Assembly (NCBI GenBank): GCA_903885605.1
Contig: CAISJD010000110.1
Coordinates: 1 to 57,529, forward strand
Reading direction: 5' to 3'
DNA length: 57,529 bases
Source: an uncultured Chthonomonas sp.
GTDB taxonomy: Bacteria > Armatimonadota > Chthonomonadetes > Chthonomonadales > CAJBBX01
Part shown: piece after piece, positions 1 through 57,529 of the stretch
Layout of the letters: each line of letters begins with the position of its first letter
How positions within the stretch are numbered: the stretch's first letter is position 1
Made by a program: the position numbers and the translations under genes
The notes under the pieces: model-generated
Told to the model about the DNA's origin: nothing
What the model saw: only the letters and a program-made list of their open reading frames with translations
Databases searched by the model: none

Positions 1-805
1 CCATCCGATACACTTGCCGAGAAGGACCAGGAGCCAGTCTATTCGTTGGGTAGACCGGGCAGGCATCCATCCGATACACTGTCGATGTGCGTCGGTGGCT
101 CGGGGATGTGGTTGGGTAGACCGGGCAGGCATCCATCCGATACACTTGGGCGCCATCGCTGGACTGACTATGAGGTGTTGGGTAGACCGGGCAGGCATCC
201 ATCCGATACACTCTGTGAACAGCGCGGCGTGCCTATCGTCTGGTTGGGTAGACCGGGCAGGCATCCATCCGATACACTTCTCATCCAACAGCGCGGCGTT
301 CGGCTTCAGTTGGGTAGACCGGGCAGGCATCCATCCGATACACTGCGTGTGCTCAGCGGCATGGCGTGGGTGACGTTGGGTAGACCGGGCAGGCATCCAT
401 CCGATACACTCCTCTCCGCGTGCGAATGCGTTTAGCTTGGGTTGGGTAGACCGGGCAGGCATCCATCCGATACACTGTTCGTTCATGTCGCCCCTCCCCC
501 TGCGTGGTTGGGTAGACCGGGCAGGCATCCATCCGATACACTCTGCCTTCGTAGCATTGTCCAGCTGGCCGGTTGGGTAGACCGGGCAGGCATCCATCCG
601 ATACACTGGAGGTGCAGAGTGAACGACGAACCTGGCTGTTGGGTAGACCGGGCAGGCATCCATCCGATACACTGCCCATGGGCAGGGCTCCTCGCCCCGT
701 CCGGTTGGGTAGACCGGGCAGGCATCCATCCGATACACTATAGGCAATCGCACAGCCGACGGTCAGGCGGTTGGGTAGACCGGGCAGGCATCCATCCGAT
801 ACACT
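1..805 (+). CRISPR. Type II-C CRISPR array, truncated at left edge
   Basis: Twelve identical 36-nt repeats start at 45, 111, 177, 243, 309, 375, 441, 507, 572, 638, 704 and 770. The last 14 nt of a further repeat lie at 1-14. The 12 spacers are 30 nt each, except 29 nt at 543-571. Repeats begin GTTGGGTAG and end GATACACT, and I saw no degenerate copy. The crRNA strand is plus, because the tracrRNA anti-repeat (5241-5261) is the reverse complement of the repeat's 3' part and CCAAC further on can pair with the repeat's 5' GTTGG. The array therefore reads toward cas2, convergent with the cas operon. The upstream end is outside the window. Confidence 0.98.
51..80 (+). promoter_or_regulatory. Candidate promoter embedded in each CRISPR repeat (first full copy shown)
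   Basis: Repeat positions 7-12 read TAGACC (4 of 6 to TTGACA) and positions 31-36 read TACACT (4 of 6 to TATAAT), separated by 18 nt. The same TACACT is the -10 of the tracrRNA promoter. If active, each repeat would start transcription about 7 nt into the following spacer, as known for Neisseria meningitidis II-C arrays. This is inference from sequence only. Confidence 0.45.
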
Positions 806-856
806 AGATGTCTATCGTCCCGATCGGGCGAAGCCCGCGAAAAACGGCCGGACCGC

Positions 857-1162
857 TCAGTAGAACTCGAGCTGGTCCGGCTCTTTTTCTGTCTCCTGCA
901 GGTCCTTGCCCAGGAAGATTTCCATGCGGGCGTACTGCATCTCGGTCAGCGCCAGCAGCCGCACCTCTCCCTCCGGCGGCAGCATCGACTTCACCCGCTC
1001 GGTGTGCACCCGCACATTGTCGTCATTGGGGCAGGGCCGACCGTAGACGCTGAACTGCAGCATCATGAACCCGTCGTCGATGAGACCGCGGCGGAACCGG
1101 GCGTAGTTGCGGCGCGATTTCTTGTCCGTCACCGGCAGGTCGAACAACGCTAGCAGCCACAT
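857..1162 (-). CDS. cas2: CRISPR-associated endonuclease Cas2
   Basis: This 101-residue Cas2 is the integrase partner that bridges two Cas1 dimers during spacer acquisition. It starts MWLLALFDLPV, the usual first beta strand with the acidic residue of the ferredoxin-like fold, and continues with the expected RRNYARFRRGL helix and a GRPCPND segment. I chose the ATG at 1162 because GGAGGAG sits about 9 nt upstream; an in-frame ATG at 1198 would overlap cas1 and lacks that signal. It is the last gene of cas9-cas1-cas2, 20 nt after cas1. Its stop lies 51 bp from the array. No csn2 or cas4 is present, which fits subtype II-C. Confidence 0.95.
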   Translation of the reverse strand: MWLLALFDLPVTDKKSRRNYARFRRGLIDDGFMMLQFSVYGRPCPNDDNVRVHTERVKSMLPPEGEVRLLALTEMQYARMEIFLGKDLQETEKEPDQLEFY

Positions 1163-1182
1163 AGCGCGCGCTCCTCCGTAGG

Positions 1183-2073
1183 TCAGGGTTCGGGGCATGG
1201 CAGGGCCTCATCGTCGCCGGCGATGCGTCGGCGCAGGGCGGCGGCATAGTTGGGCAGGGCGGCCGTCAGCGGGTACCGCTTGCCCTCCCATCCCACGCTC
1301 TCGGTGAGCAGGGCCACCATGGCCCGGCGCACCGGTGTGGGCAGCCCCTCGCCCTCGGGCAGATCGGCCCGCAGGCCCAGCGCCAGCCGGTCCACCAGCG
1401 GGCGCAGGGGCTCCATGGCGTCGTCGGCCAGCGCGAAGGCGTCGTACTGGCTCCGGTGGTGTACGCCCAGGGCCGGGTGGAGCCCCGCGCCCACCAGCGC
1501 GCGGGCCACCGCCGCCCGCAGCACGGCGTAACCGTAGTTGAGGAGGGCGTTGAGGCCCGGCGCCTCGTGGTCGCGCTTGAACCCCCTCCCGAAGAGCGCC
1601 GTGAAGTAGAGCCGTGCCGCCTGGGCCTCCACGTTGCCGGCGTCGTCGCTGCGCACGGCGCGCGAGAGCGCCAGCAGCCCCTTGTCCGTCCCCTTCTCGG
1701 CCTTGAGCAGGGCGGCCTGGGCGGCGACTTTGGCACGGATGATGGTCTGCCACACCTGCTTGCGCCGGGGCACACTCGCCTCGATCTGCGAACGCAGCGT
1801 GGCGGCGTGGAGTGTGCTGCCGGCCAGGGGCAGCATGAGCCCGGCGGGCATGTGCCGGGCGTCGGCCACCACCAGGGCCGCCCCCTGCTCGGCCAGGGCG
1901 GCGAGCAGGGGGCTGGTGACCGTGATGGGCGCGTTGCCGAGCAGGACGATGCCGATGTCCTCTACCGGGATGGTGACCGTGGGCGCGCCCTCGCGCTCCA
2001 GCACCAGTTGCAGGTCGCGGTAGCTCAAGCGGGCGGCCGAGGCGATGTCGACCACGCGGCCCAGGTCAGGCAT
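1183..2073 (-). CDS. cas1: CRISPR-associated integrase Cas1
   Basis: This 296-residue metal-dependent integrase inserts new spacers together with Cas2. The probable active-site residues are present: E149 in NVEAQAARLYF, H205 in GVHHRSQYD and the acidic pair D217/D218 in FALADDAMEP. The N-terminal beta-rich part contains the usual VLLGNAPITVTSPLLAAL segment. Its start overlaps the end of cas9 by 8 bp, which suggests translational coupling. The length is normal for type II Cas1. No reverse transcriptase or other fusion is visible. Confidence 0.96.
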   Translation of the reverse strand: MPDLGRVVDIASAARLSYRDLQLVLEREGAPTVTIPVEDIGIVLLGNAPITVTSPLLAALAEQGAALVVADARHMPAGLMLPLAGSTLHAATLRSQIEASVPRRKQVWQTIIRAKVAAQAALLKAEKGTDKGLLALSRAVRSDDAGNVEAQAARLYFTALFGRGFKRDHEAPGLNALLNYGYAVLRAAVARALVGAGLHPALGVHHRSQYDAFALADDAMEPLRPLVDRLALGLRADLPEGEGLPTPVRRAMVALLTESVGWEGKRYPLTAALPNYAAALRRRIAGDDEALPCPEP

Positions 2074-5000
2074 CCAACGGCTCGGAGGCGATCTCGTCGC
2101 CCAGGGGTCCCAGGCAGACGCGGCGGCGGATGCTGGGCAGCTTAGGGCGGCCCTGGATGCGAAGATCCTGCGGCCTCGACGCGACGGCGCGGATTGGATG
2201 GCGAAGGACCAGCTCGATGGCGCCGCATGTCGAGACCGAGAACGTAGCCACCCTGTAGAGCCCCGGCTTGTCCCCGGTCCACTCCACGATGTCGCTCTTG
2301 CAGAGCGAGAGGACGAAGTCCCAGCCTTCGCGGGCGGGCTGCACCACGGGCTCGCCGTGGGCGGCGCGGCGGGCGGCTTCCATCATGGAGGTCACGGTCA
2401 TGTCGCGCTCCACCTTGCCGTCGGGGCGGGTGCGCTGCCAGATGCAGGCGTGGTGGTTGCTGGCCAGGTCGTAGGCCTTCAGGCCCCGGCCGTCGGGGCC
2501 CAGCACCACCATCCGGCCCTCCACCACCACGGTGGCGGGCAGCTTTCCCGGCGAGGCTCCGGCGGCGGCCAGCGCTGCCGCCACCTTCTCCGGCGCCGGC
2601 GGCGGGTAGGCCGTCTCCTTGTGCAGGGCGCCCTGCACGCTCCGGTTGGTGGCGTGGACCACCGGGGCCCGCTCGATGGCCCGCTCCAGGTCGCCCATGA
2701 GCGTGGGCCAGAGGAGCGGCGGCTCCAGGCGGTCGCGGGGGATGCCCTCCTCCCGGGCCTTGAGCCAGGCGGTCATGCGCTGCAGCGTGCGGATGTCGGT
2801 GAGGGCCGCAAGGATGGCGTCCAGGGCGTGGTGCCGGTGGTCGTGCCGGGGCTTCTCGTTCTTCTTCACCGGGGCCTCGCGCCAGCGGACCAGCTTCTCC
2901 TTCTCCTCGTCATCGATGGGCACGCAGTGGCCGAGCTCCCAGAGCGAGCGGAGCTGCGCGGTGATCTGCCCCCGCGAGACCTCCACGGGCACGCCCAGCT
3001 TCGCCACCTCCTTCTTGATCGCCGACGAGAGGTAGCGCGTGTCGGACAGGGCGCGGTTGGTGAAGCCCTCGGCGTCGTAGGCCTCGGCCAGGAGGCGGCT
3101 CCGCTTGCCCGGCGACATCCCGCGCAATGACCGGACGTAGCGGCACATGTGGTCCCACCGCTCGCCCCTGCCGATCCACTCGAACGGGGTGGAGTTGCCC
3201 TTCTGCAGGTTGAGGCCCCGCGGGCAGATGGTCTTGTTGACCCACGAGTCGTCCCAGCAGCGGCTGCGCGGCACGATGTGCTCCACGTCGTAGTCGTTGA
3301 GCAGCTCCTGGATACCCACCATGCGGTCGGGCTCGTAGGGGCACCTCATGCCGGCCTCCTCCCAGAGCAGCACCTTCTCCACGGCCCGCGAGAGGACGAT
3401 GGAGGCGCCGCGCGGCGTGGCTTCGCCCTGGGCGATGTCGGGCTTGTTCTCCAGCACCTTCTTCTCGGCCTGCTTGCGGTCTCGGGCGCGTTTGTCCTGG
3501 TCGCGCCACATCTGCTCGCGCTGCTTGTTCGTCCGCGAGACGTCGCGGGGGAGCTCGATGCGGATGGTGGTGGGCTTGCCGTACCTGTCGATGACCGCGT
3601 TGATGACCCGGAAGGCCATCTTCACGGAGCGCTGCACCACGGGGTTGCGCAGGTCCGGCGCGGCGTCCAGGCGATCCAGCGGCTTGTCGACCACGGCCAC
3701 GGTGCTGGTGTTGGCCTCGCGGTACCCGGCCGCCTCGCAGGCCTCGCTGTAGACCAGGCCCTGCCGCAAGTGGGGCTCCAGGTCGGCCCAGACGCGGCGG
3801 CAGTGGTTGGTGTATCCCTCGGAGAGGGGCGCCGAGGCGGCAGCTCGCACCTGGTCGGGCGTGAACCCGAAGCGCCGGCGCAGGCCCCGTGCCACGTCGG
3901 CCAGGCTGTGCGCGTGGAGGAGGAGGGCCACCATCTCCTCCTTGCCCTCGGGCTCCAGGTCCGACCAGCCGTCGCCCAGCGAGGCGCGGAGGGCGGAGGC
4001 GGTGCGGTTGCCCAGGATATCGCCGCGCGTGCGCTTGCCGGCCTTGCGGCGCTCGGGCTCGTCGCTGAACCGGGCGCCGAGGGGCATGAAGGCCACCTGG
4101 CGCGCCTCCTCCCAGGTGAGGCTGTCGCGGTGCTCCAGCGCGTCGGCCAGCGCGGTCACCTCGTCGCCCGTCAGGCGGCGCGGGCCGGCGCCCTTCTGGT
4201 CCACCACCGTCAGGTTCACGAGGGTCTGGAGCACGCTGGTGCGCTGGGCAAGCAGTTCGGCCCGGGCAAGCCGCTTGCGGGCGGGCAGGAACTCGCAGCC
4301 GCCCACGAGCCCCCGCTTGGAGGCCAGGGGCCGCTGGAAGAAGATGGCCGTGCGGACCTCCTCGCGGAGCCCGTCGGTGAGCGCGGCCGGGTGGAACCGG
4401 GCCTGGGCGGCCCAGAGCTTCTCGAACTCCTCCTCCACCAGGAAGCGGTCGGCGCGCCAGCCCAGCAGGTCCTGCTTCTGCTGCCTCGGCTCGCTCCGTT
4501 TGCCCGACGCGCGGACGCCGCCGGGAAAGGCGCCGGGATCGGCCAGGCGCAGGGCGCAGAACTCGCCGATGGTGCGGGCGGCCCCGGCCTCGATCTGTTC
4601 GCGCACCTCCTTCAGGCGGCCCAGGAGCGCCGAGGTCTCCTTGTCGGCGGCCTTGCCCTCCTCGCCGGGCTCCTCGGCCTCGAGGTCGGCGGCGGCGCGC
4701 TGGAGCGTGGGGAGCTGCTTCTCCAGGTGCAGGTGCATCAGGTCGCGGGTGCTGATGTAGCCCCGGCGTCGGCAGATGTGGTGCAGGCAGCGGCCCAGCT
4801 CGTGGAGCGTCAGCTCCTCGTCAAGCCCCCTCTGCCGGAGCATGAAGGGGTGGAAGGGCCGCTTGCCGGGCTCGCCGCCGGCGGGCCGGTCGCGGCTCAG
4901 CAGCCGGTCGCGCTCCTCCTTCTCGGCGGGCAGCAGGCCGTGCGCCACGAGCAGCTTGAGCAGGGCGGCCATGCGCTGCCGCTTGCGCCGGACCTGGATG

Positions 5001-5191
5001 CGCATGCGGCGCTTCTGCCCGCGCTTCTGCCGGTTCGACCTAAAGAGCCCTGTCCCCTGCTCCAGCTCGCCCGGTTCGGGGTAGACGTACGACCCGGCCT
5101 CCACGGTGGGCGTGTCGTCCGGCCCCTCCCGCTGGACCACCGCCCATCCCACGCTGTTCACACCAAGATCCAACCCCAGGATCGTCTCCAC
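2066..5191 (-). CDS. cas9: Cas9 RNA-guided endonuclease, compact type II-C
   Basis: This is a 1041-residue effector nuclease guided by crRNA:tracrRNA. RuvC-I is at the N terminus (D8 in GLDLGVNSVGW), followed by an arginine-rich bridge helix near residues 53-75. RuvC-II has E546 (IRIELPRD). The HNH domain has H638 (DVEHIVPRS) and N661, equivalent to the SpCas9 H840/N863 pair by motif. RuvC-III has H787, H788 and D791 (HHALDA). All catalytic positions look intact. The last ~230 residues are the wedge/PAM-interacting region. I prefer a GTG start at 5191: its reverse-strand leader has GAGGGAGG about 8 nt upstream, whereas ATGs at 5212 and 5233 lack a ribosome site and overlap the tracrRNA promoter. 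The small size and the cas9-cas1-cas2 set without csn2 indicate II-C. Confidence 0.97.
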   Translation of the reverse strand: METILGLDLGVNSVGWAVVQREGPDDTPTVEAGSYVYPEPGELEQGTGLFRSNRQKRGQKRRMRIQVRRKRQRMAALLKLLVAHGLLPAEKEERDRLLSRDRPAGGEPGKRPFHPFMLRQRGLDEELTLHELGRCLHHICRRRGYISTRDLMHLHLEKQLPTLQRAAADLEAEEPGEEGKAADKETSALLGRLKEVREQIEAGAARTIGEFCALRLADPGAFPGGVRASGKRSEPRQQKQDLLGWRADRFLVEEEFEKLWAAQARFHPAALTDGLREEVRTAIFFQRPLASKRGLVGGCEFLPARKRLARAELLAQRTSVLQTLVNLTVVDQKGAGPRRLTGDEVTALADALEHRDSLTWEEARQVAFMPLGARFSDEPERRKAGKRTRGDILGNRTASALRASLGDGWSDLEPEGKEEMVALLLHAHSLADVARGLRRRFGFTPDQVRAAASAPLSEGYTNHCRRVWADLEPHLRQGLVYSEACEAAGYREANTSTVAVVDKPLDRLDAAPDLRNPVVQRSVKMAFRVINAVIDRYGKPTTIRIELPRDVSRTNKQREQMWRDQDKRARDRKQAEKKVLENKPDIAQGEATPRGASIVLSRAVEKVLLWEEAGMRCPYEPDRMVGIQELLNDYDVEHIVPRSRCWDDSWVNKTICPRGLNLQKGNSTPFEWIGRGERWDHMCRYVRSLRGMSPGKRSRLLAEAYDAEGFTNRALSDTRYLSSAIKKEVAKLGVPVEVSRGQITAQLRSLWELGHCVPIDDEEKEKLVRWREAPVKKNEKPRHDHRHHALDAILAALTDIRTLQRMTAWLKAREEGIPRDRLEPPLLWPTLMGDLERAIERAPVVHATNRSVQGALHKETAYPPPAPEKVAAALAAAGASPGKLPATVVVEGRMVVLGPDGRGLKAYDLASNHHACIWQRTRPDGKVERDMTVTSMMEAARRAAHGEPVVQPAREGWDFVLSLCKSDIVEWTGDKPGLYRVATFSVSTCGAIELVLRHPIRAVASRPQDLRIQGRPKLPSIRRRVCLGPLGDEIASEPLDA

Positions 5192-5205
5192 GGCTAACCT
5201 CCCTC

Positions 5206-5234
5206 TTGACATTGGCAAGAACCGACGGTACACT
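5206..5234 (+). promoter_or_regulatory. tracrRNA promoter
   Basis: A perfect -35 TTGACA (5206-5211) is followed by 17 nt and -10 TACACT (5229-5234). Initiation is predicted near 5241, exactly where the anti-repeat begins. This is the best sigma70-type promoter I can see in the window. Confidence 0.85.
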
Positions 5235-5238
5235 CATC

Positions 5239-5244
5239 ATTGTA
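5239..5244 (-). promoter_or_regulatory. Candidate cas9 operon -10 box within the anti-repeat
   Basis: On the minus strand the anti-repeat reads like the array repeat but ends TACAAT instead of TACACT, a 5-of-6 match to TATAAT. Initiation would fall near 5232 and give a ~41-nt leader before the cas9 GTG. No good -35 is visible. The site overlaps the divergent tracrRNA start. This is inference. Confidence 0.4.
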
Positions 5245-5366
5245 TCGGATGGATGCCTGCCTGAGTCCTCCAACAAGGATCTTAGATCCGCAGGCTGGGC
5301 CTCACCGCCCACCCGTCAGGTCCTCACCGGACCGAAGCGAAAGAGCCCCCGCAAGGGGGCTTTTTC
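5241..5366 (+). ncRNA. tracrRNA
   Basis: About 125 nt. The anti-repeat at 5241-5261 is a perfect complement of 21 nt of the repeat's 3' part. A mismatched bulge follows, then CCAAC (5270-5274) pairs with the repeat's 5' GTTGG to form the lower stem. A nexus-like hairpin follows at once (GGATC-TTA-GATCC, 5277-5289), then TGGGC/GCCCA (5296-5311), GGTCC/GGACC (5319-5333) and the terminator hairpin (5344-5361). It is transcribed away from cas9 and supplies the scaffold for crRNA loading. Confidence 0.93.
5344..5366 (+). terminator. Rho-independent terminator of tracrRNA
   Basis: AGCCCCC-GCAA-GGGGGCT is a 7-bp GC stem with a tetraloop, followed by TTTTTC. The stem is perfect and sits at the expected 3' end of the tracrRNA. 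Confidence 0.95.
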
Positions 5367-5453
5367 GTTAGTGGGCCACCCACGGCGTTACTATCGCGGC
5401 GTCGCCCGAACCGGAAAGCCCGAACTCACGCCCGCCTCCCTTCGCCCCGGCCG

Positions 5454-5483
5454 TTGGCTTCATGGCCCCCTGCGGCGTACACT
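5454..5483 (+). promoter_or_regulatory. Promoter of sugar transport operon, possibly giving a leaderless mRNA
   Basis: TTGGCT (5454-5459), 18 nt, then TACACT (5478-5483). Initiation would fall near 5490, at or just before the ATG at 5493, so the permease may be translated from a leaderless or nearly leaderless message. The -10 hexamer equals that of the tracrRNA promoter and the CRISPR repeats. Confidence 0.6.
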
Positions 5484-5492
5484 ATGGGAGCT

Positions 5493-6497
5493 ATGCAGCG
5501 GACCCCTGAACAGGCATCCATCGTTCGATGTACGCCGGCGCGGCACGCGCTCTGGCGCGAGGCCGGCGTCTACGCCGTGCTGGCGGGGCTCTACGTGGCC
5601 CTCGCCGTCTGGGAGCCCTCGTTCCGTGGGTGGGTTAACTTCCGCAACGTCCTCACGCAGATCTCCATGGTCGCGATCGTGGCCGTGGGCATGACCGCCG
5701 TCATCATCTCCGGCGGCATCGACCTCTCGGTGGGCTCCGTGGCGGCGCTGGCGGCCTGCGTGCCCGCCGTGCTCATGTCGCACCACGGCTGGGGCGGAGG
5801 CGCGGGCGTGGCGCTGACGCTGGCGCTGGGCGCGGCCCTGGGGCTCCTCAACGGCGCGGCCATCACCTTCGTCGGCCTGCCGCCCTTCATCGCCACGCTG
5901 GCGCTCATGGTCATGGCCCGAGGGCTGGCCTTCGTGGTGAGCGGCGGCGGGGCCATCTACAACCTGCCGGCGGCCTACCTCTGGCCGGGCAGCGGCAACG
6001 TGGCCGAGGGCGTGCCGCTCATCGTCAAGCTCCCCGCCATGGTGGCTCTCATGGCCCTACTCTACGCCGCGGGACACCTGGTGATGCAGCGGACGCGGCT
6101 GGGGCGCTACCTCTACAGCGTCGGCGCCAACGAGGAGGCCTCGCGCCTCTCCGGCGTGCCCACGGTGCGGGTGAAGCTCTTCGGCTACGGGCTCTGCGGC
6201 TTCCTCGCGGGGCTGGCGGGCATGCTCTACACCGGCTACGTGGGGGCCGCCGAGCCGACCATCGGCGACGGGCTGGAGCTGGACGCCATCGCCGCGGTGG
6301 TCATCGGCGGCACGAGCCTGAGCGGAGGGCAGGGCAACCTGCCGGGCACGCTGGCCGGGGCGCTGCTCATCGGCCTGGTGCGGAACGGGCTGAACCTGAT
6401 GCAGGTGAACTCCAACTACCAGCGCGTGGCCATCGGCGGCATCATCTTCGCCGCGGTCACCATCGACATGTTCCAGAAGAGAAGGAGGCGGGTCTGA
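5493..6497 (+). CDS. Sugar ABC transporter permease (RbsC/XylH-type)
   Basis: This 334-residue inner-membrane protein of the BPD_transp_2 family forms the channel of a ribose/xylose-type ABC importer. Typical motifs are GGIDLSVGSVAAL, the EAA-like loop around GLPPFIATLALMVMARG, the SVGANEEASRLSGV loop that contacts the ATPase, and AIAAVVIGGTSLSGGQG near the end. About nine hydrophobic segments are visible. An ATG at 5493 is favoured by the promoter position; an ATG at 5484 touches the -10 box and a TTG at 5454 is part of the -35. The binding protein follows 1 nt after the stop. No ATPase gene accompanies it here, although rbsA-type ATPases normally sit beside such permeases. Confidence 0.9.
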   Translation: MQRTPEQASIVRCTPARHALWREAGVYAVLAGLYVALAVWEPSFRGWVNFRNVLTQISMVAIVAVGMTAVIISGGIDLSVGSVAALAACVPAVLMSHHGWGGGAGVALTLALGAALGLLNGAAITFVGLPPFIATLALMVMARGLAFVVSGGGAIYNLPAAYLWPGSGNVAEGVPLIVKLPAMVALMALLYAAGHLVMQRTRLGRYLYSVGANEEASRLSGVPTVRVKLFGYGLCGFLAGLAGMLYTGYVGAAEPTIGDGLELDAIAAVVIGGTSLSGGQGNLPGTLAGALLIGLVRNGLNLMQVNSNYQRVAIGGIIFAAVTIDMFQKRRRRV

Positions 6498-6498
6498 C

Positions 6499-7470
6499 AT
6501 GAAGCGGCTCTTCGTACCGGTTGCGCTCTTCGCGGCGGCGGTCCTGGCGGGTTGCTCCCAGCCGGGCAAGGAGGCGAGCGCCCCCGCCGACGGCGCCAAG
6601 CCCGCGGGCAAGGTCTCGGTGGTCGTCATCTCTCCGGCGCTGACCAGCGTCTTCCACCAGGAGTTCGTGAAGGGCGCCGAGGAAGCGGCGAAGGCGCGCG
6701 GCTGGGACTTCAGCCACCTGGAGCCGGACAAGGAGACGAACTCCGCCGACCAGGTGGCGAAGGTGCAGGACAGCCTGCAGCGCGGCGTCAGCGCCATCAC
6801 CATCTGTGCGGTGAACGACGAGGCCCTGACCCAGGCGGTGAAGAAGGCCAACGACGCGGGCGTGCCCATCTTCGTCCACAACTCCATCTCGCCGGTGCCC
6901 TCGGGCAAGGTGGAGGCCTACGTGGGCTACGAGGAGCTGGCCGGCGGCCGCAAGTGCGGCGAGAAGGCGGTGGAGCTGCTGAAGGCGAAGTACGGAGGCA
7001 CGGCCAGGGGCAAGGTGGCCATTCTGGAGGGGACCGCCGGAACGCATACCGACCAGCGGGCGGGCGGCTTCCGCAGTGCGCTGGAGGGGACGCAGATCCA
7101 GGTGGTCGCGTCGCAGTCGGCGAACTGGCTCCGCAAGGAGGGCGCCGACCGGACCAGCGAGTTCCTCCAGAAGTACCCGGACCTCGACCTGGTCTTCGGC
7201 TGCTCCGACGCCATGGCTCAGGGCGCGGCCCAGGCGGCCAAGCAGGCGGGGAAGAAGCTCCTCACCATCGGTCTCGACGGCAACCCGGACGCGCTGGCAG
7301 ACGTGAAGAAGGGCGACCTGACGGCCACGCTGGTGGTCTTCCCGCGCAAGATGGGCGCCAAGTCCATCGAGACCATCGAAGCCAAGCTGAAAGGCCAGGC
7401 GGTGGGGCCCATCGTGAAGACCGACACGCAGGTCGTCGACCAGTCCACCGTGGACGCGGCGACGAAGTAG
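6499..7470 (+). CDS. Sugar-binding lipoprotein of ABC importer
   Basis: A 323-residue Peripla_BP_4-type substrate-binding protein. It has a lipoprotein signal (hydrophobic run, LAGC lipobox, lipidated C19) and a short Ala/Gly/Pro linker before the mature fold. Family features are SPALTSVFHQEFVKGAEEAA at the first strand-helix, AVNDEALTQAVKKANDAGVPIFVHNS in lobe 1, and GCSDAMAQGAAQAAKQAG and IGLDGNPDALADVKKGDLTATL in lobe 2. It would deliver sugar to the preceding permease. The specific sugar cannot be told from sequence, but the downstream isomerase-like and aminotransferase-like genes suggest a monosaccharide or amino-sugar derivative. Confidence 0.9.
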   Translation: MKRLFVPVALFAAAVLAGCSQPGKEASAPADGAKPAGKVSVVVISPALTSVFHQEFVKGAEEAAKARGWDFSHLEPDKETNSADQVAKVQDSLQRGVSAITICAVNDEALTQAVKKANDAGVPIFVHNSISPVPSGKVEAYVGYEELAGGRKCGEKAVELLKAKYGGTARGKVAILEGTAGTHTDQRAGGFRSALEGTQIQVVASQSANWLRKEGADRTSEFLQKYPDLDLVFGCSDAMAQGAAQAAKQAGKKLLTIGLDGNPDALADVKKGDLTATLVVFPRKMGAKSIETIEAKLKGQAVGPIVKTDTQVVDQSTVDAATK

Positions 7471-7494
7471 GGGATGCTAGAGGGAGGCGCCGCC

Positions 7495-9063
7495 ATGGCC
7501 GGTCGTAGGGATGATCCGTTTGTGCAGGTGTCGGCTTCGCTGGCCGACCTGGTGGGGCGCGCGTTCGTTGACGCGGCCATCGCGGGGCGCTGCCGCCTGA
7601 CCGGCGAGGAGCCCGAAGACCTGGCCGACCTGGCGCTGGGCCCGGTGGACTTCTACCCCACGGACCACCACGAACTGGTGTCTGAAGCCGTGGCGACGGT
7701 GGGCTCCGGCGATCCGCTGCCCGCGCTCGCCTCCTCGGCCCGAGGGGCTTCCACGCGGGCCTTCAACGCCGCCACGCGCACCGCGGCCGCGCCGGTCTCC
7801 ACGCTGGGCTGCGTACGGATCGGCGAGGATGGCCGCTCCTACCTCACCACCAAGTCGGAGCACTACCACGTGCCGCTGGGCCACGAGTTCCCCGGCTTCG
7901 CGCTGCTCGACGTCGCCCGAACGCTGGGCGTCTCCAATGCCACGCACAACAACACCCGCGGCCACATCACGCGGCTGCTGGAGGAGCGGCTCGTCCGCGC
8001 CGCCAACGGCCTCGACCCCTTCGGCGACGACGACCTGGCGCCTATCCTCGCGTCGGAGGAGCCCGACGTCATCAACCGCGTACTCAACCTGCAGACCGGC
8101 AGCCTGGCGGGCGAGGCGGCATTCAAGATGTGCATGGGCCGCTTCTACCTCTCGCAGGAGGGCGCGCGTCCGCCGGAATACGCGGGCAAGACGCCGGTCT
8201 TCCTGGTCATCGCGGATGACGACGGCAAGCCCTGCGGCAACTACCACGGCACCACCGCCTTCGTGCAGGCGTTGCGCGGGCTCTGGCCGGGCCTCTCGGC
8301 GAAGATGGAAGAGCTGGGGCTGATGAAGGTCTGCGCCGTCCGGCCCAACCGGGTGGAGGACCTGGAGGCGGCCTTCGCGCGCTACGAGGGCGGCGAGACG
8401 AAGATCGCGGCCTTCTTCCACGAGATCATCATGATGAACTACGGGGCGCGGGTGCTGACCCCCGAGTTCCTGCACCGCGCCTACGAGCTCTGCGCCGCGC
8501 ACGACGTGCCCACCGTCTGCGACGAGATTCAGAGCTGCCTCTGGGCGCCGGGCCTCTTCCTCTACCGCGAGGTCGGGCTCAAGCCGACCTTCGTCGTGCT
8601 CGGCAAGGGCTTCGGCAACGGCGAGTACGCGGCCTCGAGGCTCCTCTTCAGCGCGGCCATGGATAACCTCTGCCAGTTCGGCGCCCTGGTCACCAACGGG
8701 CAGGAGGAGCTGGCCTCGCTCACCTACCTGGTCAGCATGAAGTGGGCCATGGCCAACGAGGCGCGGCTGCGCGAGACCGGCGACGCCTACGAGGCCGCCC
8801 TGCGTGCGCTGGTGTCCGAGCGCCCCGCTCTGCTGGCCGGTGTCGAGGGGAGCCGCCACTTGTCCGCCCTGCGCTTCCACAACCTGGCCGGCGCGCAGGC
8901 GTTCGTGGCTCGCACCGAGGCCCTGGGCATCGACCTGAGCGTGCAGGCCTACAAGGCCGACTGCCCGCCCATCGTGCTCACGAAGCTGCCGCTCATCGCC
9001 GACGAGGCGCTCATCGACCGGGTCATCGGCCTCCTGCGGCTCGCCCTGGGCCAGAAAGGCTAA
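7495..9063 (+). CDS. PLP-dependent class-III aminotransferase-like protein
   Basis: A 522-residue cytoplasmic enzyme. The class-III signatures are PTVCDEIQSCLWAPG (the Asp that contacts the PLP ring nitrogen) and FVVLGKGFGNGEYAAS, where the lysine in GKG is the probable Schiff-base residue. The 200-residue N-terminal part is longer than in typical ornithine-type aminotransferases and includes a GHEFPGFALLDVARTLGVSN segment. The ATG at 7495 is chosen because GAGGGAGG lies about 8 nt upstream. It is the third gene of the operon, 24 nt after the sugar-binding protein, so it may act on an amino- or keto-sugar. The substrate is unknown. Confidence 0.75.
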   Translation: MAGRRDDPFVQVSASLADLVGRAFVDAAIAGRCRLTGEEPEDLADLALGPVDFYPTDHHELVSEAVATVGSGDPLPALASSARGASTRAFNAATRTAAAPVSTLGCVRIGEDGRSYLTTKSEHYHVPLGHEFPGFALLDVARTLGVSNATHNNTRGHITRLLEERLVRAANGLDPFGDDDLAPILASEEPDVINRVLNLQTGSLAGEAAFKMCMGRFYLSQEGARPPEYAGKTPVFLVIADDDGKPCGNYHGTTAFVQALRGLWPGLSAKMEELGLMKVCAVRPNRVEDLEAAFARYEGGETKIAAFFHEIIMMNYGARVLTPEFLHRAYELCAAHDVPTVCDEIQSCLWAPGLFLYREVGLKPTFVVLGKGFGNGEYAASRLLFSAAMDNLCQFGALVTNGQEELASLTYLVSMKWAMANEARLRETGDAYEAALRALVSERPALLAGVEGSRHLSALRFHNLAGAQAFVARTEALGIDLSVQAYKADCPPIVLTKLPLIADEALIDRVIGLLRLALGQKG

Positions 9064-9068
9064 GCCCC

Positions 9069-10472
9069 ATGTCACTCACCCCCCACGCGGGCCTGCTGCC
9101 GCTCTACCTCGCCCTCTATGACGAATGCCTCCCGGACCTGCGGCCCCGCATGGCCGCCTTCGCCGCCGAGGTGGCCCAGGCCCTCCGCGGCGCCGGGCTG
9201 CGGGTGAGCGAGGCGCCCATCTGCACCGTCCGCCCCGAGTTCGAGGCCGCCCTGGCACGTCTGGCCGAGGCCGACGTGGACCTGGTGGTGACGCTCCACC
9301 TGGCCTACTCGCCCTCGCTGGAGGCGGTCGATGCGCTGGCGGCCTGCGGCAAGCCCATCGTCATGCTCGACACCACGCCGGACGCCGACTTCGGACGCCA
9401 CGTGGACCCCGCGCTACTGCTGGCCAACCACGGCATCCACGGCGTGCAGGACCTCGCCGCCATGCTGCGGCGGCGCGGCGCGGCCTACCGCGTGGTGGCG
9501 GGCCACCTGAGCGATCCCGAGCCCCTGCGGCGAACCGCCGAACTGGCACGCGCGGCGCTGGCGGCCCGGCGCTTCGGCTCCATGCGGGCGCTACGGGTCG
9601 GCTTCTCCTTCGCGGGGATGGGCGACTTCGCCGTGGACGAGCAGACGCTTCGCGGGCGGCTCGGCATCGAGGCCCGCGAGATCGCCGCCGATGGGTTGAC
9701 GCCCTTCGCGGCCACGGTGACCGAGGAGGAGATCGACGCCGAGGTGGCCGCCGACAGCGTTGCCTTCGCGGCCGACCTGCCCGCCGACGTCCACCGCCGC
9801 TCCGTATGCGTGGGCCTCGGCCTCCGCAAGGCGCTGGAGGCGGGCGGCTACGGCGCGTTCAGCGTCAACTTCCAGGCCTTCGTCCAGCCCGACGGACCCG
9901 TCTGCACGGTCCCCTTCCTGGAGTGCTGCAAGGCCATGGCCCGGGGCGTGGGCTACGCCGGCGAGGGCGACCTGCTCACCGCCTCACTGGTGGGCGCGCT
10001 GCTGGCGGGCTGGGAGGGCGTCACCTTCACCGAGATGTTCTGCGCCGACTGGCAGGGCGACGGCCTATTCCTCAGCCACATGGGCGAGGTGAACCCGGCC
10101 GCCGCCGCCGCCAAGCCGCGCCTCTACGAGAAGGCCTACCCCTTCAGCCCGGCCCAGAACCCGGCCACGCTGGCCTGCGCCCTGCGCCCGGGCCCGGCCA
10201 CGCTGGTGAACCTGAGCCCCGGCCCCGACGAGAGCTTCCGGCTCATCGCCGCCGAGGTCGAGGCGCTGGAGGACGGCACGCACCCGGCCTGCAGCGACTG
10301 GATCCGCTCCTGGGTCCGGCCGCAGGCGCCGGTGGCGCGCTTCCTGGAGGCCTACTCGATGCTGGGCGGCACGCACCACTGCGCGCTGACGCCGGGCATC
10401 CACCGCGAGGCGCTGGCCGAGTTCGCCCGCATCGCCGGGCTTGAGTACCGGCAGGTCGAGGCGGGCCGATGA
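9069..10472 (+). CDS. L-fucose/L-arabinose isomerase-like protein
   Basis: A 467-residue cytoplasmic protein with the AraA/FucI-type fold: an N-terminal Rossmann-like region (LVVTLHLAYSPSLEAVDALAACGKPIVMLDTT), then a metal-site region with TFTEMFCADWQGDGLFLSHMGEVNP. This resembles the segment of arabinose isomerases carrying two metal-binding glutamates and a histidine. A further His pair (GGTHHCALTPG) lies near the C terminus, as in AraA. It starts 5 nt after the aminotransferase-like gene and overlaps the amidohydrolase by 4 nt (ATGA), so the operon is tight. The true substrate could be any aldose/ketose pair. Confidence 0.78.
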   Translation: MSLTPHAGLLPLYLALYDECLPDLRPRMAAFAAEVAQALRGAGLRVSEAPICTVRPEFEAALARLAEADVDLVVTLHLAYSPSLEAVDALAACGKPIVMLDTTPDADFGRHVDPALLLANHGIHGVQDLAAMLRRRGAAYRVVAGHLSDPEPLRRTAELARAALAARRFGSMRALRVGFSFAGMGDFAVDEQTLRGRLGIEAREIAADGLTPFAATVTEEEIDAEVAADSVAFAADLPADVHRRSVCVGLGLRKALEAGGYGAFSVNFQAFVQPDGPVCTVPFLECCKAMARGVGYAGEGDLLTASLVGALLAGWEGVTFTEMFCADWQGDGLFLSHMGEVNPAAAAAKPRLYEKAYPFSPAQNPATLACALRPGPATLVNLSPGPDESFRLIAAEVEALEDGTHPACSDWIRSWVRPQAPVARFLEAYSMLGGTHHCALTPGIHREALAEFARIAGLEYRQVEAGR

Positions 10473-11530
10473 GCGCCGTCCCGCTGGTGGGCCCGCACGT
10501 CTACACCGACGTGGACCGCGCCTTCTGGGAGGAGCATCTGGAGGCCTGGGCGCCGCCGGCCATCACCGACGCCCATGTCCACGTCTTGGACCCGGAATAC
10601 CGGCTCGAGACGATCACCGAGGAGATGAAGCGCTCCTACTGGGTGATGGAGCTGCAGGATATGCAGGACGCCCCCACCACGGAGCGCTGCTACCAGACCG
10701 TCTTCCCCGGCCGCCGGGTCTCATGCCTCTGCTTCGGCTGGCCCAGCCTCGGGTGCGAGATCGAGGGCGGCAACGAGTACGTCCGCACGGAGGCGCTGGC
10801 GCGGGGCTGGCGCTCCCTGGCCGTGGTTCGCCCCTCCTGGCGCGCCGAGCAGGTGGACTGGCTCCTGAGCCTGCCCGGCGTCAAGGGCGTGAAGCCCTAC
10901 TACGCCATGATCAGCCTGGACCGCTCGGGCCGCGACCGCCACATCGAGGCGAGCATCTTCGACTACCTGCCGCACCACCAGCTTGAGGTGCTCGACCAGC
11001 GCCGCGCCTGGGTGACCCTCCACGTCCCCAAGGCCGGCCGCCTGGGCCACCCGGACAACCTCCGCGAGGTGCGGGAAATACGCCGCCGGTACCCGCACAT
11101 CACGGTGGTCATTGCCCACCTGGGCCGCTGCTACACCGAGCCCCACGCGCTGCAGGGCCTCCTGCCGCTGGCCGAGGATGAGGGCCTCTTCTTCGATACC
11201 TCCGCCGTCGTCAATGCCGACGTCCATCGGCTGGCGCTGCGGCACATCGGCCCCAATCGGCTGCTCTACGGCTCCGACAACCCGGTGCTCTACCTCCGCG
11301 GCCGGCGTCAGACGCATGGAACCAGCTACGTCAACCGGACCAGCCTCCCCTTCCACTTCAACAGGGATCGCGAGCCCGCCGAGGTCGAGGCCCGCTATAC
11401 ACTGATGATGTATGAGGACCTGAAGGGCATCCGCGACGGCTGCGAGGCCCTGGGGTATGGCCCCGCCGAGGCCGAAGCCATCCTCCACGGCAACGCGGAG
11501 CGGCTGCTGGCGGCGGCCAACACAGGGTAG
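10469..11530 (+). CDS. Amidohydrolase-2 family TIM-barrel hydrolase
   Basis: A 353-residue protein with the metal-binding HxH of the superfamily (ITDAHVHVL, first strand), a lysine in GVKGVKPYYAM, VIAHLGRCY with another metal ligand, and RLLYGSDNPVLYL with the terminal aspartate. These mark the amidohydrolase-2 group of decarboxylases, lactonases and hydrolases. Its ATG overlaps the isomerase-like stop (ATGA), implying coupled translation. In a sugar operon it may be a lactonase or hydrolase acting on a sugar acid. That role is inferred. Confidence 0.82.
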   Translation: MSAVPLVGPHVYTDVDRAFWEEHLEAWAPPAITDAHVHVLDPEYRLETITEEMKRSYWVMELQDMQDAPTTERCYQTVFPGRRVSCLCFGWPSLGCEIEGGNEYVRTEALARGWRSLAVVRPSWRAEQVDWLLSLPGVKGVKPYYAMISLDRSGRDRHIEASIFDYLPHHQLEVLDQRRAWVTLHVPKAGRLGHPDNLREVREIRRRYPHITVVIAHLGRCYTEPHALQGLLPLAEDEGLFFDTSAVVNADVHRLALRHIGPNRLLYGSDNPVLYLRGRRQTHGTSYVNRTSLPFHFNRDREPAEVEARYTLMMYEDLKGIRDGCEALGYGPAEAEAILHGNAERLLAAANTG

Positions 11531-11560
11531 GGGCGCCGGGCGCCATGGGAGGCAGATGCG

Positions 11561-13966
11561 ATGCAGAACCACTCGAAGGGCGGCTTCCGGCGCCTCGTGG
11601 CCGCGCTCGCCTTGCTGGCCGCCATGGCCGCTGACGGCGCGCAGGCCCAGGACCGGCTGCAGGGGGCTACCGCCCTGCCTGACTTCTCGCGGCTTCCGCG
11701 CTTCTTCTCCTCCGACCCGGCCTACGACGCCTTCGCGAATGAGTACTTCATGCGCCACCTGTCGGTCGATGCCAGGGGCGTCTACCAGGGCGGCGGACCC
11801 ATGCTCGGGGCCACGGACCACATGTGGGTTGTCGAGTGGGACAACTGGCTCTTCCCCTGGATAGACCGCGGAGCCATGGGCCTTGCCCGGCAGGGCGGCA
11901 GCGATGCCGACATCATCCGCAACACGCTACGGACCGCGGCAGTCGACAAGTACGGCTACGTCTTCGGAGCCCGCCCGGAGCCGGAGCCCGTCGACTCGCT
12001 GGGCGGCTACAAGCCCACGTTCTCCTGGCCGTGGCCCAAGTACAACCGCAACACGACCGTAACGCGCCCCACGGGCTGGGAGTTCAACGACCCGGCCGAC
12101 GGAGCGCGAGCCGAGTGGACGGCGAAGGAGATGGCGCTTCAGCCGGGGTACGTGGGCCACTGCCTCGTCGGCCGCGTCACCGGTGCGCGTCCCGAACTGA
12201 CCACGCCTGCGTTCGACGTCAGTGTCTTCCAGGTCCCGATCATCGAACTCGACATCGCCTACTCGGCAGGCGCCGGCGCCGACCGGCTGGTCGACGGCCT
12301 CCGGATTTACTGGAGCACCGACGCGCATCCGGGCTTCTCGGAGGAGCGCATGGTGACGTCCGACTTCAGCGTGCTGCCGCCTCGCGCGAACCCGGAGCCC
12401 TACGCGCCGTGGGTCTCGCCGACGCAGGCCCGCTACGCGCTCTTCTTCCCAATGCTGCTCCACCCCGAGTGGGGCCGCTCGGGACGGCGCATCACCGGGC
12501 TCAAGATCGTTCCGGCCGGGCCCGGCGCGAACGGCGCCACCGTGACGTTGAACTACGTCCGCGCGACCTACGATGTCCGCATGACCACCACGAACACCGC
12601 GCTCATCAACGGGGTCCATCGGTTCGCCATGTGGTCGGGCGACCGCGCGTGGCTCGCCACGATGCTGCCCCGGTGCCGCCGCGCCGTCACCTACCTCAAC
12701 GAGCACCTGCAGGGCCGGAAGCATGGCCTGCTCTGCCTCGACTGGCTCGCGGGGCACGACGGCCTCGGCGGAGACCTGCCCGGCCACGGCCTCATCGGCA
12801 GCTACTGGGACCTGCTGCCGGCGGGCAGGTTCGACCTTGAGAGCAGCACGGGCTACACCACCGCCCTCAACGCCATGGCCGAGCTGGAGGACGCCGCCCG
12901 CCGCCTGGGCATCGCCTGTCTGCCAGAGCCCGTCATCGGTCCCGACAACAAGACGCCGATCTCGTACCGCGAGACGCCGGCATCGCTCCGTGCGCTGGCG
13001 CGCCGCGTAAAGCGCGAGATCGAGAAGCGCTTCTGGATGCCCGAGACCGGCCGCTTCTGCCGTAACATCGACGCCGAGGGGACGCGCCACGACTACGGGT
13101 TCCTGCACTTCAACGTCGTCGCCCTCGCCGGCGGCATCGGCACGCCCTCGCAGCGGGAGTCGATCCTCAGGTGGATCGACGGCCGCAGGATCGTGGCCGG
13201 TGACACGTCGACCGGTGCGGACATCCTGCGGTGGCGCTTCGCTCCGCGCACCAGCACGCGGCGCAACGAGCGCTACTACTTCTGGCCCTGGAACTGGGAG
13301 AAGGCCCGCGACCCCGGCGGCGCCAACTTCGTCTGGGGCGACCAGATGCAGGACGGCGGCGCGGTGGGCTTCACCTCGCTCTTCGACCTGATGGCGAGGT
13401 GCCGCACCGGCGACCAGGGCGAGATCGACCGCGCCTTCGAGCGCACGCGCCAGGTGCAGGCGTGGTTCGCCGACGTCGGCGCCGCCGGCGGCGAGGGCAA
13501 GGAGTTCTACCGCGCCTACTACAACGGCCGGCCCGAGCGCGGACGCCAGCAGGGCGGCGGGCCTCCGGGCGGCCTGGGGCTCGACCGCGAGTTCCTGTCC
13601 GACGCTTCGCTGGGCGCGGCGTTCATCCCGCTGGCGTTCCTCGGTCTGGAGGCCCGGCAGGAGGGCATCCTGGACATCGCGCCGGCGCTGCCCACCCAGC
13701 TCAGCCGCCTGGGCGTGGAGAACGTGCTCTACCGCGGCAACCACCTCCGGATCGAGGCCGGCCGCCACCGCGTCTCGCTGTCCGGCAGCCGCATCGCCGA
13801 CGCAACCGGCCTCAAGCTGCGCATCACGTTCAGGGCCGCCCCGCCAGGCGCGGTCGCCCTGGTCGACGGCAAGCCGTCCCGCCACCGCCGCCTCTCCGAC
13901 GGCGTGATCGAGGTGACCTGCGCCCTGGGCCCCGTAACGGTCGAACTTAGCGCAACCGGGCGGTGA
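11561..13966 (+). CDS. Secreted six-hairpin glycosidase-like protein
   Basis: An 801-residue exported protein with a Sec signal peptide (cut near AQAQ, residue 30). Residues ~90-340 hold a beta-sandwich-like region. The remainder looks like an (alpha/alpha)6 barrel with LLCLDWLAGHDGLGG, GLIGSYWDLLPAGRFDLESST and FWMPETGRFCRNIDAEGT, plus a C-terminal beta cap. Such barrels occur in GH63, GH78, GH94 and related families; I cannot assign one. It lies 30 nt behind the amidohydrolase on the same strand and may be the last gene of the sugar operon, releasing the sugar the importer takes up. The general base and acid were not identified. Confidence 0.7.
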   Translation: MQNHSKGGFRRLVAALALLAAMAADGAQAQDRLQGATALPDFSRLPRFFSSDPAYDAFANEYFMRHLSVDARGVYQGGGPMLGATDHMWVVEWDNWLFPWIDRGAMGLARQGGSDADIIRNTLRTAAVDKYGYVFGARPEPEPVDSLGGYKPTFSWPWPKYNRNTTVTRPTGWEFNDPADGARAEWTAKEMALQPGYVGHCLVGRVTGARPELTTPAFDVSVFQVPIIELDIAYSAGAGADRLVDGLRIYWSTDAHPGFSEERMVTSDFSVLPPRANPEPYAPWVSPTQARYALFFPMLLHPEWGRSGRRITGLKIVPAGPGANGATVTLNYVRATYDVRMTTTNTALINGVHRFAMWSGDRAWLATMLPRCRRAVTYLNEHLQGRKHGLLCLDWLAGHDGLGGDLPGHGLIGSYWDLLPAGRFDLESSTGYTTALNAMAELEDAARRLGIACLPEPVIGPDNKTPISYRETPASLRALARRVKREIEKRFWMPETGRFCRNIDAEGTRHDYGFLHFNVVALAGGIGTPSQRESILRWIDGRRIVAGDTSTGADILRWRFAPRTSTRRNERYYFWPWNWEKARDPGGANFVWGDQMQDGGAVGFTSLFDLMARCRTGDQGEIDRAFERTRQVQAWFADVGAAGGEGKEFYRAYYNGRPERGRQQGGGPPGGLGLDREFLSDASLGAAFIPLAFLGLEARQEGILDIAPALPTQLSRLGVENVLYRGNHLRIEAGRHRVSLSGSRIADATGLKLRITFRAAPPGAVALVDGKPSRHRRLSDGVIEVTCALGPVTVELSATGR

Positions 13967-14209
13967 GCGCTTGGCTGCCTGCAACGATGCGCCCCGCACG
14001 CCCCATATCGCACCTCATTTGCCGCAGACAGTTTCCGGTTTCGCCGGGGACGCAGGAGTAACACCACCGAGCCCGAAGCCAGCCTGGCGTTGGATGGTCG
14101 ATTTGCACACAGGAAATCGACATGACGGTGGCGTACATAGGTTGCGCACTCGAACCAGTACAGATGAACCGCCGCTAGACGTGGTCACCGACACGAGGTG
14201 CTGAACCGC
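13967..14209. other. Intergenic stretch, AT-richer boundary
   Basis: No convincing gene. It contains one perfect stem-loop, TCGATTT (14098-14104) with AAATCGA (14114-14120) and a 9-nt loop. GC drops here relative to the preceding genes, marking the left side of the restriction-modification island. Confidence 0.5.
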
Positions 14210-14734
14210 ATGGCAATCGCAGATATCACGTTCCCGGTCTTCCTGACACTCGAGGAGGCCTACGAGGGCACAGGTCGCGAGTTCGTCTTCCCGAGGGACG
14301 ACGCTGTCTGCGATGCCTGCGACGGCGGCGCCCCGGCTCCCGACCAGGCGTGCTCGGTCTGCGGCGGCACAGGGCGGACCACCATGCCGCGGCGGCTTCG
14401 CGTGGCAGTACCTGCCGGGGTCAACGATCAGGTGCGGCTCAAGGTCGCCGGACAGGGACGCTGGGACCCGGTTGCGTGCCAGTGGGGCGACCTCTACCTG
14501 GTCTGCTATCTGCGCCCGCACAAGCGGTTCGTACGCAAGGGCTTCGACTTGACCACAACCGTGGTTGTGCCCACACCCCAGCCCGACCAGATCACCCTTC
14601 GCACCCTTGCCGGCGAGGTGGGCGTGCCCCTCCCGAGCAACCCGGCAGTTCCGGGCATCAAGCTGCAGGGCTACGGGATGCCGAAGCGAATCGGTGGGGG
14701 TAGCGCGGGCGACCTACACACGCACGAGCTATAA
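14210..14734 (+). CDS. DnaJ C-terminal-like protein without J domain, probably truncated
   Basis: A 174-residue protein resembling the substrate-binding part of the Hsp40 co-chaperone DnaJ. It has one CxxC pair set (C34/C37 and C48/C51; CDACDGG and CSVCGGTG) and a DnaJ_C-type beta domain with RLRVAVPAGVNDQVRLKVAGQG, GDLYLVCYLRPHKRFVRKGFDL and LTLRTLAGEV-like sequence. It lacks the J domain, the Gly/Phe linker and half of the usual four CxxCxGxG repeats. The reading stops right after a GDL motif that in DnaJ continues into GDL[YH]xxxxV, exactly where the AT-rich island begins, so its 3' end may have been lost. GAGG lies about 11 nt before the ATG. Confidence 0.75.
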   Translation: MAIADITFPVFLTLEEAYEGTGREFVFPRDDAVCDACDGGAPAPDQACSVCGGTGRTTMPRRLRVAVPAGVNDQVRLKVAGQGRWDPVACQWGDLYLVCYLRPHKRFVRKGFDLTTTVVVPTPQPDQITLRTLAGEVGVPLPSNPAVPGIKLQGYGMPKRIGGGSAGDLHTHEL

Positions 14735-14735
14735 T
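14730..14735 (+). promoter_or_regulatory. Candidate -10 box for the methyltransferase gene
   Basis: TATAAT at 14730-14735 overlaps the stop codon of the DnaJ-like gene. It is a perfect -10 hexamer, but no clear -35 is visible 16-18 nt upstream. It would give a ~100-nt leader before the methyltransferase. Confidence 0.4.
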
Positions 14736-14839
14736 GATGCGACTCAGGTCGTTGTTTGGTTTCGTCTTGGTCAGTGTAACGACAGACCCGTCCTTCGCTT
14801 GACCCGCGCTGGCCAGGTGGCGACGCTCAGTAGTCTGGA

Positions 14840-16027
14840 ATGGTCGGGCAGCGTGAGTGCTTGCCAAAGGTGGCGCCTGAAGGGAGATCGCTGTTGCTTG
14901 GTCGCACACAAGCCGGTTACGTCCAACAACGGCTCCTCGATCTTGAGCCGTTGCCTGCCCGACGCGCAGTACCCCACATCGAAGTCAGTGAGCAGCAATC
15001 AAATCCTTTCCTGAGAAGATTGTCTGCTTTTACTCCAGGATTACTTGAGTCGGCAGAATTCAGTCATATCGGATTGTTCTGCGGTGGCGGAGGGCTTGAT
15101 CTCGGATTAGCGTTCGCAGGATTTCGGTGTCTTGTTGCAAGTGATATTGTGCCTCAATTTGTCGAAACCGTCGTGCACAACATGCCCCACGCGGCGGGGC
15201 TCGTCGAGGACGCGATGGCACTGACGGCCGGCGCACTATCCTCTGCCGCCGGGACCACTGAGATTGATCTTGTGGCTGCTGGCCCACCGTGTCAGGCGTT
15301 CAGCATCCTGGGTCGCCGCGGGGCCTTGGACGATCCCCGCGGGAGGTTGGCCCTAAAGTACTTTGAACTGATCGCTGACCTGCGCCCACGCGCGTTCCTG
15401 TTTGAGAACGTGCCCGGCCTCTTGACCACCAATGGCGGCGCGGACTGGCGGCGGCTGCAGGGCTTCGCCAAGGACACGACAGGCTATGACCTCCATGTCG
15501 GTAAGCTGAACAGTGTCACGTTCGGCATTCCACAGGTGCGTGAACGGGTGATCGTGGTGGGTTTTCGGGAGCCGTGCTGCTTTCGCATGCCGATGATTGC
15601 CACTGGCCCCTACGCGAAGGAGCTTATGCAAGAGGGTCACCTTGCCAGCCCAAGCATCTGGGCTCTCCAGCAGGTGGAAGGCTTACCCAACCACAACATC
15701 CGTCTGCACGGAGATCGCGTTACGGCTCGGTACCACGCTATTGCGCCCGGGATGCGTGACAAGACCGACCATACTGACCGGATTGACCCTAACCGCCCGA
15801 GCGGCACCGTTCTTGTCGGATCGAGTGCTGGCGGCGGTCGTCCCCACATACACCCCATAGAGCCGCGTGTCATCACGGTCCGCGAGGCCGCGAGGCTCCA
15901 GAGCTTTCCAGACTGGTATGTCTTCCGAGGAACGGGGACCAACCAATATCGCCAAATAGGGAATGCAGTGCCTCCTCTACTGGCATATGAGTTGGGTTCG
16001 CGTATTGCAGCCGCATTGCGCGGGTGA
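14840..16027 (+). CDS. DNA (cytosine-5)-methyltransferase, type II
   Basis: A 395-residue enzyme that transfers methyl from SAM to C5 of cytosine. The ordered motifs are I (HIGLFCGGGGLDLGLAFAGF, near residue 75), IV (AAGPPCQAFSILGRRG, with the catalytic Cys), VI (FLFENVPGLL), VIII (FGIPQVRERVIVVGF), IX (PSGTVLVGS then TVREAARLQSFPD) and X (NQYRQIGNAVPPLLAYELG). The region between VIII and IX should define the target sequence. The first ~70 residues have no family match I recognise, so the true start may lie later than the ATG at 14840. An endonuclease-like gene follows 15 nt downstream. Codon use is less GC-biased than in flanking genes. Confidence 0.93.
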   Translation: MVGQRECLPKVAPEGRSLLLGRTQAGYVQQRLLDLEPLPARRAVPHIEVSEQQSNPFLRRLSAFTPGLLESAEFSHIGLFCGGGGLDLGLAFAGFRCLVASDIVPQFVETVVHNMPHAAGLVEDAMALTAGALSSAAGTTEIDLVAAGPPCQAFSILGRRGALDDPRGRLALKYFELIADLRPRAFLFENVPGLLTTNGGADWRRLQGFAKDTTGYDLHVGKLNSVTFGIPQVRERVIVVGFREPCCFRMPMIATGPYAKELMQEGHLASPSIWALQQVEGLPNHNIRLHGDRVTARYHAIAPGMRDKTDHTDRIDPNRPSGTVLVGSSAGGGRPHIHPIEPRVITVREAARLQSFPDWYVFRGTGTNQYRQIGNAVPPLLAYELGSRIAAALRG

Positions 16028-16042
16028 TACGGACGCCGAGCT

Positions 16043-17572
16043 ATGTTCCCTGACCCACCATATCACGGCTTCTCCTGGCATCTAACCCAGCACATGGGGG
16101 TCGTCTCTGACACCAGCCTGAGGGCAATCCTGAGTGCAGCAGCTATCCACGGCTCAGGTCCTGACCCCGCCAAGCAGATAAACGAGTTCCTTGTGCGCGC
16201 GAAGGTCCTGACTGCTAACGTGCGATCGGACAGCGGCCGCGCAGACGCTTGGCGCGACTACCAGCAAGTGCTAAGTGAACTCGGGCTCATGTACTCCACT
16301 GAAGTTGAGCAATCTATTACTCTTACGACGATCGGACTCGCTTACCTTGATAAGATGCTCACATTCGGCGAAGTCATCACCTTGCAGTGCCTACGGTACC
16401 AGTATCCGAATGGTCACAAGGTGACGATCTCCTCTTCATTACGATCTGTGCTAGCCAAAACAGAATACGGCATGGCCCCTAACCTAATGGTTCTACAGCA
16501 AGATACTGGTGTACAGGTTAGGCCTGCTGTACTGGTATGGCAGGTGTTACGCGCACTCGACAAGGCTCGTGTAACGCCCGTGCTACGGGCCGAGGAGATC
16601 AGTACTTACCTGATGCGGTGCGGCGACCACGCTGACACGTCTGCGTGTGTTGAGGCCATCGTCCGCGCTTCTCGGACTTCCCTCGCGCTCCCGCCGACCG
16701 CGGCAAAGCTACGCAATGCCCAGGACTGGCTTAAGTTCCTCAGGCTGTCACCAATCTTCTCCGGGTCGGCAGGTGCGGATGCCTACGTGGAAATCTCCGA
16801 ATACGGAAGGTCAATTGCCGAGCACGTTGACGCCATATGCGAGGCCCTAGTCGATTGCAGAACATTCTGGAAGCCTGATCAGTTGAAACGAGCGGATCGA
16901 CTATCGTGGTACGAGGCGTTTGGCGCGATCGATCTTAGGGTTGGTCTCATACCTAGGTCCGAGCCGGTTGCTGATGATACGGCGTCCAAGGATGCTGTAG
17001 ATCCATTGGATGACAGGCCGGGATCGGCCGCTACTCCTATGCCTGTGCATCTTCGGGAGTTCAGCAGCGACGGTCTGGACCTGCCCGTAGATCGGTCAAC
17101 GACGGGGATCGGGGAAACGAACCTCTCGTACGACGCAGCCATCACACCACAGAGGCGCAACCTGCATGATCGGATGGTCGGCTACATTTCCTGGGTTTGT
17201 CGAGGTAAAGGGGCCGGAGTATGGCACGATCCCAATACCCTTGACCTCTTAGTGACTTGGCGCGACCACGAGTTCTTGGTCGAGGTCAAGAGTGTCACGC
17301 CAGCGAACTTCATAGCCAGGTTGAGGTACGCGATAGGGCAGGTCTACCAGTACGACTATATGCGGGCAAGCCAGAGCGACTTGCCTCGGCGCAAGGTGAT
17401 CGCGGTTACCGCATCAATCCACGAGGAAGACTGGTATATCACATTTCTCAATGATGGCGTTGACGCTGACCTCCTGTCACTTCGAAATCGCAGGCTCTGC
17501 ATCCACAGTAAACACGCGTATTCGCGTGAGCTGTTTACTCCCTTGCCGACTAGCCCCATCTTTGGTGTCTAG
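16043..17572 (+). CDS. PD-(D/E)XK restriction endonuclease-like protein
   Basis: A 509-residue protein. Residues ~375-480 form a nuclease-like core: NTLDLLVTWRDHEFLVEVKS supplies the Asp and the ExK catalytic residues, followed by the helix LRYAIGQVYQYDYM often seen in Mrr/VSR-like cores. The first ~300 residues look like helical, winged-helix-type modules for DNA recognition. It sits 15 nt behind the cytosine methyltransferase on the same strand, so it is the likely cognate restriction enzyme. No helicase motor is present. The recognition site is unknown. Confidence 0.75.
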   Translation: MFPDPPYHGFSWHLTQHMGVVSDTSLRAILSAAAIHGSGPDPAKQINEFLVRAKVLTANVRSDSGRADAWRDYQQVLSELGLMYSTEVEQSITLTTIGLAYLDKMLTFGEVITLQCLRYQYPNGHKVTISSSLRSVLAKTEYGMAPNLMVLQQDTGVQVRPAVLVWQVLRALDKARVTPVLRAEEISTYLMRCGDHADTSACVEAIVRASRTSLALPPTAAKLRNAQDWLKFLRLSPIFSGSAGADAYVEISEYGRSIAEHVDAICEALVDCRTFWKPDQLKRADRLSWYEAFGAIDLRVGLIPRSEPVADDTASKDAVDPLDDRPGSAATPMPVHLREFSSDGLDLPVDRSTTGIGETNLSYDAAITPQRRNLHDRMVGYISWVCRGKGAGVWHDPNTLDLLVTWRDHEFLVEVKSVTPANFIARLRYAIGQVYQYDYMRASQSDLPRRKVIAVTASIHEEDWYITFLNDGVDADLLSLRNRRLCIHSKHAYSRELFTPLPTSPIFGV

Positions 17573-17659
17573 TCGTGGGGCTGCACAATCATTGGCTCAG
17601 TTTGGTGCCGTGCATCGGCAAATATATACGGTAGGTCTTGGCGGAGATGATAGGTTGGC

Positions 17660-18715
17660 GTGCATTGGGGCCCTGCCTGCCGCGTTCTGAAGGGGCGGCT
17701 GGTCCTGCCGTCTGCCGCCTCATGCCCCTACTGCGGCGCTGCGGCAACTACGCCCCCGTGCCCGACGTGCGGCGAGGCCCTGGTGGCCGGAGCGCCGCTC
17801 TGTCCAGCCTGCCATGCCGACGTCCGGACGGAGTTCTGCAACCAGTGCGGGGCGCCGGCGATGGCGGGCTCCGGCTTGTGCGCCCAGTGCGCTGAGAGCG
17901 CTGCTCGCGCGCGTGGCCAGACCGGCGCGAGCGTCGCGGGTGGCGTGGCGGCCTTTGCCCTGTTCGCGGTTGCGGCCTCCATGCTGATGGGCCTCCTCAC
18001 GCCTCAGTGGTGGGGCGGCGACGTGCAGTGGTCGGTGCGCGGCGCCGTGAGCCTCCTTGGCGGGGCCATCGGCCCGGCGGCGATGTTCGGCCTCCTCTGG
18101 TTCCTCGGGGCGTGGCGATGCATGACCGCGCGGGCGGCCCGGTCGGCCGTCGCGGCCGGCGCGTTGGTCGGCGTGCCGCTGGCTCTGGTCCTGACGGTAC
18201 TCGTGCCGCTGGTGGCGCTGGGCATGGGCGCGGTGCTGGTACTGCCTGTGGCGGTCGGCGCCGCCGAGGAGCTGGCCAAGGCTCTGGCGGCGCTACCCTC
18301 CAGCCGCAAGGGTTGCGTGCGGCCGGCACAGGGCCTCTTTGTTGGCCTTTTCGTAGGGCTCGGTTTCGCCGCCGCCGAAAACACGCTCTATGTGTGGCAG
18401 GCCACGGGATCAGGGGACCTCGCGGCCGTCACGACGATGGTCGGACTGCGCCTGCTGACGGCCGTGGCCCACGCCGCTTGGACCGGCTGCCTCTGTTACG
18501 TTGTCTGGCAAGAGCGCAAGGTGGAGTTTGAGGTCACGGGCCAGGTCATGGCCATGTACCTGATCGTCGCGCTACTGCACGCGGTGTTGGACTACGCCCT
18601 CATCTCCACCAGCGATGGGCTTGCCGTGCTGGGCCCGGTGCTCAGTGGTCTGGGCACGGCGGTGACGCTGGCGATATGCGTTGCGGGAGCGGCGAGCCGC
18701 CGAGACGCGCGGTAG
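17660..18715 (+). CDS. PrsW-type intramembrane protease with N-terminal zinc ribbons
   Basis: About 351 residues from a GTG at 17660; the exact start is uncertain because no good ribosome site is visible. The N terminus has four CxxC knuckles (CPYC, CPTC, CPAC, CNQC, then CAQC). About eight membrane segments follow. PrsW-family (M82) motifs are visible: AAEELAKALAAL, GLGFAAAENTLYV, AVAHAAWTG and LLHAVLDYAL, which provide the conserved glutamates and histidines. PrsW in Bacillus cleaves an anti-sigma factor. The target here is unknown and no anti-sigma gene is adjacent. Confidence 0.82.
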   Translation: MHWGPACRVLKGRLVLPSAASCPYCGAAATTPPCPTCGEALVAGAPLCPACHADVRTEFCNQCGAPAMAGSGLCAQCAESAARARGQTGASVAGGVAAFALFAVAASMLMGLLTPQWWGGDVQWSVRGAVSLLGGAIGPAAMFGLLWFLGAWRCMTARAARSAVAAGALVGVPLALVLTVLVPLVALGMGAVLVLPVAVGAAEELAKALAALPSSRKGCVRPAQGLFVGLFVGLGFAAAENTLYVWQATGSGDLAAVTTMVGLRLLTAVAHAAWTGCLCYVVWQERKVEFEVTGQVMAMYLIVALLHAVLDYALISTSDGLAVLGPVLSGLGTAVTLAICVAGAASRRDAR

Positions 18716-18723
18716 GGCGTCGT

Positions 18724-18740
18724 GCCACCCGTCAGGTGGC
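18724..18740. terminator. Hairpin between convergent genes
   Basis: GCCACC-CGTCA-GGTGGC is a perfect 6-bp stem between the stops of the PrsW-like gene and the methyltransferase. There is no T-run, so it is a weak candidate for bidirectional termination. Confidence 0.4.
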
Positions 18741-18772
18741 CGATGCGCTCCGCCGTCCCCAACCCGATCAGA

Positions 18773-19507
18773 TCACTCCCGGCCGCCCAGCACCATGATC
18801 TCGTACTCGTCGAGGCTTAGCTGCTGCTTGTGCCAGGAGCCGGCGGTGCCGCCCCACATCCCGTGGACGGCCAGGCCCGCCGCGCTGAAGAGGAGCCGCA
18901 GCTCGGTGGGCACGAAGCCGCGCTCGCGCAGGACCACGGACGGGTCGTCGCCCTTCGCCTCGGAGAGCTCAGAGAGCGTCATGGGGTCGAACGCGCCGGC
19001 GGCCACCGTCTCGTCGGTCTGGCGGCGGGCCATGCGGTAGGCGCTGAGGACCGTGAAGAGGCAACCCGCGCCGGGCTTCAGGTGCGTGCGGATGCGCCGC
19101 AGGATGGTCAGCGGCTGCTCGATGGGGTCGTCGGTGGAGCCGAGCAGGCCGAAGGCGCCCTCGCAGAGGCAGATGGCCGCGTCGAAGGTCGTCCGCAGGT
19201 CGAAGGTGCGGGCATCGGCTTCGACCCAGGTGACCTGCACGCCTGCCGCCTCCGCCTTGGCACGGGCCTGCGCCAGCATGCCGGGGCATAGATCGAACCC
19301 GGTCACCCGATAGCCGCGCCGGGCCAGCTCGATAGAGTGGCGGCCCGTGCCGCAGCCCACGTCGAGCACGGCGGCGCCGGGCGCGAGGCGCAGGTGCTCG
19401 ATCAGGAAGTCGACCTCGGCCACCGTGGCCGTGGTGAAGCAGTTGCTGTCGTATACCGGCGCGTGGCCGTTGAAGAACTCGGCCCATTCGGTACCATGGC
19501 TGGTCAT
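18773..19507 (-). CDS. Class I SAM-dependent methyltransferase
   Basis: A 244-residue soluble protein. The SAM-binding motif I is VLDVGCGTGRHSIELARRGY, with the acidic residue of motif II at VTGFDLCPGML and motif III around VEADARTFDL. C-terminal strands contain GFVPTELRLLFSAAGL. The ATG at 19507 is preceded by GGAGAG; codons further upstream extend the frame but show no family sequence. It is divergent from the lyase-like gene at 19686. The substrate is unknown. Confidence 0.88.
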   Translation of the reverse strand: MTSHGTEWAEFFNGHAPVYDSNCFTTATVAEVDFLIEHLRLAPGAAVLDVGCGTGRHSIELARRGYRVTGFDLCPGMLAQARAKAEAAGVQVTWVEADARTFDLRTTFDAAICLCEGAFGLLGSTDDPIEQPLTILRRIRTHLKPGAGCLFTVLSAYRMARRQTDETVAAGAFDPMTLSELSEAKGDDPSVVLRERGFVPTELRLLFSAAGLAVHGMWGGTAGSWHKQQLSLDEYEIMVLGGRE

Positions 19508-19642
19508 CGGCGTCTCTCCTTCGGCGGCCGCGCCTTGCTGTGCGGCTGCCTCTGCCCTATCGGCGCCGCGGCGGCCGGCGCTAAGTGTGCGGTGGTAGGT
19601 ACGGCGCGCGGGGCGTCGATTCATGCGCCGGTTCGTGGCATA

Positions 19643-19651
19643 CTCGGTTCG
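19643..19651 (+). promoter_or_regulatory. Candidate extended -10 promoter for the lyase-like gene
   Basis: In the divergent gap, TGGCATACT places TGn before CATACT (4 of 6 to TATAAT). This would drive the gene starting at 19686 with a leader of about 30 nt. No -35 is needed for an extended -10, and none is obvious. Coordinates are approximate by a few bases. Confidence 0.3.
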
Positions 19652-19685
19652 TCGCTATGCCAGACTCCACGCTCCGAGGTGGCCC

Positions 19686-21794
19686 ATGCGTTGCGTCCTG
19701 CCGGTCCTGCTCGCCCTCATCGCCCTGCCCGCCTGGGCCGGAGAGGGGTCTTGGCCACCCATCGACCGCAAGGCATGGATGGTCTCCTCACCGTCGCAGC
19801 GCCTGCGCCTGCTCAAGCCGGCGCGGTACCGGCCCAACTCGCCCGACGCCGCCGACTACATGCGCCTGCTGGAACGCTTTCCTGCCTTCGGCGAGCGAGG
19901 CTGGCGCGGACCCTTCCTGGGACGGGAGGAGGTGGGCTACTTCGGCGACCCCGACTCCGCGGAGATGGGCATGCGCTCCATGGGCAACTTCATCTTCGTC
20001 ACGGCGCTCCTGGCTACCGACCCGGCCTACGACCCTCGCGTCACCGGCGTGAGCGCCGCCACGCTGCTCCAGCGGTGTCGCGCCTGCCTGCGCTATATGA
20101 CGCGGGCCCATGTGACCGGCGACCTCACCTGCGGCGACGGCAAGCAGTGGGGGCGCCACTGGCAGAGCGCCTGGTGGACCGCAAAGATGGCCCTGGGCGC
20201 CCGCCTGGTCTGGGACCGGCTGCCCGAAGACGAAAGGGCCGCCGTGCGCGGCGTGGTGACGTTTGAGGCCGACCGGCACCTCGGGCGCAAGCCGCCCGGC
20301 GGGGCGCTGGCCGACACGAAGTCCGAGGAGAACGCCTGGGACACCGAGGTGCTGGCGGCCGCCTGCGCCATGTTCCCCGACGCGCCGCACGCCGCCGCGT
20401 GGCGGGCCAAGCTCATCGACTTCGCGCTGAACTCGCTCTCGGCCCCGCAGGACCGTTCCTCGAACGCACTGGTCGATGGCCGCCCGCTGCGGGAGCAGGT
20501 GACCACCACCAACATCAACTCCGACTTCACCATCGAGAACCACGGCGCCTACCACGCCTGCTACATGGCCTGCCCGCTCCACTCCCTGGCCTGGGGCGCC
20601 TACGCCTTCCAGCGCGAGGGCATGGAGCCGCCCGAAGCGCAGTTCCACCACTTCCGCGACGTCTGGCGGCGGCTGGCGCCTACCTTCCTTGAGGACCGCT
20701 TCGCGTACATCGCCGGCAAGGACTGGCCGCGCTACGCCTATGGCCTCTCCTTCATCATGCCCGCGCTGGTCACCCTCTCGCAGCGGTTCGGCGACGAGGA
20801 GGCCCGGGGCATCGAGGCCGCGCGCTTCCGGGCCTTCGAACGGGAGCAGGCGGCTAATGCCGACGGAACCTTCTTCGGCAAGCGCTTCACCCGCAACATC
20901 ATGATGGACCGCCTGCTGGAGTACGAGACCGACGCCTACGCGAACCTGGGCCTCTGCTACCTGCTCCGGCGCGGCCAGGCGGCGCCGAAGCCGATCTCGC
21001 AGCGGGAACTGGCCGGGCGGCTGGCCGGCTCGCACATCGGCCCGGAGGCGCACCTGGCAACCCTCCGCACGCCGGGCCTCTTCGCGGCCTTGGCCTGGAA
21101 GCGGCTGGAAGGGCCGGGCCCGTCGGCCTGGTTCATCCCCGCGGGATGCGACGACATGGCCGAGTGGGGGCCCGGCAACCTGGTAGGGCGCATTACGGCG
21201 GCGGGCGTCAGCGCGAAGGGAGCGGTCCTGACGAGCAGCGACCGCCTGACCCCGGCAGGGCTTGAGTGCCGCGGCAGCGTGGCCTACCGCAAGGCCGACG
21301 GCTCGCCGGCCTACACGCTCACCGTGACGTACACCGTGGAGGCCGGGAGCCGCCGCGCCGAGGTCCGGAGCCGGTTCGCGGCGGACGCCGACCTGGAGGT
21401 GCGCGCCGTGGAGGGCCTGCGGCTCCATGTGGCCAATGACTTCTTCAACGGAGGACGGCGGCGCTGGGAGTGGCAGGGCGGTCGCCGTACGCTCGTCTTC
21501 GACCTCAGGGGCCCATGGCCCGAGAAGGAGGCCCTGCGGACCGTGGCCATGCCCGGCCGATGGGTAAGCCTGGACGGCAAGGTGACGATCACCGACCTCT
21601 CGCCTGAGCCACTCGGCTTTGCCCTCCGCGTGTCTGACCGCCGCAACGGCCCCTGGGGCAGCATCCACTTCGACGTGCTGGACTGCCCGCCCCTCCGCGA
21701 GGCGCCCGCCCGGTACCGCAAGGGCGACGTCATCCTCGAGACCGCATTCCGCATCGAGGCCGGCCGCAGGCCCGAGCCGGCACGCAAGGAGTAG
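19686..21794 (+). CDS. Secreted heparinase/alginate-lyase-like protein
   Basis: A 702-residue exported protein with a signal peptide (MRCVLPVLLALIALPAWAGEG). Residues ~40-420 look like an (alpha/alpha) toroid with paired helices. The stretch INSDFTIENHGAYHACYM resembles the Asn-His...Tyr-His catalytic region of heparinase II/III-type lyases. The C-terminal ~250 residues are beta-sandwich-like, as in those lyases. GAGGTGG precedes the ATG at 19686. A GNAT acetyltransferase follows 7 nt after its stop. The family assignment is by overall pattern only. Confidence 0.6.
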   Translation: MRCVLPVLLALIALPAWAGEGSWPPIDRKAWMVSSPSQRLRLLKPARYRPNSPDAADYMRLLERFPAFGERGWRGPFLGREEVGYFGDPDSAEMGMRSMGNFIFVTALLATDPAYDPRVTGVSAATLLQRCRACLRYMTRAHVTGDLTCGDGKQWGRHWQSAWWTAKMALGARLVWDRLPEDERAAVRGVVTFEADRHLGRKPPGGALADTKSEENAWDTEVLAAACAMFPDAPHAAAWRAKLIDFALNSLSAPQDRSSNALVDGRPLREQVTTTNINSDFTIENHGAYHACYMACPLHSLAWGAYAFQREGMEPPEAQFHHFRDVWRRLAPTFLEDRFAYIAGKDWPRYAYGLSFIMPALVTLSQRFGDEEARGIEAARFRAFEREQAANADGTFFGKRFTRNIMMDRLLEYETDAYANLGLCYLLRRGQAAPKPISQRELAGRLAGSHIGPEAHLATLRTPGLFAALAWKRLEGPGPSAWFIPAGCDDMAEWGPGNLVGRITAAGVSAKGAVLTSSDRLTPAGLECRGSVAYRKADGSPAYTLTVTYTVEAGSRRAEVRSRFAADADLEVRAVEGLRLHVANDFFNGGRRRWEWQGGRRTLVFDLRGPWPEKEALRTVAMPGRWVSLDGKVTITDLSPEPLGFALRVSDRRNGPWGSIHFDVLDCPPLREAPARYRKGDVILETAFRIEAGRRPEPARKE

Positions 21795-21801
21795 CCGACC
21801 C

Positions 21802-22293
21802 ATGCCCGTCGTCACCACCCACCTTGAAATGCATTCGTCCGACGAGATACGGCCCAAGCCGTGCGCCGACCCGCTCTTCCAGGTCGTCCGCGCCGGGGTG
21901 CCGCAGTGGCAGGTGAACCGGTTCCTCTACCAGTTCGTCGGCGGCCCGTGGAACTGGGACTTCTACCTGACCAAGACCGAGGAGGAGTGGCGGGCGCTGA
22001 CCGAGGCGGGCGACCTGCACACCTTCATCGCCCTGTACGACGGCTCGCCGGCGGGCTACTTCGAGCTGCGGCAGGCCGACGGCGAGGTGGAGATCTGGCA
22101 CTTCGGCCTGGCGCCGGCCTTCATCGGCAAGGGGCTGGGCGGCCCGCTCCTCACCCGTGCGCTGGAAGAGGCGTGGAAGCTGCGGCCCAGCCGCGTCTGG
22201 GTCCACACGTGCGACAAGGACCATCCCGCAGCCCTGGCGAACTATCAGGCGCGGGGCCTCAAGCCCTTCAAGGTGGACACGGAGACCGACTGA
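21802..22293 (+). CDS. GNAT-family N-acetyltransferase
   Basis: A 163-residue cytoplasmic enzyme using acetyl-CoA. FGLAPAFIGKGLGGPLLTRALEEAW is the motif-A pyrophosphate-binding loop (a variant of Q/RxxGxG/A), and VWVHTCDKDHPAALANYQARGL is motif B with the typical late tyrosine. It starts 7 nt after the lyase-like gene and is probably cotranscribed. The substrate is unknown. Confidence 0.88.
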   Translation: MPVVTTHLEMHSSDEIRPKPCADPLFQVVRAGVPQWQVNRFLYQFVGGPWNWDFYLTKTEEEWRALTEAGDLHTFIALYDGSPAGYFELRQADGEVEIWHFGLAPAFIGKGLGGPLLTRALEEAWKLRPSRVWVHTCDKDHPAALANYQARGLKPFKVDTETD

Positions 22294-22905
22294 CCGGCGA
22301 GCGGGGGCGCTGCTACCAGCCGGCCGGCCGGTCGCTCTGGAGACACTCACGGCCGGTCCTTCGGAGTAGGCTGGGATAGCCACCGATGATGCCATAATGA
22401 TGTCATTGTATGATGCGGGTCCTGGCGACCTTCCGGGTCGTTGCGGACCGCCAACGCCCGAGGGCGGCACGGAGGCGGGAGCGAGTAGCGCTCCCGGTCT
22501 TGGGCCTGCCACTGAGTTTGCAGTCGCTACTGATCCAGCGGCGGCCGCATGCGATACCTCCGATGCCGATCCCCCTTGGTTCCCTGAGTGACGCTCCCGC
22601 GTGACGCGCCACCCACTGGTTGTCTGCCTCCCGCCCTGAACCTGCAGTCCCAGCGCACGACGCCGCCACGCCCTATCACGTCCGGCGTGTGAAACGAAGC
22701 TGCGCACCGGCGTGCTGCAGTCGCCGCGGTTCCCGTTGGGTTTCGCCCAGAACGAGCGGAGCCTTCCGGCGGGGCTCTGACCACAGGCGCCGTGCGGGCA
22801 GTTTCAGGAATTCCCGAGGCATACCCCTTCGGGGGATGCCGAAACTACCCAGATTTTGCCTCGCGCCTGCCGGCCTTCACCGGAGGCGTCGACAGAGGAG
22901 ATGCC
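22294..22905. other. 612-nt noncoding, structured intergenic region
   Basis: No convincing gene on either strand. A local AT-rich patch (22394-22414) includes TATGAT (22409-22414). After it come several perfect hairpins: GTCC/GGAC enclosing CGACC/GGTCG (22419-22448), and CGGGAGCG-AGTAG-CGCTCCCG (22476-22496). Near the 3' end is the larger AGTTTC/GAAACT structure described separately. It could hold a small RNA plus the leader of the amino-acid transporter operon. It does not match the conserved cores of RNase P, tmRNA or SRP RNA that I know. Confidence 0.5.
22800..22846 (+). promoter_or_regulatory. Leader hairpin upstream of amino-acid ABC transporter
   Basis: AGTTTC (22800-22805) pairs with GAAACT (22841-22846). 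Inside it, GGCAT-A-CCCC pairs with GGGG-G-ATGCC around a TTCG tetraloop (22828-22831). It ends 59 nt before the transporter ATG, so it may be an attenuator, riboswitch or RNA-stability element. No known riboswitch consensus was recognised. Confidence 0.45.
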
Positions 22906-24492
22906 ATGCGCGTTCAGTCACTCGGCACACTGCTTTGCATCGTCGGTGTCCTGCTACCCGCCGCCCATTGCGGGGGCCAGCAGCCGGCGAAGGAGGGTTC
23001 GGAGGCGTCACCGGCCGCCAAGTCCGGGGGAGGCAAGCACTGGACCTCCTTGAGCGATCTGGCCACGGGCCGCTTCGCAGTATTCACGGGTACCGTCCAC
23101 GATGCCTGGGCCAAGAAGCACTACCCCAAGTCCCAGGTCACCCTCTTCGACAGCACGTCCTCGCTCATTATCTCGCTCCAGACGGGAAAGTCCGACGTGG
23201 CGCTGCTGGACCTGATCACGGCGCGGGTCATTATGAAGACAGCCCCGGGCCTCGCCATCCTCGACGACAAGGTGTTCGACATGCCGCTGGGCGTCGGGTT
23301 CCGGAAGGACAGCAAGCAGCTCCGCGACCGGTTCAACCGGTTCCTCGCCGGCATCCGCGCCGACGGCACCTGGGACGAGATGCACAACCGGTGGTGCATG
23401 AACGATCCCGAGCGGGCCGTGATGCCCGACATCAAGGTGCCCACCACGGGCGAGGAGGTGACCCTGGCCGTCTCCGTAGAGGACCTGCCCTACGTCGCCT
23501 ACATTGAGGACAAGCTGGTGGGCTTCGATGTCGAGATGCTCCAGCGCTTCGCCGTGAAGGAGAAGCTCGCCATGAAGATTGTGGTGATCGACTTTCCGGC
23601 CCTGGTCCCTGCGCTCATGTCGGGGAAGTGCGACATGATATCGGACGGCATGGCCATATCCGAGGAGCGCGCCAAGAGCATCGACTTCTCCGACACCTAC
23701 ATGACGTTCCGCACCGCAGCCGTGGTCCTGGCCTCCAAGATCGCCCCGTCGCGCCGCGCGGAGACCTCCGGCGCCGCTACCGAGCCGACCACTTTCGTCG
23801 GCAAGGTCGCCCAGAGCTTCCACCGTAACCTCATCGTCGAGCGCCGCTGGCTCCTCATCCTGCGCGGCCTCTGGGCCACGGTGGTCATGTCCTTCTTCTC
23901 TACCATCCTGGGCACGCTGCTCGGCGCGCTCGCCTGCGCCATGCGCCTGTCCCGGAGCCGATGGATGCGCAACGTGGCCGCGGGCTATATCGCCGCGCTA
24001 CGGGGCATGCCTGTCGTAGTCCTGCTCATGCTCATCTTCTACGTTGCCTTCGCGTCGGTGAACATCGACCCGGTCCTGGTGGCCGTCCTCGCCTTCGGGC
24101 TCAACTTCGGGGCCTACGTCGCCGAGATCTTCCGCACCGGCATCGAGGGGATTGACCGCGGCCAGACGGAGGCCGGCATCGCCATGGGCTTCACCAAGGC
24201 GCGGACCTTCCTGAACATCATCCTGCCGCAGGCCACGCGCAACATCCTGCCCGTGTACCGCGGCGAGTTCATCTCGCTGGTCAAGAACACCTCCATCGTC
24301 GGCTACATCGGGGTCGAGGACCTGACACGGGCGAGCGACATCATCCGCAGCCGCACGTTCGATCCGTTCTTCCCGCTCGTCATGGTGGCGGCGATCTACT
24401 TCTTCGCCACGTGGTTCCTCGGGCTGGCGCTGGACTACATCGGGCGGAAGACCGATCCGAAACTGCGCAGGAAGAAGGAGGTGGCGGCATGA
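22906..24492 (+). CDS. Amino-acid ABC transporter: binding domain fused to permease
   Basis: A 528-residue membrane protein of the polar amino-acid (HisM/GlnP) type. After an N-terminal hydrophobic signal come about 240 residues of SBP_bac_3-like sequence, but in unusual order. Lobe-2/C-terminal sequence is first (ATGRFAVFTGTVHDAWAKKH, then FRKDSKQLRDRFNRFLAGIR, DGTWDEMHNRW). Lobe-1 sequence follows (EEVTLAVSVEDLPYVAYI, SDGMAISEERAKSIDFSDTY). The permease occupies residues ~310-520, with the EAA loop at YVAEIFRTGIEGIDRGQTEA. GAGGAG precedes the ATG. The stop overlaps the ATPase start (ATGA). Confidence 0.88.
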   Translation: MRVQSLGTLLCIVGVLLPAAHCGGQQPAKEGSEASPAAKSGGGKHWTSLSDLATGRFAVFTGTVHDAWAKKHYPKSQVTLFDSTSSLIISLQTGKSDVALLDLITARVIMKTAPGLAILDDKVFDMPLGVGFRKDSKQLRDRFNRFLAGIRADGTWDEMHNRWCMNDPERAVMPDIKVPTTGEEVTLAVSVEDLPYVAYIEDKLVGFDVEMLQRFAVKEKLAMKIVVIDFPALVPALMSGKCDMISDGMAISEERAKSIDFSDTYMTFRTAAVVLASKIAPSRRAETSGAATEPTTFVGKVAQSFHRNLIVERRWLLILRGLWATVVMSFFSTILGTLLGALACAMRLSRSRWMRNVAAGYIAALRGMPVVVLLMLIFYVAFASVNIDPVLVAVLAFGLNFGAYVAEIFRTGIEGIDRGQTEAGIAMGFTKARTFLNIILPQATRNILPVYRGEFISLVKNTSIVGYIGVEDLTRASDIIRSRTFDPFFPLVMVAAIYFFATWFLGLALDYIGRKTDPKLRRKKEVAA

Positions 24493-25574
24493 TCAGCGTA
24501 GAGCATCTGGCCAAGAGCTTCGGGAGCGTCCATGTACTCAAGGACGTCAATGCCGAGATCTCCAAGGGCGAAGTCATCTCCATCATCGGCCCGTCAGGCA
24601 CAGGCAAGAGCACCTTCCTGCGCTGCCTCAACCTGCTGGACCAGCCCACGGGCGGACACATTGTGATCGACGGGCAGGACATCCTGGCCAGAGGCGCCGA
24701 CGTACCAGCCCTCAGGCGAAGGATGGGCATGGTCTTCCAGTCGTTCAACCTCTTCGCGCACCTGACCGTGATGGAGAACCTGACCATAGGCCCGGTCAAG
24801 CTCCTCGGGCGGCCGCTACCGGAAGCGAAGAAATCAGCCATGGAGCTGCTGCGCACGGTCGGCCTGACCGAGAAGGCCCACGCCTTCCCCGACGAGCTCT
24901 CGGGCGGCCAGAAGCAGCGCGTGGCCATCGCCCGTTGCCTCTCCATGGAGCCCGAGATCATCCTCTTTGACGAGCCCACTTCGGCCCTCGACCCTACGAT
25001 GGTCAGCGAAGTGCTGGCGGTGATCCGCAAGCTCGCGAAGCAGGGGATGACCATGGCGATCGTCACCCACGAGATGGACTTCGCCCGCGACGTCTCCTCC
25101 CGCGTGTTCTACATGGACGAGGGCATCATCTACGAGGAGGGGCCGTCCGAGGTCATCTTCGGCAACCCGGTCCGCGAAAAGACCAGGGACTTCATCGGCA
25201 AGGTCCGCAGCCTCGGCTTCCACATCGGGAACGGGAACTACGACCTTTACGAGATCCATGGGAAGATCGCAGGGTTCTGCGAGAAGCATATAGTTCCGTC
25301 CAAAACCACCACGGTGGCCCAGCTACTCACGGAGGAGTTGCTTACCGTCCACGTCGCCCAGCCCGGCCCGGTGGACGTCGACCTGTCAGTACACTACTCC
25401 GAGAAGCAGGCAGCCGTCGAGCTGCGCGTGGTCAGTTCGGGCCCCGAAGGCAACCCCCTGATCACCGCGAATGTGCCCGATACGCTGGGCCTAGACCTCA
25501 TCCGCAGCTTCTCCAAGGATATCATCTATACGCGGGAGGGCGGGCGCAACAAACTCTCCGTCCAGCTTGCCTGA
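24489..25574 (+). CDS. Amino-acid ABC transporter ATPase with GHKL-like C-terminal extension
   Basis: A 361-residue cytoplasmic ATPase. Walker A is GPSGTGKST, the Q-loop is GMVFQSFNLF, the signature is LSGGQKQRVAIARCL, Walker B is IILFDEPTSALD and the H-switch is VTHEMDFA. GlnQ-type proteins usually end near residue 245. This one has ~115 further residues that resemble the anti-sigma/histidine-kinase ATPase fold (QLLTEELLTVHV like an N-box, ANVPDTLGLDLIRSFSKDIIYTREGGRNKLSV like the G2 box and last strand). The N-box asparagine seems to be missing, so that part may not hydrolyse ATP. It is coupled to the permease by a 4-nt overlap. Confidence 0.9.
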   Translation: MISVEHLAKSFGSVHVLKDVNAEISKGEVISIIGPSGTGKSTFLRCLNLLDQPTGGHIVIDGQDILARGADVPALRRRMGMVFQSFNLFAHLTVMENLTIGPVKLLGRPLPEAKKSAMELLRTVGLTEKAHAFPDELSGGQKQRVAIARCLSMEPEIILFDEPTSALDPTMVSEVLAVIRKLAKQGMTMAIVTHEMDFARDVSSRVFYMDEGIIYEEGPSEVIFGNPVREKTRDFIGKVRSLGFHIGNGNYDLYEIHGKIAGFCEKHIVPSKTTTVAQLLTEELLTVHVAQPGPVDVDLSVHYSEKQAAVELRVVSSGPEGNPLITANVPDTLGLDLIRSFSKDIIYTREGGRNKLSVQLA

Positions 25575-25585
25575 TCATCAAGCGG

Positions 25586-25619
25586 CAGGGCGGGACCGAC
25601 CCCGTGCCGGTTCGCCCTG
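25586..25619. terminator. GC hairpin between convergent genes
   Basis: CAGGGCG (25586-25592) pairs with CGCCCTG (25613-25619), with ACCG/CCGGT pairing inside. It lies between the stop of the ABC ATPase (plus) and the stop of the flippase-like gene (minus). There is no T-run, so termination is only suggested. Confidence 0.45.
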
Positions 25620-25641
25620 CTGCCTGAGGAACTGGAGCAGG

Positions 25642-26745
25642 CTACCCTTGCTGTCGGCGCGGATCACGGCCGTCACTGCCCTGGGCGGGAGGCAGCGGTG
25701 CGCCAGGCCTGTGCAGGTCATCCGGGAGAGCGCCTGCTACGCCTCGCGCCGGCCGGGCGGTTCCCGATGAGGCCACGGCGTCACGCCTGATGGCCGCCCC
25801 GGCTGCCATCCCCAGCGGTATGGGAAGCCAGAACGAAACGCCTCGGAAGAGGAGGCATGACGCCAGCGCGGCGCCGGGCGGCACGCCGAGCCCGCGCAGC
25901 AGGATGGTGATCGATGCCTCTACCACGCCGATGCCCTGCGGCACAAAGGAGACCAGCGCCACTGCGCCGGAGATGACATACATCGCGGCGATCATGAGCG
26001 CCGGGGCCTGGACGCCGAACGCGCGGCACGCCGCTACCAGGGCGAATGCATCGCCCACCTCGCGCACGAGGCAACCAGCCACCGAGCCGAGCAGGACCTT
26101 TGGGCGCCTCCTGGCCATAGCCGCCGTGAAGTGCAGGAACCGAATCAGCCGGCCGGATGCCCGCGGCCACCTGCGGAGGGCCAGGGCCAGCCCGGCAGCC
26201 ACGCACACGACGATGCCCGAGAGCGCCATGACTGCCGCAGCCTCGCCGGGCGTCAGGGCATGCGCAGCCGCCAGCGCAACCAGCGTCGCCACCGCAAGCA
26301 GGGCGAAAACACCGTAGTCGAGGGCGTAGACAAGAGCCATCGCCGCGACGGTGCGCGACGGCGCCACGCGGTTGGGAGGCGCGTCGGCGGCGAGCAGGCC
26401 GACGAGTGCGGCGCCTCCTCCGAGACCGGCAAGCGGCATGAGGCGGTCGGCGGCTGTCCAGGCCAGCACGCGCGGCATCAGGTGTGGCCAGCGGCAAGTC
26501 GAACTCCGGGCGCCTACGGCGCGCAGGGCTCCGGCAAAGAGCATCTGGTAACCCACGAAGTGGAGGATCTGCCCACCGACCGCAGCCGCGAGCCAGCCGG
26601 CCTGGGCGCGGCTCGCGAGGTCGAGCAGATGTGCGGGGGTTACCGGCGCGGTTCGCCATGCCAACCAGAGGCCCAGGGCCAGGGCCGCCACGGGTATGAG
26701 CCAGAGCCAGAAGCGCGCGCGGCTCGGCGCCGGGGCGATCGTCAT
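25642..26745 (-). CDS. UPF0104/LPG-synthase-TM family flippase-like membrane protein
   Basis: A 367-residue protein with about eight membrane helices. The family hallmark SFVPQGIGVVEASITILLRGLG (usual P-G-G-[IL]-G-x-x-E) is present near residue 300, followed by SCLLFRGVSFWLPIPLG. Relatives translocate or modify lipids (MprF transmembrane half, AglD/glycan-lipid proteins). No aminoacyl-transferase domain is attached. The ATG at 26745 begins the first plausible residues; no clear ribosome site is seen, so the start is uncertain. Upstream 26746-26968 has no recognisable gene. Confidence 0.8.
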   Translation of the reverse strand: MTIAPAPSRARFWLWLIPVAALALGLWLAWRTAPVTPAHLLDLASRAQAGWLAAAVGGQILHFVGYQMLFAGALRAVGARSSTCRWPHLMPRVLAWTAADRLMPLAGLGGGAALVGLLAADAPPNRVAPSRTVAAMALVYALDYGVFALLAVATLVALAAAHALTPGEAAAVMALSGIVVCVAAGLALALRRWPRASGRLIRFLHFTAAMARRRPKVLLGSVAGCLVREVGDAFALVAACRAFGVQAPALMIAAMYVISGAVALVSFVPQGIGVVEASITILLRGLGVPPGAALASCLLFRGVSFWLPIPLGMAAGAAIRRDAVASSGTARPARGVAGALPDDLHRPGAPLPPAQGSDGRDPRRQQG

Positions 26746-26968
26746 CAGCGTTCGAGGTCGCACGGCGTGTGGAGCCTGCGCCGCCGGGTCGCGCCGCGGC
26801 CCATCGCCGGCGCCGGCACGGCTACCTCCTCCAGATGCCCCCTGTGCGGCAACGAAAGGGCGAGCCGCGTCCGGATGCCGTACTTGAGGGGCTCTGTGAA
26901 CGGCAGGCAGAGCCTCACAGGTCGCGCGGCGGGGGCTCCGTGCATGGCCAACCACGTAAGGGCCTGAG

Positions 26969-28252
26969 CTATGGCAGTAGCCTCCCCCGCAGCAGCAGGC
27001 CACCCGCGCGGATCACCGTGCCCTTGTAGCGGTTCGCGTCGAAGCCGGGCTTGGCGCGCTCGGCGTTGACCACGGCGCTCCGGTCGGGCTCCACTGCGTC
27101 GATGCGGACCGTTACGGTATGCTCGCCGGGAGCCAGGCCGCCCGCCGCCGGGAAGTTGGCCAGCCGGTGATAGGTGCAGAAGACGTCGAACCGCGAGATG
27201 GGGCCGCTCTCCTTGCCGTCCACGGTAACCACCACGCGGCCGGCGTCCGGACCCATCAGGTCGTAGACGCCCGCACCGGTCCCCATGAAGCGGAAGGTGA
27301 GTGTCTCGCCGGGCGCGCGCGCCTCCCAGATGCCGGGCATGTTGCCGCCGAACGCCCGCACCAGGCCGTCCTCGGCGCCGAGATGCTTCCAGCCGGGGCT
27401 CACCATGGAGGCCTGGACCGGCGCCAGCGTGGCATCCTCCCAGTTATCCGCGTTCATCGGCTTGCCCAGGGCGTGGGGCTTCGGCTTGGCGCCGGCCGAC
27501 CATTCCTCCAGTGCGCCCTGGACGATCTCGGCGTAGATGGCGTGCCCGGCGTCCAGCGGGTGGACCCGGTCATGCGAGAAGACCACGCGCCCCTTGGGAT
27601 CGGGTTGCGGCGCGCCCGCGGCGTCGAACTCCGGGGCGACGACGAGCTTGTCGTCGCGCTGCATCTCGGCGATGCGAAGCGCCACGTTGATCGCCGGGAT
27701 GCCGTACCGCTCCGCCACGCGCTCGTCGGCGGAGGCCGACGGCGGGCAGACCCCGCGCTGCAGGGGCGCCTCGAAGCCGCCGACGAAGGTGTAGACGAAG
27801 CAGATATCGGTGGTGGGGCCGGCGCGCCACGTCTGCCGCACGATGCCCTCCATGGTCCGCACGATCTGCTCGGGCGGAGCGCCGCCGTCGTTCACGGCGA
27901 ACTCCACGAAGACGAGGTCCGGCTTGTGGCTCAGCACATCCTGCCCGCAGCGATAGGCCGCGAGGTCGGAGCCCGTGCCGCCGATGGTGGCGTTGACCTC
28001 CTCCACCTTCGCCGCCGGCCAGCGCTTGCGGAACCACTCCAGCGTCTTCACGCGCCAACCCGCCGCCGCCGTGATGCTCCCGCCGAAGTAGGCGATCCGC
28101 ACCGGCTTCCCCGCGTTCAGCTTGGCCAGTACATTGGGCAATCCCCCGCGCCGGACCGTGAGCCGCGCGGGCGCTTCGGCGGGAGCAGGCGCCTGGGCAA
28201 CCACAGCCGACGCGGAGACGGTCAGCAGGGCGGCAAGGCAAAGCGCGTTCAT
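26969..28252 (-). CDS. Secreted SGNH/GDSL hydrolase
   Basis: A 427-residue exported esterase-like protein with a signal peptide (cut near VVAQA). SGNH blocks: I is IAYFGGSITAAAGW (nucleophile Ser), II is IGGTGSDLAAYR, III is FVEFAVNDGG and V is HDRVHPLDAGH (Asp-x-x-His). A C-terminal beta domain (residues ~290-420) is carbohydrate-binding-like. It may deacetylate polysaccharide. GGAGG lies about 8 nt before the ATG at 28252. Confidence 0.87.
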   Translation of the reverse strand: MNALCLAALLTVSASAVVAQAPAPAEAPARLTVRRGGLPNVLAKLNAGKPVRIAYFGGSITAAAGWRVKTLEWFRKRWPAAKVEEVNATIGGTGSDLAAYRCGQDVLSHKPDLVFVEFAVNDGGAPPEQIVRTMEGIVRQTWRAGPTTDICFVYTFVGGFEAPLQRGVCPPSASADERVAERYGIPAINVALRIAEMQRDDKLVVAPEFDAAGAPQPDPKGRVVFSHDRVHPLDAGHAIYAEIVQGALEEWSAGAKPKPHALGKPMNADNWEDATLAPVQASMVSPGWKHLGAEDGLVRAFGGNMPGIWEARAPGETLTFRFMGTGAGVYDLMGPDAGRVVVTVDGKESGPISRFDVFCTYHRLANFPAAGGLAPGEHTVTVRIDAVEPDRSAVVNAERAKPGFDANRYKGTVIRAGGLLLRGRLLP

Positions 28253-28358
28253 AGGGCGATCCTCCGGGCCGGCGGGAGCATGCCGGTTCGGTGCATTGTG
28301 GCACGCCGAGCCCCGCAGGGCGCCTCCTGCCGCGCCGCCGTCGGCCGGCGCAGGTCGA

Positions 28359-28589
28359 TCACTCGCCCAGGAGACGGATGAAGCCATCGACCGAGAGCCC
28401 GGTGTCTCGGATAATGTTCTGCAGCACCTTCGGGTGCAGTATCTTGCCGGCGTGGGTCGGCACGGTCACGCGGATGCCTTCGGCGTTCCCGTAGATGAAG
28501 TGGCTGCCGCTCGAGCGCAGCAGCACCCATCCGATCCGGCCAAGCACACGGATCGTCTGGTCCGCCGTTACGCGCGGCAAACGGGGCAT
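28359..28589 (-). CDS. hicA: HicA-type mRNA interferase toxin
   Basis: A 76-residue protein with the double-stranded-RNA-binding-like HicA fold. SSGSHFIYGN carries the probable catalytic H30, and THAGKILHPKVLQNIIRDTGLS is the typical C-terminal segment. Its ATG overlaps the hicB stop by one base (TGATG). It follows the antitoxin gene, the reverse of the E. coli hicAB order. Confidence 0.9.
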   Translation of the reverse strand: MPRLPRVTADQTIRVLGRIGWVLLRSSGSHFIYGNAEGIRVTVPTHAGKILHPKVLQNIIRDTGLSVDGFIRLLGE

Positions 28590-28810
28590 CAGGCAGCGAC
28601 TTCTAGGGCTGTCACGCTGACCATTCGCGGCCTCGGAATCTCCTCGCCGCGGCTCTGCCGCTCCCGGATGTGGAGGGCCACGGCGTCGCGGATGCTCGCG
28701 AGGACCTCCTCGTAGGTCTCGCCCTGCGTGTAGCAGCCCTGGAAGGTGGGGCACTCGGCGTAGAACCCGTCATCGTCCTGTTCGACAATGATCGGCATCA
28801 CATAGGTCAT
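28589..28810 (-). CDS. hicB: HicB-type antitoxin
   Basis: A 73-residue protein with the partial RNase-H-like HicB fold: YVMPIIVEQDDDGFYAECPTFQGCYTQGETYEEVLASIRDAVALHI. It neutralises HicA by direct binding. It ends soon after this fold and carries no helix-turn-helix or ribbon-helix-helix, so autoregulation by DNA binding would need another factor. GAGGAGAG precedes the ATG at 28810. Confidence 0.9.
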   Translation of the reverse strand: MTYVMPIIVEQDDDGFYAECPTFQGCYTQGETYEEVLASIRDAVALHIRERQSRGEEIPRPRMVSVTALEVAA

Positions 28811-28920
28811 TGGGCTCTCCTCAGGCTGTTCCGCGCGGCGGCGTGACCTGCGCAGATGGCTCATTGTACTCCCCCGATGCCGCGCCGTCGCCGGGCGAAC
28901 CGCCCGCCGTTGTCGACGAG

Positions 28921-28977
28921 CCCGTCAACAATGTCACTGATGTCAAAGCCTTTGACGTTATTGACCTCAGTGACGGG
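28921..28977. repeat. 57-bp inverted repeat with 9-bp-spaced GTCA boxes
   Basis: The left arm 28921-28948 and right arm 28950-28977 are inverted around C28949, with 21 of 28 positions matching. Each arm has GTCA at arm positions 4, 13 and 22, a strict 9-bp period. The ends (CCCGTCA) and centre (GTCAAAG) match perfectly. It lies about 110 bp upstream of hicB and just past the stop of the beta-helix gene. It could be an operator or a termination hairpin. Confidence 0.85.
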
Positions 28978-28981
28978 ATTG

Positions 28982-30160
28982 TCATGATGGAGGCGTGCCG
29001 CCGAGGAGCACGTTCTCCGCGCGACTACGCAGGAGGAGGGGCTGCTCCAGGGGTGTGCCGCCCACGGGCGAGTCGCCGCCGCGCAGGACGTTGCCGTGAA
29101 CGGCGATGTTGTCGCTCTCGGACCCGATGAAGATGGCGTGGCGGTCGCCGTCGGCGCAGACGATGGTGTTGCCGACGATCGTGACGTCCCGGTGGCCGTG
29201 ATCGTCCTTGTACGTCTCGCGGTTCGGGTAGGTGAGCCAGATGCCCGCACGCACCCACCAGGCGGCCTTGGGGTTCTCGATGGCCGCGTCGTTGCGCACG
29301 GTGTTGCCCGTGATCGCCACGCCCTTGCAGGCGAAGAAGAGGCTGATGCCGCCGTTCACGGCGTTGCGCACGGTGTTGCCGGTGATGACCGAGTCGTCGC
29401 ACCACTCCAGGTCGAGACCCACATCGGTGGCGCCATCGACGATGTTGCCGGCCAGGATCACCCGTCGCGCCCCGGCGCCCCAGATGCCGCCTCCGCCGCC
29501 GTTCTTCACCATGTTGCCCTGGAACAGCAGGTCCTCGCTGTCCTTCGTCTCCCACTTCCAGTTGCCCCAGAACTGGAGCCCGTGGAGCTTCGCGTTGACC
29601 ACCGTGTTGTTGAGCACCTTGACGCGGTGGGAGAACGAGAGCGATACCGCCTGCTGCACGTCGCGGAAGTCGCAGTCGCGGATCGTCAGGTCGTCGGCGT
29701 TGGCCGTGGCGACGCAGACGCGGCGGCAGTTGCGAAAGGCGACCCGCTCCACCGTGGCGAAACGCGCGTCGCGACCCAGATGCACGAGGCCGGGCTCTGC
29801 GGACCCGCCTGTGCTGCCGGCGCTACCATCGACCGCCAACCGGCTCACCTCCGAGCCCTCGCCGAGTTGCAGCAGGACGCCCGTTCCCCTGGCCACCCGC
29901 AGGACGGAAGCCGATCCGTCGCCGGTCAGCCGCACGTGCGGGGCGAAGACAAGGGGCTTCGGGCCGACCAGATACGCGCCGGCCGGCACAGTGACGGTGC
30001 GAGGCCCCTTGGAGAGCGCCTTCTGGAAGGCGGCCGTGTCGTTGGTCTTGCCGTCGCCCTTGGCGCCGAAGTCGCGAACGCTGACTGCCCTCGTGGCCGG
30101 GACCGCGGGCGGCACAGTGAAGAGCATAAGCATCGAAAGGCAGGCCAGTGCAGCCGTCAT
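28982..30160 (-). CDS. Secreted right-handed beta-helix (pectate-lyase-3-like) protein
   Basis: A 392-residue exported protein. After the signal peptide comes SVRDFGAKGDGKTNDTAAFQKAL, the hallmark N-terminal capping motif of Pectate_lyase_3 family proteins. Beta-helix coils follow with repeated [VI]xGNTV motifs (VITGNTVRNAVNGGISLFF, AITGNTVRNDAA, IVGNTIVC). It probably binds or cleaves a polysaccharide; catalytic residues cannot be assigned. The ATG at 30160 has GAGGAG about 11 nt upstream; an in-frame ATG at 30178 is the alternative. Confidence 0.82.
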   Translation of the reverse strand: MTAALACLSMLMLFTVPPAVPATRAVSVRDFGAKGDGKTNDTAAFQKALSKGPRTVTVPAGAYLVGPKPLVFAPHVRLTGDGSASVLRVARGTGVLLQLGEGSEVSRLAVDGSAGSTGGSAEPGLVHLGRDARFATVERVAFRNCRRVCVATANADDLTIRDCDFRDVQQAVSLSFSHRVKVLNNTVVNAKLHGLQFWGNWKWETKDSEDLLFQGNMVKNGGGGGIWGAGARRVILAGNIVDGATDVGLDLEWCDDSVITGNTVRNAVNGGISLFFACKGVAITGNTVRNDAAIENPKAAWWVRAGIWLTYPNRETYKDDHGHRDVTIVGNTIVCADGDRHAIFIGSESDNIAVHGNVLRGGDSPVGGTPLEQPLLLRSRAENVLLGGTPPS

Positions 30161-30207
30161 GCGTGTCACACTCCTCATGTGGACCCGTTGTGGGGCCGCG
30201 CCCGTCT

Positions 30208-30216
30208 TTATACCAG
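30208..30216 (-). promoter_or_regulatory. Extended -10 promoter for the beta-helix gene
   Basis: The minus strand reads TGGTATAAAGACGGG: TGn directly before TATAAA (30213-30208). The leader would be about 41 nt. The same TGGTATAAAGAC string precedes the histidine kinase at 47378. Confidence 0.6.
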
Positions 30217-30295
30217 TCGCACCATCGCTCGCAGGCTTGCGAAATGAGCGCCCATCCGGTTTGCCTCGCCGCACACCAGACAAGGAAAGACGCAC

Positions 30296-31885
30296 GTGCT
30301 TCCTCACCTCGGAATGATCCTGGCCTCGGCGGCCCTCCTGACCCGCCTGGGGGCGCTCCCGGACGACCCGCTCTCGGAGGCGGCCATCCTCCGCGAGAAG
30401 CCGCTGGGGCCCTACGTTAAGCTGACGGCGACGCAGCGCGCCTCGGTGCGGTCGTTCCGAGCCACGGACCGGTTCGTGGCTACCTACTACTTCTTCTGGT
30501 ACGACTACCCAACCGGCGAGCACTTCCGCAATGCGGACGGCTCCGATGCTCTGGTGGACCATCCGCTGAACCCCTCCGCCGTCAGCTACCGGAGCGCGGC
30601 CTGGCACCGGAAGGAGCTGCTGGACCTGATGGGCGCGGGCATCGACGTGATCGTGCCGGTCTACTGGGGCGCCCCGCCGGACAAGGCTGCGCGCTTCGAG
30701 GGTCACTACGCGGGCATCGCGCCGCTGGTGGAGGCCGCGCAACGCCTCATCGCCGAGGGAAAGAAGCCACCCAGGATCGGGCTCTTCTACGATACGTCGA
30801 GCCTCTCGGCGTCGGGCAACATCGTGGGCAAGCACGTCGACCTGAGCGTGCCTGACGGCAAGGCCTGGCTCTACGCCACCATACGGGACTGGTTCTCGGC
30901 GGTGCCGCCCGCGCTCTGGGCGGCCATCGACGGCAAGCCGATCGTCTTCCTCTATAGCGCGGGCGGCGCGAAGGCCGGGACCGACGATCCTGCCGTCTTC
31001 GACTACGTACGGACCCACTTCGCCCGCGACTTCGGCGGCGTCGCGCCCTACCTGGTAGCGGAACACTCGTGGGTGGCGCCGGCCGACAACGGCTACGACT
31101 GGGGAGCTGCCTTCGCGCACAAGGCCTACGGCGTGGCGGCGATCGGTCCCGGCTACGACGACTCATCGGTGCCCGGCCGCACCAGCCCGAAGATTGATCG
31201 CCGCGGCGGCGCACTCTACCGCGAGCGCTGGGAGCACCTGCTCTCGCTGCCGCCCGCCACGCGCCCGAAGATCGCCATCATCGAGACCTGGAACGAGCTG
31301 CACGAAGGCACCGACATCTGCGAGACCCGCGAGTATGGCCGCAAGTACATCGACCTGACGCGCCGCTACGCCGCGCTCTGGCGCGCCGGTGCCCACACCA
31401 AGCCCATCAGCCCCTTCGCGGGCCTTAAGAGCGCCTCGATCACCTTCGGGCCGGAAGGGCGCAGCGCCGGGGTGCGGCTGGTTGAGAACGGCGACGGCCT
31501 GTTCGGCATCGCCTCGGCCCAGGGCTCAGGAGTCGTCGAGACGAAGCCCAACCCGATCAACGGCGAGCAGTTCCTCTACATCAATGTGGATGACGGCTTC
31601 TACTGGGAGGCCTCCGGGCCCGTCACGGTGGAGTTGGAGTGCCTCGACCAGGGCGGCGGCGCGCTGGCGATCACCTACGACTCCACCGATGCCAGGGCCC
31701 AGTTCGGGGGCACGTACAAGACGACGCCTACGCAACCCCGCGGCGACACCGGCCGTTGGCGGGTCTTCAGCTTCCGGCTGACCGACGCCCGCTTCGCCAA
31801 CCGGCAGAACAGCTTCACCGACTTCCGCATCAGCGCCGGCGGCACGAAACTCGTCATCCGCCGCATCACGCTGAGAAAGGGCTGA
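30296..31885 (+). CDS. Putative secreted glycoside hydrolase (DUF5010/GH99-like)
   Basis: A 529-residue protein from a GTG at 30296 with AAGGAAAG upstream. A short hydrophobic N terminus is followed by a TIM-barrel-like domain: ATYYFFWYDYPTGEHF, DVIVPVYWGAP, RIGLFYDTSS, GKPIVFLYSAGG and IAIIETWNELHEGTDICETREYGRKY, a pattern I associate with GH99/GH71-like and DUF5010 proteins. TWNELHEGT may hold catalytic acids. The C-terminal ~140 residues are beta-sandwich-like. The next gene starts 3 nt after the stop. Confidence 0.7.
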   Translation: MLPHLGMILASAALLTRLGALPDDPLSEAAILREKPLGPYVKLTATQRASVRSFRATDRFVATYYFFWYDYPTGEHFRNADGSDALVDHPLNPSAVSYRSAAWHRKELLDLMGAGIDVIVPVYWGAPPDKAARFEGHYAGIAPLVEAAQRLIAEGKKPPRIGLFYDTSSLSASGNIVGKHVDLSVPDGKAWLYATIRDWFSAVPPALWAAIDGKPIVFLYSAGGAKAGTDDPAVFDYVRTHFARDFGGVAPYLVAEHSWVAPADNGYDWGAAFAHKAYGVAAIGPGYDDSSVPGRTSPKIDRRGGALYRERWEHLLSLPPATRPKIAIIETWNELHEGTDICETREYGRKYIDLTRRYAALWRAGAHTKPISPFAGLKSASITFGPEGRSAGVRLVENGDGLFGIASAQGSGVVETKPNPINGEQFLYINVDDGFYWEASGPVTVELECLDQGGGALAITYDSTDARAQFGGTYKTTPTQPRGDTGRWRVFSFRLTDARFANRQNSFTDFRISAGGTKLVIRRITLRKG

Positions 31886-31888
31886 GCC

Positions 31889-33904
31889 ATGGGGCGCACC
31901 GTGCCGGTCGTCATCGCGCTGGCGGCGCTGGGCCTCCGGGCAGAGGCGCAGTACCCGCGCATCGGAAACCTCTGGGGCGTCTCGCCGGCCAGCGTCGAGT
32001 ATGCCAGGTGGTCGCGCTACGGGCTGATCGTCTCCTCCGGCGGCTCCCTGGGCACGTGGCGCAACTTCTCGACGCAACTGCGCAAGCGCAACCCGCGGAT
32101 CGTGTTGCTGGAGACGGCGGCATTCATGAACCTCGGCAAGCCCGAGGCCACGCCCTTCATGCGCGACGAGTGGTACCTGCGCAAGCCCGACGGCGGCAAG
32201 GTGATCTGGTGGGCCGACCAGGTCTACACGCCCAACCTGCTGGTGGGCCCGTGCCTCGATTCGCTGGTGAAGCAGAGCCTCATCCAGGCCGATGCGCTGG
32301 TGCGCGAAAAGCTGGTAGATGGCCTCTTCTACGATAGCGTGGTGGGCGCGGCCACCTGGCTGGGCGACGTGGATACGGACCGCGACGGCAAGGCCGACCG
32401 CGCGGCCGATGTCGACCTGCGCTGGTGCGACGCCCAGTGCGCCTTCTTCGACCGCGTCAAGGGCGGCCTCGGCGGCGCGGCCATCGTGGCGAACGACGCC
32501 GCTACGCGCCACCAGACGCACATCAACGGCCGCCTCTTCGAGGGCATTCGCCTGCTGGACCAGGTAGACGGCGGCGGCATGAGCATCCAGGAGGCGGTCA
32601 GCATCCTCACGGGGTGGATGGAGGGCGCCACCCAGCCGGGCCTCACGTTCGCCATCGCCACGCACCCCATCGGCTGGCAGGCGCATCGTGTGGGCGTGGG
32701 CAGCACCGTCACCTCGCGCGGCGAGCTGGATAGGGCTAGGCGCGACTTCCGGCGAATGCGCTTCGGGCTGGGCGTCACGCTCCTCACCAACGCCTACTAC
32801 GCCTACGACCTCGGCACCGTCTGGTACGGCCTCCCCTGGTGGTACGCCGAGTACGACGCGCCGCTGGGGCGTCCGCTGGGTCCGGGGCGCGAGGTGGCGC
32901 TGGAGACGCCGGTCTCCGTCGCCTCGTGGCGCGCCGGGCAGGCTACATCGGCGTTCCAGATGGACCTCGGCGTCGAGGCCTCGCCGCAGGGCATCCGCGG
33001 CGGCACCGAGGATGCGTCCGGCGGATGGCGGCGCCTCTTCGGCACGCGGCCCTCGCGCATCCGGTTCGTGCCGGGTCGGACCTACCGCATCCAGGCCCAG
33101 TGCGAGCTGACCGCCGCCACAGGGCTTGTCCAGTTCCAGCTCCGCACGCCTACGGGCGGCTGGGAGAAGCACGACAAGGGCATCCGCACCTTCAGCGGCA
33201 AGAAGGGCGACCGGTGGACCATCGACGTGACCGTGAAGCCCGACGCCTACGACGACTACGGAGCCGAATGGCACATGAACGGCGCGGGCGGCCTGCTGCT
33301 CAAGGGCCTGACCGTCACCGAACCCACGCGGAGCTACTGGGAGCGGCGGTTCAGCGGCGGCGCGGTGCTGGTGAACGGCGGCGACCGGCCCCTTCGTGTG
33401 CCGCTGGCGCAGCCCATGCGCCGCCTGAAGAGCGCCGAAGCGCCCCTGCACACCGCGGAGGCCGACGACGAGGAGACGGCCTTCAGCTGCTCGGCGGGAT
33501 GGCAGAGCCGCATTCGCGAGGACCGCGTCGTCGGAGCGGGCTACCGCGTGGCGCGCAAGCCGGGCGCCCGAGCCGCGTGGCGCTTCACCGCGCCCTCGGA
33601 CGGCCTGTACACGCTCTTCGCCTGCCTGCCCGGCGGACGGTCGTGGACCAGCGCCGCCCTCTACCGCTGCGGCGCAACCCGCGCAGTCGTGGACCAGCGG
33701 CAGGGCGACGGCGGCTGGGTGCGCGTGATGCAGGTCCGCATGAAGGCCGGCGAGGCGCGCACGCTGGATCTCGTGAGCAGCGGCCCGGGCGAGACGGCGG
33801 CGGATGCGGTCCGCATCGAATCGGCCGCCCGGCTCAACGACGGCGCCACGGCCAGCGCCGTCGTGCTGCCCGCGCGGGATGCCGCGGTGCTCCTGAACCG
33901 CTGA
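31889..33904 (+). CDS. Putative glycoside hydrolase (GHL15-like) with golvesin-like C-terminal domain
   Basis: A 671-residue exported protein with a signal peptide (cut near AEAQ). Residues ~20-330 resemble the GHL15 putative glycosyl-hydrolase barrel: EKLVDGLFYDSVVGA and GRLFEGIRLLDQVDGGGMSIQE. A carbohydrate-binding-like sandwich follows. The last ~150 residues match the golvesin C-terminal-like beta domain (GYRVARKPGARAAWRFTAPSDGLYTLFACLP). It pairs with the preceding gene 3 nt upstream, so both likely attack the same glycan. Confidence 0.68.
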   Translation: MGRTVPVVIALAALGLRAEAQYPRIGNLWGVSPASVEYARWSRYGLIVSSGGSLGTWRNFSTQLRKRNPRIVLLETAAFMNLGKPEATPFMRDEWYLRKPDGGKVIWWADQVYTPNLLVGPCLDSLVKQSLIQADALVREKLVDGLFYDSVVGAATWLGDVDTDRDGKADRAADVDLRWCDAQCAFFDRVKGGLGGAAIVANDAATRHQTHINGRLFEGIRLLDQVDGGGMSIQEAVSILTGWMEGATQPGLTFAIATHPIGWQAHRVGVGSTVTSRGELDRARRDFRRMRFGLGVTLLTNAYYAYDLGTVWYGLPWWYAEYDAPLGRPLGPGREVALETPVSVASWRAGQATSAFQMDLGVEASPQGIRGGTEDASGGWRRLFGTRPSRIRFVPGRTYRIQAQCELTAATGLVQFQLRTPTGGWEKHDKGIRTFSGKKGDRWTIDVTVKPDAYDDYGAEWHMNGAGGLLLKGLTVTEPTRSYWERRFSGGAVLVNGGDRPLRVPLAQPMRRLKSAEAPLHTAEADDEETAFSCSAGWQSRIREDRVVGAGYRVARKPGARAAWRFTAPSDGLYTLFACLPGGRSWTSAALYRCGATRAVVDQRQGDGGWVRVMQVRMKAGEARTLDLVSSGPGETAADAVRIESAARLNDGATASAVVLPARDAAVLLNR

Positions 33905-33908
33905 GGGG

Positions 33909-34541
33909 CTACGGGAGGCGCATCCGTTTCATCCGCGTGACCGCGTTGTCCGGCGGCGCTAGGCTCTCGACGCGATGCACCTCCGAGGCTTCGCCCCGGT
34001 AGTAGAGCCGGCAGTAGACCTCGACCGCCTCCGCGGGCCTCGGGATCGCCGGCGCGGTGAACCGTGGCCGCGACGCGGATTGGGAGCTGGGGGCAAAGGG
34101 CGACCGGGCGCGCTCCGCTTCGACGAGCCCCCTCAGCGTGGCCTCAGCGCCCACGGTCAGCGGGAAGTCCCGGAACCCCATCCAGGCCGGGAACGTAACC
34201 TGCACGTGCGCGACCGATGCGGGGTGATGCATGGGCTGGTCAAAGTACGGGGCATCAACGGTCGCCCATCCTACACATGACCCATCCGACGAGGAGTCAA
34301 GCCGCGACCATGACTCAATCCGCGACCATTGAGAGAACACAGCCGCCATGACCGTCAGGATGACCAGCCGCACGACGATCCGGACAGATCGAGGGGCCTC
34401 CGAAGGAGGTCCGGTGAGCGACTTGACGATGGTCGCCGCGCGGACGGCTTTGGCCGGCGGCAGGGCCTGACCGCAGCCGCCGCAGTAGGTGTCAGCTTCC
34501 CGCGCGGGGCGTCCACACGATGAACAGCGGGTCGTTCCCAT
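33909..34541 (-). CDS. Zinc-ribbon membrane protein of unknown function
   Basis: A 210-residue protein starting at ATG 34541. An N-terminal zinc ribbon (CSSCGRPAREADTYCGGCGQ) is followed by one membrane helix (VRIVVRLVILTVMAAVFSQW) and a ~120-residue extracytoplasmic part with no family I recognise. It is convergent with the GHL15-like gene (4-nt gap). It may be the last of four minus-strand membrane genes running from 35697. Confidence 0.7.
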   Translation of the reverse strand: MGTTRCSSCGRPAREADTYCGGCGQALPPAKAVRAATIVKSLTGPPSEAPRSVRIVVRLVILTVMAAVFSQWSRIESWSRLDSSSDGSCVGWATVDAPYFDQPMHHPASVAHVQVTFPAWMGFRDFPLTVGAEATLRGLVEAERARSPFAPSSQSASRPRFTAPAIPRPAEAVEVYCRLYYRGEASEVHRVESLAPPDNAVTRMKRMRLP

Positions 34542-34542
34542 G

Positions 34543-34971
34543 TCACTGCCGCCTTCCTGCCCCGGCGCGTCGCCCGTAGAGCCAGGCGCCGGCCGCCGCG
34601 GCCGCCACAACAGGCGCCGCGATGAGCGCGGAGGTGAGCAAGAGGACCGCGGCGCTCGGGCGGCTGCACGCGATCGCGTACCCGGTGGCCGCGACCATGG
34701 CCGCGCAGATCAGGGAGAGGACGCCGGCGAGCGGCACCCAGACCCGGAACCGGAGGGCCGGCGCGATGGCGGCGAAGGCGAGCCCGCCCGCCAGCCCCCC
34801 GGCAAGGGCGAGCGGCGGGCCCCACGCCAATCCATAGTAGCCGGGGCAGAGGATGCCGCAACCCGCGCCGAGGAACGGGACAACGAGCAGTACGGAGCCC
34901 ACTGCCGCTGCCGCGAACGCTCGCCCATGAGACACTGACCGCGGCCGGCAGTCGGAAGCTACCTCACTCAT
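34543..34971 (-). CDS. Small multispanning membrane protein, unknown
   Basis: A 142-residue protein with about four membrane helices rich in Ala, Gly and Val, and a cysteine pair in GAGCGILCPGYYG. GGAGGAG lies just before the ATG at 34971. The next gene starts 2 nt downstream of its stop. No family recognised. Confidence 0.65.
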   Translation of the reverse strand: MSEVASDCRPRSVSHGRAFAAAAVGSVLLVVPFLGAGCGILCPGYYGLAWGPPLALAGGLAGGLAFAAIAPALRFRVWVPLAGVLSLICAAMVAATGYAIACSRPSAAVLLLTSALIAAPVVAAAAAGAWLYGRRAGAGRRQ

Positions 34972-34982
34972 ATGCTCCTCCG

Positions 34983-35252
34983 TCATGGGCCCAGCAGGGC
35001 CCCGCACACCATCAGGGCATAGGTGGCGAAGCCCGCCGCAACCATCGTCAGCAGCATCGCCATGCGCATGGCAAACGGCCCGGTCCTGCCGATGATGGTT
35101 GCGAGAGCCAGGTCGATCACCATGATCACACCGAAGCCCATGCAGGCCTGCTCCAAGGTCACCATGCTTGCGCGATGGGCAACGACGACGGCTGCCACCA
35201 CGAGCGCCACATGCGCGAGCATCGAGAAGGCGACGCCGGCCATGACCTGCAT
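34983..35252 (-). CDS. Small membrane protein, unknown
   Basis: An 89-residue protein of about three membrane helices (VAFSMLAHVALVVAAVVVAH, MGFGVIMVIDLALATIIG, MLLTMVAAGFATYALMV). The start at 35252 is a guess; ATG 35243 is also possible. It lies between two other membrane proteins on the same strand and is probably cotranscribed. No family recognised. Confidence 0.55.
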   Translation of the reverse strand: MQVMAGVAFSMLAHVALVVAAVVVAHRASMVTLEQACMGFGVIMVIDLALATIIGRTGPFAMRMAMLLTMVAAGFATYALMVCGALLGP

Positions 35253-35280
35253 CGCAACCGGCCGGCCATGCAACGGCGGC

Positions 35281-35697
35281 CTACTTTGCGTCCGCACCCG
35301 CGGTCTCCTCGGCTCGCACCACAAGCACGAACAGGCTCGCGCCCAATGGGCCGAAGAACGCCCCTGGCCATCCACCGGCGATGATCGGCAGAGCCATCAG
35401 GGCGGCGCAGGCCCCGGTGGCACATGCCGGCAGCGACGTATCGCCACGGCGCCTCTGGACGATCCATACGGCGATCCAAGCCACGACCAGCTCGGCGGTG
35501 TAGACACCGACCAGCGGATGTCCGAAGTCCGGTCCCGTATAGCCGCTGCCCAACTCATAGGGCGATGTGGCAAACGTCAGATACAACCAGCCGAGGAACC
35601 CGACGATGGAAGCGGCGGCACAGATAGCCGCGGTGGCCAGCAGGCTACCGAGGCAACCGCAGCCGGCGCTTCCGGCCGTACGACCTCGCTTCACCAT
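35281..35697 (-). CDS. Small membrane protein, unknown
   Basis: A 138-residue protein with about four membrane helices and a glycine/cysteine-rich start (GSAGCGCLGSLLATAA). GGAGGA precedes the ATG. It is first in a row of four minus-strand genes (35697 to 33909), all membrane proteins. A candidate promoter lies just upstream (35719-35747). Confidence 0.68.
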   Translation of the reverse strand: MVKRGRTAGSAGCGCLGSLLATAAICAAASIVGFLGWLYLTFATSPYELGSGYTGPDFGHPLVGVYTAELVVAWIAVWIVQRRRGDTSLPACATGACAALMALPIIAGGWPGAFFGPLGASLFVLVVRAEETAGADAK

Positions 35698-35718
35698 GTG
35701 CCGTGTCCTCCTGGAATA

Positions 35719-35747
35719 AGTCTACGACCGCCTGCTCGCCGGCGCAA
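35719..35747 (-). promoter_or_regulatory. Promoter of the membrane-protein gene row
   Basis: On the minus strand TTGCGC (35747-35742), 17 nt, then TAGACT (35724-35719). The leader is about 15 nt and carries the GGAGGA ribosome site. Confidence 0.6.
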
Positions 35748-35778
35748 GGGGACCTTCGGCCCATTTCCGGCAGGCGGG

Positions 35779-35784
35779 TACACT
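35779..35784 (+). promoter_or_regulatory. Candidate -10 box for the aldolase gene
   Basis: TACACT at 35779-35784, with weak TTCGGC 18 nt upstream. The leader would be about 40 nt to the GTG at 35830. The hexamer matches the -10 of the tracrRNA and permease promoters. Confidence 0.45.
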
Positions 35785-35829
35785 GCCAATGCCGCCAGCC
35801 GTCAGACCTCGCCGGCAAGGAAGCCCCCA

Positions 35830-36693
35830 GTGCCACTCATCGATACCGCCCAGATGCTCCGCGCCGAGCGCGCCGCAGGCCGCGCCGTCGGCGCCTTCGA
35901 GCCCTACAACGTCGAGCAGATCGTCGCCGTCATCGAGGCGGCCGAGGCCGAGCGAGCGCCGGTCATCGTGCAGCTCTGGGCGGAGGTGATCGAGACCTAC
36001 GGTTTCCCCGCGCTCTGCTGCGTCGTGCGCGAGCTGGCGGGCCGGAGTTCGGCGCTCATCTCGCTCCATCTGGACCATTCGGACGACGACGCGCTTATCG
36101 ACGCCTGCCTGGAGAACGGCTTCAGCAGCGTCATGTTCGACGGCTCGCGCCTGCCCTACGAGGAGAACCTGGCCCGTAGCCGCGACGTGGTGCGCCGGGC
36201 GCGCAAGGTGGGGGCGTCGGTGGAGGCGGAACTGGGCATCGTGGGCAACATCGCCGAGTACGCCACGGAGGAGGAGGCCCACGCGGCCATCCAGTCCCTG
36301 CTCACCACACCCGAGCAGGCCGCCGAGTTCGTGCGCGAAACGGGCATCGACATCCTGGCGCCCGCCGTGGGCTCCATCCACGGCTGTAGCCTCCCCTTCG
36401 CCCGGCTCGACGCGCCGCGCATCGCCGCCATCGCCGAAGCCACGGGCGTGCCGCTGGCGCTGCACGGAGGCTCCGGCGTGGGCGAGGGGCAGATCCGCGC
36501 GGCCATCGCCGCCGGCATCGCCAAGATCAACGTCGACACCGAGGTCCGGCAGGCCTCCATCGCCACGCTGAAGCAGGCCGTAGCCGCTATCGGCTCAGGC
36601 CCGCAGGAGCCGCCGGACTACGCCCGCGTGCCCCGCGCCGTCCGCGTCACCACCCGCGAGGCGGTGGCCGCCCGCATCCGCGCCATGAGGTAG
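35830..36693 (+). CDS. Class II (zinc) ketose-bisphosphate aldolase family protein
   Basis: A 287-residue cytoplasmic aldolase of the FbaA/GatY/KbaY family. The signature features are LHLDHSDDDALIDACLENGFSSVMFDGS (zinc ligand and catalytic acids), VEAELGIVG, PAVGSIHGCS (His ligand), LALHGGSGVGEGQIRAAIAAGIAKINVDTE (His ligand and phosphate loop). Start is GTG at 35830, with AAGGAA upstream. It could be a fructose- or tagatose-bisphosphate aldolase. Sequence alone does not decide. Confidence 0.9.
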   Translation: MPLIDTAQMLRAERAAGRAVGAFEPYNVEQIVAVIEAAEAERAPVIVQLWAEVIETYGFPALCCVVRELAGRSSALISLHLDHSDDDALIDACLENGFSSVMFDGSRLPYEENLARSRDVVRRARKVGASVEAELGIVGNIAEYATEEEAHAAIQSLLTTPEQAAEFVRETGIDILAPAVGSIHGCSLPFARLDAPRIAAIAEATGVPLALHGGSGVGEGQIRAAIAAGIAKINVDTEVRQASIATLKQAVAAIGSGPQEPPDYARVPRAVRVTTREAVAARIRAMR

Positions 36694-36758
36694 CGGCGGG
36701 CGGACGGCGAGGCTACGGCTTGGCTCTGGTTTCCGCATCTCCCGCCGGCCGGTAGCCC

Positions 36759-38843
36759 TCACCGGCTCACCTTGAGGTCGACCCAGTTGGCATGGTCGCA
36801 GTTACCTCCGTCGCCGGCATCCTCCACCACCAGCTCCAGCCGCCGCCCACCGGCCACATTGATCTCAAAGGACTCCGCGTCCATGCCGGCCTGCAGCACA
36901 TGGCTGCGCCGCACCATCCGGCCGTCAAGCCGGACCGCCGCGACGATGGTGCCCTGGGATTCCTCGCCGGGCTGCACACCGACCGCCCCCGTGACGCGCC
37001 TGGCTCCGGCCGGAAGGGCAATGACGATGGTCGACGTGGAATGCGTGCCGAGTCCCTCGGCGTAGGTCACCGAGCCGATGCGCAACGGCTTGCCTCCTAC
37101 GCTCTGGTTGACACGCAGGAATCCCCAGCTCTGCTTGTGCGATACGACCGGGCCTGCTTCTCCCGGGAAGGCGTAGATCTGCTCGTGGACGACCTCATCG
37201 CCCGCCATGTTGACCCAGACCGAGGCGCAGGCGGCGGCGTGGCCGGCCTTTGCCGCGGCAAAACGTCCATCCAGCGTCGTGTCAAGCGCTTCCGCGGGCG
37301 TCGCACCGTAGCCCACCGTCACAGGCGAGTTGCTCAGACACTCGCCCACGCGGGATACGGCCCAGGCGTCAGAGACCGAGTCGCCCTGGTTGTACCGCCC
37401 AAAGAACTGCCACCCATCGCGGTCCAGACCGACAGCCATGCCGTCGTAGCCGCTCACTGTCCTGATGCCGCCGGCATATCGGGCTGTCATGAACTCATTG
37501 AGCAGCGGCGAGTAACCTTGTAGTTCACGATAGTAGACCATGTTGCTGCATCCGCACAGCATCAGGTGCCGAAGCCTGCCCTGACCGAGGGCCGGGTCGC
37601 TGCGCCCCAGGCTGAACCATGTGTCGAACCGCCGGCCTCGCGCCACACCCCGACCGAGGTTCATCTCATCACTCAGCGGTCCCATATGTGTTGAGATTGC
37701 CGCTACCGTGCAGGCCTCCAGGTCCCGTGCAAACCGTGGCTCCATGGTCAGGTTACTGCCGAACGGCACGCTGACCGTTGAGCCGTCCGCGAGCTTCAGG
37801 TCGCGCCTCGCCGTCGGCTCTCCGCCAATGAAGGTGTAGGCTCCCAGCCCCTGCACAAACGGCTCAACGTTGGCATTGCTCCAGCCCGACGCAGCCGAGG
37901 ACCGGGTACCCAGCGCGGAGCCGACCCGTCCGTGGACCTGCCACCACTGATGGCTCCACCATCGGTCGCCCGGTCGGCGCTGGTTCGGCCTGGAGCCGTC
38001 TGGCGCCTCCTGGCCTCCGCCGAGGCTGTCGTGAGCGAATGGGTTCTGGCGCATCCCCATGTGCAGGATGCCGTCACCCAGGAAGCTCTGGGCGTTGGCC
38101 ACGAACCGGGGTTCGCCCTCGTCGTAGAAGGCGCCCACGCGAATGGGTCCGAGGTCCGCCAGTGCGCCGGGCTCGCCTGAGCCGGCGATGGAGGCGTCAA
38201 TCAGCCCATCTCGAAGCCGGGACACCTCCGGCGAGCCCTGGTTCGTATCGATGCGCAGCACACGCCGGTCATCGTTAAGGAAGACGCTGAAGTGGTTAGG
38301 CCCTCCGGCCCTCTCCGTGCTGAAGCGAACCCACGTCCGAAAGCACCGCTGCCTGATGCCCTCGCCGCCGAGTCGTGTGAGGAGTGACTCGCGCTTGATG
38401 GTGACGAACGGCGTCATCGCCCGGCCGTTAGGCGTGAGCCGGTACTGCAATGCCCGGGCATCATCTTCCATGGCTTTCAGGCACGAAGCCGACGGGCGAA
38501 CCCGACGCTCGCCCAGGGGTAACGGTGGCTGGGCGCCGGCCACCAACGGCGCCCAGGCCCGCGGTCGGAGCGTCTGGTTGCCTGCCGCATCACAGCGATA
38601 AACCCACTCGGCGGCGGAGACCTCGACCCACGAACCGTGCGCCGCCACCCAGAGGTCGGTGACGGAATCCATACCGGCCGCATCCAGGAACCGCCGCGCC
38701 TGTCTGCGCGCCAACCGCGCCACCTCAGATTCCGGCGCCGGCAATGCCGAGCCCACTGCCGCCGATGTGGCCGGGTCGTCGCCGGCACAGCTCGCGCCAA
38801 CGGCCGTAACAAGGAGCAGGAGTGACACGAGCGATGTGTTCAT
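36759..38843 (-). CDS. Exported protein with C-terminal NPCBM domain
   Basis: A 694-residue protein with an N-terminal signal peptide ending in a cysteine region (AVGASCAG) that is not a clean lipobox. Residues ~130-540 form one or two domains I cannot name; they include HLMLCGCSNMVYYRELQGYSPLLNEF and DGMAVGLDRDGWQFFGRYN. The C-terminal ~130 residues match the NPCBM carbohydrate-binding module (YAEGLGTHSTSTIVIALP, VRLDGRMVRRS, LELVVEDAGDG, CDHANWVDLKV). The ATG at 38843 lies 33 nt after the lipoprotein stop, so the two are likely an operon. Convergent with the aldolase. Confidence 0.75.
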   Translation of the reverse strand: MNTSLVSLLLLVTAVGASCAGDDPATSAAVGSALPAPESEVARLARRQARRFLDAAGMDSVTDLWVAAHGSWVEVSAAEWVYRCDAAGNQTLRPRAWAPLVAGAQPPLPLGERRVRPSASCLKAMEDDARALQYRLTPNGRAMTPFVTIKRESLLTRLGGEGIRQRCFRTWVRFSTERAGGPNHFSVFLNDDRRVLRIDTNQGSPEVSRLRDGLIDASIAGSGEPGALADLGPIRVGAFYDEGEPRFVANAQSFLGDGILHMGMRQNPFAHDSLGGGQEAPDGSRPNQRRPGDRWWSHQWWQVHGRVGSALGTRSSAASGWSNANVEPFVQGLGAYTFIGGEPTARRDLKLADGSTVSVPFGSNLTMEPRFARDLEACTVAAISTHMGPLSDEMNLGRGVARGRRFDTWFSLGRSDPALGQGRLRHLMLCGCSNMVYYRELQGYSPLLNEFMTARYAGGIRTVSGYDGMAVGLDRDGWQFFGRYNQGDSVSDAWAVSRVGECLSNSPVTVGYGATPAEALDTTLDGRFAAAKAGHAAACASVWVNMAGDEVVHEQIYAFPGEAGPVVSHKQSWGFLRVNQSVGGKPLRIGSVTYAEGLGTHSTSTIVIALPAGARRVTGAVGVQPGEESQGTIVAAVRLDGRMVRRSHVLQAGMDAESFEINVAGGRRLELVVEDAGDGGNCDHANWVDLKVSR

Positions 38844-38875
38844 CCCGGGGGCCCACCGGCCGAGGTGACCCATCG

Positions 38876-39454
38876 CTAGATGATCACCAGTACGTTCGGT
38901 CCAATCTTGCTGCCCTTACCGTACACCGTTCGTGACCCGTTCATGATGCGGAAGTCCATGCCGGAGCCCTGGCGGCCGAGCCGTACGACTCTGGCCCGCG
39001 AACCCGTCACCAGCACCAACGCCGTCTCGCGGGGGAAGCAGGTACCGGTCATCGGGATCGCCGGGTTGCCGTTCAGCTGCCGCTCCACGTCCAACCGCCA
39101 CGGCACGAGCACCACGCGGTCGTACATCAGGGCCGTTGAGCTGGTGAAGTGCATGTTGCCGGTGAGTTGCACGTAGAAGGCCGCGCCGCGGAACCGGACG
39201 CTGCGGACCGACCTCCCCCTCCGGGTAAGCACGGCCCGCGTGCCCTTCTCGGCTAGTAGACGCGCGCTCGTGTCGCCGAACTCGCCGGCACCGCGCTTCT
39301 CGCCGTCCAGCGCGATGATCGGCGCCTTCGACACAGGCGCCGCCGGTACCGAGACGGCTCTCGCCGGCGCAGGCTGCACGGCAGGCTTCGTGCAGCAGGC
39401 AATGGATATAGGCAGAACCGCCACGACAAGCAGACCACGCATCAACAGCTTCAT
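38876..39454 (-). CDS. Putative lipoprotein, unknown
   Basis: A 192-residue protein with a lipoprotein signal (MKLLMRGLLVVAVLPISIAC, lipobox SIAC) and a Pro/Ala linker. The folded part (ALDGEKRGAGEFGD, VRFRGAAFYVQLTGNM, GTCFPRETALVLVTGSRARVVRL, ending GSKIGPNVLVII) is mostly beta. No family recognised. It lies directly upstream of the NPCBM protein, possibly its surface partner. Confidence 0.7.
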   Translation of the reverse strand: MKLLMRGLLVVAVLPISIACCTKPAVQPAPARAVSVPAAPVSKAPIIALDGEKRGAGEFGDTSARLLAEKGTRAVLTRRGRSVRSVRFRGAAFYVQLTGNMHFTSSTALMYDRVVLVPWRLDVERQLNGNPAIPMTGTCFPRETALVLVTGSRARVVRLGRQGSGMDFRIMNGSRTVYGKGSKIGPNVLVII

Positions 39455-39490
39455 CCTGATAGTCCCCTCTCCAGAGAGCTCCGGGTCCAC

Positions 39491-39775
39491 AACGGATCCG
39501 GATTAGATGGGTCCACTATACACGTCTATCGTGAACGCATCGTGAGAGACCCGCACTTGAGGATGCTGTTGAGCCACGTTCAGAGCAGAACCCGCCGAGT
39601 CCACGTGCGATTTTCACAGGAATCTGCGTGAGATCCTGTCAGACACGGCCGGATTCACCGGTTCTCTCACGATGCTCTCACGGTAGACCCTCATACTTGG
39701 AGTCTGCAAGTCGACGCCCGCACCGAACCCCCTGGCATCGGGCGCATTGCACACCAACCGAGGAGGAACGCTGCC
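39491..39775. other. Divergent intergenic region with long-range inverted repeat
   Basis: It separates the lipoprotein gene (minus) from the large surface-protein gene (plus). It holds a perfect 13-bp inverted repeat, GCATCGTGAGAGA (39537-39549) and TCTCTCACGATGC (39663-39675), 113 nt apart, plus a minus-strand TATAGT (39521-39516). No other gene is seen. Confidence 0.55.
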
Positions 39776-39865
39776 ATGGCCAACCGCAAGAACGTCGTGC
39801 TGTCTCGCCTGCCGTTGTCTACCCTCTTCGGACGGCGCCGATGGTCCGTCGGCCGGCGGCTGTAG
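39776..39865 (+). CDS. Short leader ORF (29 residues) upstream of the large surface protein
   Basis: ATG at 39776 with a near-perfect GAGGAGGAA ribosome site 8 nt upstream, ending at TAG 39863-39865. The product is basic (MANRKNVVLSRLPLSTLFGR... rich in Arg). It ends 155 nt before the main gene. It may be a regulatory leader peptide, or the old 5' end of the main gene. No homology recognised. Confidence 0.4.
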   Translation: MANRKNVVLSRLPLSTLFGRRRWSVGRRL

Positions 39866-40020
39866 CCGTTGCCGCGACGGCCCACGCCTCCAGCAGGATG
39901 GCCGGGACGACCGGCCTGCCGAGCGGATGGATGTGGTGCGCCGCAGGGGCTCCGATGCCCGTTCCTGCGGCGCGCCCCATGCTGAGGGGGATGCCCCACG
40001 TGGGCGGAAAGGACAGAAAG

Positions 40021-43000
40021 ATGACCGTAAGGCTGAAAGCCGCTGCCCTGTGCCTGGTAGCCGCCCTGGTGGCCACCATCGGCGCGACGGCCGGGCAGGC
40101 GCGAAACGAGGCGAAGCCGCCCGCATCCCGCATGCCGGGCATGGAGATGCTCCACGCGGCGGCCCCGGCGGCCGTGGCGGACGCTAAGTTCATCCCCGGC
40201 GCTGCCGTTGCCGAGATGCCCAGGGAGAACGCCGACGGCACCCGCGACGTGCGTGGCAATCTGAGTATCCTCTGGCGCATGACCGAGGCGGGCGCCGCCC
40301 CGGAGGTGATCCTGAACCTGACCTGCGGCGCCGGTGGCGAGATGCGCCTGGAGGCGCCCGAGGAGTTGGCCCGCCTGCACGGCGGCCTCAATGCCCTCGA
40401 CGGCCGGTTGGTGAACGCCCGCGTGCGGCCCAAGGGCCAGGGGGAGGACCTCTACACGCTGGTGGCAGTGCAACCAGAACCGCTCAGCGACCAGGCCGCG
40501 AGGGCCCGCGTGAAGCCGCTGGACGCCGCGCGCAGCAAGCGCTGGGTCACCATCCTCGTGCGCTTCTCCGACAGCGCCGATGTCACGCCGCACCCGAAGG
40601 AGTACTACGAGGGGCTGATGGGTTCGGAGTACCCCGGGATGGACCACTACTGGCGCGAGTGCTCGTACGGTTCACTGAACCTGGCGGGCAGCACGGTCGT
40701 GGGCTGGTACAACCTGCCGCAGCCCGTGTCGTACTACTGGTCGGGCAGCGGGTCGTGGAACTTCGGACTGATGTGGGATGACGCCACGGCTGCCGCCGAC
40801 CCGGACATCGACTTCTCACAGTATGATGGCGTACAAATATGTACAAATATTAACACGTATCCATTTGGATACAGTCGCGGTTGGAGTGGCAACCTCGACG
40901 GTGTCGAGAAGAGCTACCACATGATATCGTGCCCGTTGAACGCCCAGTTCGCGGCCGCGACGGCGGCGATCATGGCAATGTCGATGGGCGCCTCGTATAG
41001 CTCCGGCGTGTCGCAATGGGATCTGGTCAGCAACAACTACGCAGGGCTCCGCACCGACCCGACCTACGGGTTCGTGCCCAGGCACGCCATCGCGTACAGC
41101 AAGGAGTGTCTTGGCGTCATCGCGCCGGAGCGCAAGCACCTGGTGACTGCGAAGAGCGACAGCACGGTGACGCTGGAGCGGCTGGCCCTGCCCGAGTCGA
41201 GCGACTCAAAGCTCTGGGCCCAGGTCTGCATCGGCGGATCGGCCACCCACTTCTATACGGTGGAGGCTCGCCGCCCCGCGGGCTATGACCAGGGCTCCAT
41301 CCCGCGGGACGCCGTGGTGATCCACGAAGTCGATAAATCCCGCACATACTTTAACATGGTCTGGGTCGTCGATGCCGACAACAACGGCGACGTGAACGAC
41401 GACGGCGCCGCGTGGACGCCGGGCGAGGCATTCTCCGACGACGTGAACGGCATCACCATCAGCGTCCTTAGCGCCACGCCTACCGGCTACACGGTGCGCA
41501 TCCGCGTGACCAACGACACGCCGCCCAACGTGGTGAACAACACCACCGACTACGGCGCCGGCTCCCTGCGCAACGCGTTGCAGTGGGTGGCCACCAGGCC
41601 GGGCACACCGGTCATCTTCAATGTGCCGACTTCCGACCCGGGCTACGTCGACGGCGTCTTCCACTTCCGGCCCCGCGCCTCGTACCCTCAGCTCTACGCC
41701 AACGGCATGGTGATCGACGGCGCCACGCAGACGGCCTACACCGGCGACACCAACCCAAAGGGTCCCGAGGTCCACATCGACGGCAGCGACGCAGGGCCGT
41801 GGGCGACTGCGTGCGTGTTAAGCGGCAGCGGCTGTCGCGTACACTGCCTGGCCATTGGCTTCTTTGACGCCTTTGGCATCTCCGTTACCGGGGAAGGCGC
41901 TTCAAACAATACGGTAACAGGCTGCTACGTGGGTACCGCGGCTACCGGCGACGTAGCCGAGGCCATACGCTGGTGCGCCGTCCTCATTGAGAACGGCGCG
42001 CACCACAACACGGTCGGCGGCCCCACCGCTGCCGAACGTAACGTCCTATCCGGCAATGTCAATGAGGGCGTAGCTATCCGGAACTCCAACACCTACGGCA
42101 ACAGGGTTGTGGGTAACTACATCGGCACCGATGCGACAGGGGCGCATGCCATCCGTAACGGCGCAGGTGTTGTGATCTATGCCGGCTCGCACCACAACAC
42201 CGTGGGCGGGACCGAGCCGGGCATGCGCAACGTCATCAGCGGGAGCCGCGGCCATGGCGTCCACATCAGCAACGGGCACCACAACGCCGTTCTCGGCAAC
42301 TACATCGGGACCGACGTAACAGGCTCCCACGCCATCGGGAACTCCGCCGGCGTCATCATGTCGGATGGCTCCCAGTACAACACCGTGGGCGACGGCACGG
42401 CTGCCGGCCGCAACGTCATCTCCGGCAACCGATGGTGGGGTGTCAACCACCTGCACACGAACACGAGCTTCAACACGACCGTCGGCAACTACATCGGCGC
42501 CGACGCCACAGGCATGGTCTCCGTTCCGAACGGAGACGGCGGCGTGGGCTTCGGCGCCTCGGCCTCGCGCAATACCATCGGCGGGGCCTCCGCCGGGCAG
42601 CGCAACATCATCTCCGGCAACTACGGAAACGGCGTCGGGCTGTATGACTCCGGCACCGATGAGAACGCCATCATCGGCAACTGGGTCGGCGTCACCGCCG
42701 ACGGCAAGCAACCGCTGGGCAACTGGAACCAGGGCATAGACATCGCCTGGGGCCCGAGCCGAAACCGGATCGGCGACGCGGCGCCCGGCGAGGGCAATGT
42801 AGTGGCCGACAGCGCGGGCACCGGCATCTGGCTCTACGCCTCCGGCACCAACGCCAACCGCATCGTCGGCAACATCGTGGGCCTGGCGCCCGACGGCGTC
42901 ACGCCCATGGGCAATATGAATAACGGCGTCGGCGTTGTCGACGGCCCGGCCGACACGGTGATCGGCACAGACGAGAAGGGCGGCGGCAATTTCATCTCCG

Positions 43001-45006
43001 CCAACCACGGGGACGGCATCTGGCTCTCGGCGGCGAACCGGACCGTCATCCAGAACAACATCGTGGGCCTCTCCAAGGACCGCCAGCAGGACCGTGGAAA
43101 CTGGCACAACGGCATCCGGATTCAGAACGGCTGCACCGATACCCTCGTGGGCGGCCTGGGATACATGAACGGCAACGATATCGGCGCCAACCGCTGGACC
43201 GGCGTCGGCATCCATGATCTGACCACCACGGGCACCCGGGTGCTCGCTAACGGCATCGGCCGGTGGCAAAGCTTCGGCGACTCGTACGGGTGGGCCATGG
43301 GCAACCGCGACTACGGCGTCTACGCTGCCTGCGGCCGGGCCGAAATCAATTACAATGCGATAATCGGCAACTCAAGTAGCGGCGTTGTAATATGCAATGA
43401 CGCATCAGGAGTTACTGTGCGTGCGAACCACATAAGCGCCAACGGCGGCCTCGGCATTGATATTTGGTACAACCAGAGCGGACCGAGCCCGACGCCCAAC
43501 GACCCACAGGATACCGATACGGGGCCCAACGGCGTACAGAACTACCCGATCATCACCGCCGCGGGGCTCGCCGCCGGGGTTACCCAGGTGACGGCAGCCC
43601 TGGACAGCGTACCCAACACCGATTTCCGCATCGATTTCTACATCGCGGAACCTGATTCCTCGGGCCATGGCGAGGGCTCCGCATGGATCGCCGGCGCCGA
43701 CGTCCGTACTGACGCCGACGGGAAGGCAACGGGCATCGGAACCAGCTTCACATCGAACCTGGGCCAGTACCTGACAGCCACGGCCACCAACCTGGCTACG
43801 GGCGAGACCAGCGAGTTCTCGCCGAACTTCTACGCCGGCGACGAGCTGCTGCAGGCCTTCTTCGTGACGCCGGATCGGCTCGTCGGCGGGGAAGACACGA
43901 TGGCGACGCTGCAGTTGTCTGCTCCGGCTCCCGCCGGTGGGCTCAAAGTGCTGACGACCTTCGCGTTCTTCGCGGAGTTTCCTGATGGACCAGAGTACAT
44001 CTGGGTGCCCGAAGGAGCAGCGGAATACTCCTTCCCGGTGGCAACCAACCCTGTCGAGGGCGAATGTACCATCGACATCATGGCCTGCGCGGGTCGGGCG
44101 TGGTACCACGCGCCGGTTACCATTTTGCCTGGTACGACCACCGTCTCCGTGGATGACGCTTCCGGGAGCATCGGGAAGTCGGCGCCGCTCGCGGCCACGC
44201 TGCTCTCCAAGGTCGGCCCGCTCAGCGGCATGACCATCGACTTCAAAGTCGACGGCACCGCGGTGGCGTCTGCCGTCACCGACGGCGCGGGCAAGGCCGC
44301 TCACTCCCTGGCCCTGACACCGGCCATCGGTGAGGGAACGCACGTCCTGACGGCCCTGTTCGCAGGGAGTAGCCCCTACGGGGCCTCGTCCGCCACAGGG
44401 ACACTGACAGTGACCAAGCGCGCCACCGCGGTCTTTGTGGCCGACAGAACGGCGAGGGTACGCACATCCACGGTGCTCAAAGCCTATCTGTTCACTGAAA
44501 GCAACGTTCGGTTGCCGGCAAAGAGCCTCGAGATCAAGCTTGACGGCGTCTCAGTGACGACCGGTGAGACCGATGCTGAAGGCGGCGTCTACGCATACTA
44601 TGCCATACCGGACGGCGTCGGCGTCGGCGTCCATCCGCTGGTCGCCGCGTTCGCCGGCGACGACGCCTACAAGCCGGCAACGGGCTCGGGCAAGCTTACC
44701 GTTACGGCAGGTGAGCTCTACATCTGGCCCTACTCGCGCACAGCCAGGGCGGGCGCTTCCCACAAGCTCCAGGCCTACGTGCGCAGCCTGCCGGACTATG
44801 TCGCTCAGGCGGGCAAGTCGGTGGCCTTCCAGGTTAACGGGACCGACATCGGCTCCGGCGTCTCCGGCGCCGACGGCTGGGCCTCCGCCACCTGGGCCAT
44901 ACCCGCCGACGAGGCCGCAGGGGCGCACACCCTCACGGCAGCGTTCGCCGGCGATGCCTGGTACAACCCGGTGACGGTCAACACCACGTTCAACGTGGTC
45001 AAGTAG
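40021..45006 (+). CDS. Large surface protein: degenerate M6-like domain, beta-helix, Ig-like repeats
   Basis: A 1661-residue exported protein (signal MTVRLKAAALCLVAALVATIGATAG). Residues ~170-500 resemble M6/immune-inhibitor-A metalloproteases (VTILVRFSDSADV, MDHYWRECSYGSLNLAGSTVVGWYNLP, later QWDLVSNNY and HFYTVEARRP). The HExxHxxGxxH zinc motif is replaced by AAIMAMSMGASYS, so it is probably inactive. Residues ~600-1150 are parallel beta-helix coils with repeated NTVGG, RNVISGN and NYIGTDATG motifs, about 66-72 residues apart. Residues ~1370-1661 are three Ig-like domains, ending VTVNTTFNVVK. AAGGA precedes the ATG. Likely cell-surface or glycan-binding. Confidence 0.85.
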   Translation: MTVRLKAAALCLVAALVATIGATAGQARNEAKPPASRMPGMEMLHAAAPAAVADAKFIPGAAVAEMPRENADGTRDVRGNLSILWRMTEAGAAPEVILNLTCGAGGEMRLEAPEELARLHGGLNALDGRLVNARVRPKGQGEDLYTLVAVQPEPLSDQAARARVKPLDAARSKRWVTILVRFSDSADVTPHPKEYYEGLMGSEYPGMDHYWRECSYGSLNLAGSTVVGWYNLPQPVSYYWSGSGSWNFGLMWDDATAAADPDIDFSQYDGVQICTNINTYPFGYSRGWSGNLDGVEKSYHMISCPLNAQFAAATAAIMAMSMGASYSSGVSQWDLVSNNYAGLRTDPTYGFVPRHAIAYSKECLGVIAPERKHLVTAKSDSTVTLERLALPESSDSKLWAQVCIGGSATHFYTVEARRPAGYDQGSIPRDAVVIHEVDKSRTYFNMVWVVDADNNGDVNDDGAAWTPGEAFSDDVNGITISVLSATPTGYTVRIRVTNDTPPNVVNNTTDYGAGSLRNALQWVATRPGTPVIFNVPTSDPGYVDGVFHFRPRASYPQLYANGMVIDGATQTAYTGDTNPKGPEVHIDGSDAGPWATACVLSGSGCRVHCLAIGFFDAFGISVTGEGASNNTVTGCYVGTAATGDVAEAIRWCAVLIENGAHHNTVGGPTAAERNVLSGNVNEGVAIRNSNTYGNRVVGNYIGTDATGAHAIRNGAGVVIYAGSHHNTVGGTEPGMRNVISGSRGHGVHISNGHHNAVLGNYIGTDVTGSHAIGNSAGVIMSDGSQYNTVGDGTAAGRNVISGNRWWGVNHLHTNTSFNTTVGNYIGADATGMVSVPNGDGGVGFGASASRNTIGGASAGQRNIISGNYGNGVGLYDSGTDENAIIGNWVGVTADGKQPLGNWNQGIDIAWGPSRNRIGDAAPGEGNVVADSAGTGIWLYASGTNANRIVGNIVGLAPDGVTPMGNMNNGVGVVDGPADTVIGTDEKGGGNFISANHGDGIWLSAANRTVIQNNIVGLSKDRQQDRGNWHNGIRIQNGCTDTLVGGLGYMNGNDIGANRWTGVGIHDLTTTGTRVLANGIGRWQSFGDSYGWAMGNRDYGVYAACGRAEINYNAIIGNSSSGVVICNDASGVTVRANHISANGGLGIDIWYNQSGPSPTPNDPQDTDTGPNGVQNYPIITAAGLAAGVTQVTAALDSVPNTDFRIDFYIAEPDSSGHGEGSAWIAGADVRTDADGKATGIGTSFTSNLGQYLTATATNLATGETSEFSPNFYAGDELLQAFFVTPDRLVGGEDTMATLQLSAPAPAGGLKVLTTFAFFAEFPDGPEYIWVPEGAAEYSFPVATNPVEGECTIDIMACAGRAWYHAPVTILPGTTTVSVDDASGSIGKSAPLAATLLSKVGPLSGMTIDFKVDGTAVASAVTDGAGKAAHSLALTPAIGEGTHVLTALFAGSSPYGASSATGTLTVTKRATAVFVADRTARVRTSTVLKAYLFTESNVRLPAKSLEIKLDGVSVTTGETDAEGGVYAYYAIPDGVGVGVHPLVAAFAGDDAYKPATGSGKLTVTAGELYIWPYSRTARAGASHKLQAYVRSLPDYVAQAGKSVAFQVNGTDIGSGVSGADGWASATWAIPADEAAGAHTLTAAFAGDAWYNPVTVNTTFNVVK

Positions 45007-45013
45007 ACCCACA

Positions 45014-45049
45014 GGGCGGGCCCGCCGCAGCGCTGCAGCGGGCCCGCCC
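45014..45049 (+). terminator. Strong GC hairpin terminator
   Basis: GGGCGGGCCCGC (45014-45025) and GCGGGCCCGCCC (45038-45049) form a perfect 12-bp stem. The loop region (GCAGCGCTGC) can extend it further. It begins 8 nt after the stop of the 1661-residue gene. Only TT follows, so it may act as a transcript-end stabiliser or terminator. Confidence 0.75.
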
Positions 45050-45201
45050 TTCCGACCCTCATCCCTCTACGGACCGCCAGCCGGCCGCCGGCTCACCGAT
45101 CCGCATCCCGCCCCCGAACGCCGGCGCGGATAGCCGCCATACGGTAGTATTCCTCCCGTATCGGGGCGAGGGCGTGCAAGCCGCTCCGGAGTGGAGGGGA
45201 C

Positions 45202-47349
45202 ATGAGGGGTCGGCTCGCGAAGGTGGGCGCCGCGGCGGCAATGGCGCTGGTTCTGGCGATGGTCATCGGTCGTACCTCGGCGCAGACGATCGCGTCGGCG
45301 CCGTGCAGCGTGGCTCCCAGGATCGACGGCGTTCGATCGCCGGGCGAGTGGGACAAGGCCGCTGTGATGCCCGTCGGCCTGAGGATGGTCGACGGCAAGG
45401 GCCGGCCGGCACGCGTCCGCAACGGCGAACTGCTGGTGATGAACTCCCGGGCCAACCTCTACGTCGCCCTGCGCGTCCCCGATGCCTCCCGTGACGCCTC
45501 CGTCTCTCCCATCAGCGCCGACCTTGCCGTCCTCTCCTTCTGCCGCGGCGACGAGTTGGCCGCGGGCGACGACAAGCGCGTCGTCATGCCCGGCCAATGG
45601 GCGGACAAGCACCTGGTGGCTCCCGGCAAGGATGCCGACGACACGCGCAAGGACGGCGCCGCCACCATGCGCTGGCGATCGACCGGCGACGGCGGCGAGA
45701 GCTTCGTCGAGTGGCACGTGCCGCTCAAGTCCGGCGACGACGGCGACATCTCGACCGCGCCGGGAGGACGGCTCCGCGCCAACCTCATGTATGCCGACAA
45801 GTTCAGCCCCACGCTGGCCGAGACCGAGTACGCAGGGGTCTTCAGCGCCGACATGGACCATGCGAAAGGATGGGGGACCATCGCCTTGGCAGATACGACT
45901 GTGACGGAGGCCCCGGCCCCGGCGCCGGGCTGGATCGCCGGGCTCCTGCCGCACACCGGCGCACCGGACCGGCTGGAGCATCGCCTGAGCCGCATCGATG
46001 CCACGGAGATCGACGTTAACCGCCGTAGCGGCGGCGTCGCCACCGTCGAGCTGACCTTCCCCGGCATCGTCGGCGCCGTGGAGAAGGCTCAGGCGCGCAT
46101 CTTCCTGCCGCCCGTCCTGGCGGAGAAGCCCGGCGTCCGGGTGCCGTTGGTCCACGTGGCAGGCTACGAGATCGACGACGCCGGCGCCGCGGGACTGCTG
46201 GCCAGGGGCTGGGCCGTCAGCACCATCCATGCCCATCCGCTGAACCCGCTGGGCCGAGGGGTGAACCTGGACCGGGCGGTGCTCCACGCCGCCTGCCGCC
46301 TGCCCTTCGTCGATCCCCGGCGCGTCAGCATCCAGGGAGGCAGCGCCGGCGGGTGGATGACGCTGATGCTCGCCGCCGACGCCTTCCCGCTCATCTGCTC
46401 GCTGCCCGACGTGCCGGTGGTCCACGCCGGCTACAACGCCGACTACATCGCCGGCAATCAGCCCTATACGGGGCCGGCGCCCGGCTCCGACAAGCCGCGC
46501 ATGTTCTTCCTCCAGGCGGTGGGCAGTATCATCGACCAGATGAAGCCACTCTATGGAATGCCGTTCGACGGCAAGGAGGCGCTGGGCTACTCGCCCCTGG
46601 CGCATCTGGACACGATCACGGCTCCCATCTTGCCGGTCTTCACCACCGCGGATATGCTGGTGCCCATCGACCAGGTCGGAGCCGAGTACGTGCAGCCCGT
46701 CGATGCGGGCCAGTTCCCCGCCGGGTACTCGTCGGCCATGACGGAGCGGATCGCGGCCCACAGGGGCGCGAGGACGTTGCTGGCCGCGTTGCCCGAGGGT
46801 GCGCGGCAGGTCGAGGTGATGAAGGCCGTCCCGGGTCAGGCGCGGCTGGGGCCGGACGGCGCGGCCCTGGGCGCGGGGCAGCCCTGCAAGCCGAGTTTCT
46901 CAAAGCAGAAGACGTGGAGCATCGTAATCCTCGACGAAGGCCCCAAGGAGCCCGGCGTAGGCCACTTCAAGTACGCCTGGTCCATCGATCACGAGCCCTT
47001 TCGCGCGTGGGCCATGGGGCGCGGCGTCCAGCCGGAGCAGCTCACGGCGCCCAAGCTGGAGCGGCTCATGAAGCGCATCCTGGGCGAGACGTGGAGGCCC
47101 TTCCTAGTGCGGGCGGCAGGCGCCCAGAAGCCGGCCTCGGCCAACCAGCTGGACTATCCCGAAGCGGAGCGGGCCGATGTCCTGCTGGGACTGGCGGCCT
47201 ATGCGGAGGAGGACGCGTGCGCTTCGAGGCTGGCCGCGCTCTATGCCAAGCTGCCTGCCAGGCTCAAGGCTCTAGGGCCCCGGCTGGGCGACGGCGCCCC
47301 GGGATCGGTGAGGATGGCGCTTCAGGCACGGCCCGCCGGCACACGGTAG
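45202..47349 (+). CDS. Secreted alpha/beta hydrolase with N-terminal CBM9-like domain
   Basis: A 715-residue exported protein (signal peptide cut near TSAQ). Residues ~35-230 look like a CBM9/DOMON-type carbohydrate-binding sandwich (PRIDGVRSPGEWDKA, ANLYVALRVPD). The catalytic half has a peptidase-S9/esterase-type nucleophile elbow, VSIQGGSAGGWMTLML, after a LLARGWAVSTIHAHPLNP segment. PVFTTADMLVPIDQ likely supplies the Asp, and VGHFKYAWSIDH a histidine. It may be a carbohydrate esterase or peptidase. GGAGGGG lies just before the ATG. Confidence 0.75.
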   Translation: MRGRLAKVGAAAAMALVLAMVIGRTSAQTIASAPCSVAPRIDGVRSPGEWDKAAVMPVGLRMVDGKGRPARVRNGELLVMNSRANLYVALRVPDASRDASVSPISADLAVLSFCRGDELAAGDDKRVVMPGQWADKHLVAPGKDADDTRKDGAATMRWRSTGDGGESFVEWHVPLKSGDDGDISTAPGGRLRANLMYADKFSPTLAETEYAGVFSADMDHAKGWGTIALADTTVTEAPAPAPGWIAGLLPHTGAPDRLEHRLSRIDATEIDVNRRSGGVATVELTFPGIVGAVEKAQARIFLPPVLAEKPGVRVPLVHVAGYEIDDAGAAGLLARGWAVSTIHAHPLNPLGRGVNLDRAVLHAACRLPFVDPRRVSIQGGSAGGWMTLMLAADAFPLICSLPDVPVVHAGYNADYIAGNQPYTGPAPGSDKPRMFFLQAVGSIIDQMKPLYGMPFDGKEALGYSPLAHLDTITAPILPVFTTADMLVPIDQVGAEYVQPVDAGQFPAGYSSAMTERIAAHRGARTLLAALPEGARQVEVMKAVPGQARLGPDGAALGAGQPCKPSFSKQKTWSIVILDEGPKEPGVGHFKYAWSIDHEPFRAWAMGRGVQPEQLTAPKLERLMKRILGETWRPFLVRAAGAQKPASANQLDYPEAERADVLLGLAAYAEEDACASRLAALYAKLPARLKALGPRLGDGAPGSVRMALQARPAGTR

Positions 47350-47354
47350 CGCAA

Positions 47355-47403
47355 GGCTGGGCGCCGTGCGTCCATGGTGGTATAAAGACAGGAGCGCCCA
47401 GCC
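47355..47403 (+). promoter_or_regulatory. Histidine-kinase operon promoter framed by an inverted repeat
   Basis: Extended -10 TGG-TATAAA lies at 47378-47386. It is flanked by a perfect 10-bp inverted repeat, GGCTGGGCGC (47355-47364) and GCGCCCAGCC (47394-47403). Initiation would be near 47393, giving a ~43-nt leader. The repeat could be an operator, or could double as the terminator of the preceding gene, which ends at 47349. Confidence 0.6.
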
Positions 47404-47435
47404 CCCCTCCGGGGCCGCGGTCAGGAGTTGTGGCG

Positions 47436-49421
47436 ATGCCGCAGGCTACAGACGAGACTGGTCCGGCTCCAGAGCCGACGCCGTCCAGGGGGCACAAACA
47501 GGCGGCCTTCCTCGCCGCCCGGTCGAAGCTGCAATTCGCCCTTGAGAGCCTGCTGGACGCGGCGATGCAGATCCCCGGGGCGGATTGCGGCGGCGTTTAC
47601 GAGCGCACGCCCGCGGGTAGCCTCAGGCTGATCGCCAGTCGGAAGCTGAGCGAGAGCTTCCTGTTGGGCATCCCGGAGCATGGCCCGGAGAGCACACAGG
47701 CCCAGATCGTCAGCGCGGGCGAGCCGCTCTGGTTCGACTGGGAAGGGCCCGAAACCTGTCCGTGGCCCGGCAACATCGCCGAGGGCCTGAAGGCCCTGGC
47801 ATGCATCCCCATCCGCCACAACAGCGTCGTTGTGGGCGCCCTCAACCTCGCATCGCATACGATCGACCGCTTCGACGAGATCACCAGGGCCCAGGTGCTC
47901 GACCTGACACAGGCCGCGGGCATCGCGGTGGTTCAGATGCGGCACCAGGAGGTGCTGGAGGGCAACCTCCGCAAGCTGTTCGACGTGATCCCGGAGTGCC
48001 TCTTCATCGTCAGCCCCGAAGGCGACATCATCCACGCCAACGCCTCGGCCGCCCGGACATTGGGCAGGAGCGTTGAGGACCTGCTCGGAACCGCCGTCCT
48101 GGACCTCCATCCGGTTGGGCGGGGAGAGGAGGCCTCTTGCATCTTGCAGGGCATGCTGGACGGTTCACAGGAGACCTGCCTCGTTCCCATCCTGGCGGTG
48201 GACGGAACTCAGGTGCCCGTAGAGACACGGGCGGTGAGGGGCGAATGGGACGGCCAACCCGCGCTGATCTGTACGTCACGCAACATGAGCGAGAAGCGGC
48301 GGATGGAGGAGGACCTTCGGCACAGCCGCACACTCCTCGAGATGGTAGTCGAGCACTCCGATGTGGCGGCCTACGCACTGAACCTGACGACGGACCGCTA
48401 TGAGTACATGAGCCCGGCGATCGAGCGTCTTCTTGGCTACCCGGTTCAGCGGTTCCTGGGCTCCCCCAGAATGAGGTTACTGGATCTGGTCGTGCCCGAG
48501 GACCGCGAGGCGTCGATGGCGCCCATCCTGGCGGCCACGGGATGCGGCGAGGATCGGGGCTCGATGGAGTACCGTGTGCGTGCTGCCGACGGCAGCTGTC
48601 GCGTGGTCAACAACCGGTTCGCGGTGCTTCGCGACGAGGATGGGACGCCCCGCTACCGCACCGGTACGATCCAGGACATCACCGAGGAGCGGGTTGCCGC
48701 TCAGGCCCTGCGCGAGTCCGAGGCGCGCTTCCGCCAGATCGCCGAGGAGAATGAGCGGCTTCTGAGCCGCAGCCGGGAGGACGCGGCCGCCAAGGCGCGG
48801 CTCCTCCATGAGGTCAACCACCGGGTCAAGAACAACCTCTCGGCCATCCTTGGGGTGTTGGAGCTGGAGCGGCAGGCCATGGGGACGGACGAGGACACCT
48901 CGCGCTCCGAGCTGCTGGGCGACCTGGCCGGCCGCCTACGCGCCATGTCCGTCGTTCACAGCATCCTCTCCGCCACTGCTTGGAAGGCGCTTCCGATCTG
49001 CGGCCTCGTCGAGCAGGTCGTGCATTCCTCTGCCGCCATCATGCGCCCCGGCCGGCCGCCGAAGGTCACGGTGGTGGGTGATGACGTGCGAACGCTCGCC
49101 AAGCATGCCTCGGCAGTCGCGCTGATCCTGAACGAGCTTGCGACCAACGCCTTCAAACACGCCGACGCGTCTCCGCTCGAGATCCATGTCGATGTTCGGT
49201 GGGTTACCGAAGAGGTATGCCTCTCCTTCCGTGATAACGGTGCGGGCTTCCCGGATGACGTGCTGTCGGGCACGAGGTGGAGTGTGGGTCTCAACGTTGT
49301 GCATACGCTCAGCCAGATCGACCTTCGCGGTACGATGGACCTTGCCAATGACGGCGGAGCCGCGGTCACGATCCGGTTTCCGATCGCGGGCACGGGCACG
49401 ACAGCAGGAGAGGCGCTCTGA
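47436..49421 (+). CDS. Soluble sensor histidine kinase, GAF-PAS-PAS-HisKA_2-HATPase
   Basis: A 661-residue protein without membrane segments. A GAF domain (~30-170; ADCGGVYERTPAGSLRLIASR, LKALACIPIRHNSVVVGALNLAS) is followed by PAS 1 (~175-290; LFDVIPECLFIVSPEGDIIHANASA) and PAS 2 (~300-425; YEYMSPAIERLLGYP). The HisKA_2/HWE-type dimerisation helix is LLHEVNHRVKNNLSAILGVLE, with H462 the probable phospho-acceptor. The ATPase part has LILNELATNAFKHA (N-box), FRDNGAGFP (G1) and VGLNVVHTL (G2). AGGAG precedes the ATG at 47436. The stop overlaps the response-regulator start by one base, so the pair is coupled. The signal is unknown. Confidence 0.93.
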   Translation: MPQATDETGPAPEPTPSRGHKQAAFLAARSKLQFALESLLDAAMQIPGADCGGVYERTPAGSLRLIASRKLSESFLLGIPEHGPESTQAQIVSAGEPLWFDWEGPETCPWPGNIAEGLKALACIPIRHNSVVVGALNLASHTIDRFDEITRAQVLDLTQAAGIAVVQMRHQEVLEGNLRKLFDVIPECLFIVSPEGDIIHANASAARTLGRSVEDLLGTAVLDLHPVGRGEEASCILQGMLDGSQETCLVPILAVDGTQVPVETRAVRGEWDGQPALICTSRNMSEKRRMEEDLRHSRTLLEMVVEHSDVAAYALNLTTDRYEYMSPAIERLLGYPVQRFLGSPRMRLLDLVVPEDREASMAPILAATGCGEDRGSMEYRVRAADGSCRVVNNRFAVLRDEDGTPRYRTGTIQDITEERVAAQALRESEARFRQIAEENERLLSRSREDAAAKARLLHEVNHRVKNNLSAILGVLELERQAMGTDEDTSRSELLGDLAGRLRAMSVVHSILSATAWKALPICGLVEQVVHSSAAIMRPGRPPKVTVVGDDVRTLAKHASAVALILNELATNAFKHADASPLEIHVDVRWVTEEVCLSFRDNGAGFPDDVLSGTRWSVGLNVVHTLSQIDLRGTMDLANDGGAAVTIRFPIAGTGTTAGEAL

Positions 49422-50029
49422 TGGGCGATGCGGCGAGCCTGCGGGTGCTTGTAGCAGAGGACGAAGGTCTGGTGGCCGTGATGGTCGGCCGCATGCTGGA
49501 GCGGCTGGGCCATTCCGTGGTCGGCTACGCTCCCGACGGCGCCGCGGCGCTCTCGATGGCGGTCCTGCGGAAGCCCGACCTGATCCTGATGGATGTGGAC
49601 CTGCCCGAGATGGACGGCATTGAGGTGGCGCGCAGACTCACCGAGAGCGCCCCGACGCCTGTGGTGGTCCTGACGGCGCACCAATCCGTCGAACTGGTGC
49701 AGCGCGCGGCGGCCGCCGGCGTTGGGGCCTACCTGACCAAGCCGCCGAGCGAGCAGGCGTTGGCGCAGGCGATCCCGATTACGCTGGCGCGCTTCGCCGA
49801 CGTGGCCGCGCTACGGTCTGCGTTGGCCGAGAGGGATGCCGCCCACGGCGCGGTAACGCCTCTTGAGGGTATCATACCGATATGTTCGTACTGCCGCAGG
49901 GTGCGCGATCAGCGGGAGCGGTGGCAGAAGCTGGAGTCATACATCGCGCGCAACACCTCTGCCTCATTCACGCACGGTATCTGTCCGAGTTGTGAGGCGC
50001 AGGTGATGGAGGATCTGGGCTCGGCCTGA
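49421..50029 (+). CDS. Response regulator with C-terminal zinc-binding motif
   Basis: A 202-residue protein. The receiver domain has E13/D14 for Mg, phospho-acceptor D58 (LILMDVDLPEMDG), T85 and K107. A ~40-residue helix then leads to a short module GIIPICSYCRRVRDQRERWQKLE ... FTHGICPSC. C155, C158, H185, C188 and C191 are candidate zinc ligands. No DNA-binding or ANTAR domain is present. It is translationally coupled to the kinase (TGATG). Confidence 0.92.
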   Translation: MGDAASLRVLVAEDEGLVAVMVGRMLERLGHSVVGYAPDGAAALSMAVLRKPDLILMDVDLPEMDGIEVARRLTESAPTPVVVLTAHQSVELVQRAAAAGVGAYLTKPPSEQALAQAIPITLARFADVAALRSALAERDAAHGAVTPLEGIIPICSYCRRVRDQRERWQKLESYIARNTSASFTHGICPSCEAQVMEDLGSA

Positions 50030-50106
50030 ACCGGCGGCGCCAGACTTCACTAAGCAGGGCATGGTTGGTTTTGCGCACGGCTGCCCACAGGGCTGGAGGC
50101 TGTCGT

Positions 50107-50436
50107 ATGCGTCGGTCAAACCGGAGGCGTCAGAGGCGCCTCGTCGCCACGCCGGAGGTCCAGTGCCCCCGGTGCCTCTATGTCGCGGCTCATCTCCGCG
50201 GCGGGTACCTGCGCATCATCTGCCGATGGGCGCTCGCCGTTGCCGTGGCAGCGGTCTTCCTCGCCGACATGGTCACACAGCAACACCGATCGATCGGCCA
50301 CCTGACCCAAGCCGCCCCGGTCCTGGCGGTCCTGGCCCTCGCCTCGTTGCTCCTGCCCGGACCGTCGCTCTACTGCTCCCGGTGCGAGCAGCAGAAGGCC
50401 AAGAGGAAGTCCGAGGGTACGGGCGCCGCCGCCTAG
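50107..50436 (+). CDS. Small protein with CxxC pairs and membrane helices, unknown
   Basis: A 109-residue protein with a basic N terminus, CPRC and CSRC knuckles at the two ends, and two hydrophobic segments between them (WALAVAVAAVFLADMV, APVLAVLALASLLLPG). GGAGG lies about 8 nt before the ATG at 50107. Its stop overlaps the convergent ceramidase-like gene by 4 nt. No family recognised. Confidence 0.6.
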   Translation: MRRSNRRRQRRLVATPEVQCPRCLYVAAHLRGGYLRIICRWALAVAVAAVFLADMVTQQHRSIGHLTQAAPVLAVLALASLLLPGPSLYCSRCEQQKAKRKSEGTGAAA

Positions 50437-51785
50437 CGGCCGTCCGGTGCCGGGCTGGTGCGGATCAACTGCAGCCACCGATCCATCAGGATTTCGCCGG
50501 TCATCTCTCCCAGGCTGACGGCAGAGACGTACTTATACCGATCGAAGCTCTTGTAGTCGACGCGTGACAGGATGTAGCCGAAGGCCTCGTTGGTGAGCCC
50601 GAAGAGCAGGTTGTGCCGCCCCCGCATGTGCCGCTTCGTGAAGAGGCCGATGTTCGGGAGCGCCTCGCCGGGCACCGTGACCACCTGCATATCGCCGATG
50701 TTGAGCAGGTTGACCCGCGCCTTGATGGTTCGGTCCTTGCCGTGCGGGTAGTGGAGCGGCGAGCGGGTCACCACCATCCAGAGCTCCGGCGACTGCACGG
50801 GCAGCGTCACCATGACGCCGCGGCAGTAGAGGTTCGGGTCTTCCTGCGTCGCGGCCTTGCCGAGGATGCGCAGGGCCTCGTCGGCCATGGTGTGGCCGAT
50901 CCGCAGGCACTCCTCCCAGGTGCGGGCATCCTCCCAATAGCCGCGCTGCGGGTCGCTGGGGCGGTCGAGGTAGCGGTTGTCGGCGGTGACCATGCCTCCC
51001 TGGGCGCTGTTCATGAAGAGGGCCATGCCGCCGATGCGCTCCTCAATCCGGTCGTAGAGGGGCCCGCAGAGGTCGGGGCTCAGGATGCCCACCTCGCTAC
51101 CCAGCACCTCGGGATGGATGGCGTAGTTCACCAGCGTGGCGATAGCCTTGCCGCCGGGCGTCACGGCCTGAAGCACGCCCATCCCCCGATCGTAGAGGTC
51201 CGGCGCATAGTAGTTGTAGGCGATCTTGCCCCTGGCCTCGCCGCTCGCGGTGCGGAGGTGTGCCGGCTGGGCGCGGTCGATGGCCTCGTTGATCGCCTCT
51301 GCGGCCAGCGTGCAGACATGGTCGATGTAGGCCAGGTCGCCGGTGTGGCCGCCCTTCAGGTCGGGGAAGGCGTAGCAGTCCGGCGCGCTGTGGGCATGCG
51401 TGGCGCCGATGAGGATGTTGGCCGCCGGCAGGCGCGGCACTCTGGCGCGCACGCGGTCGCCCAGGACCCCGGGGAAGCCGAGCAGGTCCAGGCCGACGAC
51501 GGCGACGCCCACGGCTCCCTTGCGGAGGTAGAGCGCACGGACCGTCAGGTCGCCGCGCTTCTCTTTGACGGGGTTGGTGGGCCCCATGCCGCCGGAAACC
51601 GGCAGTAGCGGGTCGGGGGTGATGATGCGCTTGGCGGCTCCTGCGAGGAGGCCCTGGGCCCCGGCGGCCTCGGCGGCCGTCCCAAGGGCCATGGCCGCGC
51701 CCGCGGCTCCATGCAGCAGCGTGCGGCGCGAGAGGGAGCCGTCGGTCGCCGGTGCGGCGTCGTTGTCGCTGTGCGTCAAGGGCAT
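50433..51785 (-). CDS. Neutral/alkaline ceramidase-like protein, Tat-exported
   Basis: A 450-residue protein. The N terminus has a twin-arginine signal (SLSRRTLLHGAAGAAMALG). The mature part starts LLAGAAKRIITPDPLLPVSGG, and the family pattern continues with AVVGLDLLGFPG and ILIGATHAHSAPD, whose histidines are likely zinc ligands in neutral ceramidase-type amidases. It is shorter than full ceramidases (about 650 residues) and lacks the C-terminal Ig-like domain, so the natural substrate may not be ceramide. GGAGG precedes the ATG at 51785. In-frame codons up to 51848 overlap the promoter and are not used. Confidence 0.82.
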   Translation of the reverse strand: MPLTHSDNDAAPATDGSLSRRTLLHGAAGAAMALGTAAEAAGAQGLLAGAAKRIITPDPLLPVSGGMGPTNPVKEKRGDLTVRALYLRKGAVGVAVVGLDLLGFPGVLGDRVRARVPRLPAANILIGATHAHSAPDCYAFPDLKGGHTGDLAYIDHVCTLAAEAINEAIDRAQPAHLRTASGEARGKIAYNYYAPDLYDRGMGVLQAVTPGGKAIATLVNYAIHPEVLGSEVGILSPDLCGPLYDRIEERIGGMALFMNSAQGGMVTADNRYLDRPSDPQRGYWEDARTWEECLRIGHTMADEALRILGKAATQEDPNLYCRGVMVTLPVQSPELWMVVTRSPLHYPHGKDRTIKARVNLLNIGDMQVVTVPGEALPNIGLFTKRHMRGRHNLLFGLTNEAFGYILSRVDYKSFDRYKYVSAVSLGEMTGEILMDRWLQLIRTSPAPDGR

Positions 51786-51842
51786 GGCCCACCTCCGTGG
51801 TGTCGGATCAGTTACGGCGCCCGGCGGCTGTCTGCGCGGGCC

Positions 51843-51866
51843 AGCCAAGTATACGGCATGTGGGCC
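51843..51866 (-). promoter_or_regulatory. Duplicated promoter element, copy 1 (ceramidase-like gene)
   Basis: A 24-bp element (GGCCCACATGCC and GTATACTTGGCT joined) is identical to that at 52809-52832. On the minus strand it contains TATACT (51853-51848) as a -10. A leader of ~55 nt precedes the ceramidase-like ATG. No TTGACA-like -35 is present; the conserved GGCCCACATGCC may be the regulator or sigma contact. Confidence 0.6.
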
Positions 51867-51905
51867 GGTGGCGTGGCCACACGGCCGCGGCGCAGGCCGC
51901 CGAGG

Positions 51906-52511
51906 CTACTCCTCAGCGGCGTTCGCGCCGGGCTCGGCGGCCTCGATCAGCGCTTGCTCAAGCAGGTCAGCGACGCCGCGACGGGATGCCCAGTGCTGCA
52001 TGTAGGCGTAGTCCAGCACGGCCCGCTGTACCTTGAGCATGCCGGTTACATCGGCCCACTGCCGGTCTGACACGGACCCCCCTGACCGGTACCAGTGCAG
52101 TTTTTGGATGATGAGATCCTCGCTGCTGGCTACGTAGGCGGTCGGCGCGTCGTCTCCCTGCCACACCCTGGCCTCGGTTCGGCGGGCCCACTCCGAGTCC
52201 GCCCAGGGCGTCGCCTTCCGGATAAATACATCGATCTTGATCATTGTTTCAAGATGAATGAGATTGAACGAAGACTTCGCTGCGATCGCGTCGCGCACCG
52301 CCTCGCCGTAGACGTAGAACTCCTGCCCAAACTCAGCGACCAACGGCGCAACATGCCCGGCCTTGAGATCGGCCACGATGTCGATGTCGTTGGTCATGCG
52401 GGCCACGCCACGCATGGAGCTGGCCACGGATCCTCCGATGAGCACCTCGATGCCGAGCGATGCGAACCCGGCCAGCACGCGCCCGAGGACACCGTCCATC
52501 TCGGAGCGCAT
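51906..52511 (-). CDS. Nucleotidyltransferase (AbiEii/MNT-like)
   Basis: A 201-residue protein with the polymerase-beta-type signature GGSVASSMRGVARMTNDIDIVADL, near residue 25: GG/GS motif followed by the two metal-binding aspartates (DID). A third acid probably lies in MIKIDVFIRK. Later sequence SSEDLIIQKLHWYRSGG is typical of AbiEii-like or DUF1814 transferases, which often act as toxins or phage-defence proteins. Its ATG overlaps the stop of the upstream 86-residue gene (TGATG), so the two form a coupled pair. Confidence 0.8.
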   Translation of the reverse strand: MRSEMDGVLGRVLAGFASLGIEVLIGGSVASSMRGVARMTNDIDIVADLKAGHVAPLVAEFGQEFYVYGEAVRDAIAAKSSFNLIHLETMIKIDVFIRKATPWADSEWARRTEARVWQGDDAPTAYVASSEDLIIQKLHWYRSGGSVSDRQWADVTGMLKVQRAVLDYAYMQHWASRRGVADLLEQALIEAAEPGANAAEE

Positions 52512-52771
52512 CAGTAGCCCTTCTCCCGCGGGTCCCAGCCGAAGACATCGCGCATGAGGTCCGGGTCGAGCCGGCGGGAGGCTACGCGGAGGCGGCACTC
52601 GCGCTCATCGGCATCGGGGTAGCGCCGGCGCACATCGGCCATCGCCAGGTCGTGGGCGAACTGGTAGAGGCCAAAGACGATCTGGGCCTTGCGGCCGGGC
52701 GACATGCGCCGGTACCCCTCGATGAGGATGCGCTCGGCCTCTGGACTGGTATCGCGTGACTGCGGCTCCAT
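52511..52771 (-). CDS. Small helical protein paired with the nucleotidyltransferase
   Basis: An 86-residue, mostly helical, charged protein (AERILIEGYRRMSPGRKAQIVFGLYQFAHDLAMADVRRRYPDAD). It resembles short proteins I have seen next to nucleotidyltransferases, but I cannot name the family. It may be the antitoxin or partner. GAGG lies about 8 nt before the ATG at 52771, and TGATG couples it to the next gene. Confidence 0.65.
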   Translation of the reverse strand: MEPQSRDTSPEAERILIEGYRRMSPGRKAQIVFGLYQFAHDLAMADVRRRYPDADERECRLRVASRRLDPDLMRDVFGWDPREKGY

Positions 52772-52808
52772 GGCGGCACCTCGTCGCCCGGCGGCAGGCG
52801 CACGGGCT

Positions 52809-52832
52809 AGCCAAGTATACGGCATGTGGGCC
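52809..52832 (-). promoter_or_regulatory. Duplicated promoter element, copy 2 (nucleotidyltransferase pair)
   Basis: The same 24-bp element as at 51843-51866, with minus-strand TATACT at 52819-52814. Similarity extends downstream through the leader (shared CCGCCGGGC segment). It lies between the sialidase stop and the 86-residue gene. Confidence 0.6.
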
Positions 52833-52837
52833 CGCCC

Positions 52838-53944
52838 TCAGCGGCGCTCCCTGAACATGGCGGCCGGCAGCGCCGTGAAGGCGATGGTCTTGTAGCTGCC
52901 CCGCTCCCAGAGCATGCCCACGCGCCCGTCCTTCATCACCGCCAGGTCCGAGTAGGCCGCCGGGCCTTCGGCCAGCGGGATCTCGGGGCCGAAGGTCTCG
53001 CCGTCGTCGCGGCTCACGCGGGCGATCAGGTTGGCTCGGCCGGGGCCCTTGGGGCCGGTCCAGAGCAGGTTCGCTCGGCGCGACCGCCCGGGCAGGCGCT
53101 CCAGCGCGCAGGCCACCTCGCCCACGGTGATGGCGGGCCTCGGCTCCGACCAGGTGATGCCGCCGTCGCTGCTCAAGGCCTGCATGCGGGTCGGGCCGTG
53201 GTTCTGGCGAATGTCCATCAGGATGCGGCCGTCGGTCAGCTCCGCCACCTGGCACTCGTTGCCGGCGGCGTGCGGCACCGGCTCGCCCCGATGCCAGGTG
53301 CGGCCGCGGTCGTCGCTGTAGATGGCGAAGGGGACGTAGGGGCGCGCCTTCCATGCGGCGGCGAGGAGGCGGCCCGTGCGCGTCTGGATCGCCCCGCCCG
53401 GACCCACCACGGTGCAGGCCCAGTGTGGGTCCGCCATGTCGCGGGCGGCGGCGGTGATGTCCACGGGCTCCGACCAACTCGTGCCGTTGTCGCGGCTGGA
53501 GCGGGCGAGGGTCAGCATATCGTCGGTGCCGGGACGGGTGGTCTCGGTGTTGCGGCCGGGTCGGCATCGGAGGTAGATCACCCAGACCCGCCGCCCACGC
53601 CGGTCCACCACCGTGGCGGGGTTGGCCGATGACCAGCGCTCCCCGGCGTGCTCGATCAGCTGCAGGGCCGACCAGGTGGCGCCGCCGTCCTCGCTACGCT
53701 TCAGCACGAGGTCGATCTCGTTGTTCGCCACGCCGGGGTCGCCGCCGTTGTACTTCCGTGCCTCGGCGAAGGCCAGCAGCGAACCGTCCGGCGCGGTCTC
53801 CATGGCGGGGATGCGGAACAGCGCGTAGCCGCCCTCACCCGCCGTGAAGACGTCCACATGCTGCAGCGCAGCCTGCGCCCCGGCCTCAGCCGAGAGGGCC
53901 GCGGTCAGTGCGGCCAACGCGAGCAGAACCATCCAAGCGTGCAT
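52838..53944 (-). CDS. Secreted exo-alpha-sialidase (GH33-like)
   Basis: A 368-residue exported enzyme with a signal peptide (cut near AGAQA). The sialidase six-blade propeller is marked by YALFRIPAME (R44 of the arginine triad), AFAEARKYNGGDPGVANNEIDLVLKRS (D69 as likely acid/base region), and four Asp-boxes (SEDGGATWS, SDDRGRTWH, SSDGGITWS, SRDDGETF). NECQVAELTDG has the Glu that pairs with the nucleophile Tyr, probably in GPAAYSDLAV. It would release sialic acid from host or matrix glycans. GAGG lies before the ATG. Confidence 0.92.
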   Translation of the reverse strand: MHAWMVLLALAALTAALSAEAGAQAALQHVDVFTAGEGGYALFRIPAMETAPDGSLLAFAEARKYNGGDPGVANNEIDLVLKRSEDGGATWSALQLIEHAGERWSSANPATVVDRRGRRVWVIYLRCRPGRNTETTRPGTDDMLTLARSSRDNGTSWSEPVDITAAARDMADPHWACTVVGPGGAIQTRTGRLLAAAWKARPYVPFAIYSDDRGRTWHRGEPVPHAAGNECQVAELTDGRILMDIRQNHGPTRMQALSSDGGITWSEPRPAITVGEVACALERLPGRSRRANLLWTGPKGPGRANLIARVSRDDGETFGPEIPLAEGPAAYSDLAVMKDGRVGMLWERGSYKTIAFTALPAAMFRERR

Positions 53945-54166
53945 CCTATGCCTCCATCGCAGCCTGCCTCAGTCGGACCAGGGCGCCGCACGGTGCGTGC
54001 CCTTTCGATTGTACGCCACGAAGCGCCTTGTCGCCGAGTGGAACGCGCTGGAGGCCGCGGAGCCGCTGAGGTATGAGGACGGCGGCCGGGCTGCTTGGTG
54101 GGCATTTGGGGGCACTGGCCGGCGGTCCGTGCCCGTCCGTGCATGTCCGTGTCGACCAACAAAAGA
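53945..54166. other. Intergenic region, no gene seen
   Basis: Convincing coding sequence is absent between the sialidase start and the terminator of the SBBP gene. The sialidase promoter should lie in the left part, but no clear -10 was found. Confidence 0.5.
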
Positions 54167-54196
54167 CGCCCCCGGTTGCCGAAGCCTCCGGGGGCG
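54160..54196 (-). terminator. Rho-independent terminator of the SBBP/Ig gene
   Basis: On the minus strand CGCCCCCGG (54196-54188), a 12-nt loop, then CCGGGGGCG (54175-54167), followed by TCTTTTG. It lies 15 nt after the stop of the 998-residue gene. Confidence 0.9.
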
Positions 54197-54210
54197 CTGA
54201 TGGGCGGCGG

Positions 54211-57207
54211 TTACGGCTGCACTGTGAGCGTGCCGGCGCCTGTGCCGGCGTTGTACTCGGCGTCCGCCGTGAAGCCCACGGTGAAGGGGTACGAGCCCGC
54301 CGAGGCCGGTGTGACCGAGACGGTGGCCTTGCCCGAGGCATCGGTGGTGGCCGTGCTGTCCAGGCTCACACCGGCGCACTGGAACCGGAGCGACTTGCCG
54401 CTGATCGGCGTCAGCGTTCCGTTCTTCTGGTACCAGTAGAAGTAGGCGATCAGCATACCGGCCGTGCCCGCCTTGCCGGATCGGTTGATGGTGTAGACAT
54501 AGACGTTCCGCTTGGCGGCGACGGTGAACGTGCTGAAGCCGTTCGATGCGGCGTACGTGGCATCGCCTGTAAACCGGGCCTCAATGTCATGCGTGCCCCC
54601 CTCAAGCGCCGTGACGGCCAGCTCGGCCTTGCCGGTTGCGTCCGTCAGGCCCGATGCGGCCGTCCATGGCCCACGATCCAGGCGGAACTCGACCCCCTTG
54701 CCCGCGATGCCGCCGCCGACGGTGGTGGAGCCGGCCGGCGCACGGAGGTAGGCAGCGAGCCTGACCCCGTCGCCGACGCTCGCTTCGGCGCGCGACACGG
54801 TCGTCGTCGTAGCGGCGAGGTCGGTGGTGGTGAGACTGCCCGTCGCGTCCGACGCGAGATAGGGCGCGACCGCTTGGAAGCGAACGCCCACATTGTATCC
54901 GCCGGTCGGCGGCGCGGTGATGGTGAGCGTGGCATAGCCGATGGCGCTGGTTAGAATCTCGGCGGGCACCCAGGGCCCTGCACCGATCTGGAACTCCACG
55001 CGCCGACCGGAGACACCCGCGCCGGCGGGATTGGTGAGCCGAGCCCGGAGGGTCGTGCGCGAACCCGCGGTGGCAGTAGCGCCGTCCATGGTCAACGTCG
55101 TGGGCACGGTGTCCAGCATTTTGATCAAGAAGCCGTCAACGCCCGCGCCCACACTCCTGTAGGCCCCGGGGGTGGTAGTGATCCCATCGACGGTCATTCC
55201 ACAGAGGTAGTAGGCGTCGGCGCCGTCGGCGGCGATGCTGCCGACGACATCCGTCGAGGCTCCGCCGAGGTAGGAGCTGTACTCAAGCGCGGAGCCATCA
55301 GCGGAGAGGCGCGCGATGAACCCGTCGAACGATCCGCCGCAGGCGGACTGCAACGCGTCGACGGTGACAGGCAAGCCCGACCCCAGAACCATGCCGACGA
55401 ACCAGACCCGGTTCCTGGCATCGACGGCCAGGGCGGTGGGCGCCATGAAGGACGCGGAACCGATCAGGGCGCTGTAAACGACCGCGGAGCCGTTCGCCGT
55501 CATCTTGAGAACGAAGGCGTGGCCGGGGCCGGTCGGTGTGAGGTAGGCGCCATCCGTCTTTGGGAACTCGGCGGAGGCCGTGCGGCCGGTCAGGTAGATA
55601 TCGCCGGCGCTGTCCAGCGCCAGCGCGGCGCACTGGTCTAATCTGCTGCCGCCGAGGTAGGTGAAGAAAGCAAGGGCGTCGCCGGTCGCGGTCAGCTTGG
55701 CCACGAACCCGTCCTCGCCACCGTTGTAGGTGGTGTCAAACGCGCCCGGCGTCGATGCAACGTCACTAGACGTCGTCCCTGCAAACACCACGCCACCATC
55801 TCCCGCAAAGGCCAGGCCGTTCACCACATCCTTGCCGGTCCCGCCAAACAGGGTACTGAAGACGAGTGCGCTTCCCGACGCGTTCAGTACGGTGACGAAC
55901 CCATCCTCGCCGCCGCCGACCGTCGTTTTGAACGCGCCTGAGGTCACGGGGTAGGCTCCCGAGGTCGGCGCGTCCGTGACCCCGCCAACGGCGACGCGAT
56001 GATCCGGGCCGACCCTGATGGCGGCCGGCTCATCGTTAGCGTCCGCGCCGATCATCGTACTGAAGACCAGGCTTGCGCCATCGGCGCTGAGCTTCGTGAC
56101 AAGGACATCCGTGGTCGAAGAGGTCCCCTGGTGGTCGCGGCAGTAGCTCCCCTCCGTGGTCGGGTAGGCGCCCGCGGTCTTTCCTGCGACATATGCCGAG
56201 CCGGCCTCATCGACGGCGACGGCGGTCAACGTGTCGTCTTCCGTCGAACCGATGTAGGTGCTGTAGATCAGCGCGGTACCGGTGGAATTCACCTTGCTGA
56301 CGACGATATCGTTGTTGGAGTTCAGGGCCTCCTGGTAGGCTCCGGCAGTTGTCGGATAGTCTGTCGAGGCGCTGGTGCCTGCCAGGTAGACGGCGCCGGA
56401 CGCATCCGCGCCGAATCCCGAGGAGAACGAGGTGGCGGCTTCCGTAGATTCGTTGTCGCTCCCACCGACATAGGTGCTGTACTCCACTACAGGATCCACC
56501 ACGAGCGGCCGCGACATGTCGTACCGGGCGACCTGGAAGGCCACGGTGTCTCGCTCCAGCGTGAAGGAGCAGGCGACCTGCGTGCGCTTGCCGTCGATGG
56601 TCTGGTAGGCGTAGGGGCGGTTGAGCGTCACGTCGCCGCAGGCCGTGGAGGCGACGAGGCGGCCGCCCACGGTGCGGAGCGACTTCGCGCCGGAGACCGC
56701 CATGCGGATGCGCGACGCGTCGGCGCCGGGCCTCACCACGAAGTCATACTCCAGCGTGCGGGACTTGCCGGCGCCGTAATAGACCAGATCGATGCCGGGG
56801 TAGACGCCGGCCAGCTTCACGCGGGAGTAGGTCGGCACGTTGGCCCGCCACTGCTTCGGGTCGTTGCCGATGAAGTAGCTGACGACGCCCGGCTGCTTGT
56901 CCAGGCCCGAGGCGACCGCCTTCGGGTTGGAGCCCTGCAGCTTCAGGCGGAGCGCCGCGGCCTTACCTCCCTTGCGCAAGGACAGCACGGCCTCACGCCT
57001 GGTCAGGAAGAGGGCGCCGCCGCCGCCGCGGGCGACGAACTGCACCTCCTTCGGGTACCGGCCCGTGTTCTTCTCGAACGTCAGGGGCAGGTTGGGCGCC
57101 GACAGGCGCGCCCGGGGCGCGGGCGGGCCGGCGAGTGCGGGCACCGATGCGGCGGCGAGGGCCGCCGCCAGGGCCAGGCGCGGCATGCATGGCATACGAC
57201 CGAACAT
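54211..57207 (-). CDS. Large exported SBBP beta-propeller protein with Ig-like C-terminal domains
   Basis: A 998-residue protein with a signal peptide (cut near PALAGP). Residues ~35-240 match the N-terminal domain found before SBBP repeats (LPLTFEKNTGRYPKEVQFVARG, YPGIDLVYYGAG, LEYDFVVRPGAD). Residues ~245-695 hold about eight SBBP repeats with YSTY[VI]G[GS], [DG]GxVYxAGxT and [YF]PTTxGAYxxxxxGGxDxFVxKL signatures. Residues ~700-998 are three Ig-like domains with GKxxxFxxxGxxxxSxxTDAxGxA patterns, ending GTLTVQP. These resemble the C-terminal domains of the 1661-residue protein. AAGGAG precedes the ATG at 57207. Confidence 0.88.
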   Translation of the reverse strand: MFGRMPCMPRLALAAALAAASVPALAGPPAPRARLSAPNLPLTFEKNTGRYPKEVQFVARGGGGALFLTRREAVLSLRKGGKAAALRLKLQGSNPKAVASGLDKQPGVVSYFIGNDPKQWRANVPTYSRVKLAGVYPGIDLVYYGAGKSRTLEYDFVVRPGADASRIRMAVSGAKSLRTVGGRLVASTACGDVTLNRPYAYQTIDGKRTQVACSFTLERDTVAFQVARYDMSRPLVVDPVVEYSTYVGGSDNESTEAATSFSSGFGADASGAVYLAGTSASTDYPTTAGAYQEALNSNNDIVVSKVNSTGTALIYSTYIGSTEDDTLTAVAVDEAGSAYVAGKTAGAYPTTEGSYCRDHQGTSSTTDVLVTKLSADGASLVFSTMIGADANDEPAAIRVGPDHRVAVGGVTDAPTSGAYPVTSGAFKTTVGGGEDGFVTVLNASGSALVFSTLFGGTGKDVVNGLAFAGDGGVVFAGTTSSDVASTPGAFDTTYNGGEDGFVAKLTATGDALAFFTYLGGSRLDQCAALALDSAGDIYLTGRTASAEFPKTDGAYLTPTGPGHAFVLKMTANGSAVVYSALIGSASFMAPTALAVDARNRVWFVGMVLGSGLPVTVDALQSACGGSFDGFIARLSADGSALEYSSYLGGASTDVVGSIAADGADAYYLCGMTVDGITTTPGAYRSVGAGVDGFLIKMLDTVPTTLTMDGATATAGSRTTLRARLTNPAGAGVSGRRVEFQIGAGPWVPAEILTSAIGYATLTITAPPTGGYNVGVRFQAVAPYLASDATGSLTTTDLAATTTTVSRAEASVGDGVRLAAYLRAPAGSTTVGGGIAGKGVEFRLDRGPWTAASGLTDATGKAELAVTALEGGTHDIEARFTGDATYAASNGFSTFTVAAKRNVYVYTINRSGKAGTAGMLIAYFYWYQKNGTLTPISGKSLRFQCAGVSLDSTATTDASGKATVSVTPASAGSYPFTVGFTADAEYNAGTGAGTLTVQP

Positions 57208-57500
57208 GGGGCGTCTCCTTGCGGTAGTGTGGCGACGGCCGCCACTTCCCCATGCTAGCAGTCGGCGCGTCTGTAGCGGAAGCGGGAGGGTACGTGATCT
57301 GGCAGGGGTCTCTACTCGATTTTCGCGCGTAGAACTACGCGGACGTGAGGGGGCGGGCTTGAGGGGGTGAGCGGGTGAAGGGGTGAGGGGGTGAGGACGG
57401 CGGGCGGGCGAAGCAGGAACCCGCGCCTCCGGGGGCGAAATGGGACGGTATCAGCGTGACGCCGCGGCGCTACCAGGCGCGGGCAGATGGGAGCGCGGGC
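57208..57500. other. Intergenic region with G-quadruplex-like repeat
   Basis: It lies upstream of the SBBP gene. At 57363-57391 four G-runs of 3-5 (GGGGG, GGG, GGGG, GGGGG) are separated by 3-5 nt TGA-type linkers, an imperfect 8-9-nt tandem repeat of GGGGTGAG. No other gene or clear promoter was found. Confidence 0.6.
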
Positions 57501-57529
57501 ATGAGGGGATTGGCGGCGGCGGCTCTGGC
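57501..57529 (+). CDS. Start of an exported protein, truncated by window edge
   Basis: ATG at 57501 with GGGAG about 8 nt upstream opens MRGLAAAAL, the beginning of a likely signal peptide. Only nine full codons are inside the window. It would be divergent from the SBBP gene. Confidence 0.35.

Follow-up and report, generated by a model that had tools for sequence, protein, structure and literature searches.

A -10-like element at the 3' end of the type II-C CRISPR repeats of an uncultured Chthonomonas and its relatives in the phylum

The stretch of DNA analyzed here (the window, 57,529 nucleotides) starts where contig G000:C110 does, inside a CRISPR array that is followed by three cas genes on the opposite strand and by a tracrRNA, with the following features.

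1 to 805, plus strand: cas2-proximal end of a CRISPR array, made up of a partial repeat (1-14), a spacer (15-44), and 12 full repeats with 29- to 30-nt spacers; it continues on contig G000:C177
845 to 890 (extent approximate), plus strand: likely terminator of the array transcript, a hairpin followed by a T-run, recognized by a terminator-like core at 869-883 and by its fold; overlaps the end of cas2
857 to 1198, minus strand: cas2 (TIGR01573)
1183 to 2073, minus strand: cas1, type II (NMENI) family (TIGR03639, E 1e-76)
2066 to 5191, minus strand: cas9, about 1041 aa (TIGR01865, E 2e-146), with a probable GTG start at 5191; the listed open frame runs from 5233
5206 to 5234, plus strand: tracrRNA promoter TTGACA-N17-TACACT, with 10/12 consensus matches
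5240 to 5245, minus strand: TACAAT within the anti-repeat, a possible -10 of cas9 that reads toward cas9 and is kept in few relatives
5241 to 5370, plus strand: tracrRNA, with the anti-repeat at 5241-5274 and a T-tailed terminal hairpin

This locus is of type II-C, as it combines cas9, cas1, and cas2 as the sole cas genes with a tracrRNA and an array that points at cas2. Judged by gene spacing rather than by a profile, the three genes leave no space for a csn2 or cas4, and the gap between array and cas2 measures 51 nt. Pairing with the tracrRNA anti-repeat sets the direction of the repeat, such that the array is read toward cas2 and opposite to the cas genes, an orientation that has been reported as the rule for II-C systems and that recurs in those relatives in which one contig carries both the array and the cas genes. 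The repeat:tracrRNA duplex, in which nearly the whole repeat is paired, has a predicted energy of -64 kcal/mol, in line with a II-C tracrRNA. The window Cas9 scored 136.9 bits against the Cas9d model (NF049971), below its curated cutoff of 375, and an Rfam scan of the window returned no matches. The initial annotation, which had placed the array in a II-C setting and likened it to that of Neisseria meningitidis, was right in this respect.

The array holds 12 identical, full-length 36-nt repeats (GTTGGGTAGACCGGGCAGGCATCCATCCGATACACT) within window positions 45-805, starting at 45, 111, 177, 243, 309, 375, 441, 507, 572, 638, 704, and 770, with a period of 66 nt and a single exception of 65 nt. 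Window positions 1-14 are the 3' tail of one further repeat, and since a further eight identical copies lie on contig G000:C177 together with the far flank of the array, we infer that the repeats of both contigs belong to one array. All 12 full repeats contain the arrangement TAGACC-N18-TACACT that the initial annotation had read as a promoter within each repeat, and its two halves lie as follows.

51 to 56 and the same offset in the other repeats, plus strand: -35-like TAGACC, which relatives do not conserve
75-80, 141-146, 207-212, 273-278, 339-344, 405-410, 471-476, 537-542, 602-607, 668-673, 734-739, and 800-805, plus strand: -10-like TACACT, identified from sequence, with the pattern TANANT kept in 27 of the 28 loci compared across the phylum

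TAGACC agrees with TTGACA, and TACACT with TATAAT, at four of six positions each, and the resulting total of 8/12 lies below the 9/12 cut of our promoter scan, which is why the scan does not flag the repeat. Among shuffled repeats, 0.9% reach 8/12 at any place and 0.055% at the fixed 3' place. Taken alone, this match in a single sequence is modest evidence; the comparison with relatives is much stronger and backs the -10 half only.

TACACT also occurs in the two neighboring promoters in which it had been noticed before, namely that of the tracrRNA and a candidate one, TTGGCT-N18-TACACT at 5454-5483, which precedes a permease gene and is conserved in the congeneric genome G002. A promoter scan of the tracrRNA stretch returned two promoter-like sites against 0.1 expected. 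The candidate permease promoter sits immediately before an ATG; its start would fall downstream of that codon, so that the permease may instead begin at the ATG at 5493. As a reference for this genome, we used the promoters of 27 tRNA units, 17 of which score at least 9/12 compared with none of 26 background windows. Their -10 varies at the third and fifth bases and also at the first, and TACACT is absent among the best promoter matches of the 27 units, suggesting that it may be a weak promoter element.

When 291 genomes of the phylum were searched for Cas9, 48 gave some match, many of them very weak, and 31 stretches were taken from relatives. Together with the window these make 32 loci, of which 28 (window included) yielded a repeat; L042, L046, L072, and L073 had no array in hand and stand outside the repeat count, and the outgroup loci L010 to L013, two of which had arrays, stand outside all counts for the phylum. 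The sampled Cas9 proteins are diverse, with a median pairwise identity of 28%. Changes in the repeat were counted on a Cas9 tree built from full proteins, with L050 and L063 included at full length; the L065 Cas9 is an incomplete protein with unknown bases. By eye, the 3' flanks of many relatives (e.g., L047, L053, L054, L059, L063, and L064) show a hairpin-forming inverted repeat directly after the last repeat, its sequence differing each time.

The repeat ends in TANANT (positions 31-36) in 27 of the 28 loci, compared with an average of 0.065 for shuffled repeats. The hexamers are TACACT in 12 loci, TACAAT and TATAAT in five each, TAAACT in three, and TATACT in two, with CACAGC in L045 as the exception. 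Positions 31, 32, 34, and 36 together account for two changes on the Cas9 tree, against a column mean of 5.25, and 10 of 58,905 quartets of columns are as stable, a rank to be read with the fact that these columns were picked as the -10 core after the data had been seen. Variation is concentrated at positions 33 (C, T, or A) and 35 (C or A, plus one G), which correspond to the third and fifth -10 bases that also vary in the tRNA promoters of this genome. Two bases before the hexamer, at position 29, a G is found in 27 of 28 repeats, and position 28 is a T in 12 of 28, a pattern that in these sequences is an extended -10 tendency; the extended element of the window reads CGATACACT, and the triplet that precedes TANANT in the relatives is mostly TGA, AGA, or TGC. 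Of 20 control loci of the phylum, 13 gave a type I-C repeat; each of these ends in ATTGAAAC, one of them read with an extra C, and none ends in TANANT. By this comparison of sequences, the repeats do end in a real -10-like hexamer, as would be expected of promoters carried by repeats.

The -35 half fared differently. Columns 8 to 10, which lie inside TAGACC, changed 10, 10, and 15 times, which places them with the fastest-changing columns of the repeat, and hexamers that reach 4/6 at N16 to N18 occur in 2 of 84 trials (28 repeats at three spacings) versus 2.4 expected. TAGACC is not conserved as a -35, and the sequences do not support it as a general one. It may nevertheless act as a weak, lineage-specific -35 in this genome, given that its tRNA promoters most often have the spacing N18 (12 of 17) and that TAGAC is one base apart from TTGAC. 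Thus, comparison with related II-C repeats, which the initial annotation had suggested as a check, leaves standing the part of its proposal that concerns a -10 at the 3' end, kept for reasons other than tracrRNA pairing, and not the part that made TAGACC a -35 of general use.

Could the 3' end of the repeat be conserved as the site at which Cas1-Cas2 inserts new spacers rather than as a promoter? Spacer acquisition in II-C arrays has been reported to occur at the 3' end, after the last repeat, the end at which the hexamer lies (PMC12638026, PMC12080349, in the parts of these papers available to us); moreover, the 5' end of the repeat, GTTGGGG, is likewise conserved. With insertion at that end, the first repeat of an array should neither receive new spacers nor contribute to a crRNA. 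First repeats are mutated in 9 of the 16 arrays that could be judged, a number limited by arrays that end at contig ends, and the changes fall mainly in the 5' half. Yet eight of these nine oldest, 5'-most repeats keep TANANT. The exception, L069, was scored on a deletion-bearing copy that inflates its mutations, and its two oldest repeats have damaged hexamers (TTTAAT and TATAAC); in L052 and L070, whole blocks of the first repeat have changed, which may reflect truncation instead of selection on single bases. The last repeat of an array needs no promoter, and 1 of 28 last repeats, that of L048, differs from its consensus, precisely in the hexamer, which is hard to reconcile with an insertion site there. 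The changes that are allowed also follow the tolerance of a -10. Insertion as the explanation in place of a promoter thus appears quite unlikely, and, as far as these sequences indicate, hexamer conservation is probably not due to integration alone, while promoter and integration constraints may act together.

If transcription instead gave a single long precursor of the array, begun at an upstream leader or arising by read-through, with the hexamer unused, the conservation of the hexamer would be left unexplained, and we consider this very unlikely. The case that speaks for it is the sister locus L045 (G007:C31, 3943-5177), whose 19 repeats all end in CACAGC and have no -10, whose Cas9 has an open frame with 51% identity to the window Cas9, and whose array begins 11 nt past the stop of a co-directional 461-aa frame, so that read-through is possible there. 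However, L049, with its array 9 nt behind a co-directional gene, has kept the hexamer. Co-directional open frames are also found near the arrays of L054 and L071 (29 and 53 nt away), so that placement behind such a gene is not decisive as an explanation for the loss of the -10 in L045. On G000:C177, scanning the array's far flank gave no promoter-like site, which counts as weak evidence against a leader promoter because the same scan also misses the repeat.

That the 3' end of the repeat is conserved through pairing with the tracrRNA anti-repeat is extremely unlikely, since the anti-repeats, although they agree well with the repeat through the greater part of its 3' half (identity at positions 20-33 in 21 to 27 of 27 loci, L052 being left out of this count for want of a recognizable anti-repeat, with 8/14 of the core), drift at positions 34, 35, and 36 (identity in 14, 8, and 7 of 27 loci), while the repeats hold their commonest base there in 28, 17, and 27 of 28 loci (A34 in 28/28 and T36 in 27/28). 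Judged by these alignments, pairing is largely refuted as the explanation for positions 34-36 and may hold for 31-33.

The anti-repeat carries a -10-like hexamer of its own. In this genus, its TACAAT (5245-5240, minus strand), a slightly stronger copy of the putative repeat promoter, might conceivably drive cas9, such that one CRISPR-derived element would serve both guides and Cas9 and the tracrRNA and cas9 promoters would overlap and be mutually exclusive; we regard this as unlikely. The same TACAAT is kept beside a cas9 remnant in the congener G002. As a rule for the whole phylum, the anti-repeat was rejected as the cas9 promoter, for TANANT is kept in 3 and lost in 20 of 23 cas9-facing anti-repeats. 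At L073 (G002:C124, 7600-8400), about 33 cas9 residues were matched beside the kept anti-repeat (near 7900), and this is apparently a collapsed CRISPR locus of that congener. In L066, L068, L069, and L070, the anti-repeat is flipped relative to cas9, and the repeats have a perfect TATAAT.

Our results lead us to propose, with considerable confidence, that each repeat ends in a sigma-70-type, extended -10-like promoter and that every spacer would be transcribed on its own. RNA polymerase would use the -10 element at the end of each repeat and initiate about 7 nt inside the next spacer, giving each spacer its own transcript and a guide of about 23 to 24 nt whose 5' end would need no cutting. The downstream repeat would then pair with the tracrRNA transcribed next to cas9, and the 3' end of the crRNA would be finished by Cas9 and, in a step presumed here, by RNase III. 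A start-site preference that could be read in the spacers themselves was rejected, as purines make up 50% of bases at spacer nucleotide 7 and 49% overall (327 spacers; z 0.5), with no preference evident where one might have left a trace. This result, the modest match of the window repeat taken singly, the unconserved -35, the sister locus L045 with its lost -10, and the damaged hexamers of L069 speak against the proposal.

Promoters in II-C repeats are already established, and what is new here is their probable extension to a little-studied bacterial group. Zhang et al. in 2013 reportedly found promoters in the II-C repeats of N. meningitidis. That system, as far as the accounts available to us describe it, resembles the one proposed here in having a promoter per repeat, 5' ends independent of processing, and an array opposite to the cas genes, and is unlike it in that the proof there is experimental, while ours draws on sequence only; the likeness concerns the features just named. 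For the II-C system of Campylobacter jejuni, the sections of the report at hand describe individual -10 boxes in the repeats, detected by differential RNA-seq (PMC3656092). It shares with the present locus a -10 in the 3' part of the repeat, crRNA starts within the spacer (predicted here), a minimal cas9-cas1-cas2 set, a tracrRNA, and RNase III (presumed here); it differs in the differential RNA-seq behind it (PMC3656092), whereas the promoter of the present locus is deduced from sequence and its genome is a high-GC one from another phylum. In the II-C system of Clostridium cellulolyticum, the last nine bases of the repeat resemble an extended -10, and the crRNAs carry 23 to 26 nt of spacer, near the length predicted here (PMC7038990). 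The available portion of that report claims no -35 and has the small RNAs sequenced in a heterologous host, and because it describes the case as an extended -10, a -35 is not a required feature (PMC7038990). A putative repeat-borne promoter of another kind, with a TTG motif, appears in excerpts on Flavobacterium (PMC8092290, PMC10309648).

The bias seen in our first repeats has likewise been published. In a survey of more than 650 II-C systems, the first repeat is mutated mainly in its first 15 nt, a bias given for 357 to 364 II-C arrays, and the first repeat is said to need its promoter (PMC12080349). Its mutation bias is the same as that found here; unlike our analysis, the survey, in the extracts available, includes no anti-repeat control for conservation at the last bases of the repeat (PMC12080349).

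A literature search under the names Armatimonadota and Fimbriimonad gave nothing on repeat promoters among the matches listed. Our findings would thus extend repeat-borne promoters to the II-C loci of a phylum that was untreated in the literature found, a name-based search not being conclusive. The anti-repeat serves as a natural control, indicating that the last three bases of the repeat are kept for something besides pairing. L045, a whole array that has lost the element, is a natural exception that can help in finding out how an array of this kind is read.

Follow-up and report, generated by a model that had tools for sequence, protein, structure and literature searches.

The window analysed here, a stretch of 57,529 nucleotides, is contig C110 of a 5.6-Mb Armatimonadota genome and was found to carry a CRISPR-Cas locus at its left end. 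The features of this locus are as follows, with positions being those of the window:

1 to 805, plus strand: CRISPR array with repeat GTTGGGTAGACCGGGCAGGCATCCATCCGATACACT, each repeat ending in the -10-like TACACT; the array extends past the window start
857 to 1198, minus strand: cas2
1183 to 2073, minus strand: cas1
2066 to 5191, minus strand: cas9, with a GTG start and RuvC_III and HNH_4 domains, 1041 aa
5198 to 5203, minus strand: Shine-Dalgarno site GGGAGG of cas9
5206 to 5234, plus strand: tracrRNA promoter TTGACA-N17-TACACT (exact sequence match, conserved across 26 loci)
5239 to 5244, minus strand: TACAAT, candidate -10 in the cas9 direction, at the end of the degenerate repeat and with a weak -35 (retained by genome G002, from the same genus, and no longer present at most other loci)
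5239 to 5274, minus strand: degenerate repeat GTTGGAGGACTCAGGCAGGCATCCATCCGATACAAT, 36 nt, template of the tracrRNA anti-repeat
5242 to 5370, plus strand: predicted tracrRNA, with 5' end GUAUCGGAUGG..., ending at an intrinsic terminator (recognized from the repeat duplex, 3' hairpins, terminator stem and T-run)
5344 to 5368, plus strand: intrinsic terminator of the tracrRNA, consisting of a stem (5344 to 5361) and the T-run GCTTTTTCGTT

Three adjoining minus-strand ORFs were found to match Cas9 domains, Cas1 and Cas2, with no csn2 or cas4 identified and no extra gene lying between these ORFs and the array. The array possesses a 36-nt repeat, of which twelve copies were identified by scan along with a partial one at the window edge, and all twelve are antisense to the cas operon, as judged by their -10-bearing 3' end and by pairing with the anti-repeat. 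A tracrRNA with an anti-repeat is also encoded, as indicated by the 36-nt degenerate repeat, the duplex with the repeat and the terminator. The putative -10 at the 3' end of the repeat, TACACT in the window, has its counterpart among repeats of the phylum, 22 of 23 of which end in TAnnnT. The locus is thus an ordinary type II-C system (cas9-cas1-cas2 with an antisense array). Approximately eight more copies of the window's repeat were observed at the end of another contig of this genome (L009 1-500, G000:C177), adjoining a GGCAAnGGC-rich tandem stretch, and probably represent the opposite end of the interrupted array.

The tracrRNA gene sits on the plus strand between cas9 and a divergent transporter gene, and along it the anti-repeat is followed by hairpins and then by the intrinsic terminator. 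Searches of Rfam, at the gathering cut-off and by E-value over positions 5000-5600, returned no match to a tracrRNA or other family. The promoter assigned to this gene by the preliminary description was confirmed exactly, with TTGACA at 5206-5211, a 17-nt spacer and TACACT at 5229-5234, and is the top sigma-70-like site of the first 15 kb (10/12, with three sites found against 0.8 expected).

Comparison with related loci was based on Cas9 searches over 291 genomes of the phylum, which provided 26 loci with a tracrRNA directly upstream of cas9 and pointing away from it; repeats and anti-repeats were compared in the 19 of these with a known repeat. Anti-repeat ends were anchored by hand and start codons were taken as the most 5' in-frame ATG or GTG past the anti-repeat. 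The motifs, whether they are conserved or lost, and their distance to the start codon were read directly from the sequences, with the loci being related and their counts therefore not independent. Loci L082, L084 and L086 were excluded from the counts, as their anti-repeat is in the other orientation. These represent a second group of type II-C systems in Armatimonadota, in which the tracrRNA lies upstream of cas9 and is co-directional with it, and their repeats end in GCTATAAT. A scan of genome contigs with a Cas9 alignment returned 15 loci, of which 13 lie outside the phylum; those examined were without a divergent anti-repeat beside cas9 like that of the window and were therefore not used.

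The type and place of the tracrRNA promoter were found to be the same in the 26 loci (mean score 11.1, compared to 7.74 +/- 0.24 in shuffles), and it is a strong promoter conserved phylum-wide, as judged from its sequence. Its -10 ends 5-7 nt ahead of the conserved GUAUC start in 21 of 26 loci, placing the predicted 5' end of the tracrRNA at approximately 5242 (5241/5242 from the -10 and GUAUC), in agreement with the start near 5241 proposed previously. A remnant of the repeat as the source of the TACACT of this promoter was considered and dropped, since TATAAT-like hexamers occur there in most other loci. In 17 of 19 loci, the repeat best matched by the anti-repeat is that of its own locus, indicating that the anti-repeat assignment is sound.

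On the minus strand, the hexamer TACAAT (5244-5239) lies inside the anti-repeat and corresponds to the TACACT terminating all twelve array repeats, exactly as described previously. It scores 5/6, and from 5600 to 5186 no other minus-strand -10-like hexamer reaches that score; across the window, hexamers of at least 5/6 occur 0.26 times per kb and strand. As the anti-repeat derives by degeneration from a repeat already bearing a -10-like end, the match is not an independent one. A promoter for cas9 is needed here, since the upstream gene points away, and at the position mirroring the tracrRNA -10 the window has the poor hexamer GAGTGT (2/6), leaving TACAAT as the best candidate for the cas9 -10. 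The start near 5232 formerly suggested for cas9 fits this candidate, from which a start at approximately 5231-5233 is predicted; a start at 5232 would give a leader of approximately 41 nt, a reasonable length, with GGGAGG at 5203-5198 ahead of the GTG start codon at 5191-5189. Where that suggestion is weaker is in the remaining promoter elements, the best -35 being only 3/6 at 19-nt spacing, with no extended -10 at TACAAT. TACAAT may serve as the -10 of cas9 in the genus of the window, at odds that we place slightly short of even.

Bidirectional promoters often make a non-coding partner RNA (PMC10268837), and a short antisense or scaRNA-like transcript, instead of a functional cas9 mRNA, would be a conceivable product of the leftward -10. 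This appears highly improbable, given that transcription from 5232 would lead directly to cas9 with its good Shine-Dalgarno site, with no terminator-like site on the minus strand from 5232 to 5191.

The two -10 elements of the window are adjacent but not shared, with 4 bp between them, and the predicted starts (5241/5242 rightward, approximately 5231-5233 leftward) are approximately 9-11 bp apart. The promoters had been described as face to face, which is correct for their orientation but does not entail a collision. With just 4 bp separating the -10s, each predicted start lies beyond the other, so that the RNAs would diverge without overlap and the polymerases would meet at no head-on point. 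The overlap of the two polymerase footprints, also proposed previously, is supported by the predicted positions, and conflict between the polymerases, if any, would be over binding. The guide-helper RNA and cas9 thus probably start approximately 10 bases apart in opposite directions. As anatomy, a divergent start region common to both genes has good support throughout the phylum, its function being what we infer.

The preliminary description further proposed that the anti-repeat may serve as a dual element, for guide pairing and as the cas9 promoter, tying Cas9 to tracrRNA levels, and named orthologous loci as the place where a conserved minus-strand -10 should be found. Such conservation was not observed. 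Anti-repeats agree with their own repeat in 13-16 of 19 loci per position through repeat position 33, after which agreement was found to be 12/19 at position 34, 3/19 at position 35 and 8/19 at position 36. The last of these is the -7T, among the two most important bases of a -10. Of the 19 anti-repeats, six retain a usable -10, compared to 18 of 19 repeats (Fisher p 1e-4). The six are scattered over the Cas9 tree, and of the three loci nearest by Cas9, two, those of G010 and G001, are without this -10. In the simplest reading, the repeat-end bases fall outside the tracrRNA and drift. In the window, the last three bases of TACAAT are upstream of the predicted tracrRNA 5' end (GUAUC, 5242), making the question of pairing versus promoter moot for those bases.

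What speaks for a dual element is that TACAAT is nearer the consensus than the TACACT of the repeat, that it is identical in G002 and that TACAAT or TAAAAT is also present in L074 and L072. G002 (L017 7741-8520, G002:C124) still has its tracrRNA gene and a strong promoter for it (TTGACA-N17-TATACT), while cas9-cas1-cas2 and the array are gone and the first 27 cas9 codons and one perfect lone repeat are left, making this locus a CRISPR relic. As G002, the one close relative in which TACAAT survives, is without cas9, its hexamer cannot testify to selection for cas9 expression. With these results, a conserved dual element is largely refuted as a general rule and is unlikely to be the explanation.

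The same decay of the anti-repeat end in related loci bears on the possibility that TACAAT is a leftover from the repeat, inactive or weak as a -10, with cas9 started elsewhere in this genus, perhaps from a poor sigma-70 site, by a different sigma factor or from inside the tracrRNA gene. The -10 of the repeat itself, given the TAnnnT ends of the phylum, explains a -10-like end without selection, and the hexamer is without a good -35 or extended -10. Against this, 5600-5186 offers no better minus-strand candidate, and cas9 requires a promoter here with its upstream gene divergent. We regard a leftover as a serious possibility, if not a probable one.

Seven related loci (L062, L063, L064, L070, L071, L077 and L081) were found to have a cas9-direction TATTAT, TATGAT or TATAAT that overlaps the tracrRNA -10, six of these, and thus not independent cases, belonging to one clade sister to the family of the window, with L071 in addition. 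The start codon lies 5-8 nt past this hexamer in all seven, and a Shine-Dalgarno site was found in none of them. Six of the seven spacings are within the tested bracket of 6-8 nt, compared to 0.68 in shuffles (0 of 2000 reaching six), with the seventh, L070 at 5 nt, being just outside. From these spacings, the cas9 mRNA is probably leaderless in the seven loci. A peak at 6-nt spacing was also identified at non-cas9 ORFs of the fetched loci (5 versus 0.76), so leaderless starts seem to be normal in the phylum.

Six of the seven loci have the cas9-direction hexamer exactly mirrored on the tracrRNA -10, with predicted starts approximately 18 bp apart; in L071 it is offset. Mirrored hexamers of at least 5/6 occur in 10 of the 26 loci, compared to 6.4 expected given the tracrRNA -10 (p 0.006), and the window, with GAGTGT, is outside this scheme of its sister clade. 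In several of the seven loci, the tracrRNA -35 position is inside the first cas9 codons. At the G001 locus (L013 210-262, cas9 sense), a perfect TATAAT was observed between the tracrRNA promoter and cas9, and the tracrRNA -10 there lies in a palindrome, AGTATACT, that reads TATACT on either strand. A search of the open-access literature found no paper on a bidirectional tracrRNA/cas9 promoter or on leaderless cas9.

The best explanation, to which we assign a probability of roughly 0.55, is a compact divergent start region serving both tracrRNA and cas9 in this type II-C system. Polymerase on the plus strand would use TTGACA-N17-TACACT and start the tracrRNA (GUAUCGG...) at approximately 5242, while polymerase on the minus strand would start the cas9 mRNA within the same 40 bp. 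In the genus of the window, the cas9 start would most probably be the one predicted from TACAAT, giving the leader with a Shine-Dalgarno site described above. The overlapping footprints would allow one complex at a time, with transcripts running apart; this mutual exclusion, like the use of TACAAT and all start sites given here, is predicted from motif positions. TACAAT itself would be a remnant of the -10 in the repeat, retained or improved in the window and gone from most relatives, and the anti-repeat would not be a dedicated cas9 promoter. In the seven other loci, cas9 would use the -10 overlapping that of the tracrRNA.

Extended to the phylum, this may mean that in type II-C systems of Armatimonadota tracrRNA and cas9 share a bidirectional core promoter onto which polymerase loads either way, the -10 being literally shared and cas9 leaderless in one clade, and a repeat-derived anti-repeat -10 being taken over for cas9 in the genus of the window. 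We put this forward tentatively, as possible rather than probable. If true, competition for one polymerase-binding site, and not a regulator, would determine the balance between Cas9 and tracrRNA, giving CRISPR immunity a simple intrinsic control. Such a case would further show how promoters carried by CRISPR repeats can be passed on, lost or put to new use as a repeat turns into a tracrRNA anti-repeat.

Among known systems, the locus resembles type II-C of the Neisseria/Campylobacter type with repeat-internal promoters in its cas9-cas1-cas2 genes and in an array antisense to the cas genes. A repeat 3' end acting as a -10 is known for type II-C (PMC4607530, PMC7038990), with gnTAnaaT given as the repeat end in the literature (PMC4607530) and GATACACT found in the window. 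In Campylobacter jejuni, the tracrRNA is downstream of the array (PMC4607530), whereas in the window it is just upstream of cas9 and transcribed away from it. The seven related cas9 loci, with 5-8 nt and no Shine-Dalgarno site, are like the leaderless mRNAs of Deinococcus-Thermus and Actinobacteria, which have a -10 beside the start codon (PMC12340547, PMC3160421), from which the cas9 of the window differs by its Shine-Dalgarno site.

Bacterial bidirectional promoters (Warman et al. 2021; PMC12825309, PMC10268837) have divergent starts 7-25 bp apart, with 18 bp being commonest and 10 and 23 bp common (PMC10268837, PMC12825309), and the likeness lies in predicted divergent starts within this range and in overlapping core elements. 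By sequence, six of the seven predicted leaderless loci show the reciprocal coincidence of -7T and -11A that marks the 18-bp class, in line with the spacing and mirrored -10s of the sister clade, but this coincidence is absent from the window (GAGTGT, 2/6), where the -10s are adjacent and the starts, predicted as they are from hexamer positions, are approximately 10 bp apart. The window could only be, at most, a variant of the 10-bp class. For bidirectional promoters of E. coli, basal activity is too low for competition unless one direction is strongly activated (PMC12825309).
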